Source: Candidatus Bathyoplasma sp. NZ
GTDB taxonomy: Bacteria > Bacillota_I > Bacilli_A > MAG-NZ
Length of the DNA stretch: 64,000 nucleotides
Direction: 5' to 3'
Assembly: GCA_013332095.1 (NCBI GenBank)
Contig: JABENI010000007.1
Coordinates: forward strand, 62,001-126,000
Part shown: piece by piece, positions 1-64,000 of the stretch
Layout: each line of letters begins with the position of its first letter
Position numbering within the stretch: position 1 is the stretch's first letter
The notes under the pieces: model-generated
Seen by the model: only the letters and a program-made list of their open reading frames with translations
Database searches by the model: none
Told to the model about the DNA's origin: nothing
Position numbers and translations under genes: made by a program

Positions 1-303
1 ATTTCTTTTGCTAGAAGTTTAGTTCATCAGCCAAAATTGTTAATTCTAGATGAAGCAACGGCGAACATCGATTCAGAATCAGAAGTAATAATTCAAGAAG
101 CGTTGTACAAGATGATGAACATCGGGACGATGATTATAGTAGCTCATAGACTTTCAACTATCCAACATTCAGATGATATTTTAGTACTTGAAAAAGGCGA
201 AGTAGTTGAAATCGGAAATCATCAACAATTACTTAAAAATAAAGCCCACTATTATGAACTTTATTTGTTACAATATCAAAAGGATGAGTGTTTAAAAATA
301 TAA
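1..303 (+). CDS. ABC exporter, ATPase-domain C-terminus (partial)
   Basis: The 5' end lies outside the window; the frame is open from base 1. The visible 100 residues are the end of an ABC ATPase domain: the tail of the signature region (ISFARSLV), Walker B with catalytic Glu (LLILDEAT), the D-loop (ANIDSES) and the H-loop (AHRLST). The order and the short C-terminal tail after the H-loop fit exporters in which a membrane domain and an ATPase share one chain, such as multidrug or lipid half-transporters. Substrate cannot be judged from this fragment. It ends with TAA and is followed by a 73-bp gap before the next gene. Confidence 0.9.
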   Translation: MSFARSLVHQPKLLILDEATANIDSESEVIIQEALYKMMNIGTMIIVAHRLSTIQHSDDILVLEKGEVVEIGNHQQLLKNKAHYYELYLLQYQKDECLKI

Positions 304-376
304 AAATTGGGAAATAATATTTTTATAAATAGAAAAAAAATGTTAAAATTACTACAGTAAAACTAGGGGGGGAAAA

Positions 377-1390
377 ATGATTGCCAAAAAATATTTAATA
401 ATTACGTGGTTTGTATACATTTTTTTCTGCAATTTTTTACTATGTATTTTAGGTAATGTCTTTTCATTTGTTTTTTTACTTTCTAGAATTATTGCGGTCA
501 AAGGAAGAAAAACAGAAAAGTTACAATTATTTTTGGTATACTGCATGATTCTAGCTTTTCAAATTATTTTTTTAATCCTCGTATATGAAAGAGAATATTT
601 TCTGCATTACTTAATGAAGGCTATGTCTTTTTTACTGTTTTTAGTTCCGTTTGAATTAGAAAGAGTTATTTTAGTAAATAAATCAGCAGAAATCAAAATT
701 CCCAATGTTAAAGATAGTGGAGTAATTGCCTATAGTAAATTTTTAAATATTAAAAATAATATCGATAAGCAAGAATTAAAAGACTTTTTATCTACTTTAA
801 CTAAAACTAGTTATGTTAGATACATCAATAAGAATACTTTAACAAAAGAGTATTTTGATCTATGTTTTAAATCATTAGAAGATGAAAATATTTATATAAT
901 TGTTACTAATACTGGTAGTATTGCTTCTAGATTAATTAACTTATTTACTAAAACAGAGTTTAATCACGCTTCGTTAGCATTTGATAAAGAGTTGGAAACA
1001 ATCGTCAGTTATAACGGTGGAGTTAACTTGTTTATGCCAGGATTAAATTCAGAGATGATTGAGTATTCTGTTAAAAAGAAATACAATGTTATGTATATTT
1101 ATTCTTTAAAAATTACTAGAGAACAGAAAATGAAGATGATTGACAAAATAACTGAAATTAACGAAAGAGGAAGTGCCTATAATTTTATTGGCATATTTAT
1201 TAGAAAATCAATGAGAAGTAATATCATGTATTGTTCACAATTTATCTATACCATGTTAAAAGTGGCAGATGCTCAATACTTTGAAAAAACGATTGTTTCT
1301 CCTACTGATTTTATCGAGTTAGATTATGAAAGAAAGTTGAAATTAGTTAAAAAAATAGAACTAAAAACTGAGGAGAGCACTAAAAATTAA
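377..1390 (+). CDS. Membrane-anchored YiiX-like permuted papain-fold protein
   Basis: This 337-residue protein starts after a strong G-rich ribosome-binding site (AGGGGGGG). Residues 1 to about 95 hold three hydrophobic segments, so the protein is probably membrane-anchored. From about residue 170 it resembles the YiiX/YaeF permuted NlpC/P60 group: a His in FNHASLAFD (residue 197) and a Cys in MYCSQF (residue 286) sit in the order His then Cys, as expected of the permuted fold. Such proteins are putative lipid or peptide hydrolases or acyltransferases; the substrate is unknown. The assignment rests on motif order and spacing only, so the catalytic role is inferred. Confidence 0.6.
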   Translation: MIAKKYLIITWFVYIFFCNFLLCILGNVFSFVFLLSRIIAVKGRKTEKLQLFLVYCMILAFQIIFLILVYEREYFLHYLMKAMSFLLFLVPFELERVILVNKSAEIKIPNVKDSGVIAYSKFLNIKNNIDKQELKDFLSTLTKTSYVRYINKNTLTKEYFDLCFKSLEDENIYIIVTNTGSIASRLINLFTKTEFNHASLAFDKELETIVSYNGGVNLFMPGLNSEMIEYSVKKKYNVMYIYSLKITREQKMKMIDKITEINERGSAYNFIGIFIRKSMRSNIMYCSQFIYTMLKVADAQYFEKTIVSPTDFIELDYERKLKLVKKIELKTEESTKN

Positions 1391-1558
1391 TAAATCCTCA
1401 ATTATCCAAAAAATTAACTTATTTATAATATTAGCATTAAATAATTACAATTTGTTAGTTTAATTATTAAGTAATAATTAATATTTTCATTATTCTACTT
1501 AAAATGCTTGAAAAATATGATATTATAAGAAGTCAGAAAAAAATGAAAGAGAGAAAAT
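1391..1558. other. AT-rich intergenic region, nothing recognised
   Basis: No open frame with a ribosome-binding site and no clear hairpin with a T-run were seen between the YiiX-like gene and the helicase gene. Near its 3' end TTGAAA and ATTATA hexamers could form a promoter for the helicase, but the spacing is not ideal. Confidence 0.4.
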
Positions 1559-2956
1559 ATGAAATTTAATAAATTAGAAATAACAGAAAAATTATTACTG
1601 GGGTTAGAAAAACTAGAATATTATGAAATGACGGATATTCAAGAAAAAGCAATTCCAGAAATTTTAAAAGGAAAAGATGTAGTCGGTCAGGCTCAAACGG
1701 GTACTGGAAAAACATTAGCGTTTTTATTGCCGATAATTCAAAATGCCAAAAAAGGTAAAATAGAGTGCTTAATTCTTGCACCTACTAGAGAATTAGTAGT
1801 ACAGATAAAAGATGAAGCGAAAAAATTTCAAAAATATTCCGATTTTAAGGTAGGAGAGATAATTGGTGGCGAAAGTTATTCAAAACAATTTGAATTAATC
1901 AGAAGCAAGCCAAATATTATTTGTGGTACTCCCGGTAGAATTATAGATCATTTAGAAAAAGGAAAATTAAAATTAGATGATTTAAAATATTTTGTAATTG
2001 ATGAAGCTGATGAGATGTTAAAAGTTGGGTTTAAAGATGAAATTGATAAAATTATTGAATTTTTACCTAAAAAAAGACAATCATTATTATTTTCAGCAAC
2101 GATGAACCCAAATGTAAAAAAAATTGCTGATAAAATTATGAGCAGTCCGATTAACATAGCCGTTTCGAAAGGTTTAGCAACTACTAAAAATATTGAGCAG
2201 TATGCAATTATAGTTAAAGAAAGAGAAAAGTTAAAAATTTTAACACGTGTTCTCGATATTAGAAGAGGAGAATCAGCGATTGTTTTTGGTAGAACTAAAA
2301 AAAGAGCTGATGAGTTGTCATTAGCATTAAACGAATTAGGATATCCAACAAGAGCGTTGCACGGAGATTTAATTCAAAGACAACGTCTGCAAATATTAAG
2401 AGAGTTTAAAGCGGGTAGTTTTGATGTATTAATTGCTACTGATGTAGCGGCTAGAGGAATTGATGTCAATAATATTAAATATATCTTCAATTTTGATTTA
2501 CCACAAGAAGTTGAATATTATGTCCACCGTATAGGTAGATGTGGTAGAGCAGGAAAACCAGGTACTTCAATTTCATTTTTAAGAGATGTAGAAATGCCTC
2601 ATTTAGAAAAAATTAGAAAAGAAACTCATTCAAAAATTGAAATAATTCCTCAACCTACTAAAGAAGATGTAGAATTAGCTAACATAAATATTGCTGTTGA
2701 TAAAATTTTAGATAAATATGAAGCAGGTGGTAATGAAAACTTTTTTAAATCTGCTAAACAATTATTACAAAAATATGATGATGTTAAATTATTAGCTGCA
2801 GCATTGAGTAATCACAGTTCTAGTAAAAAAGGACAATTGCCAACTTTAACTGGTGAACCACCGGTAAGAATCAAGTCAAAAGGTAATCATTACGGAGATA
2901 GAAAAGGTCACAATAGCAAAAATAACAGAAGAACTAGAATTAGAAGAAGAAGATAA
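1559..2956 (+). CDS. cshA: DEAD-box ATP-dependent RNA helicase, CshA-type
   Basis: This 465-residue protein has the full DEAD-box motif set in order: Q motif (TDIQEKAIP, near residue 25), Walker A AQTGTGKT (45-52), PTREL, GG, TPGRI, DEAD (148-151), SAT (179-181), and HRIGRCGRAG in the second RecA domain. The C-terminus is short and very basic (RRTRIRRRR), probably an RNA-binding tail. Members of this family unwind RNA duplexes in ribosome assembly, cold adaptation and, in Bacillota, the RNA degradosome. RNase J, a degradosome partner in this group, is encoded about 1.6 kb downstream on the other strand. The exact paralogue (CshA rather than CshB or YfmL) is inferred from length and domain layout. 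Confidence 0.85.
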   Translation: MKFNKLEITEKLLLGLEKLEYYEMTDIQEKAIPEILKGKDVVGQAQTGTGKTLAFLLPIIQNAKKGKIECLILAPTRELVVQIKDEAKKFQKYSDFKVGEIIGGESYSKQFELIRSKPNIICGTPGRIIDHLEKGKLKLDDLKYFVIDEADEMLKVGFKDEIDKIIEFLPKKRQSLLFSATMNPNVKKIADKIMSSPINIAVSKGLATTKNIEQYAIIVKEREKLKILTRVLDIRRGESAIVFGRTKKRADELSLALNELGYPTRALHGDLIQRQRLQILREFKAGSFDVLIATDVAARGIDVNNIKYIFNFDLPQEVEYYVHRIGRCGRAGKPGTSISFLRDVEMPHLEKIRKETHSKIEIIPQPTKEDVELANINIAVDKILDKYEAGGNENFFKSAKQLLQKYDDVKLLAAALSNHSSSKKGQLPTLTGEPPVRIKSKGNHYGDRKGHNSKNNRRTRIRRRR

Positions 2957-3040
2957 ATTGAGCTTTATTTTCTTAATAATTGAATAATTTGTATATTTAT
3001 AATATAATTAAATGTAACAATAAAATTCAGGAGGTAAAAA

Positions 3041-3895
3041 ATGTTCACAATAAAGGATAATTTAAATGCCAAAACATTACCAGAAGCTTTACAGTATTTA
3101 AAAAATAATGATTGTGTGATAGTAGCAGGTGGTAGCGATATTTTAGTTGAATTACGTGATAAACACAAAGAAAATTTATCTTTATTAAGTATTGGTGGAA
3201 TTGATGAATTAAAAGGCATTAAACTAGTTGATGGAGATATTCAAATCGGCAGTACAACTACTTTTACCGAAATAATTGAAAATAAGCTTGTAAAAGAAAA
3301 TTTGCCGTATTTAAGCGAGTGTCTAAAAACAATTGCTGCACCACAAACTAGAAATGTTGGAACAATTGGGGGAAATATCTGTAACGGTATGACTTCAGCT
3401 GATAGTGCACCTATTCTATTATGTTTAAATGCTGAATTAGTTTTAGAAGGAGAAACAACTAGAACTATTAATATTTACGATTTTTATTTAGGGTTTAAAA
3501 AAGTAGACTTAAATAAAGAAATTTTAACTAAAATAATAATTAAAAAGAAAAATTATTTAAATTACTTTGGTGGCTATCATAAATACGCCTTGAGAAATGC
3601 ACTAGATATTGCCATTCAAGGTGTTTCCGTTTTAGTTAAAGTTGATAACAATGTTTTAACAGATGTTAAAATAGCTTATGGAGTTGCTTATGCTTATCCA
3701 AAAAGATGTTTAGAAACTGAAAAGCAATTGATTGGAAAAGAAATTACTGATGAATTAGTAGAATCTATTAAAGAATTAGTATTAAAAGAATTAAAACCAA
3801 TTGATCATTTTTCCGGTAGTAAAGAATTTAAAATGCATTTAGCAAGCGAGTTAGGTTATAGAATGCTTACTGAAGCGATTAATAAAGCAATTTAA
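3041..3895 (+). CDS. FAD-binding subunit of a molybdenum hydroxylase, XdhB/CoxM-like (orphan)
   Basis: The 284-residue product matches the medium FAD subunit of xanthine dehydrogenase and CO dehydrogenase families. It shows the first FAD motif (VAGGSDILVELRD, near residue 29) and the second (TIGGNICNG, near residue 108), followed by a CO_deh_flav_C-like tail. In known systems this subunit passes electrons from [2Fe-2S] clusters to NAD+ or another acceptor and works with an iron-sulfur subunit and a molybdopterin subunit. Neither partner is encoded in the window, which is odd. It stands between cshA and a short racemase gene with its own ribosome-binding site (AGGAGG) and terminator, so the partners would have to be elsewhere or the protein works alone. 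Confidence 0.8.
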   Translation: MFTIKDNLNAKTLPEALQYLKNNDCVIVAGGSDILVELRDKHKENLSLLSIGGIDELKGIKLVDGDIQIGSTTTFTEIIENKLVKENLPYLSECLKTIAAPQTRNVGTIGGNICNGMTSADSAPILLCLNAELVLEGETTRTINIYDFYLGFKKVDLNKEILTKIIIKKKNYLNYFGGYHKYALRNALDIAIQGVSVLVKVDNNVLTDVKIAYGVAYAYPKRCLETEKQLIGKEITDELVESIKELVLKELKPIDHFSGSKEFKMHLASELGYRMLTEAINKAI

Positions 3896-3900
3896 TTTAA

Positions 3901-3928
3901 AAAGTTAGTTTTTAAACTAACTTTTTTT
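3901..3928 (+). terminator. Rho-independent terminator after the FAD-subunit gene
   Basis: An 11-bp inverted repeat (AAAGTTAGTTT with AAACTAACTTT) is followed by a T-run immediately after the stop codon. Confidence 0.85.
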
Positions 3929-3975
3929 AGTAATAGAAATAATAAATATCTCATATATTTATACGAGGTGAGTGT

Positions 3976-4527
3976 ATGAAAATAGGGATAATTGATTCTG
4001 GAATAGGTGGATTAACAATTTTTAATAAATTGATTAAAAAATTTCCTAAACATTCTTTTTATTATGTCGCTGATAAACAGAATTTTCCGTATGGAAAAAA
4101 ATCGAAAGAAGAATTAACTGGTTATTTAGATGATATATTAAGTGTTTTTAATGATTTTGACTTAATTTTAATCGCTTGTTTTACAGCAAGTACAATAATT
4201 GATAAAAGTAATTATAAGTTTAAAATAATTACTGTAGTTGATGTGATAAACAATTACTTTGAAAAAAATGATGAAGTTTTTTCAATTATTGGAACTGAGC
4301 ATACCATCAACTCTGATATTTTTATTAAAGATTTTATTCAAAAAATTGATGGAAGTGAACTGATAAAAAAAATAGAACTAGGTCTAAAATATGACCATCA
4401 ATGGCTAAATAAAGTAGAAGAAGTTTTAATATTAGGATGTACACATTTTAATCATTTACCAGAATTAGAAGCTAAAAGTGTTAGATCAGATCAGTTGTTT
4501 GCCAATTTTTTAATTGGGACACTATAA
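3976..4527 (+). CDS. Shortened glutamate racemase homologue
   Basis: The product aligns with MurI: N-terminal GIIDSGIGGL with the catalytic Asp (residue 7), a YVADKQNFPYG segment, the first cysteine region (IACFTAS, Cys68) and the second (LGCTHF, Cys155 with His157). MurI makes D-glutamate for peptidoglycan. At 183 residues it is much shorter than the usual 260-270: part of the middle and about 60-70 C-terminal residues are missing, and the normally conserved Asn after the first catalytic Cys is Phe. Both cysteines survive, which argues against simple decay. It may be a compact racemase or a diverged paralogue with another role. RBS is GAGGTGAG; a shared terminator follows. Confidence 0.6.
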   Translation: MKIGIIDSGIGGLTIFNKLIKKFPKHSFYYVADKQNFPYGKKSKEELTGYLDDILSVFNDFDLILIACFTASTIIDKSNYKFKIITVVDVINNYFEKNDEVFSIIGTEHTINSDIFIKDFIQKIDGSELIKKIELGLKYDHQWLNKVEEVLILGCTHFNHLPELEAKSVRSDQLFANFLIGTL

Positions 4528-4563
4528 AAAGAAACAGAAACTAAAAGTTTCTGTTTCTTTTTT
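4527..4563. terminator. Bidirectional terminator between racemase-like gene and rnj
   Basis: The hairpin has long arms (GAAACAGAAACT pairing with AGTTTCTGTTTC) around an AAA loop, with A-runs on the left and T-runs on the right, so it can serve both convergent genes. It overlaps the last codons of the RNase J gene. Confidence 0.85.
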
Positions 4564-6226
4564 CTTGATGTTTAATTACCGGAATAATCATCGGCGATCT
4601 TTCTGTTAATTCGTATACAATTTTTTTAACCGCTTCTAATAAATATTTTTTCAATTCATCAAGATCAAAATTATTTTTAGTAAGATATTTTTTGGTCGTA
4701 TCACTGGCAACTTGTCTAATTTTATTAGTAAGTTCTAAGTTTCCTTTAATATAGATGAAACCTCTAGAAACGATTAACGGATTAGTTAAAAGTTTTTTAG
4801 TGACAGTATTGATAGAAACGACAATAGCTAAAATACCATTTTCACTTAAAATTTTACGTTGTCTTAAAATAGTATTATTGATATCACTAATCGTGTTACC
4901 TTTAATATAAATGCCATCAGTGTTGATTTTACCTACTATTCTAGAAGATTTACCATCGAAAGCTAAAATTTTACCATTGCTTAAAAGGTGGATATTGTCA
5001 TTAGGAATACCATATTTAGCCGCAGTTTCTGCGTGTTCACACAACATGTGAAACTCTCCATGGATTGGAAGAAAATGTTCCGGACGCATTAATGATAATA
5101 ATAGTTTCTGTTCACCTTGACCAGCATGACCAGAAGTATGAACATCAGTTAATGGTGAATTTTTAATAACTTTTGCTCCTCTTCTACATAAATTATTCAT
5201 CGTTTTGTTAACGTAATAAGCATTTCCAGGAATCGGGTTAGAAGAGAAGATTACCGTATCTCCAGGGGTAATACTAATCTCTCGATGGGTCCCAGTTGAA
5301 ATTCTACTTAAGGCAGCTAAAGGTTCTCCTTGTGAACCAGTACATAAAATAGTAACTTCATTAGCTGGCAGTTTTTTTATTTCGCTTGTGCTGATAAAAG
5401 TGTTTTTAGGAAAAGATAAATAACCCATCTCTTGACTAACTTTTATATTATTTTCCATACTTCTACCAAAAACAGCAACTTTACGATTGCAGGCAATACT
5501 AGCTTCTACTATTTGTTCAACACGGTGAATGTTAGAAGCAAAAGAAGCAACAATCGTTCTACCTTCAATATTTGTAAATAGTGTTTTGATACTGTTTCCA
5601 ACTTTTTTTTCACTCATGGTAAAACCAGGTAACAACGAGTTTGTACTATCGCTTAATAAGCACAAGACACCCTCTTCTGCAATTTTTGCCATTTTCGCAA
5701 AGTTTGTCATCGGTCCTATCGGTGTGAAGTCAAACTTGAAATCTCCCGAATGAACGATATAACCGTGTTTAGTTTTAATCGCAATTCCGTATGAATCAGG
5801 AATTGAATGATTAGTACGGTAAAAAGTAATTTCAAAAAATTTTGTTTTAATAACAGTATTTTCAAAAAATTCAATTAATTTATTACCTAATAATTTGCTT
5901 GATACATTTTTCTTTATTAATCCCGTTGCTAAACCACTTGAATAAATTTTTTCAATATTGATATTTCTTAGTAAATAGGGAATCCCTCCAATATGGTCTA
6001 AATGGCCATGGGTAATAAATAATCCGACAATTTTGTCTTCATTTTTTTTTAAATAATCAATTCCAGGAATTATTAAATCTACACCTAATAGTGAGTCATC
6101 AGGGAATAGACCACCGAAATCGATTAAAATAATTTCATCTTTGTACTGAATTGCGTAACAGTTTTTACCGACTTCATTAAGACCACCTAAGGCAAAAACT
6201 GCAACTTCGTTTGCTTGTATTTTCAT
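4541..6226 (-). CDS. rnjA: Ribonuclease J
   Basis: The 561-residue protein is a metallo-beta-lactamase/beta-CASP nuclease. The metal-binding motif HGHLDHIGG is near residue 74, with the later SGDFKFDF and the PIHGEF motifs of the beta-CASP region, and the C-terminal domain seen in RNase J. RNase J has 5'-to-3' exonuclease and endonuclease activity and drives mRNA turnover and rRNA maturation in Bacillota. Its length matches RNase J1/J2 (about 555). Start ATG at 6226 is preceded by AGGAGAAA on the minus strand. It converges with the racemase-like gene. J1 versus J2 cannot be settled here; the active-site motif is intact, which favours the J1 type. Confidence 0.92.
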   Translation of the reverse strand: MKIQANEVAVFALGGLNEVGKNCYAIQYKDEIILIDFGGLFPDDSLLGVDLIIPGIDYLKKNEDKIVGLFITHGHLDHIGGIPYLLRNINIEKIYSSGLATGLIKKNVSSKLLGNKLIEFFENTVIKTKFFEITFYRTNHSIPDSYGIAIKTKHGYIVHSGDFKFDFTPIGPMTNFAKMAKIAEEGVLCLLSDSTNSLLPGFTMSEKKVGNSIKTLFTNIEGRTIVASFASNIHRVEQIVEASIACNRKVAVFGRSMENNIKVSQEMGYLSFPKNTFISTSEIKKLPANEVTILCTGSQGEPLAALSRISTGTHREISITPGDTVIFSSNPIPGNAYYVNKTMNNLCRRGAKVIKNSPLTDVHTSGHAGQGEQKLLLSLMRPEHFLPIHGEFHMLCEHAETAAKYGIPNDNIHLLSNGKILAFDGKSSRIVGKINTDGIYIKGNTISDINNTILRQRKILSENGILAIVVSINTVTKKLLTNPLIVSRGFIYIKGNLELTNKIRQVASDTTKKYLTKNNFDLDELKKYLLEAVKKIVYELTERSPMIIPVIKHQEKRNRNF

Positions 6227-6341
6227 TTTTTTTCTCCTATAATTAACAATGAACAGTTATCTGAACATTATTTTTTTTATTTTTTATAAAGTTAATAATA
6301 AAATATCGTTATTATGATATCATATTTTAGAGGTGATTGCT

Positions 6342-7115
6342 TTGAAAAAGTTAATTTTTTTTGATATTGATGGTACGCTTTTAAATTATAAAAACCATAA
6401 AGTGCCTAAATCTACTATAAAAGCACTGGAAATTTTAAAAAAAAAATCTGATATTAAAATAATAATATCAACAGGTCGCTCTAAGATATTAGTGGATGAT
6501 ATTGAGGAATTAAGTAATATTTTTGATTCTTTTTCTTATTTAAATAGCGCATCTGTTGTTTCTAACGGAATTGAAATTTATAAACACATTATAGCGTATG
6601 AAGATAAGTTGAAATTATTCAATATATTTAGTGACTTAGAAATTATTTATGGATTTTCTAATAACAACCAGGAATATATCAGTGAAACAAATCAATTTTT
6701 AGTAAAGGGATTTGAAAACAGCGGCTTGAAAGTTCCCCCTATCGGAAATCTTTTAGAAATAGAAGATGTCAGTCACGTCTATTTCTTTGGAAACGAAGAT
6801 ATCTTTAAAAAAGTAGCCAAAAGGGTAGAAGGATTCCGGGTTGTCCCGTGGGTGATTAACGGTGGTGATTTAATTCCGAATCATCTTTCAAAAGCTCATG
6901 GAATAGAGATGTTTTTAAAACAATACAATCTTGATAAAAAAGATACCTATGCTTTTGGAGATGGATATAACGATATTGAAATGCTTAAATTTGTGGGTAC
7001 CGGTATTGCGATGGGTAATTCGAGAGATGAAGTTAAAAAAGCGGCTGATTACGTAACCGATTCAATTGAAAACGATGGGATTTACAATGCTTTAAAACAT
7101 TTTAAATTAATTTAA
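6342..7115 (+). CDS. HAD-superfamily phosphatase, Cof type
   Basis: The 257-residue product begins MKKLIFFDIDGTLL, HAD motif I with the nucleophilic Asp and the acid/base Asp. Motif II is IIISTGR, the conserved Lys lies in LSKAHG, and motif IV is FGDGYNDIEML near residue 210. The cap is the Cof/IIB type. Such enzymes dephosphorylate sugar phosphates, flavin or pyridoxal phosphates; the substrate here is unknown. I choose TTG 6342 rather than the upstream in-frame GTG at 6333 because the ribosome-binding site AGAGGTGAT overlaps that GTG and is correctly spaced to the TTG, which also starts the protein right at motif I. Confidence 0.88.
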   Translation: MKKLIFFDIDGTLLNYKNHKVPKSTIKALEILKKKSDIKIIISTGRSKILVDDIEELSNIFDSFSYLNSASVVSNGIEIYKHIIAYEDKLKLFNIFSDLEIIYGFSNNNQEYISETNQFLVKGFENSGLKVPPIGNLLEIEDVSHVYFFGNEDIFKKVAKRVEGFRVVPWVINGGDLIPNHLSKAHGIEMFLKQYNLDKKDTYAFGDGYNDIEMLKFVGTGIAMGNSRDEVKKAADYVTDSIENDGIYNALKHFKLI

Positions 7116-7140
7116 AAAGATAACTTCAGTTATCTTTTTT
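7114..7140. terminator. Bidirectional terminator between HAD gene and def
   Basis: A 12-bp stem (AAAAAGATAACT with AGTTATCTTTTT) around a two-base centre lies between the convergent HAD phosphatase and peptide deformylase genes. Confidence 0.85.
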
Positions 7141-7142
7141 GT

Positions 7143-7700
7143 TTAACATTCACTTAAATTTTCGCTATTTTCAATATAAGCAATTAATTTATCAACGAAG
7201 AGGATACCGTCTAAATGGTCGTATTCATGTTGGAAGACAATCGAAATAAAATCGGTTAATTTTATTTTTTTCACCGTTACTCTATCCGTTTCGGGATCAT
7301 AAAAGCCACTTTTAACAGTGATCGTTTTATGTCTTTGGACAATTCCAAAAACTTTTCTTTTAACTGATAAGCAACCTTCGCCGTTACTTAAGTAAGTCAT
7401 TTGTTTTGATTTGCTAATAATTTTTGGATTTACGCAATAGTATTTATGTAAGTTATCATCAGAATCAGTAGCTAAAATGCAAAACATTCTTTTAGAAATA
7501 TTTATCTGTGGAGCAGCAATTCCTACTCCAGGCTGAACATTATATTTTTCAGCTAATTCAGGTATTTGACTGACTATCAGATGGTTCATTAAATCAGTTA
7601 AAATTTTTTTATCTACAGAAGTTAAAGGTAAAGAAACATCTTTAGCAATTTTTTTTAAACAGAGATTACCTTCAACCATAATATTAATTTTGTTGTACAT
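7143..7700 (-). CDS. def: Peptide deformylase
   Basis: The 185-residue protein has the three deformylase motifs: GVGIAAPQI (near residue 59), EGCLSV with the metal-binding Cys (near residue 108), and QHEYDHLDG with the metal-binding His pair and catalytic Glu (near residue 153). It removes the N-formyl group from nascent proteins. The length and insert pattern fit the type II enzymes of Gram-positive bacteria. The ribosome-binding site on the minus strand is AGGAGGCTT. The gene stands alone, converging with the HAD phosphatase and divergent from the arsR-type gene. Confidence 0.95.
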   Translation of the reverse strand: MYNKINIMVEGNLCLKKIAKDVSLPLTSVDKKILTDLMNHLIVSQIPELAEKYNVQPGVGIAAPQINISKRMFCILATDSDDNLHKYYCVNPKIISKSKQMTYLSNGEGCLSVKRKVFGIVQRHKTITVKSGFYDPETDRVTVKKIKLTDFISIVFQHEYDHLDGILFVDKLIAYIENSENLSEC

Positions 7701-7812
7701 TTTAAGCCTCCTAGTTGATTATATTCTAACATTAGTAACAAAAGAATAAAAGCATTTATAGTTAATATAGTTGATAAAAAATAAAATAAACTTTATTTAA
7801 AGCGGAATAACA

Positions 7813-7841
7813 TTGACATAATTTTAGTTACTTGTTAAAAT
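7813..7841 (+). promoter_or_regulatory. Promoter of the arsR-sdpI pair
   Basis: TTGACA at 7813 and TAAAAT at 7836 are separated by 17 bases, a near-consensus vegetative promoter about 40 bases before the regulator start codon. Confidence 0.7.
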
Positions 7842-7881
7842 TTATCAGAAGTTTTTAATATTTTAGTTAAAGGATGTTAAT

Positions 7882-8163
7882 ATGAATAAAACATTTAAAG
7901 CACTATCAGACCCAACTAGAAGAAAAATACTTGAGTTAATAAAAGAAAAAGATAGGACTGTCGGAGATGTTAGTGAACATTTTAATATTTCTAGATTTTT
8001 AACATCTGAACATTTAGTTATTTTAGAAGATGCTAAAATAATAAGTGCTGAGCGTGTTGAGGAAAAGATAGTTTACTCGGTAAATACGACTGTTTTTCAA
8101 GAGATTTGGAGTTGGATATTTAATTTTAGAGATCGGTCAGAGGTGACTTATAAAGATGAATAA
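7882..8163 (+). CDS. ArsR-family repressor, SdpR-like
   Basis: This 93-residue protein is one winged helix-turn-helix domain of the ArsR type, starting MNKTFKALSDPTRRKILELI with the recognition region VSEHFNISRFLTSEHLVILEDA. No metal-binding ELCVC motif is present, so it is probably not a metal sensor. It overlaps the following SdpI-like gene by 8 bases, the same arrangement as Bacillus subtilis sdpR-sdpI, in which SdpR represses its own operon and SdpI titrates it at the membrane. A similar autoregulated pair is inferred here from gene order and family alone. Confidence 0.85.
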   Translation: MNKTFKALSDPTRRKILELIKEKDRTVGDVSEHFNISRFLTSEHLVILEDAKIISAERVEEKIVYSVNTTVFQEIWSWIFNFRDRSEVTYKDE

Positions 8164-8806
8164 GGCGAAACTTTTGGTCTGGAGTTTAATTATAGGATTG
8201 GCAGTAATAACTATTTCTTTATACCCTTCCCTACCTGCTTCAATTCCTAGTCATTGGAATTTAAAAGGTGAAGTAGATTCTTACGGAAATAAAAATACCG
8301 TTTTTATCTTTCTTGCTGTAGCAATTATCCTGATGATTTTTATGGACTTTGTTCAAAAAAAGATTTTTAAAAAAGGTGATTTGGGTGATAGTAAAAACGT
8401 CTATCAAATTATTGAATATACGATAATAATTTATCTGCTTTCAATTCAAGTACTTATTTTAATTTTAGCTAAAGGAATTAAATTAAACGCTTCGCAAATT
8501 ATCCTTTTGGGATTAGGGGTGGTGTTTATTATCATTGGAAATTACAATAGCAGAATAAAACAAAATAAATTTTTTGGAGTAAGAACCTCTTGGACCTTAT
8601 CTAATAAACATATCTGGAGAAAAACGCAGTTATTAGGAGGATACGTATTAGTCTTAACGGGAATAATTATTTTATTGAGCAGCTTCTTTAATAATTGGGT
8701 AGGATTTATAATTTTGGGTGTTTCGGTAATAGTAATTGTTTTAACAACAACAGTTTATTCTTACCGTTTGGTTAAAATTGAAAAAGCAAAAGAAGATAAA
8801 AGTTGA
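8156..8806 (+). CDS. SdpI-like membrane protein (DUF1648 plus SdpI domains)
   Basis: The 216-residue protein has about six hydrophobic segments. After the first comes the DUF1648 signature LPASIPSHWNLKGEVDSYG, then a C-terminal SdpI-like region with NSRIKQNKFFGVRTSWTLSN. In B. subtilis SdpI gives immunity to the SDP peptide toxin and relays its presence to SdpR. No sdpABC toxin genes are found here, so the pair may respond to foreign peptides or another envelope signal. The gene ends with TGA, one of several showing that TGA is a stop in this genome. Confidence 0.8.
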   Translation: MNKAKLLVWSLIIGLAVITISLYPSLPASIPSHWNLKGEVDSYGNKNTVFIFLAVAIILMIFMDFVQKKIFKKGDLGDSKNVYQIIEYTIIIYLLSIQVLILILAKGIKLNASQIILLGLGVVFIIIGNYNSRIKQNKFFGVRTSWTLSNKHIWRKTQLLGGYVLVLTGIIILLSSFFNNWVGFIILGVSVIVIVLTTTVYSYRLVKIEKAKEDKS

Positions 8807-8836
8807 TTTTGGATAACGGTTAAAGAGGTGAGTTTC

Positions 8837-9325
8837 TTGATCAGAAAAGCAATGTTCGAAGATTTAGACACAATAGACAAAATTAGTGTAGAATGTATCA
8901 GTAAGATGAAAATTGATAATATCGGTCAGTGGGAGATTGACTATCCCCGAAAAAAGCATTTTAAGACCGATATAGAGCAGGATATCTTATACGTCTATGA
9001 AATTGACCAAAAGGTAAAAGGGGTTATTGCCATCGACAAAACGTTTGCAGAAAGTTACCGAGAATTAGCCAGTTGGTCAACTGAAAAAGGTCTAGTTCTT
9101 CATAGAATTATGGTATCCTCATCGGCTAGAGGATTGGGGATAGCGAAAAAAATGTTTAACTTTGCTATTGAATTAGCAAAAGAAAAAAAATATAGTTCGA
9201 TTAAAATTGACACTCATACTGAAAATTTTATCATGTTAAATCTAATTGAGAAATACCATTTTGAATACAGAGGTTATTTAAAATCAATAAATAGATCAGC
9301 GTATGAACTATTAATACATAAGTAG
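8837..9325 (+). CDS. GNAT-family N-acetyltransferase
   Basis: The product has the GNAT fold: N-terminal IRKAMFEDLDTIDKI, a central beta-strand followed by the acetyl-CoA-binding loop VSSSARGLGIAKKMF (a Q/R-x-x-G-x-G/A variant), and the C-terminal YHFEYRG segment. Substrate is unknown; sequence of this kind may acetylate small amines or protein N-termini. I choose TTG 8837 because the ribosome-binding site AAAGAGGTGAG overlaps the upstream in-frame GTG (8828) and is well spaced to the TTG. This gives 162 residues. It is immediately upstream of obgE with only 8 bases between them, so the two are probably co-transcribed. Confidence 0.85.
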   Translation: MIRKAMFEDLDTIDKISVECISKMKIDNIGQWEIDYPRKKHFKTDIEQDILYVYEIDQKVKGVIAIDKTFAESYRELASWSTEKGLVLHRIMVSSSARGLGIAKKMFNFAIELAKEKKYSSIKIDTHTENFIMLNLIEKYHFEYRGYLKSINRSAYELLIHK

Positions 9326-9333
9326 GTGAAGAA

Positions 9334-10611
9334 ATGTTTGTAGATTTAGTAATATTAAGTGTTGAAGCTGGAAAAGGTGGAGACGGAATAGTCGCGTTTA
9401 GAAGAGAGAAGTATGTCCCAATGGGTGGTCCTGCCGGTGGTAGTGGCGGAAGCGGTGGAGATTTAATTTTTATTGGTGAAGAAGGACTGAGTACCTTACT
9501 AGAACTGAGATATAACAAAGTTCTTAGATCAAATCCTGGGGAAAAAGGGATGAGTAAGTGTATGCATGGTAGAAATGCTGATAATGCTTATATCAATGTG
9601 CCTGTTGGAACTACTATTTACGATAATACTACCGGATTAATTATCGGTGATATTACCGAAAACAAACAAGAAGTAATAGTAGCAAAAGGTGGTCGTGGTG
9701 GCCGTGGAAACGTTCAGTTTGCCACAAGTAGATATCCGGCACCGGAAATTTGTGAAAAAGGTGAACCAGGTTTTAGAAGAAATATTAGAGTTGAATTAAA
9801 AATATTGGCCGATGTCGGATTAGTAGGATTTCCTAGTGTCGGAAAATCGACCTTAATTAGTGTAGTTTCCAAAGCTAGACCTAAAATAGCAGAATATCAT
9901 TTTACGACGATCAAGCCAAACTTAGGAGTTGTTGGGGTAGGTGACAAGTCGTTTGTAATGGCAGATTTACCGGGACTGATTGAAGGAGCTAGTCAAGGAA
10001 GTGGTTTAGGACATCAATTTTTACGTCACATTGAAAGAACTAGAGTAATCGTTCACGTGATAGATATTAGTGGTTTAGAAGGAAGAGATCCCGTAGAAGA
10101 TTTTAAAATAATAAATAACGAGTTATCCCAGTATAAGTACGACTTATTAAAAAGACCACAAGTAATTGCCTTAAATAAAGCTGATTTAGCGAGCAGTGAA
10201 GAAAATTACCAAAAATTTATTAAGGAAGTTAAAGGTTATGAAATCGTAAAAGTCAGTGCCTTTACTCACGAAGGAATAGAAGATTTACTATATAAAGTAC
10301 TGAATGTTTTAGAAAAAGCTAAACAACAGAGTATTTATGATGATGATAACTTTGAAAATGTAGTTGAATATAATTTTACAAAAGAAGAGAGTAAATTCTT
10401 TGTTGATCTTGCCGATGATAATGTCTTTGAAGTAAGAGGAGAAATGGTGGAAAAATTACTAGAGATGACTGACTTTACTAAAGATGAGTCTGTTAAACGA
10501 TTTGCTAGACAACTTCGTGGAATCGGAGTAGATGAAGAATTAAGAAAAAAAGGTATCGTCAGTGGTGATGTAGTTAGAATATTAAATTATGAATTTGACT
10601 TTATCGATTAA
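9334..10611 (+). CDS. obgE: GTPase ObgE/CgtA
   Basis: The 425-residue protein has the three Obg domains: the glycine-rich N-terminal Obg fold (GGDGIVAFRREKYVPMGGPAGG), a G domain with P-loop GFPSVGKST, switch motif DLPGLIEGA and NKAD, and a C-terminal OCT domain as in Bacillus Obg. It is an essential GTPase of 50S ribosome assembly and, in B. subtilis, also needed for stress response and sporulation initiation. Start ATG has RBS AGGTGA. A terminator follows directly. No rplU or rpmA is adjacent, unlike many bacteria. Confidence 0.96.
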   Translation: MFVDLVILSVEAGKGGDGIVAFRREKYVPMGGPAGGSGGSGGDLIFIGEEGLSTLLELRYNKVLRSNPGEKGMSKCMHGRNADNAYINVPVGTTIYDNTTGLIIGDITENKQEVIVAKGGRGGRGNVQFATSRYPAPEICEKGEPGFRRNIRVELKILADVGLVGFPSVGKSTLISVVSKARPKIAEYHFTTIKPNLGVVGVGDKSFVMADLPGLIEGASQGSGLGHQFLRHIERTRVIVHVIDISGLEGRDPVEDFKIINNELSQYKYDLLKRPQVIALNKADLASSEENYQKFIKEVKGYEIVKVSAFTHEGIEDLLYKVLNVLEKAKQQSIYDDDNFENVVEYNFTKEESKFFVDLADDNVFEVRGEMVEKLLEMTDFTKDESVKRFARQLRGIGVDEELRKKGIVSGDVVRILNYEFDFID

Positions 10612-10620
10612 TAAAATTTG

Positions 10621-10648
10621 AAAAAGAACGGTTAAAGTTCTTTTTTTT
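10621..10648 (+). terminator. Terminator after obgE
   Basis: The stem AAAAAGAAC pairs with GTTCTTTTT around a GGTTAAA loop and runs into a T-tract. Confidence 0.85.
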
Positions 10649-10690
10649 TATGAAATTTTTTAAATTTAGTAGTAAAAAATTTCGGATAAT

Positions 10691-10719
10691 TTTTCATTTT
10701 TTGGAAAATATGTTATAGT
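10691..10719 (+). promoter_or_regulatory. Possible promoter of the mutS operon
   Basis: TTTTCA and TATAGT hexamers are separated by 17 bases, with a TG one base before the -10 element (extended -10). It lies about 25 bases before the mutS start. Confidence 0.45.
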
Positions 10720-10742
10720 TAGACAAAATAAGGAGCCAGAAA

Positions 10743-13289
10743 ATGTATGAAAAAATAGATAAAAGTTTGTATACACCAATGATGCGACAATATTTGGATA
10801 TCAAAGAAAAAAATCCTGATTCTATCTTGTTTTTTAGATTAGGTGATTTTTATGAGATGTTTTTTTCCGATGCTTTAATTGCTTCAAAAGAGTTAGAGAT
10901 TGCTCTGACAGGTAGAGAAGCAGGAACAAAAGAAAAAATACCGATGTGTGGAGTACCTCACCATTCTAGTAAATCATATATTGAAAAACTAGTAAAAAAA
11001 GGATTTAAAGTTGCGATATGTGAACAAATAGAAGATGTTTCAGTAGCTCAAGGAATAGTTAAAAGAGATGTTGTTAGAGTAATAACTCCAGGAACGATAA
11101 TTGAACAAGATAGTTTAAATGAACTCGAAAACAATTACTTGATCTGTATTGAAGAAACTACGGAATTTCAAATTTGTTATATCGATTTAAGTACCGGAGA
11201 GACTTTCGCAACAACGATTGATAAAGACTATCAAAATTTAATCAATGAATTAATTAGTTTAAATACTAAAGAAATCGTCGTTAGTTCAAAATTTAATCTT
11301 GATGAAATTAATAATTATCTTAAAAATTACGATATTACTGTTTCGGTAATGGATCATTTTGAACCAGTAAGTTATTTAAAAGATTATGCCGAGGAAAAAT
11401 ATAAAAAGGTCTTTGGTCGGTTGAGTAATTACATCGTAAAAACGCAAAAAAGGCAGTTGTTACACATTCAAAAAGTAAAAGAATACGATTTAGATACTTA
11501 TTTAAAGTTTGATATTTTCTCTTCGAAAAATTTAGAATTAACGGAAACTGTTCGAACAAAAAGTAGAAAAGGGTCGTTGCTTTGGTATTTAGATAAATGC
11601 TGTACAGCAATGGGAAGTCGTTATTTAAAAAACTCGATCGAAAAACCACTGATTAATAAAGAGGTATTAGAATTTAGATACGATGCGGTAACGGAATTAA
11701 TCGAGAATTTTTTTGTTCGTAACGAAATTAAAGAAATTTTCAAATCGGTTTACGATTTAGAAAGAATTGTCGGTAGAATTTCTTATGGAAATGTCAACGC
11801 TAAAGATTTATTAAATTTAAAAATTTCGATTAGTAAATTACCCGAACTTAAAAATATTTTGGGTAATTTAAGTTCATTAAAAAAATATCATGACCAAATA
11901 GATACTCATCAAACACTCTATCAGTTGTTAGAAAAAAGTATCGTTGAAACTCCAAGCAACAACTTAAAAGAAGGTAATTTAATTAAAAGTGGCTACAATG
12001 CCCAGTTAGATAAAATTAAAGAAGCTAGCATTAACGGAAAAGAGTGGTTGGTAAAATTAGAAAAAGATGAACGTCAGCGCACGGGTATTTCTAAATTAAA
12101 AGTTGGCTACAATCGAGTATTTGGTTACTACATCGAAGTTACCAAAGGACAGATTCATTTAGTAAAAGAAAATTTTGGTTATGAAAGAAAGCAGACTCTC
12201 AGTAATTCTGAGAGATACATTAATCCGGAATTAAAAGAAATGGAAAGTATCATTTTAGGTAGTGAAGAAAAATCGATAAAATTAGAATATCAATTGTTTT
12301 TAGAAATTAGAGAAAAAGTCAGTGCCTATATTAGTAGTTTACAACTACTGGCTAAACTGATAAGTGAGATTGATATGATTCAGTCGTTTGCGGTAGTAGC
12401 AGAAGAAAATCGATTAGTCAGACCAACTCTATCGGAAAAACATGCAATTGAAATAATAAACGGTAGACATCCAGTCGTGGAAAAACTTTTAGAATCGTCT
12501 GAATATGTTGAAAATAGTATCAAGATGGATTTACAGACCAATATGTTTTTAATTACCGGACCAAATATGAGTGGTAAATCTACATATATTCGGCAATTGG
12601 CTATTATAATTATAATGGCACAAATCGGTAGTTTTGTTCCTTGTACTAAGGCCGAGATAAAAATATTTGATAAAATTTTCACCCGTATTGGCGCGGCTGA
12701 TGATTTAATCAATGGCCAGAGTACGTTTATGATTGAAATGTTAGAAGTAAACAACGCTTTAAAAAATGCCACTAGAAATAGTTTGATTTTATTCGATGAA
12801 ATCGGTAGAGGTACCGCAACTTTTGATGGAATGGCCTTAGCCCAAGCAATTATTGAATATATTCACGAAGAAATCGGCTGTAAAGCACTGTTTAGTACTC
12901 ATTATCATGAACTAACACAGTTAGATAACCATTTAGGTACCTTGAAAAATGTTCATGTTAGCGCCAAAGAAAAAGATGGCAAAATTGTCTTTTTCCATAA
13001 AGTAAAAGAGGGCTCAGTTGATAAATCTTACGGAATCCATGTTGCAGCGTTAGCGGGAATTCCTAAAAAAGTTTTAAAAAGAGGAAATGCTATTTTAAAA
13101 GAATTAGAACACAACGCCCAAGTTCACGATATGAATTTATTTAATTATGTGGAACCGGAAGATGAAATTGAAGTTGAAATTGAAGAAAATCCAGTAATCC
13201 TCGAATTAGAAAAAATTGATATCAATACCGTTACACCGTTAAAAGCATTAGAAATTTTAAACGAACTGGTTAATAAGGTGAAAAAATGA
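10743..13289 (+). CDS. mutS: DNA mismatch repair protein MutS
   Basis: This 848-residue protein recognises mismatches. The N-terminal domain carries the mismatch-binding FYEMF (Phe-x-Glu, near residue 37). The core and clamp follow, then the ATPase with Walker A GPNMSGKST (near residues 606-614), Walker B LILFDEIGRGT and the STHYHEL motif. The tail EVEIEENPVILELEKIDINTVTPLKALEILNELV is the short C-terminal helix typical of MutS1. It opens the operon mutS-mutL-miaA-efp: its TGA stop overlaps the mutL ATG by four bases, which implies translational coupling. Confidence 0.97.
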   Translation: MYEKIDKSLYTPMMRQYLDIKEKNPDSILFFRLGDFYEMFFSDALIASKELEIALTGREAGTKEKIPMCGVPHHSSKSYIEKLVKKGFKVAICEQIEDVSVAQGIVKRDVVRVITPGTIIEQDSLNELENNYLICIEETTEFQICYIDLSTGETFATTIDKDYQNLINELISLNTKEIVVSSKFNLDEINNYLKNYDITVSVMDHFEPVSYLKDYAEEKYKKVFGRLSNYIVKTQKRQLLHIQKVKEYDLDTYLKFDIFSSKNLELTETVRTKSRKGSLLWYLDKCCTAMGSRYLKNSIEKPLINKEVLEFRYDAVTELIENFFVRNEIKEIFKSVYDLERIVGRISYGNVNAKDLLNLKISISKLPELKNILGNLSSLKKYHDQIDTHQTLYQLLEKSIVETPSNNLKEGNLIKSGYNAQLDKIKEASINGKEWLVKLEKDERQRTGISKLKVGYNRVFGYYIEVTKGQIHLVKENFGYERKQTLSNSERYINPELKEMESIILGSEEKSIKLEYQLFLEIREKVSAYISSLQLLAKLISEIDMIQSFAVVAEENRLVRPTLSEKHAIEIINGRHPVVEKLLESSEYVENSIKMDLQTNMFLITGPNMSGKSTYIRQLAIIIIMAQIGSFVPCTKAEIKIFDKIFTRIGAADDLINGQSTFMIEMLEVNNALKNATRNSLILFDEIGRGTATFDGMALAQAIIEYIHEEIGCKALFSTHYHELTQLDNHLGTLKNVHVSAKEKDGKIVFFHKVKEGSVDKSYGIHVAALAGIPKKVLKRGNAILKELEHNAQVHDMNLFNYVEPEDEIEVEIEENPVILELEKIDINTVTPLKALEILNELVNKVKK

Positions 13290-15181
13290 TCAAAAAACTA
13301 ACTGAAAAAGTATCGAATATGATTGCTGCTGGTGAAGTAGTTGAAAGACCATTAAGTGTCGTAAAAGAATTAGTTGAAAATTCAATAGATGCAGGCAGTA
13401 CTTACATTCAAATTGATTTAAAAGAAGCTGGCGTCAAAGAAATAAAAATTACCGATGACGGGACGGGGATGAATGAAGAGGATTCAGTCCTTTGTTTTTC
13501 CCGTCACGCTACTAGTAAAATTAGTAGTGAACACGATTTATTTAACTTGCACACTTTAGGATTTAGAGGCGAAGCGCTACCTTCAATTGCTAGTGTTTCC
13601 AAAGTATTGCTAGAAACTTCGCAAGGAGAAGAAGGGTACTTTGTTAAAGTGGTAGCTGGCTCCATAGTTGAGACGGGAATGAGCCAAGCTAAAAAAGGAA
13701 CGAAGATAGAAGTTAAAAATTTGTTTTATAATACGCCCGCAAGACTGAAATTTTTAAAAAGTTTAAACTATGAATTGAGTTTAATCAGCGACTTTTGTAC
13801 AAAAATTGCTCTGAGTAATCCTAATATAATTTTTAAATTGACAAATAATAATAAAGTGCTGATATCAACAGATGGAAGTAATAATTTATTAAAGGCAATT
13901 TCTAAAGTGTACGGAATTGAAACGGCGAAATCAATGTTAAAGTTTGAAGTTAATAATTACGACTATCAAGTTGATGGCTACATTTCTAACAGTACTATTT
14001 CTAGGTCAAATAGAAATTACATAAATATTATTTTAAACAACCGAATTATTAAAAATTTCAATATAAATAAGTCTATTATCGGCAGTTATGGAAATAAATT
14101 ATTTTCTGGTCGTTTTCCAATAATTATCTTAAGTATCAAATGCGACCCTCTTTTAGTAGATGTCAACGTTCATCCGAGTAAAATGCAAGTTAAATTAACC
14201 GATGAATTTAGGTTGATTAAAATGATTGTTGAGCGGATAAAAGAAACTTTAACTAATACTGTTGCTATTCCTATCATCCCAATTAAAAAGAGCACTGATT
14301 TAACAATTGATAAAATTAAAGATATTCCTAATTTAACTGAAATAGAAAATGTGGCGGTTAATAGTAAAATAAATTATCCTAGCGGTTTTAGAAAACAAAC
14401 GGCTATGGAAGATTCAAAAATTAATTATGCGGCGATTGATAAAATTTTTGATTCATCAATTGATAAACGAAAAATGGAAAAAGATAGCAGTATAGTAAGC
14501 GACGAAAAAAGCAAAAATAATATTGTAAAAGAAGGAACTAATATTTATAAAATAGAAAATATCAAGGAAAAGAAAGAAGAAAAGATAATTGTTCAAAATT
14601 TGTTTGATGATGATCATTTTCCTACTTTAAGTTATATCGGTCAATTTGCTAAAAGTTATTTACTTTGTGAGTCTAATTTAGACTTATATATAATTGACCA
14701 ACACGCAGCTTTAGAAAGAGTAAAATATGAAAATTTCAGCAAGTATTTAAATGAACAAAACTATGGAAGTTTTGAGTTATTGACACCGTATAACTTAGAA
14801 TATTCAAAAGAAGAATTTTTAATAATAAAAGAAAAATTAGACCAACTAAAAAAATATAAAATAGTTCTAGTTGAATCGGGAATCAGCAGTTTTTATTTAA
14901 GAGAAGTTCCCAATTGGTTTGAAAGTGAAAAAATTTTAACTTATACCGAAGAAATTATAAAATCGGTTTTAAACGGTGATATTAATCAAGTAGTTGATAA
15001 TTTAGCTAGTCTCTTAGCTTGTAAAAGAAGTGTTAGAGCCAATGAGTATATCAGTAAAATTGAAGTTGAAACACTGTTAGAAAATTTAAAAAAATGTGCG
15101 AATCCTTACACTTGTCCACACGGCAGACCAGTTATTTTAAAATATACTAAAAATGACATTAAGAGGTACTTTAAAAGATGA
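13286..15181 (+). CDS. mutL: DNA mismatch repair protein MutL with endonuclease motif
   Basis: The 631-residue protein has the GHKL ATPase motifs near the N-terminus (VKELVENSIDAGS, DDGTGM, TLGFRGEALPSI) and the S5-fold domain with NVHPSK. A variable Lys/Asp-rich linker covers about residues 340-440. The C-terminal domain has DQHAALERVKYE (near residue 470), the DQHAx2Ex4E metal-binding motif of endonuclease-type MutL, plus SLLACKRSVRANE and CPHGRP. It should therefore nick DNA itself, as in bacteria without MutH. It starts inside the mutS stop and ends with a TGA that overlaps the miaA start. Confidence 0.97.
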   Translation: MIKKLTEKVSNMIAAGEVVERPLSVVKELVENSIDAGSTYIQIDLKEAGVKEIKITDDGTGMNEEDSVLCFSRHATSKISSEHDLFNLHTLGFRGEALPSIASVSKVLLETSQGEEGYFVKVVAGSIVETGMSQAKKGTKIEVKNLFYNTPARLKFLKSLNYELSLISDFCTKIALSNPNIIFKLTNNNKVLISTDGSNNLLKAISKVYGIETAKSMLKFEVNNYDYQVDGYISNSTISRSNRNYINIILNNRIIKNFNINKSIIGSYGNKLFSGRFPIIILSIKCDPLLVDVNVHPSKMQVKLTDEFRLIKMIVERIKETLTNTVAIPIIPIKKSTDLTIDKIKDIPNLTEIENVAVNSKINYPSGFRKQTAMEDSKINYAAIDKIFDSSIDKRKMEKDSSIVSDEKSKNNIVKEGTNIYKIENIKEKKEEKIIVQNLFDDDHFPTLSYIGQFAKSYLLCESNLDLYIIDQHAALERVKYENFSKYLNEQNYGSFELLTPYNLEYSKEEFLIIKEKLDQLKKYKIVLVESGISSFYLREVPNWFESEKILTYTEEIIKSVLNGDINQVVDNLASLLACKRSVRANEYISKIEVETLLENLKKCANPYTCPHGRPVILKYTKNDIKRYFKR

Positions 15182-16062
15182 AAATAATCGTTATTGTAGG
15201 GCCTACAGCAGTAGGAAAGAGTAAAGTCAGTGTTGAATTAGCAAAAATAATTAATGCTGAAATAATTTCTGGAGACTCAGTACAAGTATATAAGAAGTTA
15301 GATATTGGTAGTGGTAAAATAACCGAAACTGAAATGGATGATGTACCACACCATTTAATTGATTTTTTAGAGATTACGGAAAGTTATTCAGTCAGTAGAT
15401 TTCAAAAAGAAGTTAGAAAAAAGATTGAAGAAATAAAAGCAAGAGAAAAAAATGTTATAATTTGTGGCGGAACGGGATTGTATATTAAAGCTGCTCTGAC
15501 GAACTATCAACTTGGTGGTGGTTTAAAAAGAGACCGAGATTTTTCCAAAAAATATATTAGTTACAGTAACGAAGAGTTACATGATATTTTAACTAAAATT
15601 GATTACGAGTCGAGTTTAAAGTTCCATCAAAATAATCGGGCAAGAGTGTTAAGAGCAGTAGAGTATCATCAAAAAACAGGAAGTAAAATAAGTGATAAAA
15701 AGGATTGTACGGAAGATTTATACGACTACAAAATTATCGGTTTAGGGATGAAAAGAGAAAAGCTTTATGATAAAATAAATCAAAGAGTTGATGATATGTT
15801 CTCAAAAGGCTTGATTAATGAAGTCGAATCGTTATATAATTTAAAAAATAACATTGATGCAATTGGCTATAATGAGTTATTTGAATTTTTAGACCAAAAA
15901 ATATCTTTAGAGGAATCTACTGAGTTAATTAAAAGAAACTCAAGAAGATATGCTAAAAGACAGTTTACTTGGTTTAATAACCAAATGGATACAAACTGGA
16001 TTGATGTTTATGGTTTGAGTACAACTGATGTTTTAGATAAAATATTAAAATTAATAAACTAA
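15178..16062 (+). CDS. miaA: tRNA dimethylallyltransferase MiaA
   Basis: The 294-residue enzyme transfers a dimethylallyl group to A37 of tRNAs that read UNN codons. It shows the P-loop GPTAVGKS (residues 7-14), DSVQVYKKLDIGSGK for tRNA and prenyl binding, GGTGLYIKA, and the C-terminal RRYAKRQFTWFN. Length is close to the usual 300-315. ATG overlaps the mutL TGA by four bases. The mutSL-miaA order is widespread (in many Bacillota hfq follows); here efp follows and no hfq is seen. Confidence 0.95.
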   Translation: MKIIVIVGPTAVGKSKVSVELAKIINAEIISGDSVQVYKKLDIGSGKITETEMDDVPHHLIDFLEITESYSVSRFQKEVRKKIEEIKAREKNVIICGGTGLYIKAALTNYQLGGGLKRDRDFSKKYISYSNEELHDILTKIDYESSLKFHQNNRARVLRAVEYHQKTGSKISDKKDCTEDLYDYKIIGLGMKREKLYDKINQRVDDMFSKGLINEVESLYNLKNNIDAIGYNELFEFLDQKISLEESTELIKRNSRRYAKRQFTWFNNQMDTNWIDVYGLSTTDVLDKILKLIN

Positions 16063-16076
16063 ATAGGAGTGATTAT

Positions 16077-16637
16077 ATGAGTATTTCAACGAGTGAATTT
16101 AAAACAGGATTAACTATTGAGTATAACAAACACATTTGGCAAGTAATTGAATTTCAACATGTAAAGCCAGGTAAAGGAGCAGCATTTGTTAGAACAAAAC
16201 TACGCAATTTACGAACGAGAGCAGTAGTTGATAAAACGTTTAGAGCTGGAGAAAAAATGGAAAAAGCTCAAATAGACAAGTTAGATATGGTCTATTCGTA
16301 TTCCATGGGAGACACTTATGTTTTCATGGATACCGAAACGTTTGAACAATTAGAAATTTCATTAGAACAATTAGATGATGCAGTTAATTTTTTAATTGAA
16401 GAAATGAAAGTTGTAATTACGCAGTTTAAAGGAGAAATTTTAGGAATCCAATTACCGGAAAAAATAACTTTAGAAGTAATAGAGGCAGATCCAGGTGTAA
16501 AAGGAAATACGGCTGCTAATGCTACGAAAAATATTAAAGTCCAAACAGGTTATATATTACAAGCACCATTATTTATAGAAGTAGGGCAAAAAATAGTAAT
16601 AAATACTGGTACAGGAAAATACGACACAAGAGCGTAA
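16077..16637 (+). CDS. efp: Translation elongation factor P
   Basis: The 186-residue protein has the three EF-P domains. The tip of domain I reads KPGKGAAFVRTKLRNL with Lys33 at the modified position that contacts the peptidyl-transferase centre; the C-terminal domain ends GYILQAPLFIEVGQKIVINTGTGKYDTRA. EF-P relieves stalling at polyproline. A Lys at the tip, with the flanking Pro-Gly as in Bacillus, suggests either modification by a YmfI-type pathway or none; no EpmAB-type modifying enzymes are seen nearby. RBS TAGGAGTGA; last gene before the ybjQ cluster. Confidence 0.96.
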   Translation: MSISTSEFKTGLTIEYNKHIWQVIEFQHVKPGKGAAFVRTKLRNLRTRAVVDKTFRAGEKMEKAQIDKLDMVYSYSMGDTYVFMDTETFEQLEISLEQLDDAVNFLIEEMKVVITQFKGEILGIQLPEKITLEVIEADPGVKGNTAANATKNIKVQTGYILQAPLFIEVGQKIVINTGTGKYDTRA

Positions 16638-16651
16638 AAAAGGAGAAAATA

Positions 16652-16969
16652 ATGATAATAGTTACAACAAATAATATAGAAGGTGTTAAGATTACAGAAT
16701 GTTTAGGATATGTCAAAGGCTCAACAGTTAGAGCGAAACATGTTGGTAAAGATTTGATGGCAGGATTTAAAACTATTGTTGGTGGTGAAATAAAAGGCTA
16801 CACTGAGATGTTAAATGAAGCTAGAACTGTCGCCGTAGATAGAATGGAACAAGATGCAACTAACTTAGGAGCAAATGCGATCGTTGGTTTTAGATTACAA
16901 ACTTCAGCAGTTATGTCAGGTGCTTCAGAAATTATTGCCTATGGAACAGCAGTAAAAATTGAAAAATAA
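16652..16969 (+). CDS. YbjQ-family (UPF0145) protein, copy 1
   Basis: The 105-residue product is a complete YbjQ/DUF74 protein: IIVTTNNIEG, ECLGYVKGSTVRAK, then NLGANAIVGFRLQTSAVMSGASEIIAYGTAV. Family members form pentamers, and structural surveys describe them as putative heavy-metal-binding proteins, but no function is firmly known. This is the first of three tandem copies separated by 47 and 46 bases, each with its own ribosome-binding site (here AAAGGAGA). It starts 14 bases after efp, so it may be transcribed with that operon. Confidence 0.88.
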   Translation: MIIVTTNNIEGVKITECLGYVKGSTVRAKHVGKDLMAGFKTIVGGEIKGYTEMLNEARTVAVDRMEQDATNLGANAIVGFRLQTSAVMSGASEIIAYGTAVKIEK

Positions 16970-17016
16970 TTTCAATACAACAAAACAGGACACAAAAATA
17001 AAAAAGGAGAAAAAGA

Positions 17017-17334
17017 ATGATCATAGTTACAACGAATAGTATAGAAGGTAGCAAGATTACAGAATGTTTAGGATATGTCAAAGGCTCAACAGTTAGAGCG
17101 AAACACATCGGTAGAGATATGATGGCAGGGTTTAAAACTATTGTTGGTGGTGAAATAAAAGGCTACACTGAGATGTTAAATGAAGCTCGAACTGTTGCAG
17201 TAGATAGAATGGAACAAGATGCAACTAACTTAGGAGCAAATGCGATAGTTTGTTTTAGATTACAAACTTCAGCAGTTATGTGCGGTGCTTCAGAAATTAT
17301 TGCCTATGGAACAGCAGTAAAAATTGAAAAATAA
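17017..17334 (+). CDS. YbjQ-family (UPF0145) protein, copy 2 with extra cysteines
   Basis: This copy is nearly identical to copy 1 over most of its 105 residues, so the duplication is recent. Two changes stand out in the conserved C-terminal half: the Gly of NAIVGFRLQ is Cys (NAIVCFRLQ) and the Ser of AVMSGASE is Cys (AVMCGASE). With Cys in the shared ECLGY motif, this copy gains two thiols that the others lack. The family function is unknown; the pair could bind metal or form a disulfide in a mixed pentamer. It has its own RBS (AAAGGAGAAAA). Confidence 0.88.
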   Translation: MIIVTTNSIEGSKITECLGYVKGSTVRAKHIGRDMMAGFKTIVGGEIKGYTEMLNEARTVAVDRMEQDATNLGANAIVCFRLQTSAVMCGASEIIAYGTAVKIEK

Positions 17335-17380
17335 TTTTATCTAGAAAAATAGGCACCAGAAGATAGAGGAGAAGAAAGAG

Positions 17381-17698
17381 ATGATTATAGTTACAACGAA
17401 TAATATAGAAGGTAGCAATATTAGTGAATGTTTAGGATATGTTAAGGGCTCAACAATTAGATCAAAACATATCGGTAAAGATTTTATGGCAGGAATAAAA
17501 ACGATCTTTGGAGGCGAAATAAAAGGCTACAGCGACTTATTAAATGAAGCTAGAGCAATCGCCATCGATAGAATGGAACAAGAAGCAACTAATTTAGGGG
17601 CAAATGCGATAGTTGGTTTTAGATTACAAACTTCAGCAGTTATGGCGGGGGCTTCAGAAGTTATTGCCTATGGAACGGCAGTAAAAATTGAAAAATAA
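17381..17698 (+). CDS. YbjQ-family (UPF0145) protein, copy 3
   Basis: The third copy is also 105 residues but is the most diverged: STIRSKHIGKDFMAGIKTIFGGEIKGYSDLLNEARAIAID replaces the more similar stretch of copies 1 and 2. The C-terminal half regains Gly and Ala in place of the copy-2 cysteines. RBS is AGAGGAGAA. Copies 1 and 2 are closer to each other than to copy 3, which suggests an old duplication followed by a newer one. Mixed oligomers are an inference from the family's pentameric structure. Confidence 0.88.
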   Translation: MIIVTTNNIEGSNISECLGYVKGSTIRSKHIGKDFMAGIKTIFGGEIKGYSDLLNEARAIAIDRMEQEATNLGANAIVGFRLQTSAVMAGASEVIAYGTAVKIEK

Positions 17699-17725
17699 TT
17701 TTAATACAAGGAGAGTGGATTAATT

Positions 17726-19054
17726 TTGTATGATTCCAGGTTTTTTTTAGTAGCTGCAGTTAATATTCCTGTAGCATTATACATATTGATTGTGGTATTT
17801 TTAATTTTAAGTGCGCTTTTTTCCAGTGCTGAAACTGCATATTCAACTTGTAGTAAAATTAGATTAAAAAACTATGTTGAAGAAGGAAAAAAAAGTTCCA
17901 AAATTGCTTTGCATGTCGCAGAGGATTTTGAAGAAACTTTAACGACTATTTTAATTGGAAACAATATCGTAAATATTGGATTGACAACTTTAACGGCAAC
18001 GATTTTGTTGAGTATCATTGCTAATCCGACTATTGCTAATTTTGTAAATACTATCATGGTTACTTTAATTATCTTGATATTTGGGGAAATAATACCTAAA
18101 ACTTTAGCTAAATGTAACGCTGAACTTTTAGCACTAAAATATGCAAAACCGATGTACCTGTTGAGAATAATTTTAAAACCAATAAATGTTTTAATTTTAC
18201 CATTTAAAAAGTTATCTTCAAAAATTTCTAAAAATAATGAATCTCCATATTTTACTGATGATGAATTAGAAACATTAATTGATACGATGGAAGAAGAGGG
18301 GACAATTGAAGAAGATAGTGCTAATATGATGCAAGCAGTACTGCGGTTAAAAGAGAGAGATGTAGATGAAATAATGACACCTAGAGTGGATTGTATTATG
18401 ATTTCGATTAATGCTGAAATTTCTGAATTGGATGAAATTTTCAAAATACATCAATTGAGTAGAATTCCAGTTTACGAAAACGATAAAGATAATATAGTTG
18501 GAAAAATTCACTACAAAAATTACTTGCTAAAAAAAATAGAAAATGGTCAATTAAAAATTGAAGATTTAATGTCAAAACCACACTATGTACCAGAAACAAT
18601 GACGGTAAACGACTTGATACAAAGTTTTAGAAGTAATAAAGAACACATGGCAATCGTAACTGATCAATACGGTGGGACAGCGGGAATTGTTACCTTAGAA
18701 GATGCCTTTGAAATGTTGATTGGTGAAATTTTAGATGAGTATGATGAAGATACCTGCGAATTTTTACCGATTGGAAATAATAAGTATGTAATCCACGGAG
18801 ATTATAATATTGACAATTTGTTTGATGAATTGGATTTACCAGAAGTAGATACCGATTACTGCTCAGTAAGTGGATTTATTTATGAAATGTTGGAAAAATA
18901 TCCCCAAGAAGGCGATATTGTAAAATACGAATGTGTAGTAACAAGTGAAGAATTGGGTACTGATGATACTAGATATCTATTAGAATTTGAAGTACTTAGA
19001 GTTATTGAAAGAAGAATACTTTCAGTAGAGTTAAAAGTGAGCGCGATAAAGTAA
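17726..19054 (+). CDS. CNNM/HlyC-CorC family membrane protein (DUF21, CBS pair, CorC domain)
   Basis: The 442-residue protein has a DUF21 membrane domain with about four hydrophobic segments (residues 5 to about 150; SALFSSAETAYSTCSKIRL near the start and FGEIIPKTLAK), two CBS domains (MTPRVDCIMI and LMSKPHYVPETMTV to IVTDQYGGTAGIVTLEDAFEMLIGEI), and a C-terminal CorC/HlyC FAD-like domain. Relatives such as B. subtilis YhdP and YugS export Mg2+; older 'hemolysin' names are misleading. Start is TTG 17726 with RBS AAGGAG. It follows ybjQ copy 3 closely and precedes pfp by only 11 bases. Confidence 0.9.
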   Translation: MYDSRFFLVAAVNIPVALYILIVVFLILSALFSSAETAYSTCSKIRLKNYVEEGKKSSKIALHVAEDFEETLTTILIGNNIVNIGLTTLTATILLSIIANPTIANFVNTIMVTLIILIFGEIIPKTLAKCNAELLALKYAKPMYLLRIILKPINVLILPFKKLSSKISKNNESPYFTDDELETLIDTMEEEGTIEEDSANMMQAVLRLKERDVDEIMTPRVDCIMISINAEISELDEIFKIHQLSRIPVYENDKDNIVGKIHYKNYLLKKIENGQLKIEDLMSKPHYVPETMTVNDLIQSFRSNKEHMAIVTDQYGGTAGIVTLEDAFEMLIGEILDEYDEDTCEFLPIGNNKYVIHGDYNIDNLFDELDLPEVDTDYCSVSGFIYEMLEKYPQEGDIVKYECVVTSEELGTDDTRYLLEFEVLRVIERRILSVELKVSAIK

Positions 19055-19065
19055 GGATGGAAATT

Positions 19066-20271
19066 ATGAAAAATGTGATAGTGGCGCAATCAGGAGGACC
19101 GACAGCAGTTATCAATGCATCGTTGGCCGGTGTAGTTGATACTAGTATTAAACAAGGCTTAAAAGTATTTGGAGCTTTGCACGGTATTGAAGGTGTTCTT
19201 AAAAATGATTTAATTGATTTGACGAAAAAATTTAGCAATCCAAAAATGGTTGATTTGTTGACAAAAACACCGAGTAGTTATTTAGGATCTTGCAGATACA
19301 AGTTAGCTAATGATTTTGCTGACTCCGATTATGAAAAAATTATTGAGACCTTTCAAAAAAATAAAATAGGATATTTCTTTTATATCGGCGGAAATGATTC
19401 GATGGACACCGTAAGTAAATTAAGTAAATATGTTGAAAGAAAAAATTTAGATATAAAAATTGCCGGAATTCCCAAAACTATCGATAATGATTTAGCAGCT
19501 ACTGACCACACACCAGGTTACGGCTCAGCAGCTAAATATATTGCTTTGAGTATAACCGAAGTATTTCACGACATAAGTGTCTACAGTAAACCTTCTGTGA
19601 TGATATTTGAAATAATGGGAAGACATGCGGGCTGGTTAACAGCAGCAGCAGCGTTAGCAAAAAGTAACGGTAAGCAAATATGTGATTTAATTTATTTACC
19701 AGAAGTAACGTTTTCCAAAAAAAAAGTTATTCAAGATATTGAAAAAAAATTAAAAACTTCTTCGAAAGTTGTCATTGCCGTTTCAGAAGGGGTAAAATTA
19801 GAAGATGGGACATTTTTAGCAGCCTCTAATGAAACTGATAATTTTGGTCACGTTAAATTGAGTGGAGCAGGAAATTCTTTGAAATCGATTGTTGAACAAA
19901 ATTTAAAGGTTAAAGTTAGAAATGTAGAATTTAGTTTGCTGCAAAGAGCATCAGCACACATTGCAAGTGAAACGGATATGTTAGAAGCCTTTAACGGTGG
20001 TAAAAAAGGTGTTGAATTAGCGATTAGTGGAAAAAATGGCTTCATTGTTTGTATGGAAAGAACAAAACAATATCAAATTGAGTACGTTGCAAAAGAAGTA
20101 GATAAAATTGCAAATTTAGAAAAAACGTTTCCTGATTCTTGGATTAATAAAGATAAAAACAACGTTACTAAGGAAGCAATCAAATATATGTCTCCTTTAA
20201 TTAAAGGAGAAGTAAAACATAATTTTATAGACGGTTTGATAGAATTTTTAGATATTTCACATCTGAAATAA
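19066..20271 (+). CDS. pfp: PPi-dependent 6-phosphofructokinase
   Basis: This 401-residue enzyme phosphorylates fructose 6-phosphate. Two positions mark it as pyrophosphate-dependent: GGNDS near residue 108, with Asp where ATP enzymes have Gly, and PKTIDND near residue 135, with Lys where ATP enzymes have Gly. The substrate motif MGRHAGWL follows. PPi use makes glycolysis reversible at this step and saves ATP, typical of anaerobes. I choose ATG 19066 over the in-frame ATG 19057 because AAGGATGG overlaps the earlier codon and is the ribosome-binding site for the later one, giving the usual MKNVIVAQSGGPT start. Confidence 0.92.
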   Translation: MKNVIVAQSGGPTAVINASLAGVVDTSIKQGLKVFGALHGIEGVLKNDLIDLTKKFSNPKMVDLLTKTPSSYLGSCRYKLANDFADSDYEKIIETFQKNKIGYFFYIGGNDSMDTVSKLSKYVERKNLDIKIAGIPKTIDNDLAATDHTPGYGSAAKYIALSITEVFHDISVYSKPSVMIFEIMGRHAGWLTAAAALAKSNGKQICDLIYLPEVTFSKKKVIQDIEKKLKTSSKVVIAVSEGVKLEDGTFLAASNETDNFGHVKLSGAGNSLKSIVEQNLKVKVRNVEFSLLQRASAHIASETDMLEAFNGGKKGVELAISGKNGFIVCMERTKQYQIEYVAKEVDKIANLEKTFPDSWINKDKNNVTKEAIKYMSPLIKGEVKHNFIDGLIEFLDISHLK

Positions 20272-20320
20272 CAATTAATTTTTTAAATTAAATAGTTATT
20301 ATTTGGAATACAACTTATTA

Positions 20321-20346
20321 AGGAAACTTTAGAAAGTTTCTTTTTT
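20321..20346 (+). terminator. Terminator after pfp
   Basis: GAAACTTT pairs with AAAGTTTC around a two-base centre and is followed by TTTTTT. It lies in the 310-base gap between pfp and livK; the rest of that gap holds the liv promoter and about 90 bases of leader with no clear structure. Confidence 0.8.
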
Positions 20347-20453
20347 AGTTTTAAAAATTGCATTTTAACAGTAATAAAATAGATTTTAGTGACATAAATT
20401 ACTATAATTATTAAAGGTTTAATTATAAATCAGTACTTTTAATAATTTAATTA

Positions 20454-20482
20454 TTGACAAAATATTTATATTCTAATATAAT
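20454..20482 (+). promoter_or_regulatory. Consensus promoter of the liv operon
   Basis: TTGACA at 20454 and TATAAT at 20477 are exactly consensus, 17 bases apart. The expected start is near 20489, about 90 bases before the livK start codon, so the operon should be strongly transcribed. Confidence 0.85.
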
Positions 20483-20581
20483 GGTTTAATATACTATTTT
20501 GCAAAAGAGATAAATAACCACTTTGTAATATCGAAAAAAGCGCAAAAATAATATAAATTTTATAAAAGAGGGAGTAACAAA

Positions 20582-22021
20582 ATGAAAAAAATATTAACAA
20601 TTTTATTTGCTTTAATTTTAACGGCATCTATTGCCGGATGTAAAAAGGAATCGCAAAATTTTAAACTAGGAGTAATAGGTCCAACGACTGGAACTGCCGC
20701 TTTATACGGTACGTCAGTGAAAGAAGGAGCTTTATTAGCAGCGAATGAAATTAATGCTGCCGGTGGATTAAACGGAACAATTTTATTAGATTTAACTGAA
20801 GCAAGAACAGAATTAACAAAAGGAAGAAATGTATTAGTAAAATATAATGTAAGTGATAACGAAGGACATGTAGCAACAGAAGTAAGAGCAACATTCACAG
20901 CAGTAGATAATACAGCACCAGTAGATAATGAAGTATCAGTAATAGATCCAAATATTGAAGTACCAGTAATAAATCCAGTAACAGGAGGAGAAGTAAAGCC
21001 AGAAGATATTGAAACTTGGGAAGCACCAACAGCAACAGTGACAGATAATGTAGATACAGGGTTAATAGCAACAGCCACATACTTTAAAGCAGTAACAAAA
21101 ATAGAAATTATATCTCAGGATAGTGAAGGTATTACTGAAAAAGGTATCCTTGCCTATAAAAGACTTAGAGATAAGGACAATATTAACGGTTTAGTAGGAG
21201 GAACTTTCTCAGGTGTTACGAAGGGGATTAAAGATATAGCAATTAACGATAATATGCCAGTGTTAACACCAACAGCAACTAGTGTAGATATAACTTTAAA
21301 TGCACCTAACGTGTTTAGAACTTGTTATACAGATGCCTACCAAGCTCAAGCAGGGGTAGATTATATTTTTGATACTTTAAATTTTACAAGCGCATCTATA
21401 GTATATAACCAAAATGATGATTTTAGTTCGGGATTAAGAAATGAATTTAAAGCAGCATTTATAGCAAAAGGTGGAACAATCGTTGAAGATGAAGCTTATA
21501 CTGAAGAGCAAGTTGATTTCAGTTCAATAATCACTAAAATTAAAGCTAGTGGAGCAGATGTTGTATATGCACCTGGATATATCAAGCACATAGGACCAAT
21601 GTTAGTAAAAGCTAAGAAATTGGGGATGGAAATTCCCTTCTTCGGTGTAGATGGTTGGGATGGAATTGAAGTTGATTATGCTGATGCAGCAGAAGGACAT
21701 TATTTTACTAACCACTACTCAAAAACTGATAATCTTGAAGTAATTCAAAACTTCGTTGCAATTTATAAAGAAAAATATGGAACAGCACCTTCGGCCTTAG
21801 CAGCTTTAGCATATGACTCAGTTTATACGTTTGTAAAAGCAGCGAAAAATGCTCAAAGTATTGAAAAAGACGCACTTATCACAGCATTAGCAGATGTTGA
21901 AAATGATGGAGTAACTGGATATTTGAAGTTCGATATCGATGGAGATCCAATTAAACCTGTTTCCATCATTCAATTGATAGATGGTGAGCATGTTTTACTA
22001 GATAAAATAATGCCAGAATAA
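20582..22021 (+). CDS. livK: Branched-chain amino-acid ABC transporter binding lipoprotein with Ig-like insert
   Basis: The 479-residue protein starts with a signal peptide and lipobox (SIAGC, Cys20), so it should be a lipoprotein on the outer face of the membrane. Residues 28-64 (LGVIGPTTGTAALYGTSVKEGALLAANEINAAGGLNG) and everything from KIEIISQDSEG (residue 173) onward are a normal periplasmic-binding type I LivK protein. Between them is a 107-residue segment foreign to the family, described separately. Without it the protein would be 372 residues, the usual length. livHMGF follow directly, so this is the intended binding partner. Whether ligand binding survives is unknown; the insert sits where LivK-type proteins have a loop before the second strand of the N-lobe. 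Confidence 0.9.
   Translation: MKKILTILFALILTASIAGCKKESQNFKLGVIGPTTGTAALYGTSVKEGALLAANEINAAGGLNGTILLDLTEARTELTKGRNVLVKYNVSDNEGHVATEVRATFTAVDNTAPVDNEVSVIDPNIEVPVINPVTGGEVKPEDIETWEAPTATVTDNVDTGLIATATYFKAVTKIEIISQDSEGITEKGILAYKRLRDKDNINGLVGGTFSGVTKGIKDIAINDNMPVLTPTATSVDITLNAPNVFRTCYTDAYQAQAGVDYIFDTLNFTSASIVYNQNDDFSSGLRNEFKAAFIAKGGTIVEDEAYTEEQVDFSSIITKIKASGADVVYAPGYIKHIGPMLVKAKKLGMEIPFFGVDGWDGIEVDYADAAEGHYFTNHYSKTDNLEVIQNFVAIYKEKYGTAPSALAALAYDSVYTFVKAAKNAQSIEKDALITALADVENDGVTGYLKFDIDGDPIKPVSIIQLIDGEHVLLDKIMPE
20777..21097 (+). repeat. In-frame Ig-like repeat unit inserted in livK
   Basis: These 321 bases (107 codons) interrupt the LivK coding frame without shifting it. The encoded segment matches the 97-98-residue Ig-like repeats of the surface protein at 62645-63229: GRNVLVKYNVSD with GRNIVVKYNVSD, EVRATFTAVDNTAPV with EVSATFTAVAPTDTT, and WEAPTATVTDNVD with WTTPTATANDNVD. 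Order is circularly permuted: the insert begins at the TILLD position of one unit (TVLLD in the array) and ends at TYFKAVT (TYYKADGT), the same point one unit later. It also contains an extra stretch around PNIEVPVINPVTGGEVKPEDIE. The left edge reads GGAACA, which also occurs at the corresponding place in the array. Confidence 0.85.
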
Positions 22022-22098
22022 GATAAACTTTAAAGTAAATAATAAATTATGAGGAAGAGGAATCTTCCTTATAGTTTATATAAGGAGAAGGTGAAAAG

Positions 22099-22983
22099 AT
22101 GGAAGTTTTTATACAACAACTAATAAACAGTTTAAATGCTGGTAGCATATATGCATTGATAGCAATCGGTTATACGATGGTTTACGGTATAATTAGGTTG
22201 ATTAATTTTGCTCATGGAGAAATAATGATGTTTGGAGCCTATTTTGCCTTCACTTTTTCCACATTGACATTTATCGAATTGCCATTTTGGGCAATTGTTT
22301 TACTAACGATGTTATTTGCAGCTTTAATGGGAATGTTAATTGAAAAAATTGCCTATAAACCGCTGAGGAATGCCCCTAGAATTTCTACATTAATTACAGC
22401 TATTGGAATTAGTTTATTTTTACAAAATTTAGCGTTATTAATTTTTGGAAGTCGACCAAAAATAATGCCTAAACTAATTTCTAGTGAGCCAATTATTATT
22501 TTAGGAACATCAATACCACGAATTACCGTAGTTACAGTTTTGTTATCAGTAATTTTTATGGTTACTTTAACTTTATTTATCAAAAGAACTAAACCAGGGA
22601 AAGCGATGCGAGCAGTGTCTTTAGATAAAGAAGCTTCTACATTGATGGGAATTAATGTCAATGGAATTATCACTTTAACGTTTGCTATCGGGTCAGCTTT
22701 AGGAGGATTAGGAGGATTGTTATATTCGATAGCCTATGTTCAAGTATTTCCTACATTAGGAGTGTTCCCAGGATTAAAAGCTTTCGTAGCAGCAGTACTA
22801 GGTGGTATCGGAAGTATCCCAGGGGCAATGTTAGGAGGATACTTAATTGGATTTATCGAAATAATGACTCAGTCCTATATTTCAACTGCCTGGTCTGATG
22901 CGATAGTATTCGGTATTTTGATATTAGTCCTACTATTTAAACCTACAGGGATTTTAGGAAAAGAAACGAAGGAGAAGGTGTAA
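22099..22983 (+). CDS. livH: Branched-chain amino-acid ABC transporter permease LivH
   Basis: The 294-residue protein is a hydrophobic LivH-type permease with about eight membrane segments. It starts with QQLINSLNAGSIYALIAIGYTMVYGIIRLINFAHGEIMMFGAY, the hallmark of the family, and has the later ALGGLGGLLYSIAY and AAVLGGIGSIPGAMLGGYLIG (EAA-like loop contacting the ATPases). With LivM it forms the channel for leucine, isoleucine and valine. RBS AAGGAGAAGG. LivM begins two bases after its stop, so the genes are tightly coupled. Confidence 0.95.
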   Translation: MEVFIQQLINSLNAGSIYALIAIGYTMVYGIIRLINFAHGEIMMFGAYFAFTFSTLTFIELPFWAIVLLTMLFAALMGMLIEKIAYKPLRNAPRISTLITAIGISLFLQNLALLIFGSRPKIMPKLISSEPIIILGTSIPRITVVTVLLSVIFMVTLTLFIKRTKPGKAMRAVSLDKEASTLMGINVNGIITLTFAIGSALGGLGGLLYSIAYVQVFPTLGVFPGLKAFVAAVLGGIGSIPGAMLGGYLIGFIEIMTQSYISTAWSDAIVFGILILVLLFKPTGILGKETKEKV

Positions 22984-22985
22984 TA

Positions 22986-23984
22986 ATGGAAAAATTTATG
23001 AAAAAAATTTACTTACGTAATTTTTTAGTTATTATCGCTGGATTTGTCTTAATTCAAATTTTAAGTATGACTGGTATGCTTAACAGATATTATATGGGAA
23101 TAATTATCGCAATTTTAATAGCAATAGTAAGTGCCACTAGTTTAAATCTTTCTACAGGAATGATGGGACAATTAGTTTTAGGACACGCTGCTTTTATAGC
23201 TATCGGAGCTTATAGCGCCGGATTAATGGGAATTGCCCTTAAAAATACCGGATTACCGGGAATTGTTATCTTTATCATTTCAGCAATAACTGCAGGGATT
23301 ATGGCGATGATTGCTGGGATCTTAGTAGGGACACCGGCACTGAAATTAAGAGGAGATTATTTAGGTATAATGACTTTAGGAGTTGGGGAAATTGTAAGAG
23401 TTATCATCATTAATATTCCTTCAGTAACAAATGGAGCACAAGGATTGACTGGAATTCCAACAATTATGAATTTTCCAATTGCCTACTGGACAACAGTAAT
23501 TTCGGTACTCTGTATTGTACTATTTATAACTTCGCGTCACGGTAGAGCAATTTTATCAATAAGAGAAAATGAAATTGCAAGTGAAGCAGTGGGGATTCCA
23601 GTTTTTAAATATAAAATTATGGGATTTGCCGTGGCGGCGTTTTTTGCCGGAATAGCCGGAGCAATTTATGCATTTCAGTACGCAGTATTAGTTCCCTCGT
23701 CTTTTGGATTTATAAGATCAGTTGAGATTTTTGTTATCGTCGTACTAGGAGGAATGGGAAGTATTACAGGTTGTATTATCGCTGCGATAGTACTGACGTT
23801 TTTGCCAGAATATTTAAGAGAGTTTGAAAAGTATCGTTTACTAATTTATTCATTACTACTAGTGGTAATAATGTTAAAAAGACCGCAAGGTCTATTAGGC
23901 ACTAAAGAAATGAACTTAACCAAAATAATTGATAAAAGTAAATCATTGCTCCATAAAACCTTTAAAAAGGGAAGTGGAAAATAA
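22986..23984 (+). CDS. livM: Branched-chain amino-acid ABC transporter permease LivM
   Basis: The 332-residue second permease carries SLNLSTGMMGQLVLGHAAFIAIGAYSAGL near residue 55 and the coupling-loop motif VVLGGMGSITGCIIAAIVLTFLPEYLR near the C-terminus. About nine or ten hydrophobic segments are visible. It pairs with LivH. Its stop codon shares one base with the livG start (23984), which is a strong sign of one transcript and translational coupling. Confidence 0.95.
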   Translation: MEKFMKKIYLRNFLVIIAGFVLIQILSMTGMLNRYYMGIIIAILIAIVSATSLNLSTGMMGQLVLGHAAFIAIGAYSAGLMGIALKNTGLPGIVIFIISAITAGIMAMIAGILVGTPALKLRGDYLGIMTLGVGEIVRVIIINIPSVTNGAQGLTGIPTIMNFPIAYWTTVISVLCIVLFITSRHGRAILSIRENEIASEAVGIPVFKYKIMGFAVAAFFAGIAGAIYAFQYAVLVPSSFGFIRSVEIFVIVVLGGMGSITGCIIAAIVLTFLPEYLREFEKYRLLIYSLLLVVIMLKRPQGLLGTKEMNLTKIIDKSKSLLHKTFKKGSGK

Positions 23985-24742
23985 TGACACTATTAAATAT
24001 AGAGAATTTAACAATCGCTTTTGGAGGATTAAAAGCAGTAGATAATTTTGAAATTAAAATTGATGGCCATGAATTAGTAGGATTAATCGGTCCTAATGGT
24101 GCTGGAAAAACAACAGTCTTTAATATGTTAACTGGAGTTTATCTTCCTTCTGCGGGTAAAATTGAATTAAACGGAATAAATGTAGTCGGAATGAATCCTA
24201 ATGACATTGTTAAAATAGGAGCCGCAAGAACGTTTCAAAACATTAGACTATTTGGTGCCTTAACTGTTCTAGAAAATATAAAAATTGCTTATCATAATGA
24301 ACTCGATTATGGGATTTTAGCTACGATATTAAGAACTAAAAAATATTGGCAACAAGAAAAAAAGGCTAACGAAGAATGTTTAAAAATTTTAAGATTTTTT
24401 GATATGGAGCAATATGCAGATTTATTGGCTAGTAATTTACCTTATGGTAAACAAAGAAAACTAGAAATTGCCAGAGCGTTAGCTACTTCGCCTAAATTAT
24501 TACTTTTAGATGAACCAGCTGCCGGAATGAATCCCCAAGAAACAGAAGAATTAATGGCAACTATCAACTTAATTAAAAAAGAATTTGATATTGCTATCTT
24601 ATTGATTGAACACGATATGAAATTAGTAATGGGAATTTGTGAAAGAATTGTTTGTATAGATTATGGAAAAATAATTGCGGCAGGAACACCTGAGCATATT
24701 AGAACCAACCCTGCTGTAATCAAGGCATATTTAGGAGAATAA
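23984..24742 (+). CDS. livG: Branched-chain amino-acid ABC transporter ATPase LivG
   Basis: The 252-residue ATPase has Walker A GPNGAGKT (residues 36-43), Q-loop region ARTFQNIRLF, a divergent signature NLPYGKQRKLEIARAL, Walker B LLLLDEPAAGM and an H-loop His in LIEHDM. LivG proteins typically have this LPYG-type signature in place of LSGG. It powers LivHM together with LivF. It starts one base inside livM and is two bases ahead of livF. Confidence 0.95.
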   Translation: MTLLNIENLTIAFGGLKAVDNFEIKIDGHELVGLIGPNGAGKTTVFNMLTGVYLPSAGKIELNGINVVGMNPNDIVKIGAARTFQNIRLFGALTVLENIKIAYHNELDYGILATILRTKKYWQQEKKANEECLKILRFFDMEQYADLLASNLPYGKQRKLEIARALATSPKLLLLDEPAAGMNPQETEELMATINLIKKEFDIAILLIEHDMKLVMGICERIVCIDYGKIIAAGTPEHIRTNPAVIKAYLGE

Positions 24743-24744
24743 CG

Positions 24745-25449
24745 ATGTTAAAAGTAAAAGACTTACATGTGCACTACGGTGCAATACACGCAATAAAAGG
24801 TGTTACATTTGAAGTTAATCAAGGAGAAATTGTTACTTTGGTTGGCTCGAATGGTGCTGGGAAAACAACAATTTTACAAACAATTTCTGCTATTATTCCT
24901 AAATCAAGTGGAACGGTAGAACTAGAAGGATTAGATTTAAGCAAAATTTCGGCGCATAACATAGTTGCAAAAGGATTGGCACAAGTACCTGAAGGTCGAC
25001 GAGTATTTTCTAGAATGACGGTCTTAGAAAATTTGGAACTGGGTGCCTTTACAAGGAAAGATAAACACGGAATAAAGAAAGATCTAGAATCGATATATGA
25101 AAGTTTTCCTCGACTTAAAGAAAGATTACACCAATCTGCAGGAACTTTAAGTGGTGGAGAACAACAAATGTTAGCAATGGGTAGAGCTCTTATGTCTAAA
25201 CCAAAAATTTTATTATTAGATGAGCCTTCAATGGGGTTAGCACCAATTTTAGTAGACCAAATTTTCAGTATAATTGAAAAGATTAACAAAAATGGAACTA
25301 CTATTTTATTAGTAGAACAAAATGCTAATAGAGCACTGCACATTGCAGATAGAGGATACGTGTTAGAGACTGGTAAAATAATTGCATCAGGAAATGCCAA
25401 AGATTTATTAAACGATGATAAAGTTAAAGAAGCTTATCTATCTACTTAA
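24745..25449 (+). CDS. livF: Branched-chain amino-acid ABC transporter ATPase LivF
   Basis: The 234-residue ATPase shows Walker A GSNGAGKT (near residue 34), the LivF-typical PEGRRVFSRMTVLENLELGAF, signature TLSGGEQQMLAMGRALM, Walker B LLLDEPSMGLAP and the H-loop region LLVEQN (His replaced by Gln/Asn context as is usual for LivF). It completes the liv operon and is followed by a terminator. The operon has no regulator in the window. Confidence 0.95.
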   Translation: MLKVKDLHVHYGAIHAIKGVTFEVNQGEIVTLVGSNGAGKTTILQTISAIIPKSSGTVELEGLDLSKISAHNIVAKGLAQVPEGRRVFSRMTVLENLELGAFTRKDKHGIKKDLESIYESFPRLKERLHQSAGTLSGGEQQMLAMGRALMSKPKILLLDEPSMGLAPILVDQIFSIIEKINKNGTTILLVEQNANRALHIADRGYVLETGKIIASGNAKDLLNDDKVKEAYLST

Positions 25450-25461
25450 TGCGTTATTTTT

Positions 25462-25496
25462 AGAGGAAGTGATTTTAAATCAATTCCTCTTTTTTG
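25462..25496 (+). terminator. Terminator of the liv operon
   Basis: AGAGGAAGTGATTT pairs with AAATCAATTCCTCT with one mismatch and is followed by a T-run. Confidence 0.85.
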
Positions 25497-25607
25497 TTTA
25501 ATAAATTAATTTTTAAAAATTAAATTATCAATTTAGGAATTTTAAGGACATTTTCTTAATATACTTTAACTGAGATATTCATTTTTACGAAAGGTGTGAG
25601 GATAAGG

Positions 25608-27068
25608 ATGGAAAGTGTAATTAAAGATATAGTTACTAGAACGAATGGTGAACTATACATAGGCGTTGTCGGTTCAGTTAGGACCGGAAAATCAACTTTT
25701 ATCAATAAGTTCATAGAAGTTAAAGTATTGCCGTTTTTAGATAATGAAATGTTTGGAAAAGTACAAGATGAACTACCACAATGTTCAGAGGGAAAAGAAA
25801 TAATGACAGTTGAACCAAAGTTTATTCCGAATAACTCAATTAATTTAGAGTTAGAAGATGGACTGCAGATGGCAGTAAGATTAGTCGATTGTGTTGGGTA
25901 TATTATTCCTGAATCAAAAGGGTATATAAATAAAGATGGAAAAGTTAGAATGGTTAAAACTCCTTGGTTCGAAGAAGAAATACCTTTTACAGAAGCAGCT
26001 GAAATTGGAACTAAAAAAGTTATGAAAAATCATTCAAATATCGGTGTAGTAGTAACAACAGATGGATCGTTTGGTGATTTTACCAGAGAAAATTATATCG
26101 AAACTGAAAATAAAATAATTGAAGAGATGAAAGAACAGGAAAAACCGTTTGTAGTAGTTGTAAATTCAAGTGTTCCAAACAGTAGAGAAACATTAAAAAT
26201 TTGTTCAGATTTAGAAGAAAAGCACGATGTTAAAGTAATTAGTATTGATGTGTACAACATGGGTGAAAGAGAAATAGATACTATTTTAAGAAGTGCTCTA
26301 TATGAATTTGAAATTAAAGATTTAGATATAAATACTCCTACTTGGATTAGTGCATTAGAAGGCGACAACAAATATAAAATTCAATTTAACGAAGCGATTT
26401 CGGTAATCAATGATGATTTTGTGCAGTTTAAACACATCGAAAAAATAGCAGCTGAATTACAAGAAAATGAGATGTTTGAAGAAGTTACCGTTACTAAAGT
26501 AGAAGCAGGATTAGGTCATGCTGAAATTACCATTAAATGTGTCGACAGTTTATACAACGAGATTTTAAGAGAATTGTTAGGTTGTGAAATTAATACTCGC
26601 GGTGAATTTATTACTTTACTGCAACAATTTCAAAAAGCTAAAACACAATATGATGAATATAGTGTGGCAATCGAAGAAGTTAAAGTTAAAGGTTATGGAA
26701 TTTCGCTACCGGCGATTACTGATATGAAATTAGAAGTACCTGAAATTGTTAAACATGCAGGCAGATACGGTGTTAAATTAAAAGCCATTGCTCCTAGTAT
26801 TCATATGATTAAAGTAGATGTAGAAAGTACTTTTGAGCCTATTATAGGAACGGAAAGTCAAAGTAAAGAATTGATTAATAACTTGATGAAAGAAGAAGAT
26901 AATATTTGGGAATCTAAAATTTTTGGTAGAACTTTAAACGAAGTTGTCAACGATGGTATTAAAGCGAAACTAAATCAATTACCTAGTAATACGCAACTAA
27001 AATTAAGAGATACTTTAGAAAAATTAGTAAACAAAGGTAAAAGTGGGATAATAGCAATAATTTTATAG
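25608..27068 (+). CDS. spoIVA: Stage IV sporulation protein A
   Basis: The 486-residue product matches SpoIVA of Bacillus (492) along its length. The N-terminal ATPase domain has Walker A GVVGSVRTGKST, IRLVDCVGY-like VRLVDCVGY, TPWFEEEIPFTEAAEIGTKKV and VVTTDGSFGD. The tail is the conserved VAPSIHMIK-type region (IAPSIHMIKVDVESTFEPIIGTE) and the extreme C-terminus SGIIAIIL. SpoIVA polymerises with ATP hydrolysis on the mother-cell side of the forespore to found the spore coat, so this is direct evidence of sporulation. I choose ATG 25608 over the in-frame GTG 25596 because GAAAGGTG and AGGATAAGG lie before it. Its last 12 bases recur downstream at each cassette junction. Confidence 0.96.
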   Translation: MESVIKDIVTRTNGELYIGVVGSVRTGKSTFINKFIEVKVLPFLDNEMFGKVQDELPQCSEGKEIMTVEPKFIPNNSINLELEDGLQMAVRLVDCVGYIIPESKGYINKDGKVRMVKTPWFEEEIPFTEAAEIGTKKVMKNHSNIGVVVTTDGSFGDFTRENYIETENKIIEEMKEQEKPFVVVVNSSVPNSRETLKICSDLEEKHDVKVISIDVYNMGEREIDTILRSALYEFEIKDLDINTPTWISALEGDNKYKIQFNEAISVINDDFVQFKHIEKIAAELQENEMFEEVTVTKVEAGLGHAEITIKCVDSLYNEILRELLGCEINTRGEFITLLQQFQKAKTQYDEYSVAIEEVKVKGYGISLPAITDMKLEVPEIVKHAGRYGVKLKAIAPSIHMIKVDVESTFEPIIGTESQSKELINNLMKEEDNIWESKIFGRTLNEVVNDGIKAKLNQLPSNTQLKLRDTLEKLVNKGKSGIIAIIL

Positions 27069-27076
27069 AATTAAAT

Positions 27077-27155
27077 AAAAAAATTGGAAATGTTCAATTT
27101 TTTTGTTTTTTTAGAACGAATATAGTTCTAATCTTATTAAAAAATATGATATAAT
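27077..27155 (+). promoter_or_regulatory. Terminator, operator-like dyad and promoter before cassette 1
   Basis: A terminator (AAAAAAATTG with CAATTTTTTT, 27077-27104) ends spoIVA. Next comes an inverted repeat TAGAAC-7-GTTCTA (27112-27130) and a -10 box TATAAT (27150-27155); TTCTAA in the right arm could be the -35. A repressor bound to the dyad would block the promoter; this is inferred. The same block recurs, almost identical, before cassette 3. Confidence 0.65.
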
Positions 27156-27178
27156 CAATATGAAAAGGAAGTGATATT

Positions 27179-27694
27179 ATGTTAGAAATACAGACGGATT
27201 TAACTTTAGAACTGTTGAGAGACTTTAATAAATTTCAAATGTGGTACAAAAAAAGAGTGATTGTTATTGTAATGATTTTAGCATTTTTATTTTTAGGAGC
27301 ACTGAATATTTATCAAGAAAAAATTATTTTAGGAATAATATTCATTGCGTTAGGGCTATTACATCCTTTAATAACTTATTGGATGATGGATAAAAAATTG
27401 AGCAAAATAGTTAACAGAAGTGAATATTTTAAGGAAGCAGTTCACCAATCTTTCGAATTAGATAATAAAATTTATAATTATACTTTAACTAGAGGAGAAG
27501 AAGAAGCAAAATTTAATACGGAGTGGGATGGAATTGCTAATATTTATGAAACTAAAAAAAACTTTTATATTTATTTACCGAATAAACAAGCTCACATTAT
27601 CTTGAAAGAAGAATGCTTATCAAATATCGAAAAATTAAGTGAATTATTTACCGAAGTACTAGGAAATAAATTTAAAAAAGTTGGAAAAATTTAA
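27179..27694 (+). CDS. YcxB-like membrane protein, cassette 1
   Basis: The 171-residue protein has a short N-terminal segment, two hydrophobic segments (about residues 28-65) and a C-terminal YcxB-like domain: FELDNKIYNYTLTRGEEEAKFNTEWDGIANIYETKKNFYIYLPN then ILKEECLSNIEKLSELFTEVLGNK. YcxB-type proteins are small membrane proteins of unknown function in Bacillota, often beside bacteriocin-immunity-like genes. RBS AAGGAAGTG. It begins the first of three tandem cassettes; a 58-residue membrane peptide follows 32 bases later. Confidence 0.75.
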   Translation: MLEIQTDLTLELLRDFNKFQMWYKKRVIVIVMILAFLFLGALNIYQEKIILGIIFIALGLLHPLITYWMMDKKLSKIVNRSEYFKEAVHQSFELDNKIYNYTLTRGEEEAKFNTEWDGIANIYETKKNFYIYLPNKQAHIILKEECLSNIEKLSELFTEVLGNKFKKVGKI

Positions 27695-27726
27695 AAAAAT
27701 TATAACTAAAAGAAAAAAGGTGTAAA

Positions 27727-27903
27727 ATGAGTTATTTATCTGTACTTTTAATTGTTGTAGTGCTTTTTGTGCTAGTGATCGGGGCAATTGTTGTGTTAGT
27801 ACGTCTTGCAATGAGCGAAAAAAAGTTAAAACACAGGATTGATGTTAAAAACGAAAAGAGCGAAGAAGAGTCTGAAGATATTGAATCAAAAATTGATATT
27901 TAA
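27727..27903 (+). CDS. Small membrane peptide, cassette 1
   Basis: This 58-residue ORF starts ATG after AAAAGGTG. It has one hydrophobic segment (SVLLIVVVLFVLVIGAIVVL) followed by a charged tail (HRIDVKNEKSEEESEDIESKIDI). Very similar peptides follow the YcxB-like genes of cassettes 2 and 3, which confirms that it is a real gene. I recognise no family. Predicted topology is a single-pass membrane protein with an acidic cytoplasmic tail. Confidence 0.75.
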   Translation: MSYLSVLLIVVVLFVLVIGAIVVLVRLAMSEKKLKHRIDVKNEKSEEESEDIESKIDI

Positions 27904-27919
27904 AAATTTTTTAGCTACG

Positions 27920-28013
27920 ATAATTTTATAGAATTAAAAAAAAAAATTGGAAATATTCAATTTTTTTTTGAATGAATATATTTCGAATCTGACTAAAAAA
28001 TATGATATAATTA
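27920..28013 (+). promoter_or_regulatory. Junction block before cassette 2 (spoIVA-end footprint, terminator, promoter)
   Basis: It starts with the 12 bases that end spoIVA (27920-27931), then a terminator with arms AAAATTG and CAATTTT (about 27938-27969) and a TATAAT -10 box near 28008-28013. The dyad seen before cassettes 1 and 3 is broken here (GAATGAATATATTTC), so this copy may have lost the operator. Confidence 0.6.
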
Positions 28014-28034
28014 ATACGAAAAGGAAGTGATACA

Positions 28035-28700
28035 ATGTTAGAAATACAGACAATTATAACTTATGAAAGGGTGAAAGAACTTCATAAATTTCATGCATGG
28101 TACAAAAATAGAATAATTAATGTATTATTGCCTGTAACCTTTTTCGTTTTAGGAGCGCATATTGCTAGTTATCAACAAAAAATTATTTTAGGAATTTCAT
28201 TCATTATAATAGGGTCGTTGTGTCCTTTATTAAATTCTTTAATATGTCATTTACTGGGATGTAGAATACATAATATTATCGCATTGACTTTATCAACTTT
28301 GGTTTTGGGATCGTATATTATTTTTTATCAACAAGAAACATTAGGAACAATATTCATTTTAGCAGGATTTTTGTTTACTTTTTTGCTAATATTTCCTTGG
28401 ATGATGGATAAAATAGTGGACAGAAATAGAAGTTTTAAAGAAAACATTCACTATTTTTTTGAATTGGATAATAAAAATTTTAATTGTACTTCAACAAGAG
28501 GACAAGAAGAAACAAAATTTACCACTGAATGGAATGGAATTATTAAAATTTACGAAACTAAAAAAAACTTTTACATTTATAAATCAAATAGAGAAGTTTA
28601 CAGTATCCTAAAAGAGGACTGTTTATCAAATATCGAAAAATTAAGGCAATTATTTACCGAAGTATTAGGAAATAAATTTAAAAAATTCACCCAATTTTAA
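28035..28700 (+). CDS. YcxB-like membrane protein, cassette 2 (enlarged membrane domain)
   Basis: At 221 residues this is the longest of the three. The C-terminal YcxB-like domain (FELDNKNFNCTSTRGQEETKFTTEWNGIIKIYETKKNFYIYKSNREVY) is close to that of the neighbours, but the membrane domain has about 40 extra residues with two more hydrophobic segments (RIHNIIALTLSTLVLGSYIIFYQQETLGTIFILAGF). The second half resembles the first (SYQQKIILGISFI and FYQQETLGTIFIL), so it probably arose by internal duplication. Function is unknown. Confidence 0.75.
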   Translation: MLEIQTIITYERVKELHKFHAWYKNRIINVLLPVTFFVLGAHIASYQQKIILGISFIIIGSLCPLLNSLICHLLGCRIHNIIALTLSTLVLGSYIIFYQQETLGTIFILAGFLFTFLLIFPWMMDKIVDRNRSFKENIHYFFELDNKNFNCTSTRGQEETKFTTEWNGIIKIYETKKNFYIYKSNREVYSILKEDCLSNIEKLRQLFTEVLGNKFKKFTQF

Positions 28701-28732
28701 AAAAATTATAACTAAAAGATAGGAGGTATAAG

Positions 28733-28909
28733 ATGAGTAATTTATTTGCGATTTTATTTGTTGCTGTGGTACTTTTTGTGCTAATGGTTGCGGCAATTGT
28801 TGTGCTACTATATATTGCGGACAAAAAAAAGATAAAACAAAGGATTGATGTTAAAAACCAAAAGAGCGAAGAAGAGGCTGAAGATATTGAATCAAAAATT
28901 GATATTTAA
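28733..28909 (+). CDS. Small membrane peptide, cassette 2
   Basis: This 58-residue ORF has a strong RBS (AGGAGGTATA), a hydrophobic segment (FAILFVAVVLFVLMVAAIVVLLYIA) and the tail KQRIDVKNQKSEEEAEDIESKIDI. The tail is nearly the same in all three cassettes while the hydrophobic part differs. Confidence 0.75.
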   Translation: MSNLFAILFVAVVLFVLMVAAIVVLLYIADKKKIKQRIDVKNQKSEEEAEDIESKIDI

Positions 28910-28925
28910 AAATTTTTTAGCTACG

Positions 28926-29022
28926 ATAATTTTATAGAATTAAATAAAAAAATTGGAAATGTTCAATTTTTTTGTTTTTTTAGAACGAATATAGTTCTAA
29001 TCCTATTAAAAAATATGATATA
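28926..29022 (+). promoter_or_regulatory. Junction block before cassette 3 (spoIVA-end footprint, terminator, dyad, promoter)
   Basis: It begins with the 12-base copy of the spoIVA end (28926-28937), then the terminator with arms AAAAAAATTG and CAATTTTTTT, the intact dyad TAGAAC-7-GTTCTA (about 28981-28999) and a TATAAT -10 box near 29019. It matches the block before cassette 1 almost base for base. Confidence 0.65.
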
Positions 29023-29047
29023 ATCAATAAAAAAAGGAAGTGATATA

Positions 29048-29602
29048 ATGATAGAAATAAAGTCGGTTACAACTTATGAAATGGTGATAGATCTTAATAA
29101 ATTTCATGCTTGGTACAAAAATAGAATATTTTCTGTTGCATTGACTGTTGCAATAGCTGTAGTAACTTTGGGTTGGGGAACGTATATTACTATTTATCAA
29201 CAAAAAATTATTTTAGGAACCACATTGATTTTAACAGGAGTATTGTATCTTTTATCGTATCCTTTATTGCATCCTTTAATGTTTCATTGGACAATGGATA
29301 AAATAGTGAGAATACTAGTGAACAGAAGCGGAACTTTTAAAGAAAACATTCACTATTTTTTCGAATTAGATAATAAAAATTTTAATTGTACTTCAGTAAC
29401 AGGACAAGAAGAAGAAAAATTTAGCACTGAGTGGAATGGAATTGTTCATATTTATGAAACTAAAAAAACCTTTTATATTTATAAATCAAATAAAGAAGCT
29501 TACATTATCCCAAAAGAGGACTGTTTATCAAATATAGGAAAATTACGGGAATTATTTACCGAAGTATTAGGAAATAAATTTAAAAAAATTGCCAAATTTT
29601 AA
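29048..29602 (+). CDS. YcxB-like membrane protein, cassette 3
   Basis: The 184-residue protein has two or three hydrophobic segments in residues 25-90 and the YcxB-like C-terminal domain (FELDNKNFNCTSVTGQEEEKFSTEWNGIVHIYETKKTFYIYKSNKEAY). The domain is closest to cassette 2, although the promoter block is closest to cassette 1. That mosaic pattern suggests recombination or gene conversion between copies. RBS AAAGGAAGTG. Confidence 0.75.
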   Translation: MIEIKSVTTYEMVIDLNKFHAWYKNRIFSVALTVAIAVVTLGWGTYITIYQQKIILGTTLILTGVLYLLSYPLLHPLMFHWTMDKIVRILVNRSGTFKENIHYFFELDNKNFNCTSVTGQEEEKFSTEWNGIVHIYETKKTFYIYKSNKEAYIIPKEDCLSNIGKLRELFTEVLGNKFKKIAKF

Positions 29603-29634
29603 AAAAATTATAACTAAAAAAAAGGAGTTATAAA

Positions 29635-29808
29635 ATGTTAACTTTAGTGATTTTATTATTTATTATGCTATTTGTTGGAGTAATTGTTGTGCTACTTGCC
29701 ACTATCATTTTTATAATAAAGAGAAAAATAACAAAACAAAGGATTGCTGTTAAAAACCAAAAGAGCGAAGAAGAGGCTGAAGATATTGAAGCAAAAATTG
29801 ATATTTAA
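29635..29808 (+). CDS. Small membrane peptide, cassette 3
   Basis: This 57-residue ORF follows AAAAGGAG. The hydrophobic segment is MLTLVILLFIMLFVGVIVVL, extended by TIIFIIKRK; the tail QRIAVKNQKSEEEAEDIEAKIDI matches the others. The last of the three cassettes ends here. Confidence 0.75.
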   Translation: MLTLVILLFIMLFVGVIVVLLATIIFIIKRKITKQRIAVKNQKSEEEAEDIEAKIDI

Positions 29809-29890
29809 ATTTTTTTTGGTAGCAATTATCTCTTTCGAATAGTTTTAAACTCAGTAAGTTTTAAATATTAGTAAAAAAAATACTTATTAT

Positions 29891-29922
29891 AAAAAAAAAG
29901 CAATCTTAACGATTGCTTTTTT
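29891..29922. terminator. Bidirectional terminator between cassette 3 and rpsD
   Basis: AAAAGCAATC pairs with GATTGCTTTT around TTAAC, with A- and T-tracts on both sides. It serves rpsD on the minus strand and the cassette on the plus strand. Confidence 0.85.
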
Positions 29923-29925
29923 GGA

Positions 29926-30525
29926 TTATCTACTGTAAAACTCTACGATTAAGTTTTCTTGAATATCAGTTAATATTTCTGATCTTTCAGGTAATCTGAC
30001 ATAAGTAATTTCTAATTTTGCCTCATCAAATGAAATAAATTCCTTTTTAACTGGAGATGCTTCTAAAGATTCTTTAACAATTTCTAAGTCTCTTGATTTT
30101 TCTCTTAAAGAAATCACTTGACCTGGTTTTACTCTGTATGATGGGATATTAACTTTACCGCCATCAACAATTATATGACTGTGGTTTACTAACTGTCTTG
30201 CTGCTCTTCTAGTAATAGCCAAACCTGCACGATAAACTAAGTTGTCTAATCTTGACTCTAATAAGTACAAGAAGTTTTCACCAGCTTTTCCTGATAATCT
30301 AGAAGCATCATTGAAGATTCTTTTAAATTGTTTTTCGGAAATACCATAAGTGAATCTTACCTTTTGTTTTTCATGTAATTGTAAACCATAATTTGATAAT
30401 TTTGTACGTCTTTGACCATGTTGACCTGGTGCATAACGGCGTCTTTGTAATTCTCTACCAGTTTCTAACGTGCTGAAACCGTAACGACGAGATTTTTTCC
30501 ATACTGGACCTGTGTATCTTGACAT
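29926..30525 (-). CDS. rpsD: 30S ribosomal protein S4
   Basis: The 199-residue protein has the S4 N-terminal region ([37 protein letters not shown]), the S4 RNA-binding domain ([46 protein letters not shown]) and the usual C-terminus ([10 protein letters not shown]). S4 nucleates 30S assembly. In Bacillota rpsD is often a stand-alone gene outside the alpha operon and is autoregulated through its leader, as the layout here suggests. RBS on the minus strand is AAAGGAGAAA. Confidence 0.97.
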
Positions 30526-30700
30526 TTTAATTTCTCCTTTATTGTTTTAATTAAACAATAACGTAGCCATTTAATAATTTCCTTAGGGAGTCTATTAAGT
30601 ATCATCGTTTAAAGCAGTAATTTAAACTACCGATACACCTTAAACAGAATAGACACTTTAAGTATCATAATTAGCACTGCTATTATTTTGCGATTTATAC
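30526..30700 (-). promoter_or_regulatory. Long structured leader of rpsD (probable S4 autoregulatory RNA)
   Basis: About 175 bases separate the predicted start from the rpsD ATG. On the minus strand the RNA can fold into nested helices: an outer GTCTATT/AATAGAC pair, an inner GTATC/GATAC pair and a central GTTTAAA-TTACTGC-TTTAAAC hairpin. B. subtilis rpsD is repressed by S4 binding to a structured leader; the position and folding potential here fit that, but I have not matched the motif base by base. Confidence 0.5.
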
Positions 30701-30709
30701 GCGACTATC

Positions 30710-30738
30710 ATTATAACTTAAATTACTAGTTATTACAA
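30710..30738 (-). promoter_or_regulatory. Promoter of rpsD
   Basis: Read on the minus strand, TTGTAA and TATAAT are 17 bases apart. The -10 box is consensus. Confidence 0.75.
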
Positions 30739-30989
30739 TAGTTTACTTAAATATAACATTAAAAAAATTGTTAATGGACAATACATGTGAGATTAATAAT
30801 TAAATTTATTCAAAAATTTGTTAATTAATTCTTCTTTGAACTTATATTTTTAGTTTTATTAGTAAAGACATTTTTTTAGATACTTACTATATTTATTTAA
30901 ATATTAAAATTGCCAAACTCACTTAAAATCAATGTTTTATTCAATAACTATGGATATATAACTAATTATTTATATTGTTTCAAAATTAT
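30739..30989. other. Noncoding region between rpsD and padR promoters
   Basis: AT-rich sequence without a credible gene. It contains a 33-base stretch (30776-30808) that recurs with 27 of 33 matches at 32814, on the far side of the PadR operon. Nothing else was recognised. Confidence 0.5.
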
Positions 30990-31018
30990 TTGACATTTTG
31001 CAAAATATATTATATCAT
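30990..31018 (+). promoter_or_regulatory. Promoter and dyad of the padR operon
   Basis: TTGACA at 30990 and TATCAT at 31013 are 17 bases apart. The -10 region lies in an ATATATTATAT-rich near-palindrome that continues to about 31036 and could be the PadR operator. Confidence 0.6.
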
Positions 31019-31051
31019 ATATTATACATTGTATAGTACGGAGGTGATTAT

Positions 31052-31387
31052 TTGAGCCAACAATTGAAAAAAGGTGTTTTAGAAATGTGCGTACTCACGC
31101 TTTTGAGTAACAAAGATTCATATGGTTATGAAATATTTCAAGAAGTGAATAGTATTCTTACTATCTCTGAATCAACTATTTATCCAATATTAAGAAGGTT
31201 CGTAAAATCTTATTATTGCGAAACCTACGTAGTAGTAGCCAATGAAGGGAAACCACCGAGGAAATACTTTAAACTCACAAATTTAGGAATTTCAAGATGC
31301 ACATCTATTGTTGAAGAATATAGAAAATTTAACGATAAGATAGATATTATGCTTAATAAATACTGGAAAGAGGAACAATATGAATAA
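31052..31387 (+). CDS. PadR-family transcriptional regulator
   Basis: This 111-residue winged-helix protein has the PadR layout: KKGVLEMCVLTLLSNKDSYGYEIFQEV, then STIYPILRRFVKSYYCETYVV and GKPPRKYFKLTNLG for the wing, and a short C-terminal helix. PadR proteins repress their own operons and partner membrane genes. Start is TTG 31052 behind a strong GGAGGTGAT. It overlaps the next gene by 8 bases. Pairing with a DUF1700/DUF4097 membrane protein is a common Bacillota arrangement in which the membrane protein is thought to control envelope stress signalling. Confidence 0.92.
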   Translation: MSQQLKKGVLEMCVLTLLSNKDSYGYEIFQEVNSILTISESTIYPILRRFVKSYYCETYVVVANEGKPPRKYFKLTNLGISRCTSIVEEYRKFNDKIDIMLNKYWKEEQYE

Positions 31388-32792
31388 GAAAAAATTTTTA
31401 AGTGATTTAAGAAAAGAATTAAGTATTTTAGATAAATCTGAAAGAGATGAATATATCGAATTTTATAATGAAAGATTTGATTATGAAGAAAGTGATGAAA
31501 AAGTTATTGCAAGTCTCGAAAGTCCGGAGAGAATTGCAAAAGTTATTCTAAATGATCACGGAATAAATACAGAGCAAAGATATATTAGGAATAATAAACC
31601 AAGTGTAGCTAGTATAATAGGTATTATAATATTAGACATTCTAGTAATTTTTCCTATATATATTTCTCTACTTTCGGTACCATTTTCCCTATTATTAATT
31701 AGTATTTGCTCTCTTGTAGGCGTTTTTGGTTTTATAGATGGGTTCCTAACAGGTATTTCAGCCACAACATTAGGTTTTGGTATGTCAATAATTACATTAA
31801 TAATAGGTGTTTTGGCATTAAATTTTTGCATTTATTTAGGAAAACATATTTTAAAATGGAATCTTGATGCATTTGGAATAAAATTTAGTATCACCAAAAA
31901 TATCAAGTTTAAAAAAAGTTTTAGTAAACCATTGTTATGGATTTTATCAGTTATGGGTATTTGCTTATTACTAACTGGTACTATCTTTTCAATAATTGCA
32001 ATATCATCAACTGGAAAAACGCAAATTTTAACAGAAGAAAAAATATTTCAAAATGTTAAAAATATTAATATAGATGTAAAAGAGAAGGATGTTAGGATAA
32101 TAAAAGTTTCTTCTCCAGATGTAAAAATTAAATATGTTTATCGAGAAGATGGCACTTATACCTTTGAACAAATTGGAAATTCTATAACGTTAAAAGAAAA
32201 TTACGATTTTTTTAATTATTTTGATTATTGGAATTTTAACGATTTATTAAGCCTTGGTGAAAAAATGGTTATTATAGAAATACCAGAAGATTTAGTTTTA
32301 GAAAACTTAATAATTAATACTTCAAATAGCAGGGTAAATCTTTCTGAAATTGAAGTTTCAAATAAACTAAAAATTGATACTTCAAATTCAAGTTTATCAT
32401 TATCTGATATAACAACTGATGAGTTTATTATCGATACATCTAATGGTAAAGTAATGCTTAATAATATTACATCAACTAGTATACAAGTGGATACATCTAA
32501 TGGTAAAATAACGCTTAATAATATTACATCAAATGATATCTTGGTGGATACATCTAATGCTGACATCAATTTTGATACGGTCCATGCAAATAACGTTACA
32601 ATTGACACATCTAATAGAAACGTAGATTTAAAAGATGTATTTACAAAAAGGATTAATATTGATACATCTAATGGAAATATTTCATACGAAAATCCGAGTG
32701 ATAGAGATTATGTCGTTGATTATATTTGGGCAGATACTTCTAATGGTCATTTTAACATAACAGTTAAACATACAGAACTAGTGAAAAGATAG
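31380..32792 (+). CDS. DUF1700/HAAS membrane protein with DUF4097 beta-repeat domain
   Basis: The 470-residue protein has an N-terminal DUF1700/HAAS helical domain (FLSDLRKELSILDKSERDEYIEFYNERF, residues 5-55), about four membrane segments (residues 75-160 and 183-210), and an extracellular DUF4097-type domain. The last part has eight repeats with the core DTSN (for example IDTSNGKVMLNNITS), about 18 residues apart, expected to stack as a beta-solenoid. Such proteins act with PadR regulators in envelope responses; the sensed signal is unknown. Overlaps padR by 8 bases. Confidence 0.82.
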   Translation: MNKKKFLSDLRKELSILDKSERDEYIEFYNERFDYEESDEKVIASLESPERIAKVILNDHGINTEQRYIRNNKPSVASIIGIIILDILVIFPIYISLLSVPFSLLLISICSLVGVFGFIDGFLTGISATTLGFGMSIITLIIGVLALNFCIYLGKHILKWNLDAFGIKFSITKNIKFKKSFSKPLLWILSVMGICLLLTGTIFSIIAISSTGKTQILTEEKIFQNVKNINIDVKEKDVRIIKVSSPDVKIKYVYREDGTYTFEQIGNSITLKENYDFFNYFDYWNFNDLLSLGEKMVIIEIPEDLVLENLIINTSNSRVNLSEIEVSNKLKIDTSNSSLSLSDITTDEFIIDTSNGKVMLNNITSTSIQVDTSNGKITLNNITSNDILVDTSNADINFDTVHANNVTIDTSNRNVDLKDVFTKRINIDTSNGNISYENPSDRDYVVDYIWADTSNGHFNITVKHTELVKR

Positions 32793-33136
32793 TAAAAAAA
32801 TTTATTTGTCAAAGGACAATAGAGCTGAGACCAATAATTAAACTTACTATTTCTATAGATGATTGGAATAACCAAAAGAAGTTTACTTAAAGAGATCAAA
32901 TAATATTCCCCTTCAAGTTTAAATTAGCTTTCTCCAATTGACTTAAACACCTTATACACTATAACAAAATGCTGATTTCATTATCATAGAGCACTTTTTA
33001 AAAAATTAAAAAATGGTCTCAGATCATCTACAACTTAACAGAAATAAAATATAACAGTAAAAAAATGAAAACTAATATATTTTTAAAATAATGTGTTAAA
33101 ATGTTTATTATGTAGAAGATATAAAGGAGAACTATT
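32793..33136. other. 344-base noncoding region with flanking inverted repeat
   Basis: No gene seen. It contains a 12-base inverted repeat with one mismatch (GAGCTGAGACCA at 32822, TGGTCTCAGATC at 33014), about 204 bases end to end, a MITE-like size. The direct-repeat partner of 30776 begins at 32814. Confidence 0.45.
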
Positions 33137-34354
33137 ATGTATGATCAAATATTAGTAAGATATGGAGAATTGACTTTAAAAGGAAAAAATAAAAAAGATT
33201 TCGTCAACAACATCTATCAGATGATTAAATTCAAAACTAGTGATTTAAGTGATATCGTTTTGAGTAAAGGTCACAATAGATTAAGTATCGAATTAAACGG
33301 CACGAAATTTGAAGAGGTAATTGAAAGGTTGGATAAAGTTTTCGGAATAGGTTCATACAGTCCAGTAGCAACAACAACTACCGATTTAGATGACATTAAA
33401 AATTTAGCTTTAAAATTAGTTAAGGCGATTAAAGAAAACAAAAAATTTAAAGTAGAGACCAAAAGAAGTGATAAACGTTATCCGCTTACCTCGATGGAAA
33501 TTACCCAAGAAGTGGCAGCTCATGTTTTAATTAACACTGAACATCTGTCTGTAGATGTGAAAAAACCAGAATTAACTTTAAATATCGAAGTAAGAGAAGA
33601 TAAAAGTTATCTGTATTTTAACCGCATAAAAGGCTTAGGTGGATTACCGTTAGGTTCTTCCGGAAAAGGAATGCTTTTACTATCTGGTGGAATAGATTCC
33701 CCAGTAGCCGGTTTTCAAATAATGCGAAGAGGGATGACAGTAGAAGGGATTCATTTTGAATCTACTCCACTTACGCCAATTGAATCTGCCCAAAAAGTGG
33801 TGGATTTAACTAAGAAAATGGCTCAGTATACTGGTAAGAAAGGAATTAAAATTCATTTTGTTCCTTTTAAAAACTTACATTTAGAATTACTAGATAAAGT
33901 AAGAGATGCTTACAAAATTACGATTATGCGCAGAATGATGTTTAGAATTTCGGAAAAACTAGCGGTAAAAAATGGTGGACTTTGTTTAGTTACCGGTGAA
34001 AATTTAGGACAAGTTGCTTCACAAACGATCGAGAGTATCAACGCGATTAGTTGTGTTGTAAACATTCCCGTATTGAGACCACTAATTTCAATGGATAAAA
34101 ACGATATTATAACAATCTCGAAAAAAATAGATACTTATTTAACTTCAATCAGACCGTTTGAAGATTGTTGTACAGTTTATCTACCTAATAAACCGGTAAC
34201 AATGCCTAGAATATCAAAATGTGAATTTGAAGAAAATTTTGAATTTGCCACTGCAGTTGATTGGTGTGTTGAAAATACGCAGACGGTTTGGATTGGCGAA
34301 GAATCAGAAATTGATTTACCGAGTGAAGGATTTGAAGTAAAGTTTAACAAATAA
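33137..34354 (+). CDS. thiI: tRNA 4-thiouridine synthetase ThiI
   Basis: The 405-residue protein has a ferredoxin-like domain, a THUMP domain (residues about 60-165) and a PP-loop ATP pyrophosphatase with LLSGGIDSPVAGF (near residue 182). It lacks the C-terminal rhodanese domain, as in most Gram-positive ThiI, so it makes s4U8 in tRNA with sulfur from a cysteine desulfurase. In many Bacillota the desulfurase gene is adjacent, but none is here. Start ATG with RBS AAAGGAGA. Confidence 0.95.
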   Translation: MYDQILVRYGELTLKGKNKKDFVNNIYQMIKFKTSDLSDIVLSKGHNRLSIELNGTKFEEVIERLDKVFGIGSYSPVATTTTDLDDIKNLALKLVKAIKENKKFKVETKRSDKRYPLTSMEITQEVAAHVLINTEHLSVDVKKPELTLNIEVREDKSYLYFNRIKGLGGLPLGSSGKGMLLLSGGIDSPVAGFQIMRRGMTVEGIHFESTPLTPIESAQKVVDLTKKMAQYTGKKGIKIHFVPFKNLHLELLDKVRDAYKITIMRRMMFRISEKLAVKNGGLCLVTGENLGQVASQTIESINAISCVVNIPVLRPLISMDKNDIITISKKIDTYLTSIRPFEDCCTVYLPNKPVTMPRISKCEFEENFEFATAVDWCVENTQTVWIGEESEIDLPSEGFEVKFNK

Positions 34355-34421
34355 TTTTTATAAAATTTTGTATTAATTTGTTGTCTCTGTCAATAATAAT
34401 ATTGTTGGGAGGTGACAACTT

Positions 34422-34655
34422 ATGAACAAATCTTCTTATAACAAGTTAGTAGTACCCGGTTCTCAAACAGCGATTGACCAAATGAAATATGAAATCGCCA
34501 GTGAGTTAGGAGTTACTTTAGGACCAGATGCAACAGCTAGACAGAATGGTTCTGTCGGTGGAGAAATTACCCGTAGATTGGTGCAAATGGCACAATCTTC
34601 AATAGGCTCTTCAGCTAAAAAAACAGTTAGTAAAACTAAAAAACCAACTAAATAA
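34422..34655 (+). CDS. ssp: Alpha/beta-type small acid-soluble spore protein
   Basis: The 77-residue product has both conserved SASP blocks: [11 protein letters not shown], containing the germination-protease cleavage site (E-I-A-S-E), and [26 protein letters not shown]. It coats and protects DNA in the spore core and is cut by GPR at germination. The C-terminus has a Lys-rich extension ([15 protein letters not shown]) not usual in Bacillus members. RBS is a very strong GGGAGGTGA. Upstream, TGTATT and CAATAATA 16 bases apart resemble a sigma-G promoter, but only weakly. Confidence 0.95.
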
Positions 34656-34663
34656 TATCAAAT

Positions 34664-34690
34664 AAAGTGAATCTTTTGATTCACTTTTTG
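34664..34690 (+). terminator. Terminator after the ssp gene
   Basis: AAAGTGAATC pairs with GATTCACTTT around TTTT, followed by TT. Located 8 bases after the stop. Confidence 0.85.
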
Positions 34691-34734
34691 TTTGTAACTT
34701 ATAAAAAATTTGTTAGAATAAAGAGGGTGATAAG

Positions 34735-35427
34735 ATGATAACTTCAGTAAGTAATGAAAAAATAAAAGAATTAATCAAATTAAAACAAAAAAAATATCGA
34801 ATAGAAAACAAAAAATTTTTAATTGAAGGGTACCATTTAGTAGAAGAAGCATATAAAAAAGGAATTTTAATCGAAGTTTTTTCTGTTAAAGCAGAAAATT
34901 ATCCAAACAGTACTTTAATTTCTGAAAATGTTTTACGTAAATTAACTTTTTCTAAGAGTCCACAAAAGATTGTCGGAGTTTGCCAATTTTTTAACAATCA
35001 GTACGAAAGTGATAAAATACTAGTTCTTGATAATATTAACGATCCCGGAAACTTTGGAACATTGCTAAGAACTGCGCTAGCTTTTGGCTATAAAAGAATT
35101 ATCGTCAGCGAAGATACTTGCGACCAATACAACGATAAAGTTATTAGAAGTAGTCAAGGGGCAATTTTTAACGTTCAAATTATTAGAGGAAACTTACCCC
35201 AATTATTAAAAAAATTAGAAAATTTTAAAATAATTGGCGCCACTTTAAACGGAGAATTCCAAAGACCTAGTAGGGAAAAAATTGCCTTAGTATTGGGAAA
35301 TGAAAGTCAAGGAATAAATTCTGAAGTCCTAAAATGTTGTCAGCAGTTAGTATCAATTGAAGTAGCTGAAGTAGAGTCGTTAAATGTTGCTGCAGCTGGA
35401 AGTATTTTGATGCATAGTTTTAAGTGA
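34735..35427 (+). CDS. SpoU-family rRNA 2'-O-methyltransferase
   Basis: The 230-residue protein has an N-terminal substrate-binding domain (KKFLIEGYHLVEEAYKKG) and the SPOUT knot with motif 1 DNINDPGNFGTLLRTALAFG, motif 2 IALVLGNESQGI and motif 3 VESLNVAAAGSILMH. It methylates ribose in 23S rRNA or tRNA using S-adenosylmethionine; the target cannot be read from sequence. It resembles B. subtilis YsgA. RBS AGAGGGTGA. It ends with TGA. Confidence 0.88.
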   Translation: MITSVSNEKIKELIKLKQKKYRIENKKFLIEGYHLVEEAYKKGILIEVFSVKAENYPNSTLISENVLRKLTFSKSPQKIVGVCQFFNNQYESDKILVLDNINDPGNFGTLLRTALAFGYKRIIVSEDTCDQYNDKVIRSSQGAIFNVQIIRGNLPQLLKKLENFKIIGATLNGEFQRPSREKIALVLGNESQGINSEVLKCCQQLVSIEVAEVESLNVAAAGSILMHSFK

Positions 35428-35462
35428 AAAGTAGTCAATTGATAACTAGCTTCGTTTATGAT

Positions 35463-35491
35463 TTGACCAAGTTATAGAACTGTGTTAAAAT
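35463..35491 (+). promoter_or_regulatory. Promoter of the rimP-nusA-infB operon
   Basis: TTGACC at 35463 and TAAAAT at 35486 are 17 bases apart. The predicted start is near 35498, just ahead of a terminator-like hairpin. Confidence 0.75.
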
Positions 35492-35504
35492 GTAAAGCAT
35501 ACAT

Positions 35505-35536
35505 AAGGTGGGTTGGCTTGACTAATCCACTTTTTT
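35505..35536 (+). terminator. Leader terminator (attenuator) before rimP-nusA
   Basis: AAGGTGGGTT pairs with AATCCACTTT (two G-T pairs) around a nine-base loop and is followed by a T-run. It lies directly after the predicted transcription start and 28 bases before the rimP start, so it can act as an attenuator rather than ending a gene. The upstream methylase gene ends 78 bases earlier and could also use it. Confidence 0.7.
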
Positions 35537-35563
35537 ATTAATTTTTCATAACAGGAGGTAAAA

Positions 35564-36013
35564 TTGGATAAAATAAAAAATTTTGTGAACGAGCATTCAA
35601 AAAAATTAAATTTGGATTTATACGACATTGAATTTGAAAAAGAGCACGGGGAAATGGTCCTTAGAGTAATGGTCGATAAAGAGCCTGCTGTTACGATTGA
35701 TGAATGTGTTAAACTAAATAATTTGCTGTGCGATCAAGGAATTGATAATTTAATAGATAAAGAATTTAATTTAGAAGTTTGTTCTCCTGGAATTGAAAGG
35801 AAATTAAGAAATTTAACAGAAATAAAAAATTCAATTGGCAAATATATTTACATCAAGACATTTGCAAGTATTGAAGGACAGAAAGAATTTGAAGATTATT
35901 TGATAGATGTAAAAGATCAGTTAATTATATTGAAAAATGATTTAGAGATAGAATATAAAAAAATAGCTACTATCAGATGGGCTATTGATTTTAGCAAAGG
36001 AGTGAAAAAATGA
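35564..36013 (+). CDS. rimP: Ribosome maturation factor RimP
   Basis: The 149-residue protein has the RimP N-terminal alpha/beta domain (LDLYDIEFEKEHGEMVLRVMVDKE, then CVKLNNLLC, and NLEVCSPGIERKL) and the C-terminal Sm-like domain. It is needed for 30S maturation. The start is TTG 35564 with strong RBS AGGAGGT. The TGA stop overlaps the nusA start by four bases. First gene of the conserved rimP-nusA-ylxR-ylxQ-infB-rbfA operon. Confidence 0.93.
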   Translation: MDKIKNFVNEHSKKLNLDLYDIEFEKEHGEMVLRVMVDKEPAVTIDECVKLNNLLCDQGIDNLIDKEFNLEVCSPGIERKLRNLTEIKNSIGKYIYIKTFASIEGQKEFEDYLIDVKDQLIILKNDLEIEYKKIATIRWAIDFSKGVKK

Positions 36014-37116
36014 TAAGTAAGGAATTTTATAACGCTTTAAATTTACTAGCTGTAGAAAGAGAAATACCAGTAGAAAGAGTATTAGAAATTTTTAAAAAAG
36101 GAATAGAGAGTGCCTATAAAAAAGAGTATAATAGGGCTGAAAATGTAGTAGTTGACTTTCAACCTGAGAAAAATAAAATCCTGGTATTTTCTAGGAAAGA
36201 AGTAGTAAATGAATTTCCTGAAAAGGGTACTGCTACTGAATTTATCCTCTTAGAAAATGCGAAGAAAATTAGAAAATCAGCCAAAATAGGAGAAGCGTTA
36301 AATATTGAACTTTCGACAAAAGAATTTGGCAGGTTAGCTGCGTCACAGACTAAACAAATTTTAAATCAAGGATTAAAAGATTACGAAAAAGAATTAATTT
36401 ATGATTATTTTAAGAAAAAGGAAAACGAGATAGTTATCGCTACTGTTGTAGCAATTAATGAAAATTTTATCTCTTTAAGTTTAGCAAAAAATACTGTTAC
36501 TAATCTACCGGTAAATGAAACTAATGAAAATGATAATTTTAAAATTGGTGATAAAATTAGAGTGTATGTAACAAAAGTAGAACTTATTTCGGAAAAGAAA
36601 AAAACCAAAGTATTTGTTTCTAGAAAAGATAAAAATTACGTTAGAAGAATCTTCGAAAAAGTAGTTCCTGAAATAGTAGATGGAACTATCGAGATAATGG
36701 GTCTAGCCAGAGACGCTGGAGAACGTACTAAAGTGGCAATTGCTACTTTCGATCAATACGTTGACCCAATAAGTGCCTGCATCGGAATTAATAAAGTTAG
36801 AATTAATGAAATCATCGACAATTTAAACGGTGAAAAAATAGATATTTTTGTTTGGGATAACGATCCCAAAGTTTTAATAGCTAATAGTTTGAGTCCAGCC
36901 AAAGTAGTTGGAATAAGTATAAATCAAAGAGATAAAGAAGCGTTAGCAATTGTCGATGAAAGTCAACTGTCGTTAGCGATTGGAAAAAGAGGACAAAACG
37001 TTCGTTTAGCTGTTAAAGCAACCGGATGGAAAATTGATATTAAACCGTTAACCGAAGCAATAGAAAAAAAAATTCCTTTCGAAAAAATAACAACTGAAAA
37101 GTACAATGAAAATTAA
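36010..37116 (+). CDS. nusA: Transcription termination/antitermination factor NusA
   Basis: The 368-residue protein has the NusA N-terminal domain that binds RNA polymerase, an S1 domain around residues 135-200 (IVIATVVAINENFISLSLAKN), and two KH domains with GERTKVAI and SPAKVVGISI to GKRGQNVRLAVKATGWKIDI. It lacks the C-terminal acidic repeats of proteobacterial NusA, as in other Gram-positives. It regulates pausing and termination, and could feed back on the attenuator ahead of rimP. Confidence 0.96.
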   Translation: MISKEFYNALNLLAVEREIPVERVLEIFKKGIESAYKKEYNRAENVVVDFQPEKNKILVFSRKEVVNEFPEKGTATEFILLENAKKIRKSAKIGEALNIELSTKEFGRLAASQTKQILNQGLKDYEKELIYDYFKKKENEIVIATVVAINENFISLSLAKNTVTNLPVNETNENDNFKIGDKIRVYVTKVELISEKKKTKVFVSRKDKNYVRRIFEKVVPEIVDGTIEIMGLARDAGERTKVAIATFDQYVDPISACIGINKVRINEIIDNLNGEKIDIFVWDNDPKVLIANSLSPAKVVGISINQRDKEALAIVDESQLSLAIGKRGQNVRLAVKATGWKIDIKPLTEAIEKKIPFEKITTEKYNEN

Positions 37117-37381
37117 AAAAATACCAATCAGAAAATGTGTAGTGACGAAAGAAAGATTTCCTAAAAAAGAATTACTTAGAATAGTTAAAACCAAAGAAGG
37201 AAAAGTTTTTGTTGATTCAACAGGTAAAGCAAACGGAAGAGGAGCTTATATTAGTTTGAAAAAAAGTACGGTAACTAAAGCAAAAAAAAGTAAAGTTTTA
37301 AATAGAATTTTTGAAACTGAGATAGATGAATTAATATACGACGAAATTTTAGAATATATTGAAAAAGCAAAAGATTCTTAA
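37106..37381 (+). CDS. ylxR: YlxR/RnpM RNA-binding protein
   Basis: The 91-residue protein has the YlxR signature: IPIRKCVVTKERFPKKELLRIVKTKEG, then DSTGKANGRGAYI. Family members bind RNA; the B. subtilis protein modulates RNase P activity. It overlaps nusA by 11 bases and ylxQ by 23. The order between nusA and infB is conserved in Bacillota. Confidence 0.92.
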   Translation: MKIKKIPIRKCVVTKERFPKKELLRIVKTKEGKVFVDSTGKANGRGAYISLKKSTVTKAKKSKVLNRIFETEIDELIYDEILEYIEKAKDS

Positions 37382-37664
37382 TTTAATCGGGCTAGCAACT
37401 AGAGCTAGAAAAATTATCTCAGGTGAAGAAATGGTATTAAAAAAGATTGAAAAAGTAAACATTGTTTTTTTAGGTAGTGATGCCGGGCCAAATACCACAA
37501 AAAAGATTACTAATAAATGTAATCACTACCAAAAAAAATTAATAAACTGCTTTACTAAAGCAGAACTTACCAAAGCAATTGGAAAAGATAACAGAGTAGT
37601 GTTAGCAATTGTAGACAGAGGGTTTTGTCAAGCAATAAACAAATTGTTAGAAGAGGCGATTTAA
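37359..37664 (+). CDS. ylxQ: L7Ae-family ribosomal protein YlxQ
   Basis: The 101-residue protein has the L7Ae/L30e fold (LNLIGLATRARKIISGEE, then VFLGSDAGPNTTKKI, and VLAIVDRGFCQAI), which binds K-turn RNA. Start is TTG 37359, overlapping ylxR by 23 bases. It stops in TAATG shared with the infB start codon. Role in ribosome or RNA metabolism is not well defined. Confidence 0.88.
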   Translation: MKKQKILNLIGLATRARKIISGEEMVLKKIEKVNIVFLGSDAGPNTTKKITNKCNHYQKKLINCFTKAELTKAIGKDNRVVLAIVDRGFCQAINKLLEEAI

Positions 37665-39499
37665 TGAAAAAAGAAAAAAGAAAAAATGTAAAAGTTAAAA
37701 AGGTAGTAGAGACACGCATTTCTAATACTCCTAAAAAAGTAGAACTGTCAGAAAAAATTTTATATTTTAAAGACAATATGACTATCCAAGAAGTAGCTGA
37801 TAGTTTGAATATTAAAAGTGCTGAAATAATTAAAAGTTTGATGTTACTCGGAGTAATGGCCAATCAAAATCAAACTGTCGACAGAGAAACTTTAGAAGTA
37901 GTATTAGCCGAATTAAATGTTGAAGTAAAAGATGAAGTCGTAACTGATTTTTTAAGATACGATGAGTTTAAAATCGAAGATAAAGAAGAAAACTTAGTAG
38001 AAAGAGCACCCATTATTACAATAATGGGACATGTAGATCACGGTAAAACTACCCTGTTAGATGCAATTCGTTCAAGTAGAGTAGCTGCCGGTGAATTTGG
38101 AGGGATTACTCAACACATTTCAGCATATCAAATAGAAAAAAATGGTAAAAAAATTACCTTTTTGGATACTCCTGGACATGCAGCATTTACTGAAATGCGT
38201 TCGCGAGGGGCTAGAGTTACTGATATCGCAATTATCGTAGTTGCGGCTGATGATGGGGTAATGCCTCAAACAAGAGAAGCAATTGACCACGCTAAAGCAG
38301 CTAAAGTACCAATTATTATCGCAGTCAATAAAATTGATAAAGAAGTTGGAAATCCCGATAGAGTAAAACAAGAATTATCAGAATACGGATTAATTGCCGA
38401 AGACTGGGGTGGAGATACAATCTTTTGTAACGTATCTGCTCTATCCAAATTAGGAATTGACAATCTATTGGAAAGCATTCAATTATTAGCTGAAATAGAA
38501 GGGTTTAAAGCTAACCCTAACCGTTTAGCAATTGGAACTGTAATCGAAGCAAAATTAAATGAAAAAATTGGTCCTGTTGCGACTGTTTTAGTTCAAAACG
38601 GAACGATGAAAATTAGGGACTCAATCGTTATTGGAGATACTTACGGTAGAATAAGAACAATGGTAAACGATTTTGGAAAAAAGATCAATGAAGCATTGCC
38701 ATCGACACCAGTTGAAATTTCAGGACTGAATAATGTTCCTAAAGCTGGAGACAAATTTATGATTTTCTCTGATGAAAAAAGTGCTAGAGCAGTTGCTGAA
38801 CAGAGAACACATGATACTTGGAAAAACGAAAAAACTATTTCTAAAGGCGTTAATTTAGAAGATTTATTTTCGGAATTAGAAGTTGAAGAGACTAAAGATA
38901 TAAACCTTATTATTAAAGGTGATGTTCAAGGTTCAGTAGAAGCACTTAGAAATTCAATCACCAATATTTTTGTTGAAGGAACTAAATTAAATATTATTCG
39001 TTCAAGTGTTGGAACGATTACAGAAACAGATATTATGTTAGCAAAAGCATCACAAGCAATCGTCATCGGCTTTAACGTTAGACCGATAGCTACTGTTCGC
39101 TCCCTAGCTAATGAAAATAAAGTTGATATTCGTTTACACAACATAATTTACAAAGTTATTGAGGAATTAGAGCAATCTTTAACGGGGATGTTAGAAGCAA
39201 AATTAGTAGAAAAAATAACTGGTCAAGTTGAGATAAGAGAAATTTTCAAAGCTACTAAAATTGGAACAATTGCTGGGTCTTTCGTAACTGATGGGGTAGT
39301 CTATAAAAAATCTTTAATCAGATTGATTCGTGAAGGTTTAGTAATTTACGAAGGGGAACTTTCTTCATTGAAAAGATTTAAAGATGATGCAAAAGAAGTT
39401 AAAGAAGGTTATGAGTGTGGTTTAACCATAGATAAATTCAACGATATTAAAGTAAATGACATTATAGAATGTTATATTATGGCTGAGGAAACAAAATAA
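37664..39499 (+). CDS. infB: Translation initiation factor IF-2
   Basis: The 611-residue protein has a short N-terminal IF2-N domain ([32 protein letters not shown]), the G domain with P-loop GHVDHGKT, switch DTPGHAAF and NKID, and the C-terminal domains that bind initiator tRNA. The reduced N-terminal region is common in low-GC Gram-positives. An open frame continues 39 bases upstream to TTG 37625, but ATG 37664 has the better RBS (AGAGGCG) and overlaps the ylxQ stop as TAATG. It brings fMet-tRNA to the 30S. Confidence 0.97.
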
Positions 39500-39835
39500 A
39501 TGGGAACAACTCAAAAAATTGAATGCGAAATGCAAAGAATTATTTCAATTATAATTCAAAGAGAACTTAAAGATGAATCAGTTAAATTAGTTACCATTAC
39601 TGGTATCAAACTTTTATCTGATTTATCAAAAGCAACTGTTTATTATACTGTGATGGGTCAAATTGCTAAAAAAGAAGCAGTTAACAGAAGTTTAAATAAT
39701 GCTAAAGGTTTTATCAAATCTAGCATGGCTAAAAAAATGAATATTAGAAGAATTCCTGATTTAGTTTTTGAATTTGATAAAGCTTTAGAGTACGGAAATA
39801 AAATAGATGAAATATTAAATAATTTAAAAAAATAG
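39500..39835 (+). CDS. rbfA: Ribosome-binding factor A
   Basis: The 111-residue protein is a KH-like RbfA: ECEMQRIISIIIQRELKD, KLVTITGIKLLSDLSKATVYYTVMG, and RRIPDLVFEFDKALEYGNKIDEIL. It helps 16S 5'-end maturation and 30S assembly in the cold. ATG follows the infB TAA with no gap. Last gene of the operon. Confidence 0.93.
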   Translation: MGTTQKIECEMQRIISIIIQRELKDESVKLVTITGIKLLSDLSKATVYYTVMGQIAKKEAVNRSLNNAKGFIKSSMAKKMNIRRIPDLVFEFDKALEYGNKIDEILNNLKK

Positions 39836-39862
39836 TATTATAATAAATAATACTGTTTTTTA
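39832..39862 (+). terminator. Terminator of the nusA-infB-rbfA operon
   Basis: ATAGTATTAT pairs with ATAATACTGT (one G-T pair) around AATAA, followed by TTTTTT. Confidence 0.8.
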
Positions 39863-39919
39863 TTTGTTTAAAGAACGATTAAAATGGTGTATAATAAATA
39901 TATCAGAGGTGAGTATTAT

Positions 39920-41341
39920 ATGGAAAAAAATGAATTTTTAGCATCTTTAGAAAATAATTTAACATTACTTGATGAAATTATTGTCGATGATATTATAGAA
40001 TATTATAGTTCTATTTTTGTATATGAAAAAAAATTTAATAATAAGAATAATCAAGAAGTACTTGAAAGTTTAGGAAATCCTGAAGATATTGCTAAATCAA
40101 TATATATAAATTATGAAATAAAAGAAGAGAAGTGGAGTTCAACTCGAGATGTAAAAATCAATAATAAGAAAATAATAACAGTAGTCTTGTTAGATGTATT
40201 TCTATTTTCTTGGCTGATACCATTCGTTGTTTTTATAACATTAGCGACATTAGCAATTTTTATTACCTTTCCAGTTGCCCTATCCGTTTTAGCTGGCTTA
40301 AATTTTAAAGATGCCTTACTGATGGTATTTTTCATAATTGGTTCATACTCGACAATTGCGGTACTGGTAATCGCAATTACCGAACTCTCTTTAGTCGTTA
40401 TAAAAAAGGTTATTTATTTAAACGTCATGTCGTTTACCCCACATTTGCATACTACCGGAAGAATGATTAAAAAACTTTCACTGATGAAAATAATGAATAA
40501 TGCTAAAATATGTAAAAATGTTTTAATTAATATTTTTATGATTGCCTTATTTGTGTCATCAACGACTTTTCTAGTAATCAATGATAAATACGGTAACTTT
40601 TTTTCGGTATTTACCGCAGATATTATGATGGAAGAAGAGATAGTAAGAGATTTATCAAATGAAATAGAAATACTTGATCAGTATTATATCGACCTTGATT
40701 TTGGTGATCTTGATCTAATAATAACAACGAACAATACTACTGACTTAAAAATTACTCATTTATATAATTTAGAAGATTCTTTTGAATCAATTATTGACAT
40801 CGATAATAATACAATTTTTATTTCGACAAATCAAGCTAACGTTAGAAATACACTACTATCCAAATACAAAGGTAAAATAGTACTATCTATTCCCGATAGT
40901 TTGTTGACTTCTAAAATTAATTTAAAAATTGGTGATGGTCAAGTATTTATCAATGATTTTGCCTTAGAAGAGTTGGCAATAAATATTGATGCCGGTGAAT
41001 TAGCTGTTTACGACATTGATACTGTAAATTTTGATTTGAACTTGAAAAAAGGAAAGGTAAATTTATTGAATAGCAACATTTTACACGGAGACTTACTTAT
41101 TACAGATGGAAAAGTAAACTTATTTGATATTAACAGTGCTATTCATGATGGCAATTATTTGAAAGTAATTACAGCGTTAGGAAGTTTAAAATTAAATAAT
41201 GTTTACACTGAAAGTATTGATTTAAGCTCTGTTGATGCTAGTATAGATTTTAAAAATGAAAACACATTTTATATAATAGATAATTTAGTTACAACATCTA
41301 CTACGGGAACTATTAATCTAAATGTTAAAGTTAAAGAATAA
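39920..41341 (+). CDS. DUF1700/HAAS membrane protein, second paralogue without PadR
   Basis: The 473-residue protein has the same plan as the PadR-linked protein at 31380: a helical DUF1700/HAAS domain (EFLASLENNLTLLDEIIVDDIIEYYSSIF, then LESLGNPEDIAKSIYINY), about four membrane segments, and an extracellular beta-rich DUF4097-like half (IVLSIPDSLLTSKINLKIGDGQVFINDFALEELAINIDAGELAVYD). The DTSN repeats are missing. I choose ATG 39920, preceded by AGAGGTGAG, over the in-frame ATG 39884. No PadR gene is adjacent, so it may be controlled by the distant PadR or be constitutive. Confidence 0.8.
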   Translation: MEKNEFLASLENNLTLLDEIIVDDIIEYYSSIFVYEKKFNNKNNQEVLESLGNPEDIAKSIYINYEIKEEKWSSTRDVKINNKKIITVVLLDVFLFSWLIPFVVFITLATLAIFITFPVALSVLAGLNFKDALLMVFFIIGSYSTIAVLVIAITELSLVVIKKVIYLNVMSFTPHLHTTGRMIKKLSLMKIMNNAKICKNVLINIFMIALFVSSTTFLVINDKYGNFFSVFTADIMMEEEIVRDLSNEIEILDQYYIDLDFGDLDLIITTNNTTDLKITHLYNLEDSFESIIDIDNNTIFISTNQANVRNTLLSKYKGKIVLSIPDSLLTSKINLKIGDGQVFINDFALEELAINIDAGELAVYDIDTVNFDLNLKKGKVNLLNSNILHGDLLITDGKVNLFDINSAIHDGNYLKVITALGSLKLNNVYTESIDLSSVDASIDFKNENTFYIIDNLVTTSTTGTINLNVKVKE

Positions 41342-41361
41342 TTTAACTGATAGAGGAAAAA

Positions 41362-43131
41362 ATGAGAGTAATTGATTTCGAAGAAAAATTGAAGATTTTA
41401 CCAAATTTACCAGGTTGTTATCTATACTTGGATTTAAAAAAAGAAATTATTTATGTTGGAAAATCAAAAGATTTAAAAAAAAGAGTTAATTCTTATTTTA
41501 ACCGTGCCCACAACTCAAAAACTGCCCTTTTAGTTAATGAAATATATGATTTTGAATTTGTTGTCACTAAAAGTGATTTAGAAGCTTTGATTTTAGAATT
41601 AAATTTAATAAAAGAAAACACGCCTAAATACAATATCAAATTGAACGATGATGCAACTTATCCCTACATTCAAGTAAGTAGAGGGAAAAATCCTAAAATA
41701 ATTATTACTAGAAATCCCAAAAAGAAAAATGGTAAAGTTTTTGGTCCCTTTCCCAACTCCTATGCAGCTACTCAAACAGTAAAGTTATTAAATAAGTTAT
41801 ATCCACTGAGAAGTTGTAAAAAACTACCTAAAAAAGAATGTCTATACTATCATTTAAATCAATGTCTCGGACCATGTATAAAAAAAATCGATCCCGAAAT
41901 ATATCAAAATATTGTCAAAGAAATTTACGCTTTTTTAAAAGGAGATACTAAATTAGTCCTAGCAGATTTAAAAAAGAAAATGAATACCGCTAGCGAAAAT
42001 TTAGATTTTGAAAATGCCAAAGAGCACCGAAATTTAATTTATTCAATTGAAAAAATAGTAGAAAAACAACAGATTTCTTTAAATGATTTTCAAGATAGAG
42101 ATATTTTTGGTTATTACGCAAATGAAAAATATTTGTGTGTTTCAATATTTTACTATCGTCGGGGGAAAGTAATTGCAAGAGATGTCGACATTACCGAATA
42201 TATTGAGGAAGTAGAGCAGGCATTTATTAATTATCTGCTTCAATTTTACATAAATTACGCTCGCCCTAAACCAAAGGAAATTCTAGTTCCTTTTGAGTGT
42301 GATGAATTAAAAAAATTGTTAGATGTTAAAATAATCATTCCTAAAATTGGAAACAAGAAAAAATTGTTAGATATGGCTCGGAATAATGCTCTGCACATGA
42401 TTAAGGAAAAAGAACTTTTATTAGAAAGAAAAAAAGAGAACACGGTTAATGCTTGCGTTGAATTAGGTGAAATTTTAAATATCGAGTATCCAAAAGTAAT
42501 CGAATGCTTTGATAATTCAAATATCCAAGGTACTGCTAGTGTCAGTGGTATGGTGCAGTATTTAGATGGAGTAGCAAACAAAAGAGGATATCGTAAATTT
42601 AAGATTAAGACTGTTGAAGGTCCTGATGATTACGCTACTTTAAAAGAGGTAATCTACCGTAGATATTTAAGTTTATTAACTAAAAATTTGCCTCTGCCTG
42701 ATTTAATTATTGTAGATGGCGGAATGGGACAAGTAAGTTCGACATTACAAATATTAAATAGTTTAAATTTAGATATTCCGCTGATTGGTTTAATGAAAGA
42801 CAGTAATCATAAAACAGAATCAATTGTTACAAAAAACAAAAAAATTATAAAACTTAATAAAAGGTCAAAAATTTATAAATTGTTAGCAAACATTCAAGAA
42901 GAAGTTCATCGATTTGCGATTAATTATCATCGCAACGTTAGGTCTAAAAGTCTTATATCCAGTATTTTAGATAATATTGAAGGTATCGGCGAAAAAAGAA
43001 AAATTTTATTGTATAAAAATTTTGACAGTATCGAAAGTATGAGAAATTCTGATATCAGTGAATTTACTAAAATTGGGATCTCAAATCAATTAGCAATTAG
43101 AATTAAAAAAACTTTATTAAGTGACAAATAA
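41362..43131 (+). CDS. uvrC: Excinuclease ABC subunit C
   Basis: The 589-residue protein has the GIY-YIG nuclease (LPGCYLYLDLKKEIIYVGKSKDLKKRVNSYF), UVR domain (KMNTASENLDFENAKEHRNLI), the RNase H-like C-terminal nuclease (ECFDNSNIQGTASVSGMVQYLDGVANKRGYRKFKIKTVEGPDDYATLKEVI, with IIVDGGMGQ) and a final helix-hairpin-helix (LDNIEGIGEKRKILLY). It makes the two incisions in nucleotide excision repair with UvrAB. It follows the DUF1700 gene by 20 bases. Confidence 0.96.
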   Translation: MRVIDFEEKLKILPNLPGCYLYLDLKKEIIYVGKSKDLKKRVNSYFNRAHNSKTALLVNEIYDFEFVVTKSDLEALILELNLIKENTPKYNIKLNDDATYPYIQVSRGKNPKIIITRNPKKKNGKVFGPFPNSYAATQTVKLLNKLYPLRSCKKLPKKECLYYHLNQCLGPCIKKIDPEIYQNIVKEIYAFLKGDTKLVLADLKKKMNTASENLDFENAKEHRNLIYSIEKIVEKQQISLNDFQDRDIFGYYANEKYLCVSIFYYRRGKVIARDVDITEYIEEVEQAFINYLLQFYINYARPKPKEILVPFECDELKKLLDVKIIIPKIGNKKKLLDMARNNALHMIKEKELLLERKKENTVNACVELGEILNIEYPKVIECFDNSNIQGTASVSGMVQYLDGVANKRGYRKFKIKTVEGPDDYATLKEVIYRRYLSLLTKNLPLPDLIIVDGGMGQVSSTLQILNSLNLDIPLIGLMKDSNHKTESIVTKNKKIIKLNKRSKIYKLLANIQEEVHRFAINYHRNVRSKSLISSILDNIEGIGEKRKILLYKNFDSIESMRNSDISEFTKIGISNQLAIRIKKTLLSDK

Positions 43132-43172
43132 CTTTTATTTTCATAAGATAATAGAGAATGGGGGTTATAAAA

Positions 43173-43379
43173 TTGGCATATAGTATTTTAACTAAAAGAG
43201 AAAAAGAAATTTTTGAACTAATTATACAAAAGTATGATACATTAGAGATAGCTAAAAAATTAGGTATTAGTGAAAAAACAGTCAGAAATCATATTTCAAA
43301 CGTAATTCAAAAATTAGGAGTTCGTGGAAGAACTCAAGCAATAATCGAATTGATTAAAATTAAAGAGTTAACGATATAG
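43173..43379 (+). CDS. gerE: GerE-type LuxR-family regulator
   Basis: The 68-residue protein is almost only a LuxR HTH: LTKREKEIFELIIQKYDTLEIAKKLGISEKTVRNHISNVIQKLGVRGRTQAIIELIKI. It resembles B. subtilis GerE (74 residues), the last regulator of the mother-cell sporulation cascade, which controls coat genes. There is no receiver or ligand domain. An in-frame ATG lies at 43158, but AGAGAATGGGGG overlaps it and is spaced for TTG 43173. Similar length and near-identical core motifs support the GerE call; other stand-alone LuxR proteins are possible. Confidence 0.82.
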   Translation: MAYSILTKREKEIFELIIQKYDTLEIAKKLGISEKTVRNHISNVIQKLGVRGRTQAIIELIKIKELTI

Positions 43380-43418
43380 GAAAATAAAAAGTCAGGTTTT
43401 ATAAAAGTGGGTGGAAAA

Positions 43419-44285
43419 ATGAGAGTTGTAATTGGATCTATACGTAATATTCATTTTGATTGCAGAATTATATCAATTAGAATAAAAAACAGAGTGGAGT
43501 ATTTTTATCTGCAAGGAAGTTTAGTCAAAAAATTTTCAAAATATTTAATTAGAGGAAGATTTGTCACATTCAAAGTAACAGATGAACACAAAACTATCAA
43601 TAAATTAAAAGCGCTAAAAATAGATAGTTTTACTAAAATAACAATGCAAAGATATCGTGAAAAAGTCGATTACTATAATTTAGATGTTGTTAAAATGGGA
43701 ATTTATAAAGTAATGCACACTAAAAGAAACAAAATGTTTTTAGATTTAGAACTTTCAATGCACCCCTATACTAAAAGTGAAAAATTTGTTCAAGAAATTA
43801 TTCAAATTGGGATTGTTATAGAAAATAATCAAGGAAAAGTATTAGAAGAGTACTCTACCTACGTAAAACCTAGACTGTATCCTAAAATTACCATCAGAAC
43901 TAAAAAGTTTTTAAAAATTGACCAAGGGACAATCAACAGAGGAATAACTGCTAAAATATTTTACGATCAGTTTAAAAAACTCGTTGACCAATACGACCCA
44001 ATTATCGTAATTTGGGGTAAAAATGACGTTATATCTCTACAAGATTTTTACCAAATAAATAAATTTAGAAATATTACGCCGAGAGAAAAATTTTTAAACT
44101 TAATGCAAGTGTACAAAAATTTTTATAATTTTAAAAATGATGTTGGCTTATTTAAGTGTTTTGAATCTTTTGGAAATATTTTAGATAAGCAAAAACACGA
44201 TGCTTTAGAAGATGCTAAAATTACTAGATTAGTATTTGAACATTTTAAAGTTGAATCTTCAACTATTCTAAACGTTGCTAATTAA
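43419..44285 (+). CDS. DnaQ-like (DEDDh) 3'-5' exonuclease family protein, KapD-like
   Basis: The 288-residue protein has an N-terminal domain of about 100 residues of unclear fold, then a DEDDh exonuclease: MFLDLELSM (first Asp and Glu), QEIIQIGIVIENN, an Asp in WGKNDVISLQDF, and KHDALEDAKITRLVFEHF (His and final Asp). KapD-type exonucleases have been linked to sporulation timing; otherwise a DNA or RNA trimming role is possible. ATG 43419 is preferred over GTG 43407 because GGGTGG lies directly before it. Confidence 0.78.
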   Translation: MRVVIGSIRNIHFDCRIISIRIKNRVEYFYLQGSLVKKFSKYLIRGRFVTFKVTDEHKTINKLKALKIDSFTKITMQRYREKVDYYNLDVVKMGIYKVMHTKRNKMFLDLELSMHPYTKSEKFVQEIIQIGIVIENNQGKVLEEYSTYVKPRLYPKITIRTKKFLKIDQGTINRGITAKIFYDQFKKLVDQYDPIIVIWGKNDVISLQDFYQINKFRNITPREKFLNLMQVYKNFYNFKNDVGLFKCFESFGNILDKQKHDALEDAKITRLVFEHFKVESSTILNVAN

Positions 44286-44372
44286 AAAAAAACTATCAAT
44301 ACACAAAATTCGACATTTTTTTACCTTTAAACATGATAAACTACAGTATATAATATAATAGTGAGGTAAAAT

Positions 44373-44942
44373 ATGAACAAGTTCGTCGATAATATAATTA
44401 CAAACTTAATAGAGAACAACACAATAAAAGAAGAAGATAAAGAAATTTATGCATACGGTCTTAAACAAGCAATTATTACTTTTTTTAATATTGTGCTGGC
44501 AATAATTATTGGATTTATATTTAAATTACCGCTTCAGTCGTTATTATTTTTGCTGTTATATGTGCCGATACGCTCATATGCAGGCGGATATCATGCGAGA
44601 ACGCAAAAGCTCTGTTATTTCTTATCAATATTGATGACAGTAGTAGTTTTATATTTGTACGATGCAGTTCCATGGACTAATTTAACAGTTATTATAACAG
44701 CAGCAGTTTCGGCATTAGTAATATTTATCCTCGCACCAATTGGAGATAAAAATAAGCCTCTAGATCAACTTGAGACCAAAGTTTATCGAAAAAAAACATT
44801 AATTATTTTATCCGTTGAATTACTTATATTAGCAGGTGCAATGTTATTAAATATATCAACTATTTACATAATCAGTGTTTTAGTTTTTGTATCTTTAGCC
44901 TTAATGTTATTGATTGCGTTAGTTATAAAAAAGTTATCTTAA
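44373..44942 (+). CDS. agrB: AgrB-family peptide-processing membrane protease (orphan)
   Basis: The 189-residue protein has about five or six membrane segments and the AgrB catalytic pair: His74 in RSYAGGYHARTQ and Cys81 in KLCYF, with the same seven-residue spacing as in staphylococcal AgrB (His77, Cys84). AgrB cuts and cyclises the AgrD pro-peptide to make a quorum-sensing or other cyclic peptide. No AgrD-like ORF lies in the 87 bases before or 77 bases after it, and no AgrC/AgrA is nearby. A MATE exporter gene follows. Confidence 0.88.
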   Translation: MNKFVDNIITNLIENNTIKEEDKEIYAYGLKQAIITFFNIVLAIIIGFIFKLPLQSLLFLLLYVPIRSYAGGYHARTQKLCYFLSILMTVVVLYLYDAVPWTNLTVIITAAVSALVIFILAPIGDKNKPLDQLETKVYRKKTLIILSVELLILAGAMLLNISTIYIISVLVFVSLALMLLIALVIKKLS

Positions 44943-44954
44943 GATAACTTTTTT
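44927..44954 (+). terminator. Terminator after agrB
   Basis: A perfect 14-bp palindrome (AAAAAAGTTATCTT with its complement) overlaps the agrB stop codon and ends in a T-run. Confidence 0.8.
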
Positions 44955-45019
44955 ACATTAGTACTACTAATTGTAAAATTATTTTTATTGTGCTACTCTA
45001 GAGGTGTTAAGGTGGAAAA

Positions 45020-46390
45020 ATGATGAGAAATAAAATAGATTTAGAACATGACAAAGTAGAAGGACTATTTTTTAAATATTTTTTACCTACTGTATCTGCG
45101 ATGATGGTAACAGGGATATACATCGTTTTTGATGGTATTTTTGTCGGCAAGGGTGTAGGTTCTGATGGACTTGCTGCTGTCAATACTGTCATTCCTTTTT
45201 TTAGTATCGTTAGTGGAATAGGATTGATGTTTGGAATAGGTGCTTCGACAATCTGTTATATTAAAATTGCTAGAAAAGATTTTGAAGATGCTAACAAAGT
45301 ATTTTCGCTCAGTTTAAAAGCATTGATTGCGATAATCTTAGCAATTTCGATTGTTTTCATAATATTTGCCTACCAAATGGCCAGTGCCTTGAAAGTAAGT
45401 ACAGAAATTTTAGAAGATGCAATAATTTATTTTAGAATAATTGCATTGTACGGTGTTATTTTTGCTTCAAACACTTATCTAGGTTTTTTTGTTAGACTAG
45501 AGGGAGCACCTAAAGTAGCAATGGTTAGTATGATTACTGGGGCATTAATTAACATAGTTTTAGATTATATTTTTATTTTTATTTTTGGTTTCGGTGTGAT
45601 GGGAGCGGCCCTAGCAACTGGATTAGGAAGTTTAGTTAGTCTAATAATTAGAGTGATTTATCTGTATAATAAAAGTGAAAAAATTAAATATATAAAAACA
45701 AAAATAGAATTGAAAATAATCTCTTACGTCTGTAAAATTGGTTTGGCAGCTTTGTTAGCGGAATATTGTTTAGCAGCAACAATCATTGTATACAACTATA
45801 TGTTAACGACTATCGGTGGTAAAGATTTAGTAGCAGCCTATGGTATAATAAACTTTATTCATCCGTTGTTAATGTTAATCTTTTTAGCTATCGGACAATC
45901 GATTCAACCAATTGTTAGTTTTAACTACGGATTAGGAAAAATTACCAGAATTAAAAAAAGTTTAAAATTAGCTTTGAAATACGCTATTGGCTTCGGAATT
46001 GTTTTTACCTTTATTGGCTATTTTATTCCCGAAGCAATAGTGTCGATGTTCATAGAAAGTGATTCTATTGTCTTTGATTATGCCGTAGAAGTGTTACCAA
46101 TATATTATCTTTCTTATCTGTTTTTAGGGATTAATATGGTAGTAGTATCCTATTATCAGTCGACTGAAGAAATAGCCAAAAGTGTTGCTATTACTTTACT
46201 TAGAGGGTTTATTTTGGTATCGATATTAGCGGTAATTTTAACTAATTACTTTGGTTATAAAGGAATATTTTGGGCAGTACCGATTTCTGAAATACTAGCA
46301 ATATTATTGATATTAGTAATGTACAGGTCTAAAAAAGGAGTAGTAATATTAGAAGAAGATGGAGTTTTAACTACTAAAAATAATTTATAG
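45020..46390 (+). CDS. MATE-family multidrug/cation exporter
   Basis: The 456-residue protein has twelve hydrophobic segments in two related halves. The family motifs appear in the first helix (YFLPTVSAMMVTGIYIVFDGIFVGKGVGSDGLAAVNTVIPFF) and again in the second half (AYGIINFIHPLLMLIFLAIGQSIQPIVSFNYGLGK). It probably exports drugs or toxic compounds using Na+ or H+; it resembles MepA. A neighbouring agrB raises the idea that it exports a peptide product, but MATE proteins usually carry small molecules. RBS AAGGTGG. Confidence 0.88.
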   Translation: MMRNKIDLEHDKVEGLFFKYFLPTVSAMMVTGIYIVFDGIFVGKGVGSDGLAAVNTVIPFFSIVSGIGLMFGIGASTICYIKIARKDFEDANKVFSLSLKALIAIILAISIVFIIFAYQMASALKVSTEILEDAIIYFRIIALYGVIFASNTYLGFFVRLEGAPKVAMVSMITGALINIVLDYIFIFIFGFGVMGAALATGLGSLVSLIIRVIYLYNKSEKIKYIKTKIELKIISYVCKIGLAALLAEYCLAATIIVYNYMLTTIGGKDLVAAYGIINFIHPLLMLIFLAIGQSIQPIVSFNYGLGKITRIKKSLKLALKYAIGFGIVFTFIGYFIPEAIVSMFIESDSIVFDYAVEVLPIYYLSYLFLGINMVVVSYYQSTEEIAKSVAITLLRGFILVSILAVILTNYFGYKGIFWAVPISEILAILLILVMYRSKKGVVILEEDGVLTTKNNL

Positions 46391-46441
46391 TAGTTTTTGA
46401 TATTTTAAAAAAATAGCATTAAATTTAATGAGGTGGAAAAA

Positions 46442-47737
46442 GTGATACGTAGATATACTAGAGAAAAAATGAGTAAAATTTGGACAGAACAATCAAAGTT
46501 CGCTGCTTTTTTAAAAATAGAAATTTTAGCGGCCGAAGCTTTTAGTGAACTGGGAATAATTCCCAAAGAAGATATTGATAAATTACGGAAAAAAGCAACT
46601 TTTAATATCGATAGAATTTTAGAAATTGAAAAAGAAACTAGACATGATATTGTGGCATTTACTAGAAATGTATCAGAGTCGTTGGGTGAAGAGAAAAGAT
46701 GGATTCACTACGGAATGACTTCGACCGATGTTGTTGATACAGCGAACGGTTACTTACTGAAACAAGCAAATAAAATTTTATTGACTGATCTGTTTGAATT
46801 TCGTGAAGTTCTAAAAGAAAAAGCTCTTCAAACTAAAGATTACCCTTGTATTGGAAGAACTCACGGAGTTCATGCTGATATTACTTCCTTTGGCCTAAAA
46901 TGGGCGCTTTGGTACGAGGAGATGAATCGCAATATCGAACGGTTTGAACTAGCATCTACTCAGATAGAAGTTGGTAAAATAAGTGGAGCTGTTGGAAATT
47001 TTGCTAATACTGAACCGTTTGTTCAAGATTATGTGTGCGAAAAATTAGGACTACAATCTAGTAAAATTTCTACGCAAACATTGCAAAGAGACAGACATGC
47101 TAGTTATATCAGTGTAATTGCTTTAATTGGCTCTACTTTAGAAAAAATAGCTGTGGAATTGAGACATTTACAAAGAACAGAAGTTAGAGAAGTTGAAGAA
47201 GGTTTTAAAAAAGGACAAAAAGGTTCCAGCGCAATGCCCCATAAAAGAAATCCAATTTCCAGTGAAAACATCTCAGGATGTGCTAGAGTTTTAAGAGGAT
47301 ACATGATTCCTTTTTATGAAAATATTCCTCTTTGGCATGAAAGAGATATTTCTCATAGCGCAACAGAAAGAATCATCTTACCAGATGCGACTTTACTGTT
47401 AGACTATATGTTATCTAGATTTACTAAAACGATAACTGAATTAGGGATTTTCCCTGAAAATATGGTTAAAAATATCTATCAAACAAACGGAGTGATTTTT
47501 TCTCAAAGAGTAATGACTAAGTTGATTTCTAAACGTTTAAGTCGGGAAGTTGCTTATGACTTAATCCAACCAATTTCAATGGATAGTTGGGAAAACTCTA
47601 AAAATTATCAAACTTTGTTATTAAACAACAAGAAAGTAAAAGAATATTTAACTGAAGAAGAAATTATCGATTGCTTTGAATTGAATTATTATTTAAAAAA
47701 TGTTGATCTAATTTTTAAAAGAGTCGGAATTTTATGA
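46442..47737 (+). CDS. purB: Adenylosuccinate lyase
   Basis: The 431-residue enzyme splits SAICAR and adenylosuccinate in purine synthesis. It shows IRRYTREKMSKIW at the start, the active-site His region (RTHGVHADITSFGLKWALW), HYGMTSTDVVD and the signature KKGQKGSSAMPHKRNPISSENISG. The in-frame GTG at 46433 lies inside the ribosome-binding site GAGGTGG, so GTG 46442 is the better start and gives MIRRY as in Bacillus PurB. It stands alone; other pur genes are not in the window. Confidence 0.95.
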   Translation: MIRRYTREKMSKIWTEQSKFAAFLKIEILAAEAFSELGIIPKEDIDKLRKKATFNIDRILEIEKETRHDIVAFTRNVSESLGEEKRWIHYGMTSTDVVDTANGYLLKQANKILLTDLFEFREVLKEKALQTKDYPCIGRTHGVHADITSFGLKWALWYEEMNRNIERFELASTQIEVGKISGAVGNFANTEPFVQDYVCEKLGLQSSKISTQTLQRDRHASYISVIALIGSTLEKIAVELRHLQRTEVREVEEGFKKGQKGSSAMPHKRNPISSENISGCARVLRGYMIPFYENIPLWHERDISHSATERIILPDATLLLDYMLSRFTKTITELGIFPENMVKNIYQTNGVIFSQRVMTKLISKRLSREVAYDLIQPISMDSWENSKNYQTLLLNNKKVKEYLTEEEIIDCFELNYYLKNVDLIFKRVGIL

Positions 47738-47746
47738 TTTAAACCA

Positions 47747-47777
47747 GGATGACTGTTAAAAGCAGTCATTTTTTTTA
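47747..47777 (+). terminator. Terminator after purB
   Basis: ATGACTG pairs with CAGTCAT around TTAAAAG, followed by eight T residues. Confidence 0.85.
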
Positions 47778-47779
47778 TT

Positions 47780-48407
47780 TATGGTTTTTTTTTAATTTTT
47801 TTGTCGAATTATCCAAATTTTTAGAAAAGTAGAACTGCTATTCTCTTTTATTTTTTAAAATTTTTAAAAAAAAAAATCAGAAGAAAATATTTTATTTCAT
47901 AAAAATTTTGTCGAACAGTTAAAAATTAATTAGTTAGAAGAAGAAGCATTCTTTTAAGATAAACTAAATATTTTTATCTAGTAAATTTCGACAGTGTTTT
48001 AATACAAAAATTTACAAAAATTATTTACGACAGCAATTTTATACAGCAATTCACATTAGTGTCTTAAAATAAAAAATTACGACAATTATTTACGACAGCA
48101 TTTTTATACAGTAAATTCCTCCAGCATTTTTAGCTAGTTTTTTATGTAAAAAAAAGTCAAAAATGTAAAATAATTGTATGAAACAGTAAAAAAAAATTAA
48201 AAATATTGACGACGACAAAAAAAAAATAATAGAAACTATTTTTTCTTCTTTAAAAAATCAAACTTAATATTGTCAAATATTAGGTAAAATTATTAAATTA
48301 ACTGTAAAACATCGCTAGCAAAATTGACTTTTTAGCCTATTTTATGATAAAATTTTGTTTAAGCAAAAGAAATTCAGTTTTAGCTTTTAAAAAGATGGAG
48401 GCAAAAG
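47780..48407. other. Long noncoding region before hom with CGACAG repeats
   Basis: No gene is evident in about 630 bases. CGACAG recurs in the same orientation at 47989, 48028 and 48093, with a near copy CGACAA at 48080; two copies share a longer core, TTTACGACAGCA followed by TTTTATACAG. GTCGAA occurs at 47803 and 47911. No T-box or other riboswitch signature was recognised. Its 3' part holds the hom promoter. Confidence 0.5.
48324..48353 (+). promoter_or_regulatory. Promoter of the hom-thrB-lysC-thrC operon
   Basis: TTGACT at 48324 and TAAAAT at 48348 are 18 bases apart, about 55 bases before the hom start. Confidence 0.6.
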
Positions 48408-49682
48408 ATGAGAAAAATTAATATCGCACTACTAGGATGTGGAGTTGTAGGGAGTGGAACTTACAACATTTTAAAAGATAAGAGAAAAGAATTTAAGACA
48501 ATTTATGGAATTGATATCGCCGTTACTAAAATTTTAGTTAAAAATATTGCTAAAGACAGAAAAGGAATTGATAAAAATCTTTTGACCACTGACTTTAATA
48601 GTATTTTAAACGATCAAAGCATTCAAATTGTTGTGGAAGTTATGGGATCGATCGATTTAGCTAGAGAGTACACTTTAAAAGCAATTAACGCTAAAAAAAA
48701 TGTTGTGTCAGCTAACAAAGATTTAATAGCTTTATCGTTTGCTGAAATATTGGCTGCTGCTAAAAACAACAACGTCGTATTTGCTTATGAAGCTAGTGTA
48801 GCAGGAGCAATCCCAATAATTGGAGTTATCAATAGGTCGTTAGTGGGAAAAACCTTTAATAAAGTATTAGGTATTTTAAACGGAACAACTAACTATATTT
48901 TAACGAAAATGACAAGAGATGGTTTAACTTACAAAGAAGCACTACAAGAAGCCACTGAATTAGGATATGCTGAAATCGACCCAACTAGTGATGTAATGGG
49001 ATTAGATAGTGCTAGAAAAATTGCAATTCTTTCAAGTATTGCTTTCAAAAGAGAAGTTACTTTTAACGATGTTCACGTCGAAGGAATTACTAAAATAACA
49101 GCAGAGGATATCGATTTTGCTAAACTATTTGGTTACACGATAAAATTGTTAGCAATAGGTGAAGAAACAGAGGGTAAAATAATTGCTAGAGTTCATCCGA
49201 CCCTAGTTTCTAATACACACCCCTTAGCAAATGTAAACGACTCTTATAACAGTATTTATTTAAATGCTGAAAGTGGAGATACGATGTTGTACGGTAAAGG
49301 CGCAGGTGATTTGCCTACAGGAAGTGCAGTAGTAGGCGATATAGTTGATGCTTGCCGTTTATTAGAAGCTCCAATTGACAGTAAAAATTACTCTACTTGT
49401 TATCGAGATGTGGAGTTAGGTGAATTAAATGACATCAATTCAAAAATGTTTTTAAAAATAAACACTAAACATGAAGTAGGTACTCTAGCTAAAATAACCT
49501 CAAAATTTGAAAAAAATAATATAAATATCGAATCAATTACGCAAACACTATTATCCGAAGATGATGTGGTTTTATGCATTTTAACGGAAAAATGTAGCAA
49601 ACTTAGCATCGAAAAAGCTCTTGAAAGTATTGAAAAATTTGATGTAGTTAAGTCAGTTATTTCAACAATGATGGTGCTATGA
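48408..49682 (+). CDS. hom: Homoserine dehydrogenase
   Basis: The 424-residue enzyme reduces aspartate semialdehyde to homoserine. It has the NAD(P)-binding GCGVVGSGTY near residue 10, the catalytic domain (GILNGTTNYILTKM and AEIDPTSDVMGLDSARKI), and a C-terminal ACT domain (FLKINTKHEVGTLAKITSKFEKNNINIESITQ) that likely gives threonine feedback control. RBS GATGGAGG. The TGA stop overlaps the thrB start codons. First gene of the threonine operon. Confidence 0.95.
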   Translation: MRKINIALLGCGVVGSGTYNILKDKRKEFKTIYGIDIAVTKILVKNIAKDRKGIDKNLLTTDFNSILNDQSIQIVVEVMGSIDLAREYTLKAINAKKNVVSANKDLIALSFAEILAAAKNNNVVFAYEASVAGAIPIIGVINRSLVGKTFNKVLGILNGTTNYILTKMTRDGLTYKEALQEATELGYAEIDPTSDVMGLDSARKIAILSSIAFKREVTFNDVHVEGITKITAEDIDFAKLFGYTIKLLAIGEETEGKIIARVHPTLVSNTHPLANVNDSYNSIYLNAESGDTMLYGKGAGDLPTGSAVVGDIVDACRLLEAPIDSKNYSTCYRDVELGELNDINSKMFLKINTKHEVGTLAKITSKFEKNNINIESITQTLLSEDDVVLCILTEKCSKLSIEKALESIEKFDVVKSVISTMMVL

Positions 49683-50581
49683 TGTACTATACTGTAAAAG
49701 TCCCTGGATCTAGTGCGAATATTGGGCCTGGATTTGACTGTTTAGGTTTTGCGGTAACTATTTATATTCAAGCAAATTTTGAGAAATTAGAAGAAGATGA
49801 ACAACTTGATATGTCAATCACTGGTAGCGGTATGGAAAAACTTAAAAATGATAAAACTAATTTAATTTATATAAGTTATAAAAAGGCATTTGATTACCGA
49901 AATGAAAAAGTAGCGGGATTAAAGATAAAAGTTAATAACGGCATTCCTATTTCAAGAGGATTAGGTAGCAGTTCAACAGCAATTGTTTTAGGTTTAATGG
50001 TGGCAAATAAATTATTAACTATTCCTTTAAATGAAAATGAAATAGTGCAGTTAGCAACCGAACTTGAAGGGCATTCTGACAATGTGACAGCAGCTCTTTT
50101 AGGTGGAATTGTTTTATCAAATAATTCGGAAAAAAAAGTAACATATCATAAATTACCTATTATCGACGATTTAAAATGTTTAGCATTGGTTCCAAACTAT
50201 GAATTTTTTACTAGATTAGCAAGGACAATTTTGCCTGACAAAGTAGAATATGGTTGTGCTATAAAAAATTTGTGTAACACCGCTGGTTTAATTGCGAGTT
50301 TTTATGAAAATAGTCTAACAATGTTTAAAAATAATTTAGAGGATTATTTACACCAGCCATACAGAAAAGAATTTGTTAAAGGATTTGAACTGATTAGTAG
50401 TAATTTAAATAAATACAATTTAATCGGTGCTACTATCAGTGGTAGTGGACCAACGATTATGATGTTTTATAATGAAGAAGTTAAAATTGATTTATTGATG
50501 AAAGATATCACCGAAAAATTTGATTTTGATTTTGAGTTATTAAAATTAAACATAGATACAGAAGGTGCAAGATATTGTTAA
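49679..50581 (+). CDS. thrB: Homoserine kinase
   Basis: The 300-residue GHMP kinase phosphorylates homoserine. It has VKVPGSSANIGPGFDCLGFAV at the N-terminus, the ATP-binding PISRGLGSSSTAIVLGL near residue 90, and the GHMP C-terminal motif ATISGSGPTIMMF. Start is ATGATG overlapping the hom stop. Its stop overlaps the lysC TTG start. Confidence 0.95.
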   Translation: MMYYTVKVPGSSANIGPGFDCLGFAVTIYIQANFEKLEEDEQLDMSITGSGMEKLKNDKTNLIYISYKKAFDYRNEKVAGLKIKVNNGIPISRGLGSSSTAIVLGLMVANKLLTIPLNENEIVQLATELEGHSDNVTAALLGGIVLSNNSEKKVTYHKLPIIDDLKCLALVPNYEFFTRLARTILPDKVEYGCAIKNLCNTAGLIASFYENSLTMFKNNLEDYLHQPYRKEFVKGFELISSNLNKYNLIGATISGSGPTIMMFYNEEVKIDLLMKDITEKFDFDFELLKLNIDTEGARYC

Positions 50582-51807
50582 TAGTAAAAAAATTTGGTGG
50601 AACGAGTGTTGCAGATGCTAACTGTATCAAAAACGTGGCAAAAATTATAAAAAAAGATTATTTAGCCGGTAATAAAGTAGCAGTAGTAGTTAGTGCAATG
50701 GGAAAAACTACAAATGAATTTATTACCTTATCAAAACAAATAAACCCAAATCCAAGTAAACGTGAATACGATGTATTACTTTCAGCAGGTGAACAAATTT
50801 CGATTTCATTACTGGCGATGGCGTTAGAAAAAATTGGAGTAAAAGCAATATCGTTTACCGGTTGGCAAATTGGCTTTCTAACTTGTGGAGCTCACTCAAA
50901 AGCAAAAATTAAATCAATTGATAAAAATAAAATAATCAAAAAATTAAATGAAAATCATGTAATAATTATAGCTGGCTTTCAAGGAGTTACTGAATTTGGT
51001 GATATAACCACTTTAGGTAGAGGTGGCTCAGATACAAGTGCCGTGGCTTTGGCCGTGGCTTTAAAAGCAGATTTATGCGAAATATACACCGATGTAGATG
51101 GCATCTACACGATTGATCCCAGAATAATAAAAAATGCTAGGAAATTAAAAAAAATTTCTTATACTGAAATGTTAGAATTAGCCAGTTTAGGTGCTAGTGT
51201 TTTACATTCTAGAGCAGTGGAAATTGCCAGAAATAATAAGATAAAACTGTGTGTAAGATCCAGTTTTAATATAGATACGGAGGGAACATTTGTGGTAAAT
51301 GAAAATGAATTAAATACGTTAGAAAGAAAAGTAATAATTACAGGAATTGCCATCGACAATAATGTCTTTTCAGTTTCTTTAATTAAAGTAGAAGATAAAC
51401 CCGGTGTTGCTTCTGAAATATTTACAGAGTTAGCAAAACAAAATATAAATGTTGATATGATTGTTCAAAGCAGTAATAAATCATATTATAAAGATATTAC
51501 TTTTACTGTGGAATCAAATGATTTTAAAGATACTATCCAAGCGATAGAAAATATTAAAAGTAAACTTAAATTCGAAAATATTTCTTATTCAAAAGAAGTT
51601 TCTAAGTTATCAATTGTCGGTGCAGGAATCAAAACAAATCCAGGAGTAGCAGCAAAAATGTTTGAAATTTTGGCGGCTAATAATGTGAATATTGAAATGA
51701 TTTCTACATCAGAAATTAGAATTTCAACTGTTGTCAGCGAAAACATTAAAGATAAAGTAGTAAATGAATTATACGATGTTTTCAACTTAGATCGAGGGGA
51801 CAATTAA
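50575..51807 (+). CDS. lysC: Aspartokinase
   Basis: The 410-residue enzyme phosphorylates aspartate, the first step to lysine, threonine and methionine. It shows KKFGGTSVADANC at the N-terminus, GRGGSDTSAVALA and DVDGIYTIDPR in the kinase domain, and two ACT domains (VEDKPGVASEIFTELAKQNINVDMI and IKTNPGVAAKMFEILAANNVNIEMIS). Start is TTG 50575, overlapping thrB. Having lysC inside the threonine operon suggests a threonine-sensitive form. Confidence 0.94.
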   Translation: MLIVKKFGGTSVADANCIKNVAKIIKKDYLAGNKVAVVVSAMGKTTNEFITLSKQINPNPSKREYDVLLSAGEQISISLLAMALEKIGVKAISFTGWQIGFLTCGAHSKAKIKSIDKNKIIKKLNENHVIIIAGFQGVTEFGDITTLGRGGSDTSAVALAVALKADLCEIYTDVDGIYTIDPRIIKNARKLKKISYTEMLELASLGASVLHSRAVEIARNNKIKLCVRSSFNIDTEGTFVVNENELNTLERKVIITGIAIDNNVFSVSLIKVEDKPGVASEIFTELAKQNINVDMIVQSSNKSYYKDITFTVESNDFKDTIQAIENIKSKLKFENISYSKEVSKLSIVGAGIKTNPGVAAKMFEILAANNVNIEMISTSEIRISTVVSENIKDKVVNELYDVFNLDRGDN

Positions 51808-53271
51808 ATGTATAAAAGTACGCGAGACAACTTTAAATTAGTACCTTCTTATGAAGCGATTAGATTAGGAATGGTTCCAACTGGAGGACTGTTTGTTCCT
51901 AAAAATATTCCCACCGTTGATTACCAAAAACTACTTGATAAAAATTATCAAGAAATTGCGATAGAAGTAATAAAACTGTATTTACCAGAATTTGAAGAAA
52001 AAGAAATCGCTCAAATGGTCAATGCAGCTTATAAAACATTTACTACTCCAGAAATAGTTAGTTATCATGACATAAATGAAAAACTAACAGTTTTGGAGCT
52101 TTTTAACGGTCCAACGGGAGCGTTTAAAGACATTGCCTTGCAACTTTTACCTCACTTTATCGTTAAAAGCAATCAAAAATGTGGATATTTAGATAATACA
52201 GCAATTTTAGTAGCAACTAGTGGTGATACTGGACCAGCAGCTTTAGCCGGCTTTAAAAATATTGAAAAAACAAAAATAGCCTGTCTGTATCCGAAAAATG
52301 GTGTTAGTTATATTCAAAAAAAACAAATGGTTACAATCGATGGAAATAATACTTTCAGTCTCGGTGTTGATGGTAATTTTGATGACTGTCAAACATTGGT
52401 TAAAAATATGTTTGGTAATCCAGATATTAACGAACAATTTAAAGCATTGGGATATCAATTATCAAGTGCAAATTCAATAAATTGGGGAAGATTATTACCA
52501 CAGATAATATATTATATTTCTACATACATAAAATTAATAAATAGTGGCAAAATAAAAGAAGGAGAAATGGTTAACTTTGTTGTACCAACAGGTAATTTTG
52601 GAAATATTTTATCAGGATGGTATGCAAAACAAATGGGAATTCCTATTAATAAATTAATTTCAGCATCAAATAAAAATGATGTCTTAGTTGAATTTTTCAA
52701 CACCGGAAAATATTCTAAAAATAGAGAATTTCATAAAACTAATTCACCGTCTATGGATATTGTTATTTCTAGTAATTTAGAAAGATTTATATATGAAGCG
52801 TACGGTCGTGATGGTCAAAAAATTAGCGAACTATTTAAGCAATTTGATCAAACAGGTCAATTTACCATCAAAGAGGATGTTTTAGCTAAAATGGGTGAAG
52901 TAATTTACTCAAATACTGCAAATGAATTAGAAGTATTAGAAACAATAAACAATATTTATAAAAAGCATCAATATTTAATTGACCCTCATACTGCAGTGGC
53001 GTTTAAAGTACAAGAAAAATACCGCGCTCAAAGTCAAGATGATTGCTATACAGTAATTGTCTCAACTGCTACACCATTCAAATTTAGCGAAACAGTAACA
53101 GAGGCAATAGAAGAAAAATCATTTGGAATTGAAGCTTTAACAAAAGTGGAAAAAATTTCAAAAAAAGAAAATATTTACATTAAAAATATTTTAACAAAAA
53201 AAGATAGCAATTTAGAAACTACAGACATTGATAAAGTAGTATCTTATTTATTAAATTTTATTAAACGATAA
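51808..53271 (+). CDS. thrC: Threonine synthase
   Basis: The 487-residue PLP enzyme converts phosphohomoserine to threonine. It begins MYKSTRDNFKLVPSYEAIRLGMVPTGGLFVPKNIP and has the PLP lysine in FNGPTGAFKDIALQLLPH, plus SGDTGPAAL and SANSINWGRLLPQIIYY. Length and start fit the longer fungal/E. coli type. It starts immediately after the lysC stop. With it, hom-thrB-lysC-thrC is a complete route from aspartyl phosphate's product to threonine apart from asd, which is not in the window. Confidence 0.95.
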   Translation: MYKSTRDNFKLVPSYEAIRLGMVPTGGLFVPKNIPTVDYQKLLDKNYQEIAIEVIKLYLPEFEEKEIAQMVNAAYKTFTTPEIVSYHDINEKLTVLELFNGPTGAFKDIALQLLPHFIVKSNQKCGYLDNTAILVATSGDTGPAALAGFKNIEKTKIACLYPKNGVSYIQKKQMVTIDGNNTFSLGVDGNFDDCQTLVKNMFGNPDINEQFKALGYQLSSANSINWGRLLPQIIYYISTYIKLINSGKIKEGEMVNFVVPTGNFGNILSGWYAKQMGIPINKLISASNKNDVLVEFFNTGKYSKNREFHKTNSPSMDIVISSNLERFIYEAYGRDGQKISELFKQFDQTGQFTIKEDVLAKMGEVIYSNTANELEVLETINNIYKKHQYLIDPHTAVAFKVQEKYRAQSQDDCYTVIVSTATPFKFSETVTEAIEEKSFGIEALTKVEKISKKENIYIKNILTKKDSNLETTDIDKVVSYLLNFIKR

Positions 53272-53297
53272 ATTTATGACATTGATTTCTTTACTTA

Positions 53298-53322
53298 AAT
53301 TGATGTTATATTAATATCAATT
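53298..53322 (+). promoter_or_regulatory. Perfect inverted repeat over a promoter, before the DUF5667-like gene
   Basis: AATTGAT and ATCAATT (7-bp arms, 11-base spacer) flank a TATATT -10-like box, 14 bases before the start codon of the secreted protein gene. A repressor site is possible. Confidence 0.4.
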
Positions 53323-53335
53323 AGGAGATGATTAG

Positions 53336-54940
53336 ATGAAAAATAAAAGTTTATTTTTAATTTTACTGATGATTTTAACGATTCCTTCGTTAAAAGCAGC
53401 CGAGGAAACTACAGATATTGTAGTTGAAGAAGAATTATTAGATCCAGGATTAAAAAAAGGTGATTTTTTCTATTTTACTGATAAAGCAACCGAAAATCTG
53501 GATTTATTTTTCACGTTTGACAGAAAAGAAAAATTAGAAAAAAGATTAAAATATGTTAATGAGAGATTAGCGGAATCAAATGCTTTATATGATGAAAATA
53601 AAGAGGAATATGCTAATGAAACACTCGATGAGTATATTTTAGAATTAGAACGAACAACAGAACTTATAAGTGAAGATTTACTAGCAGGTATAAATCAGGA
53701 AGATTTAATTGAAGAGATTAATCGATTGAATGACAGAAGTGATGCAATTATTGAAACAAAAGTTAAAAATGAAAAAGTAAAAGAAAAATTAGAAAATAAA
53801 AAAGCAGATATTTTATTAACAACTTTAGCAGCTGATAAATATGGTGAAAAAGAAACAGCAGAAAAAGTTAAAAGCTTAAGAGAAGAAGGTAAAGAATTTA
53901 AAGAAATTTCTAAAATTATAGAACTTTCTGAACTTAGTGGATTAACTATAGAAGAGATTAAAACTAGATTAGAAACTATTTCTTATGAAGAATTACTTAT
54001 TGAATTAGGTTACACAACTGGAGATGTAATTAGTAAATCAATTGAAGATAAAATCCAACATTTTCAAACTAGAATAGAATCAGATACAGCAAATGATGTT
54101 TCAAAAGAAAAATTAACAGAACTTATAACTCAATTCCAAGTTAGAAAAGATGTAAATCAAGCAAAAACTGTAGTAAAACAATTATTTGAAGAAACTAGAC
54201 AACTTTTAGATGATGAAACATTAACTGAGGAAGAAAAAACTGTTTTAAGAGAGCAAATGGATGAAATTAAACTTCAAAAAAAAGAAATAATCAAAAATAG
54301 TCGTAGAAAAACAACTGAAAATACAAAAAATAAACAATCACTTGAAGATGCAATAAATAAAATGAAAAATGATTATAAAATTGATTCAAGAGATGATCAA
54401 ACTGAGACTACTGAATACGCTACTGAAGATATATTAAATAAAAAAATTGTTGCATTAAGAGAGAGGTACTCAAATGCTGGAACAACTCTAGATCCGGTTG
54501 AAAGTTTACTAAGAACTTATTATGCAAATGGCCAAGTTTCGGTAACTGCATTAGAAGAAAAAATTGAAGAGTTGGAAAATACTTATTTACGCGATGATAC
54601 AGATATAGATGATGATGCTACAACAGACACAGATGATGACACTACAACAGACACAGATGATGACACTACAACAGATACCGATGATGCTACAACGGATACA
54701 GACAACGACACTACAACGGATACCGATGATGACACTACAACAGACACAGATGATGACACTACAACAGATACAGACGATGACACTACAACGGATACAGACG
54801 ATGACACTACAACGGATACAGACGATGACACTACAACAGATACCGATGATGATCCTACAACGGATACAGACGATGACCCTACAACAGATACCGACGATGA
54901 CACTACAACAGATACCGATGAAGGAACTGTTAATCAATAA
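53336..54940 (+). CDS. Secreted DUF5667-like protein with Asp/Thr repeat tail
   Basis: The 534-residue protein has a signal peptide (residues 1-21, ending SLKA), an alpha-helical DUF5667-like domain beginning DPGLKKGDFFYFTDKATENLDLFFTFDRKEKLEKRLKYVNERLAE, and long Lys/Glu-rich helices likely to form coiled coil (residues about 90-350). Residues about 422-530 are tandem DDTTTDTD units, 24 bases each with some 21-base units. No LPXTG motif or C-terminal membrane segment is seen (it ends DEGTVNQ), so it is secreted or held by charge. The Asp-rich tail may bind calcium. Confidence 0.75.
   Translation: MKNKSLFLILLMILTIPSLKAAEETTDIVVEEELLDPGLKKGDFFYFTDKATENLDLFFTFDRKEKLEKRLKYVNERLAESNALYDENKEEYANETLDEYILELERTTELISEDLLAGINQEDLIEEINRLNDRSDAIIETKVKNEKVKEKLENKKADILLTTLAADKYGEKETAEKVKSLREEGKEFKEISKIIELSELSGLTIEEIKTRLETISYEELLIELGYTTGDVISKSIEDKIQHFQTRIESDTANDVSKEKLTELITQFQVRKDVNQAKTVVKQLFEETRQLLDDETLTEEEKTVLREQMDEIKLQKKEIIKNSRRKTTENTKNKQSLEDAINKMKNDYKIDSRDDQTETTEYATEDILNKKIVALRERYSNAGTTLDPVESLLRTYYANGQVSVTALEEKIEELENTYLRDDTDIDDDATTDTDDDTTTDTDDDTTTDTDDATTDTDNDTTTDTDDDTTTDTDDDTTTDTDDDTTTDTDDDTTTDTDDDTTTDTDDDPTTDTDDDPTTDTDDDTTTDTDEGTVNQ
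54600..54921 (+). repeat. 24-bp minisatellite encoding DDTTTDTD
   Basis: About thirteen tandem 21- or 24-base units encode Asp/Thr repeats. All units keep the frame, so changes in copy number vary tail length without truncation. Open frames on the other strand and in other frames of this stretch are by-products of the repeat. Confidence 0.9.
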
Positions 54941-54965
54941 ATGACCATTTTATATCGATATCTAC

Positions 54966-54997
54966 AAAGACACTATTAAATTATCAGTGTCTTTTTA
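54966..54997 (+). terminator. Terminator after the repeat-tail protein gene
   Basis: AAAGACACT pairs with AGTGTCTTT around an 11-base loop, followed by a T-run. Confidence 0.85.
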
Positions 54998-55137
54998 ATT
55001 GCTCAATAATTTTTTTTAATATAAAACAACTTTTCTAGTTCATTAGTAGTTGTTATTAACTGTTTTAGGATATTAAAACGAAACTACAGAAATTTATAAT
55101 AAACTATTTTAAAATAAATATTCAAAAAATTTATCAG

Positions 55138-55165
55138 TTGAAAATGTTACACAATATGATATAAT
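55138..55165 (+). promoter_or_regulatory. Promoter of htpG
   Basis: TTGAAA and TATAAT are 16 bases apart. Downstream, AATACTT and AAGTATT form a possible 5' leader hairpin at about 55174-55196. Confidence 0.65.
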
Positions 55166-55212
55166 GCAATATCAATACTTATGAGATAAAAGTATTAGAA
55201 AGGTAAATAAAA

Positions 55213-57072
55213 ATGAGCAAACTAAAATTTAAAACAGAATCAAAAAAATTATTAGATTTAATGATTAACTCTATTTATACAAATAAAGAAATATTTATAA
55301 GAGAGTTAATATCAAATGCATCAGATGCAATAGATAAATATCATTTTAATTCATTAACTGACAAACTAAAATCACGAGAATACGAAATTTTTGTCTCAAT
55401 AGAACAAGAAAAAAGAACTATTACTATTAAAGATAACGGTATCGGCATGACTTTAGAAGAATTAAAAAACAATTTAGGAACAATAGCAAGAAGTGGTTCA
55501 AAAGAATTTATTGAAAAATTAGGAAATAAGGCAGATCTTGATGTAATTGGTCAATTTGGAGTTGGTTTTTATGCTAGTTTCATGGTATCTGACAAAGTAG
55601 AAGTTATAACTAAAAGCCCATATTCAAAAACAGCTTATAAATGGTCGAGTTTAGGACAAGATGAATATGAAGTAAAAGAGCTAGATGCTGATCTAGAAGG
55701 TACTGAAATTACGCTGTATTTGCGTGAAGATAATGAAGACTATAAATATTCAACATTTTTAAATGAAAGCAAAATTAAACAATTAATTACTAATTATTCG
55801 GACTATATTAAATATCCTATCAAAATGGAACTAACTAAAACGGTAGATGAAAAAGAAGTTAAAGAAGTTGAAATTATTAATTCAATGAAACCAATTTGGA
55901 AAAAAAACAAATCAGAAATTACCGAAGAAGAAAAAAATAATTTTTACAAAAATCAGTTTTCTGATTACGAAGATCCACTGATTACCATTCACACGAGAGT
56001 AGAAGGATTATTAACATATGACGCGATGATTTTCATTCCTAAAAGAGCTCCCTTTAACTTAAATAGTAAAAACTTTGAAAAAGGATTACAACTATTCTCA
56101 AAAGGAGTATTTATTAAAGAAAATTGCTCAGAATTAGTTCCTGAATGGATGTTATTTTCTAGAGGATTGATTGATTCAAGCGATTTATCTTTAAATATTT
56201 CTCGTGAAATGGTTCAACAGTCAAACCAGCTAACTAATATTGCTAATGCAGTTGAGAAAAAGGTCAAAAATGTGCTTAAAAAGACTTTAGAGAAAGATTT
56301 CGATAAGTACTTAGAGTTTTGGAAATTGTACGGTTTAAATTTAAAATATGGCATTTATGAGTCAATGGGAGCTAAATGCGAATTTTTACAAGATTTAATA
56401 ATTTATGAAACTAGCCATAACAGTTACACCACGATTGCCGATTATGTCAAGCGGATGAAAGAAAATCAAAAAGTTATTTATTACGCTGTAGGAAAAAACA
56501 AAGAACAAATTTCATCTTTACCACAGATGGATATGTTAAAAGAATTAGACTATGAAGTTATTTATATGACTGATGATATCGATGAATTTGTTGTTACAAC
56601 TATCAACGATTATAACGGTGTTTCTTTTCAATCAATTACTAAAGGTGATTTAGACTTAGCTACTGAAGAAAAGAAAAAAGAAGTCGAAGAAAAAGCTGTT
56701 GAATTTAAAGATTTATTAGAAGTAATTAAATCTAGTTTAGGTGATAAAGTTGTTAAAGTTATTTTATCAACTAGATTAAAAGATTCACCAGTTTGTTTAG
56801 TGGCTGATGAAGGTATTTCTTTTGAAATGGAAAAAGTATATTCACAAATTCCAGGGCAAAGCGGTATCAAAGCTGGTAGAATATTAGAAATTAATCCAGA
56901 GCATAAATTATTTGATGCTCTGCAAAAATTACATCAAAAATATCCTTTAAGCGTAAATAAATATGCTGATTTATTATATACACAGGCCCTATTAATAGAA
57001 GGATTACCTGTAGAAAACCCTATCGAATTCAGCAATAAGATGTGTGAATTGATTATTGAAACAGCAAAATAA
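55213..57072 (+). CDS. htpG: Chaperone HtpG (Hsp90)
   Basis: The 619-residue chaperone has the GHKL ATPase N-domain (IFIRELISNASDAIDKYHF, IKDNGIGMT, GTIARSGSKEF, GQFGVGFYASFMV), the middle domain with the catalytic Arg in SLNISREMVQQS, and the C-terminal dimerisation domain. It folds client proteins under stress. The gene is monocistronic with its own promoter and terminator. Length matches the bacterial family (about 620-630). Confidence 0.96.
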   Translation: MSKLKFKTESKKLLDLMINSIYTNKEIFIRELISNASDAIDKYHFNSLTDKLKSREYEIFVSIEQEKRTITIKDNGIGMTLEELKNNLGTIARSGSKEFIEKLGNKADLDVIGQFGVGFYASFMVSDKVEVITKSPYSKTAYKWSSLGQDEYEVKELDADLEGTEITLYLREDNEDYKYSTFLNESKIKQLITNYSDYIKYPIKMELTKTVDEKEVKEVEIINSMKPIWKKNKSEITEEEKNNFYKNQFSDYEDPLITIHTRVEGLLTYDAMIFIPKRAPFNLNSKNFEKGLQLFSKGVFIKENCSELVPEWMLFSRGLIDSSDLSLNISREMVQQSNQLTNIANAVEKKVKNVLKKTLEKDFDKYLEFWKLYGLNLKYGIYESMGAKCEFLQDLIIYETSHNSYTTIADYVKRMKENQKVIYYAVGKNKEQISSLPQMDMLKELDYEVIYMTDDIDEFVVTTINDYNGVSFQSITKGDLDLATEEKKKEVEEKAVEFKDLLEVIKSSLGDKVVKVILSTRLKDSPVCLVADEGISFEMEKVYSQIPGQSGIKAGRILEINPEHKLFDALQKLHQKYPLSVNKYADLLYTQALLIEGLPVENPIEFSNKMCELIIETAK

Positions 57073-57078
57073 TACCTT

Positions 57079-57104
57079 AAAAGTGGAAATTTAACCACTT
57101 TTTT
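57079..57104 (+). terminator. Terminator after htpG
   Basis: AAAAGTGG pairs with CCACTTTT around an eight-base loop, followed by TT. Confidence 0.85.
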
Positions 57105-57114
57105 GTTGAAATAT

Positions 57115-57122
57115 GTTATAAT
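57115..57122 (+). promoter_or_regulatory. Extended -10 promoter of the ArsC/YusI-like gene
   Basis: The sequence TGTTATAAT contains an extended -10 (TG then TATAAT at 57117-57122). No good -35 lies 16-18 bases upstream, because the htpG terminator is there. The RBS GAGGGGTGA follows at 57130. Confidence 0.5.
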
Positions 57123-57141
57123 TTTAAAGAGGGGTGATTAG

Positions 57142-57495
57142 ATGATAAAAATTTACGGAGTCAATACTTGAAGTAGTGTTAGAAAAGCTGTCAGCTTTTT
57201 TAAACAAAAAAATATTAATCACCAAGTAATTGATTTAAAAAGAGAAGTTCCAACAAAAGAAGAAATAAAATTATTTCATGAGGATAGTGGTTTAGATATT
57301 AAAAATTTTTTTAATACCAACGGAAAAGTCTATAAAGAACTAGGATTGAAAGATAAACTTGATTCACTAACACTAGATGAAAAATACGGTTTGTTAGTAA
57401 ACAATGGGATGTTAATTAAAAGACCGTTAGTTGTTGATATTGATAAAATTGTTTTAGGCTACAAAGAAGATAGTTACATTGCTATTTGGGGTTAG
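57142..57495 (+). CDS. ArsC/YusI-like thioredoxin-fold protein with in-frame TGA (candidate selenoprotein)
   Basis: From ATG 57142 to TAG 57495 there are 117 codons with one internal TGA (57169-57171, codon 10). The rest matches the ArsC/Spx/YusI family along its length: MIKIYGVNT, then SSVRKAVSFFKQKNINHQVIDLKREVPTKEEI, GLDIKNFFNTNGKVYKELGLKDKL and GMLIKRPLVVD. Family members have the catalytic Cys at this codon (C-x-x-C-R-K-A); here it is TGA and the second Cys is Val. TGA is a stop elsewhere in this window, so the gene is either a selenocysteine gene or a very recent nonsense mutant at the catalytic codon. RBS GAGGGGTGA is strong. A SECIS-like hairpin follows the TGA. Role: thiol/selenol redox chemistry, unknown substrate; true arsenate reduction is not implied. 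Confidence 0.75.
57179..57203 (+). promoter_or_regulatory. SECIS-like hairpin after the in-frame TGA
   Basis: TTAGAAAAGC pairs with GCTTTTTTAA (10 bp, one G-T) around a UGUCA loop. The stem starts 8 bases after the TGA; 17 bases separate the TGA from the loop. Known bacterial SECIS elements have a stem of about 4-16 bp, an apical loop 16-37 bases after UGA and a G within the first two loop bases; all fit. The loop GU matches the GU that SelB contacts in the E. coli fdhF element. Confidence 0.65.
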
Positions 57496-57724
57496 TCTAA
57501 AAATAAAAGAAGAATTATAAATTGATAAAAATTTACCGACACAAAAAACTGTGAAAGTAAGTTTTTTTTTATTAAAAAAATCATAATATTATTAAAATTA
57601 ATATTTAATTACAATGTTTTTTTATAATTAAATTGTCTTATAGTAACAATTATTTTTAAATTTTTAAAAAAAACATGTATTTCCCTCGAAAATTAAAGAT
57701 TTTTAAAATAAATTGAAAATATGC

Positions 57725-57753
57725 TTGATATTTTTATCAATATAGTTTATGCT
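57725..57753 (+). promoter_or_regulatory. Promoter of the metY-metA operon
   Basis: TTGATA at 57725 and TATGCT at 57748 are separated by 17 bases; expected start near 57760. Confidence 0.65.
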
Positions 57754-57782
57754 ATTTAAAAGTATTTTGAGGGGATGATAGT

Positions 57783-57863
57783 ATGAGATTTATAATTAAG
57801 GAAAAATCATTTATAATTCTTTATCTTTTTAGTAAACGAATGTTAGGGCGAAATATTAACTAA
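57783..57863 (+). CDS. Possible 26-residue leader peptide before metY
   Basis: An ATG with a good RBS (GAGGGGATGA) opens a 26-codon frame that ends 49 bases before metY. The peptide is basic and hydrophobic (RFIIKEKSFIILYLFSKRM). It contains no run of Met or Cys codons, so ordinary attenuation is not obvious. It may be a small membrane peptide or chance. Confidence 0.3.
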   Translation: MRFIIKEKSFIILYLFSKRMLGRNIN

Positions 57864-57912
57864 CTATAAAATTCAAAAAAACTAAAAAAGAAAATATAAA
57901 GGAGATTTAAAA

Positions 57913-59193
57913 ATGGAAACAAAAAATTATAGTATAGAAACATTATGTGTAACATCAACAGAAGAATTTGTTGATGGAGAACCAAGAGTATTTCCGATAG
58001 TCCAAAGTACTACTTATAATTACAAAGATACAGAGTACATCGCTGACCTGTTTGACTTAAAAAAACTTGGTCACATGTATTCAAGAATTTCCAACCCTAC
58101 TGTCGGAGCGTTTGAAAATAAAATGGCAGCATTAGAAGGTGGAGTCGGTGCAGTAGGAACTTCATCAGGACAAGGTGCTTTACAGATGGCGATATTAACT
58201 ATCTGCGATGCCGGAGCTCATATTGTTGCTTCTTCAACATTATACGGAGGAAATATTACTCTACTTGGTTCATCTTTAGCAAAATTAGGAATTACTACAA
58301 CATTTGTTTCCCCTGAGGCAAGTGCAGATGAAATAAAAAGTTATTTTCAAGAAAATACCAAAGCTTTATTTGCTGAAACTGTAGGGAATCCTAAAATGAA
58401 TGTCTTAGATCTTGAAAAATTCGGTAAAATAGCTAAAGAGCAAGGAGTACCTTTCATCGTAGATAATACCCTAGCTACTCCATATTTATGTAGACCAATT
58501 GAGTACGGAGCAAATATCATTACTCATTCCGCTACTAAATATATCGATGGTCAAGCAACATGTGTTGGTGGGGTTGTAGTCGATGCCGGAAACTTTGACT
58601 GGACTAATGGAAAATTCCCAGGATTAGTAGAACCCGATGCAACTTATCATGGACTAAGTTATACTGAATCATTTGGAAATTTAGCCTATATTATTAAAGC
58701 AAGAACTCATATTTTAAGAGATTTTGGTCAAACGATGAGTGCATTTAACGCTTTTATCTACAATAGAGGGTTAGAAACTTTACATTTAAGAATGGAAAGA
58801 CATGGTCAAAATGCTTTAGAAGTGGCTAAGTATTTACAAAACCACAATAAAGTTGCTTGGGTTGAATATTCACATTTAGAAGCAAGTGATAGCTATAAAT
58901 TAGCACAAAAATACCTTCCTAAAGGTGGAAATGGTGTTGTATTATTTGGTTTAAAAGGTGGACATGAAGCAGGAATAAAATTAGGAAAAGTTTTAAATTT
59001 AATCAATGTAGCAGTTCATATTGGTGACAGTAGAACAGCAATTTTACATCCAGCTAGTAGTTCACATAGACAATTATCAGCAGAAGACCAAATTAAAGCA
59101 GGTGTATCACCTGAAGCGGTTAGAATTAATGTCGGAATTGAAAATGTGGCTGATATTATTAAAGATTTAGAAAATGGGTTAAAGGAATTGTAA
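57913..59193 (+). CDS. metY: O-acetylhomoserine sulfhydrylase
   Basis: The 426-residue PLP enzyme of the Cys/Met metabolism family turns O-acetylhomoserine and sulfide into homocysteine. It has FPIVQSTTYNYKD near the start, MYSRISNPTVGAFENKMAALEGG, and the PLP lysine in THSATKYIDGQATCVGG (Lys209). The length and the long C-terminal half (VAVHIGDSRTAILHPASSSHRQL) mark MetY rather than MetB/CGS (about 380). RBS AAGGAGA. metA follows by one base. Confidence 0.95.
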   Translation: METKNYSIETLCVTSTEEFVDGEPRVFPIVQSTTYNYKDTEYIADLFDLKKLGHMYSRISNPTVGAFENKMAALEGGVGAVGTSSGQGALQMAILTICDAGAHIVASSTLYGGNITLLGSSLAKLGITTTFVSPEASADEIKSYFQENTKALFAETVGNPKMNVLDLEKFGKIAKEQGVPFIVDNTLATPYLCRPIEYGANIITHSATKYIDGQATCVGGVVVDAGNFDWTNGKFPGLVEPDATYHGLSYTESFGNLAYIIKARTHILRDFGQTMSAFNAFIYNRGLETLHLRMERHGQNALEVAKYLQNHNKVAWVEYSHLEASDSYKLAQKYLPKGGNGVVLFGLKGGHEAGIKLGKVLNLINVAVHIGDSRTAILHPASSSHRQLSAEDQIKAGVSPEAVRINVGIENVADIIKDLENGLKEL

Positions 59194-59194
59194 A

Positions 59195-60118
59195 ATGCCA
59201 GTCATTATACCGAGTTTACTACCTGCTAGTGAAACTTTAAAAAAAGAAAAAATATTTGTTATTAATACTGAAAGAGCAGTAACTCAAGATATTAGACCTT
59301 TAGAGGTGGCGTTAGTTAATTTAATGCCCACAAAAATAGTTACTGAAACACAAATATTAAGAATGCTCAGTAGTTCACCAATTCAAATAAATGTTGATTA
59401 CATCCACCCAGAAAGTTATTTATCTAAAAATACTTCCAGCAGTCATATGGAGACTTTTTATAAAACATTTGCGCAAATTAAAGATAAAAAATACGATGGC
59501 TTAATAATTACCGGAGCACCAGTTGAACATTTAGCGTTTGAAGAAGTAACCTACTGGGAAGAATTAAAAAAAATAATGGATTATGCCAGTAATAATGTTT
59601 ATTCAACTTTACATATATGCTGGGGAGCTCAAGCAGGACTATATCATTACTATGGTATTGAAAAAGAGCCATTAAATAAAAAACAGTTTGGAGTTTTTGA
59701 GCATATCGCAACTTCATCGACAAACGATTTGTTAAGAGGTTTTGATGACACGTTTTACGTTCCTCATTCAAGACATACAACAATCAGTAAAAAAGAAGTT
59801 GAAAAAATCAAAGAATTAGAGGTATTGGCGTACTCTAATGAAGTAGGATTACATTTAATCGCTACTAAGGATAACAGAAGAATTTTTGCTGTAGGACACA
59901 GTGAATACGATAGAGACACTTTAAAAAAAGAATACGATAGAGATGTTTCTACAAACAAAGAAATTGCCATACCTAAAAACTATTTTTTAAATGATGATCC
60001 AAAGAAAACACCAACTGTAAGATGGCAAGCACATGGAAATATGTTTTTTAGAAATTGGGTAAATATCATCTATCAAAAAACACCGTTTGATATTAACAAA
60101 ATAACAAAAATAAAATAA
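59195..60118 (+). CDS. metA: Homoserine O-acetyltransferase, MetA type
   Basis: The 307-residue enzyme acylates homoserine. The catalytic Cys is residue 142 (HICWGAQAG), and the Glu and His of the triad lie in the later HSEYDR and VPHSRHT segments. Residue 111, which decides the acyl donor, is Glu (TGAPVE), as in the acetyl-CoA-using Bacillus MetA; E. coli has Gly there and uses succinyl-CoA. Acetyl use agrees with the adjacent metY. The ATG is one base after the metY stop, so the two are one operon. Confidence 0.95.
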   Translation: MPVIIPSLLPASETLKKEKIFVINTERAVTQDIRPLEVALVNLMPTKIVTETQILRMLSSSPIQINVDYIHPESYLSKNTSSSHMETFYKTFAQIKDKKYDGLIITGAPVEHLAFEEVTYWEELKKIMDYASNNVYSTLHICWGAQAGLYHYYGIEKEPLNKKQFGVFEHIATSSTNDLLRGFDDTFYVPHSRHTTISKKEVEKIKELEVLAYSNEVGLHLIATKDNRRIFAVGHSEYDRDTLKKEYDRDVSTNKEIAIPKNYFLNDDPKKTPTVRWQAHGNMFFRNWVNIIYQKTPFDINKITKIK

Positions 60119-61189
60119 ATAAAAAAGCTCTTGAACTTATCAGACATTGGTCAAGAGTTAACGATAAATAAATATTAATTGAAGCTTTGTTGAATTCTAT
60201 GAACTGGTACTTGTCAAGTAGACACATAATTAAATAAAACTATTGTAATGCATGAATTCGATATTCCATCGGACTCATGCATTTTAATTTTTCTTAATAC
60301 CTGCGGTTATTATACTAATATATAAACTTGCTTATTTTCATTTCAAGATCTTGATAGTTTGCGAATTCCTTTCCAATATAAATTTCAGATTTTAATGTTC
60401 CGAGTATTTACCAGGTCTTGACATGCTTTGGGTAATCTCTTGTTTAACTAACTTAGCCTTGTAAGGTTTACATGTATATTGGTCGGTGAACAAAATCGTG
60501 TCCTCCCTAATATATCCTTTTTTCTTTTGTTTTTTAAGATATTATTTAGTGTTCTATGTTTGTTTAAAGACTTTCCATAATTAAATTCATTTAAGACAAT
60601 GCTCTTAAGCATATTAGTAAATGAAGGAATAGTTTATGTAGAAAGTCCAGTATGCAAAATTTTTTTTAGTTGATTAACATTTTAAAAGAGTAAATAAAAT
60701 TAGACAATGGATAAAATAGGGATATTTGTGATAATGCTAAAATAACAAAATATTATAAACAAATTCAGTCATATATATAAGCATAAACTTTAAAGGCTAG
60801 TAATTATAAAATTAGTAGGAAGTAGGGAAGGCATTTATTGATTCAAGGTTCAAGGCATTTGCCGGAGATAGAAAAAATTTAAATATCAGAGCAGAAGTAC
60901 AAATGATTTAGGACATTAAATTTACATTGATATCGTGTACAGTAACTAATAATTAAGAACAACAATAATTAGATATAAACAATGGTGTTATATCACCTAA
61001 CAACAGTTGAATTGAAAGCACAACTAGATGAAAATAGAAAAGTAGTAATTGAGCCAAAAATAATTGGCTAATAATAGTAATATTCCCTTTATTGCTTATT
61101 TATCAGTGAAAAACAATGGTTGCAAAAAAAAATACAATTTTCGTTAATATATGTTACAATCACTATTAAGAAAGATAAAGGAGAAAAAA
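60119..61189. other. 1-kb decayed region with IS remnant
   Basis: The left half holds a broken IS3-family transposase on the minus strand (see next entry). The rest has many stops in all frames and only short decayed frames, such as one at about 60981-61070 (VELKAQLDENRKVVIEPKIIG). A hairpin with seven-base arms (CTCTTGA/TCAAGAG, 60128-60157) follows metA but has no T-run. Confidence 0.6.
60197..60600 (-). pseudogene. Decayed IS3-family (IS150-type) transposase, OrfB C-terminus
   Basis: Read on the minus strand and shifting frame, it gives TILFTDQ, then KQEITQSMSRPGKYSE (the QSMSR-x-G motif), FANYQDLEMKISKFIY, YNNRRY and EKLKCMSPMEYRIHAL. These are the consecutive C-terminal motifs of IS3 OrfB (DQ-like, SMSRKGN, F-K-S-Y-E-E, YYNNKR, LKGMSPVEYR). 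In-frame stops and frameshifts show that it is dead. The bases TGAACTGGTACTTGTCA at 60199 look like the outer IS end. Confidence 0.8.
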
Positions 61190-63454
61190 ATGAAAAAAAG
61201 AAAAAATGTTTTTAAAAGAGTAAGCTATTTATTGATGATAATATCATTAATAACAGTAGCGTTTTCAGCACCAATATTTATAGAAAAAGAAGTAAATTCA
61301 GCAAATAATACAGTGACAAAACCTATCATAACGAAAGGAAATTGGACAGTAGATCGACAGTATGTTTTTACAGCAAACGAGCCAATTGCAAAATATTCAC
61401 TAGATGGGGGTGCTTTTATAGCAATCGACCCTCCTGTTGGAGATGAATATACTATTCCTCCTATTACCAATAATCACGCCCATACTTTAGTGTTGAAAGA
61501 TAATGATGAGGAAGAAAGTATTGGTTTTTCAATTCAAAAAAGAAACACTAGTGATACTTTTATATATTATGCTTCTAAAGGAATGCTTCCATGGGAATTT
61601 GATACCGAGCCAGGAGATGGAATTGATTTTAATTGGGAATATAGCGGAACAGGGTCAATAACTTCAGATATATTTGATGCAGATGGAAATTGTATTAAAG
61701 AATACGGTGAGGGAGCAATTTGTTATAAAACCTATGATCTTGAGGTTGATGGAGAACAAATAAAAGTACTTCAACAATTAGATGATAGTAGAAAAAAATT
61801 AAAAATGGAAAGGGATTTGACTGGAACATATAACAATTTGAAGAACTACGGTGGAAATGTTAGAGGGACAATTATAGTTCCTTCTGGAGGAACTGCTGCA
61901 GGAATAGGAGACCCTAATACTGGTACTTATGCAGATACTGGTAATGTTAGTGGTGGAGCTCAAAGGGAATTAGAGAGTGGTGGAACTGTAACATTAAAAT
62001 TTGAAAACATTCCAGGAAGGCCGGATAAACGACTTTATAAAATTGGTTTTTCTCAAGCAGGTGAATATGTAAAATTAGATGTATACCGAGGTAATAACAA
62101 GGTTTTATATAGTAGGATTCTAAATGGTGATAAAGTTGACACTCTAGGAGACTACCCCAGAAAAAAGAATTTACCAACAGTGAAAGTTGGAGATCCACTA
62201 GAATTTGTGCTTAGTACTCGCGGAGCATATCCTGGCGAAAAATTATTAAGAGCGGCAACTCTCACAATAAATGGAATAAATGTTGGACAAATTAAATTTA
62301 GAAATTTTTATGGAACAGGGAATAATATTAGTATTAGCAGTGGAAATGGCACAAATCGTGCATTAATTATTCAAAACTTTGGGATACAAATTAATACTGC
62401 TGATATTGACATTTTAGCTCCAATTTCTCAAGGTGTTACTTTAGTTAATAACCCAATATATACTTTTTTATCAAATGAGAACATTTTAGGGTATCAAGTA
62501 AATGATGAAGATTGGGAAACAATAAACCCAAGTTCCGAAATCGAAATCTCTTTAAACGATGGACTAAATGATTTACGAGTACGTGACCGAGCAGGAAACA
62601 TTGCTACTTATCAAGTACAATATATTGATATTACTATTCCTACTATTAATCCTATCAATGGAGCAACAGTAAATATAGGAGATGCATCAAGTTGGACAAC
62701 ACCAAAAGCAACAGCAAATGATAATGTAGATGGAGATATAAGTGGTAATATAGTAGTAACATACTTCAATGCAGACGAAACAATTGAATTTGCAGATGAA
62801 GATGCAGCAAAAATAGAATTAGGAGCAGGAAGAAATATAGTAGTAAAATATAATGTAAGTGATACAGCAGGAAATCCAGCAGATGAAGTAAGTGCAACAT
62901 TTACAGCAGTAACACCAGAAGATACAACAGCACCAGTAATAGACCCAGTAGATGATGCAACAGTAAATATAGGAGATGCATCAAGTTGGACAACACCAAC
63001 AGCAACAGCAAATGATAATGTAGATGGAGATATAAGTGGTAATATAGTAGTAACATACTATAAAGCAGATGGAACAGTATTGTTAGATGAAGATGCAGCA
63101 AAAATAGAATTAGGAGCAGGAAGAAATATAGTAGTAAAATATAATGTAAGTGATGCAAAAGGAAATCCAGCAGATGAAGTAAGTGCAACATTTACAGCAG
63201 TAGCCCCAACAGATACTACACCACCAGTAATCACAAGTTCTGGTCTTAGTAGAACTTTTGATTATACTATAACGGTAGATGAAAACATAAGTTGGTACTC
63301 AATTGACAACGGAGCAACATGGACACAAGTGACTACACCAAGTGATAATGTAGCAATAACATTCCCAGCAAATGGAGTATACAAAATTATAGTAAAAGAT
63401 GTAGCAGGAAATGAATCAGTAATGAGAAATGTAAGGTGTATGGCTAGAAGATAG
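61190..63454 (+). CDS. Secreted surface protein with Ig-like tandem repeats, C-terminus truncated
   Basis: The 754-residue product has a long signal peptide (residues 1-40, KRKNVFKRVSYLLMIISLITVAFSAPIF), a region of unknown fold (residues about 45-420) with FIYYASKGMLPWEFDTEPGDGIDFNWEYSG and GTYADTGNVSGGAQRELESGGTVTLKFENIPGRPDKRLYKIGFSQAGEYVKLDVY, an Ig-like repeat, then two near-identical 97-98-residue DUF5011-like repeats, and a final one (SRTFDYTITVDENISWYSIDNGATWTQV). ATG 61190 is preferred over ATG 61151 because AAAGGAG is spaced for it. The frame ends after RNVRCMARR, yet its natural C-terminus with a membrane anchor is found in fragments downstream, so the gene is probably broken. Confidence 0.75.
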   Translation: MKKRKNVFKRVSYLLMIISLITVAFSAPIFIEKEVNSANNTVTKPIITKGNWTVDRQYVFTANEPIAKYSLDGGAFIAIDPPVGDEYTIPPITNNHAHTLVLKDNDEEESIGFSIQKRNTSDTFIYYASKGMLPWEFDTEPGDGIDFNWEYSGTGSITSDIFDADGNCIKEYGEGAICYKTYDLEVDGEQIKVLQQLDDSRKKLKMERDLTGTYNNLKNYGGNVRGTIIVPSGGTAAGIGDPNTGTYADTGNVSGGAQRELESGGTVTLKFENIPGRPDKRLYKIGFSQAGEYVKLDVYRGNNKVLYSRILNGDKVDTLGDYPRKKNLPTVKVGDPLEFVLSTRGAYPGEKLLRAATLTINGINVGQIKFRNFYGTGNNISISSGNGTNRALIIQNFGIQINTADIDILAPISQGVTLVNNPIYTFLSNENILGYQVNDEDWETINPSSEIEISLNDGLNDLRVRDRAGNIATYQVQYIDITIPTINPINGATVNIGDASSWTTPKATANDNVDGDISGNIVVTYFNADETIEFADEDAAKIELGAGRNIVVKYNVSDTAGNPADEVSATFTAVTPEDTTAPVIDPVDDATVNIGDASSWTTPTATANDNVDGDISGNIVVTYYKADGTVLLDEDAAKIELGAGRNIVVKYNVSDAKGNPADEVSATFTAVAPTDTTPPVITSSGLSRTFDYTITVDENISWYSIDNGATWTQVTTPSDNVAITFPANGVYKIIVKDVAGNESVMRNVRCMARR
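62645..63229 (+). repeat. Two tandem 294/291-bp Ig-like repeat units
   Basis: Unit 1 (62645-62938) begins INPINGATVNIGDASSW; unit 2 (62939-63229) begins IDPVDDATVNIGDASSW. They are nearly identical apart from the variable stretch FNADETIEFADED versus YKADGTVLLDED. Codons are strongly biased to GCA, ACA, GTA and GAA, unlike the rest of the gene. A permuted relative lies inside livK. Confidence 0.9.
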
Positions 63455-63818
63455 TTAGTAGCAGATTAATATGAAAACAAATAATTACATTAGAGGTAGG
63501 AGGCACGTATACTGAAAAAGTAAATGTTGCTTAGTGGATTGAGTAATAAATAGTAATGTTAATAAAAATAAAATAGGAGCATCGGAAATTGTTTACAAAA
63601 TAATAAATAAAATGTGCCTAAAAAAGTAACAAGAAGATTCAAATTGCAGTACAAAAGTTATAACTTCAAAAACATATTATTTAAGTGTAGATGCAAATGC
63701 CAAGATATTTATAAATGCTGATACGACTACCAATAATTTACTGCCAATATTAGAAATAATATCAGGAGTACCAATGATAGTAGCAGGATTCTATGTTATT
63801 AAAAAAAGACAGCAATAA
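63455..63818 (+). pseudogene. Decayed C-terminus and membrane anchor of the surface protein
   Basis: After the stop at 63454, other frames encode ITLEVGGTYTEKVNVA (a typical Ig-like/DUF5011 motif) and, up to TAA at 63816-63818, SKTYYLSVDANAKIF then PILEIISGVPMIVAGFYVIKKRQQ, a hydrophobic segment and positive tail of a C-terminal anchor. Several stops and at least one frameshift separate them from the main frame, so the anchor is no longer translated with it. Confidence 0.7.
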
Positions 63819-63843
63819 AAGAATATTAAATAACTTTTAAAAT

Positions 63844-63879
63844 TAAAAGAGAAGTTGATGAAAATCAATTTCTCTTTTT
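63844..63879 (+). terminator. Terminator after the surface-protein locus
   Basis: AAAAGAGAAGTTGAT pairs with ATCAATTTCTCTTTT (15 bp, one G-T) around a GAAA loop, followed by a T. It lies after the decayed anchor, so the original gene ended near 63818. Nothing was recognised from 63880 to 64000. Confidence 0.85.
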
Positions 63880-64000
63880 ATAAATTGCGAAATATCAAAA
63901 ACAAGTTATTCTATAAAGGCTTTTAAAAAAAAATAAAAACTATTATAAATCAAATTTTATTTCCACGGTTTTAATTTACTATGATGTCTATCTTGCATGA

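Follow-up and report, generated by a model that had tools for sequence, protein, structure and literature searches.

An ArsC/YusI-like gene in the 64,000-nucleotide stretch of Candidatus Bathyoplasma sp. NZ DNA analysed here (the window, to whose positions all unprefixed coordinates refer) is interrupted by an in-frame TGA at its tenth codon, and it raises the question of whether this triplet marks a broken gene, a sense codon of a deviant genetic code or a site of selenocysteine (Sec) insertion. An earlier note on this DNA had proposed the last of these. That reading is supported by the match between the UGA and a conserved cysteine, by a hairpin downstream of it, by the Sec machinery of the genome and by the presence of other selenoprotein genes, and we consider it very probable that UGA codon 10 encodes Sec in a functional gene.

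The gene and its tenth codon

The gene (57142-57495) lies on the forward strand, as do the TGA, the expression signals and the hairpin described below. It runs from the ATG at 57142 through the TGA at codon 10 (57169-57171) and 107 more codons to a TAG at 57493-57495, 117 codons in all, and contains no further in-frame stop. Its translation, MIKIYGVNT-U-SSVRKAVSFF..., matches the Pfam ArsC family PF03960 at 5.6e-18, which confirms the interrupted ArsC/YusI-like gene of the earlier note, and belongs to TIGR01617 (ArsC-related, YusI/Spx/MgsR) with 99.3 bits against a cut-off of 75.05 over residues 2-116. The gene stands alone between htpG (55213-57072) and metY/metA (57913-60118). The strong ribosome-binding site claimed for it is borne out by a Shine-Dalgarno region AAAGAGGGGTG (57126-57136) that can be read directly from the sequence, with AGGGG (57130-57134) located 7 nt before the ATG. 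The -10 box that the gene was thought to own held up in part: a probable extended -10 element, TGtTATAAT, can be read at 57114-57122, but no promoter with this element was listed by the sigma-70 promoter scan.

Elsewhere around the locus, the region 57767-57865 upstream of metY (57913) contains a promoter-like pair (57767-57796) and a short ORF-like stretch and may be a leader or promoter of metY-metA; no Rfam riboswitch reaches the gathering score there, nor does any Rfam family in the 64-kb window. A long low-complexity repeat of the T-T-T-D-T-D-D-D type, open in several frames, occupies 54583-54940 and forms the C-terminus of the protein encoded at 53336-54940, for which no NCBIfam match was obtained at 1e-20.

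Among the 43 homologues with a readable codon at position 10, the triplet is TGT in 33 and TGC in 10 and nothing else, so that the TGA does occupy the catalytic-cysteine codon, as had been claimed. In the window protein, valine takes the place of the second CxxC cysteine (motif USSV). The loss of this cysteine had been pointed out correctly, though it is not unusual, and it is not tied to selenium, since 8 of the 43 homologues with Cys at position 10 also lack the second cysteine (4 V, 3 S, 1 T). Among the other matches listed in three overlapping samples of related genomes (60, 395 and 392), none had an internal TGA. No second genome of the genus was retrieved, the family members G001-G003 gave weak matches only, and a scan of genome contigs yielded just two distant named relatives, both with Cys.

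The integrity of the protein was assessed over the 33 columns in which at least 75% of 38 YusI-type homologues agree. The window protein keeps 24 of these, including the invariant N58, G61 and K93-R94-P95, which, together with the lack of a second in-frame stop, agrees with the earlier description of a tail that is intact and free of other damage. The number retained is nevertheless smaller than in most homologues, and the branch of the window protein in the tree is long (0.85 against a median of 0.39); both observations were counted against the Sec reading. A common origin with those Cys homologues that share V at position 13 (family f8) was considered, but no supported sister of the window protein was recovered in the tree.

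The hairpin and the decoding machinery

The model of the bacterial SECIS element (bSECIS) used here specifies a loop of 3-9 nt, a stem of 4-16 bp, a distance of 16-37 nt from the UGA and a minimum free energy (MFE) of -7.5 kcal/mol or lower, and it needs a G at loop position one or two, after which G or U is frequent (PMC13188914). The hairpin at 57179-57203, to which the earlier note had not referred, falls within all of these bounds, with an 11-pair stem, the 3-nt loop GUC (57190-57192) situated 18 nt past the TGA and an energy of -8.0 kcal/mol; the 47-nt stretch 57169-57215 reaches -9.3 kcal/mol with an MFE z-score of -2.48. Across the large ORFs of the window, 34 of 17,558 codons (0.19%) pass the strict model and 85 of 17,558 its loose form, while of the 142 Cys codons in the window one passes loosely and none strictly. 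A comparable hairpin is absent from the equivalent place in the Cys homologues (0 of 43, none reaching even -6 kcal/mol). Comparable TGA read-through frames number six in the window and a SECIS-like hairpin follows only the TGA at 57169; this, together with its fall on the Cys codon of all 43 homologues, makes the TGA more than chance.

The distance of the loop from the UGA, 18 nt, can be set beside the 18 nt of GrdB and the 17 nt of SelD in the same genome. The hairpin is A-U rich with two G-C pairs only, which was counted against the Sec reading. An intrinsic terminator was also considered for this structure inside the gene and was rejected, the terminator scan having called none. As for sensitivity, the simple hairpin model failed to recover the SECIS of GrdA and therefore overlooks some true elements; according to reviews, some known selenoprotein genes fail the simple bSECIS model (PMC9312934).

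The Sec machinery, on whose presence the earlier note had made its reading depend, is complete on contig C29, where tRNA-Sec, selD, selA and selB stand in a row with selD directly behind tRNA-Sec. The tRNA-Sec scores 67.8 bits (cut-off 47) and has the anticodon TCA (UCA), and selA and selB reach 565 and 328 bits, respectively. SelD itself carries an in-frame TGA (STCGG-U-AGK), and contig C44 holds grdA (ECFV-U-TAAG) and a grdB-type gene (LTST-U-GTCT) with one in-frame TGA each, GrdA and GrdB both scoring above their NCBIfam cut-offs. Three classical selenoprotein genes with an in-frame TGA, namely those of SelD, GrdA and GrdB, were thus seen in a genome sampled through family searches and a few stretches. 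Contamination as the source of C29 and C44 is argued against by the same-family relative G002, which has selA and two GrdB-type genes. Within the class, SelA exceeds its cut-off in 10 of 395 sampled genomes, and Mollicutes are described in reviews as being without Sec or SelD (PMC9312934, PMC5029168). The sequence hallmarks of a bacterial selenoprotein, i.e. a UGA on a conserved Cys, a bSECIS, selA, selB, selD and tRNA-Sec, and a UGA that otherwise serves as stop, are accordingly all found for the gene at 57142-57495.

Both contigs hold further features of their own. The glycine/sarcosine-type reductase genes on C44 (L104:1240-3106) comprise grdA and a grdB/grdF-like gene, whose GrdB-type product is matched best by the model for sarcosine GrdF, yet below the cut-off (701 vs 800 bits). 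On C29, tRNA-Sec and the start of selD occur once more in incomplete form (L049:10194-10557): behind a degenerate tRNA-Sec of 32.3 bits lies a selD fragment of 82 residues in which the TGA and the SECIS hairpin are retained. This partial copy is apparently a recombination remnant.

Stop, sense codon or mutation

The selenoprotein reading has to be weighed against two simpler explanations of the TGA, the first being that the organism decodes it as tryptophan (code 4). A selA reading frame with an internal TGA, as in code-4 organisms, does exist in the class, in G195 at least. In the organism itself, however, TGA ends 6 of the 46 large ORFs of the window, release factor 2 is encoded (prfB, 468 bits against a cut-off of 370), the only tRNA-Trp found has the anticodon CCA, the sole UCA tRNA found is tRNA-Sec, and position 10 is Cys and never Trp in the 43 homologues. 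The view that TGA is a normal stop here and code 4 unlikely was thus well founded, and tryptophan decoding, contradicted on each of these counts, was rejected with a probability that we regard as negligible. As an observation on the class, two small genomes of family f3, each a single contig, encode a full-length SelA above cut-off (G195:C1:230176-231528 and G120:C1:225830-227167), the gene of G195 having an in-frame TGA; should TGA stand for Trp in these two, their SelA could have no part in ordinary UGA-Sec decoding. The occurrence of small genomes with such a selA frame in the class sample, and a named Bacillota relative, would place the organism in class Bacilli.

A more serious contender is a nonsense mutation, or an error in the assembly consensus, that turned a Cys codon (TGT/TGC) into TGA, so that the gene would be a young pseudogene or the triplet an error. 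TGA differs from the normal codon by one base, the matches listed in the overlapping genome samples include no relative with TGA, and the long branch in the tree would fit as well. A random nonsense change, on the other hand, would seldom strike this one codon of 117, and it would not bring with it a bSECIS-compliant hairpin at the spacing of the genome's own GrdB and SelD; the genome moreover decodes Sec, and the gene is without other damage. We therefore hold mutation or error to be improbable and retain the reading of codon 10 as Sec.

Predicted fold, possible functions and relation to known ArsC selenoproteins

An AlphaFold model built from three sequences has a pLDDT of 86.8 and a helix at residues 11-22, straight after residue 10, and its best folds in the PDB are 3fz4 (TM 0.86) and 2m46 (TM 0.83). 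A thioredoxin fold of the ArsC/Spx kind is accordingly predicted for the protein, and residue 10 is placed where helix 1 starts. The residue just before the first helix is the usual catalytic position in this fold. Both structures, 3fz4 from Streptococcus mutans and 2m46 from Staphylococcus aureus (SACOL0876), are YusI-like, 43-44% identical over the whole length, and have Cys where the window gene has TGA.

Selenium-containing members of the ArsC superfamily have been described before. They include a UxxS form annotated as arsenate reductase from the Sargasso Sea (PMC1088965) and the Global Ocean Sampling (GOS) data (PMC2398784), UxxC forms (PMC2398784; NF041106 in PMC13188914), and ArsC-like and 'distant ArsC' selenoproteins of deltaproteobacteria (PMC1794560). 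The window protein shares with the ArsC family selenoproteins (arsenate reductase 1 with UxxS, TIGR00014; arsenate reductase 2 with UxxC, cd03032 in GOS; NF041106) the PF03960/COG1393 superfamily and a Sec in the N-terminal redox motif, but differs from them in being UxxV, in being cysteine-free and in scoring below the cut-offs of TIGR00014 (arsenate reductase, glutaredoxin; 47.4 vs 106.05 bits) and of NF041106, the ArsC family (seleno)protein model (14.3 vs 85 bits, with USSV in place of UxxC). The Uxx-star/UXX-star glutaredoxin-like (seleno)proteins NF041114 and NF041212 match only weakly and locally (19.5 vs 72 bits), and their models are about 70 residues long as against the 117 residues of the window protein; to judge from the family names, they presumably work in a similar way, with a Sec in an N-terminal motif and no resolving Cys. 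GrdA, GrdB and SelD of the same genome depend on the common Sec machinery and are otherwise unrelated proteins of classical, widespread selenoprotein families. In a literature search that was not exhaustive, a Sec form was nowhere described for the YusI/TIGR01617 branch, the papers returned being unrelated. On sequence grounds, the protein thus seems to be a new Sec-bearing variant within the known ArsC selenoprotein superfamily, on its YusI/TIGR01617 branch.

For selenium incorporation, chemistry and partner of the ArsC-like protein we infer the following course. SelB charged with Sec-tRNA-Sec would bind the hairpin that closely follows the UGA, and residue 10 would become Sec; if selenium is lacking, translation would yield a 9-residue peptide. 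The 117-residue protein would fold in the ArsC/Spx manner, with its selenolate where helix 1 begins. Sec10 could then attack an oxidised thiol or an oxyanion substrate, candidates being a mixed disulfide, an oxidised residue or arsenate, to give an Se-S or Se-O(X) intermediate, which would be resolved by an external thiol (a small thiol, glutaredoxin or thioredoxin). As the predicted protein has no cysteine at all, a monoselenol oxidoreductase working with an external thiol is the most likely function, and we give a thiol-type oxidoreductase of this kind roughly an even chance of being correct.

Two other functions of a Sec-containing protein were weighed against it. The ArsC superfamily and fold, and the existence of UxxS ArsC-type selenoproteins so annotated (PMC1088965), would suit a selenium-dependent arsenate reductase; the score under the cut-off of the glutaredoxin-type arsenate reductase model and the immediate neighbours thrC, htpG, metY and metA, with no arsenic genes among them, make this unlikely. 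Slightly less likely still is that the selenoprotein is no enzyme and, in the manner of Spx/MgsR, senses redox state and regulates by binding to RNA polymerase, as the name given by NCBIfam to TIGR01617 (Spx/MgsR) and the Spx structures among the fold matches might suggest. The protein lies far below every Spx model (51.1 vs 123, 47 vs 152 and 38 vs 159 bits) and is without the CxxC switch, its closest structures are the ArsC-like 3fz4, 2m46 and 3gkx (38-44% identity vs 21-24% for Spx), and a separate 159-residue ORF of Spx length is located elsewhere in the genome (C15:94471-94797).

Overall, the locus probably represents an unreported subfamily, i.e. a cysteine-free, one-selenol YusI-type ArsC with a UxxV motif, which would have arisen by Cys-to-Sec conversion, would need no resolving cysteine and would have its SECIS within the stretch for the conserved RKA helix, all this among bacteria of a class that rarely decodes Sec. 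Standard annotation would read the gene at 57142-57495 as broken and throw it out as a pseudogene. As a selenoprotein gene, it would exemplify a Cys-to-Sec conversion that took place in nature and has a SECIS of its own, and it would add a Sec branch to the ArsC/YusI/Spx superfamily, where most Cys members of the YusI type have no known substrate. With no Cys elsewhere in the protein, a naturally occurring Sec would single out residue 10 as the only catalytic chalcogen, and this selenol could thereby serve as a clean handle on the reaction.
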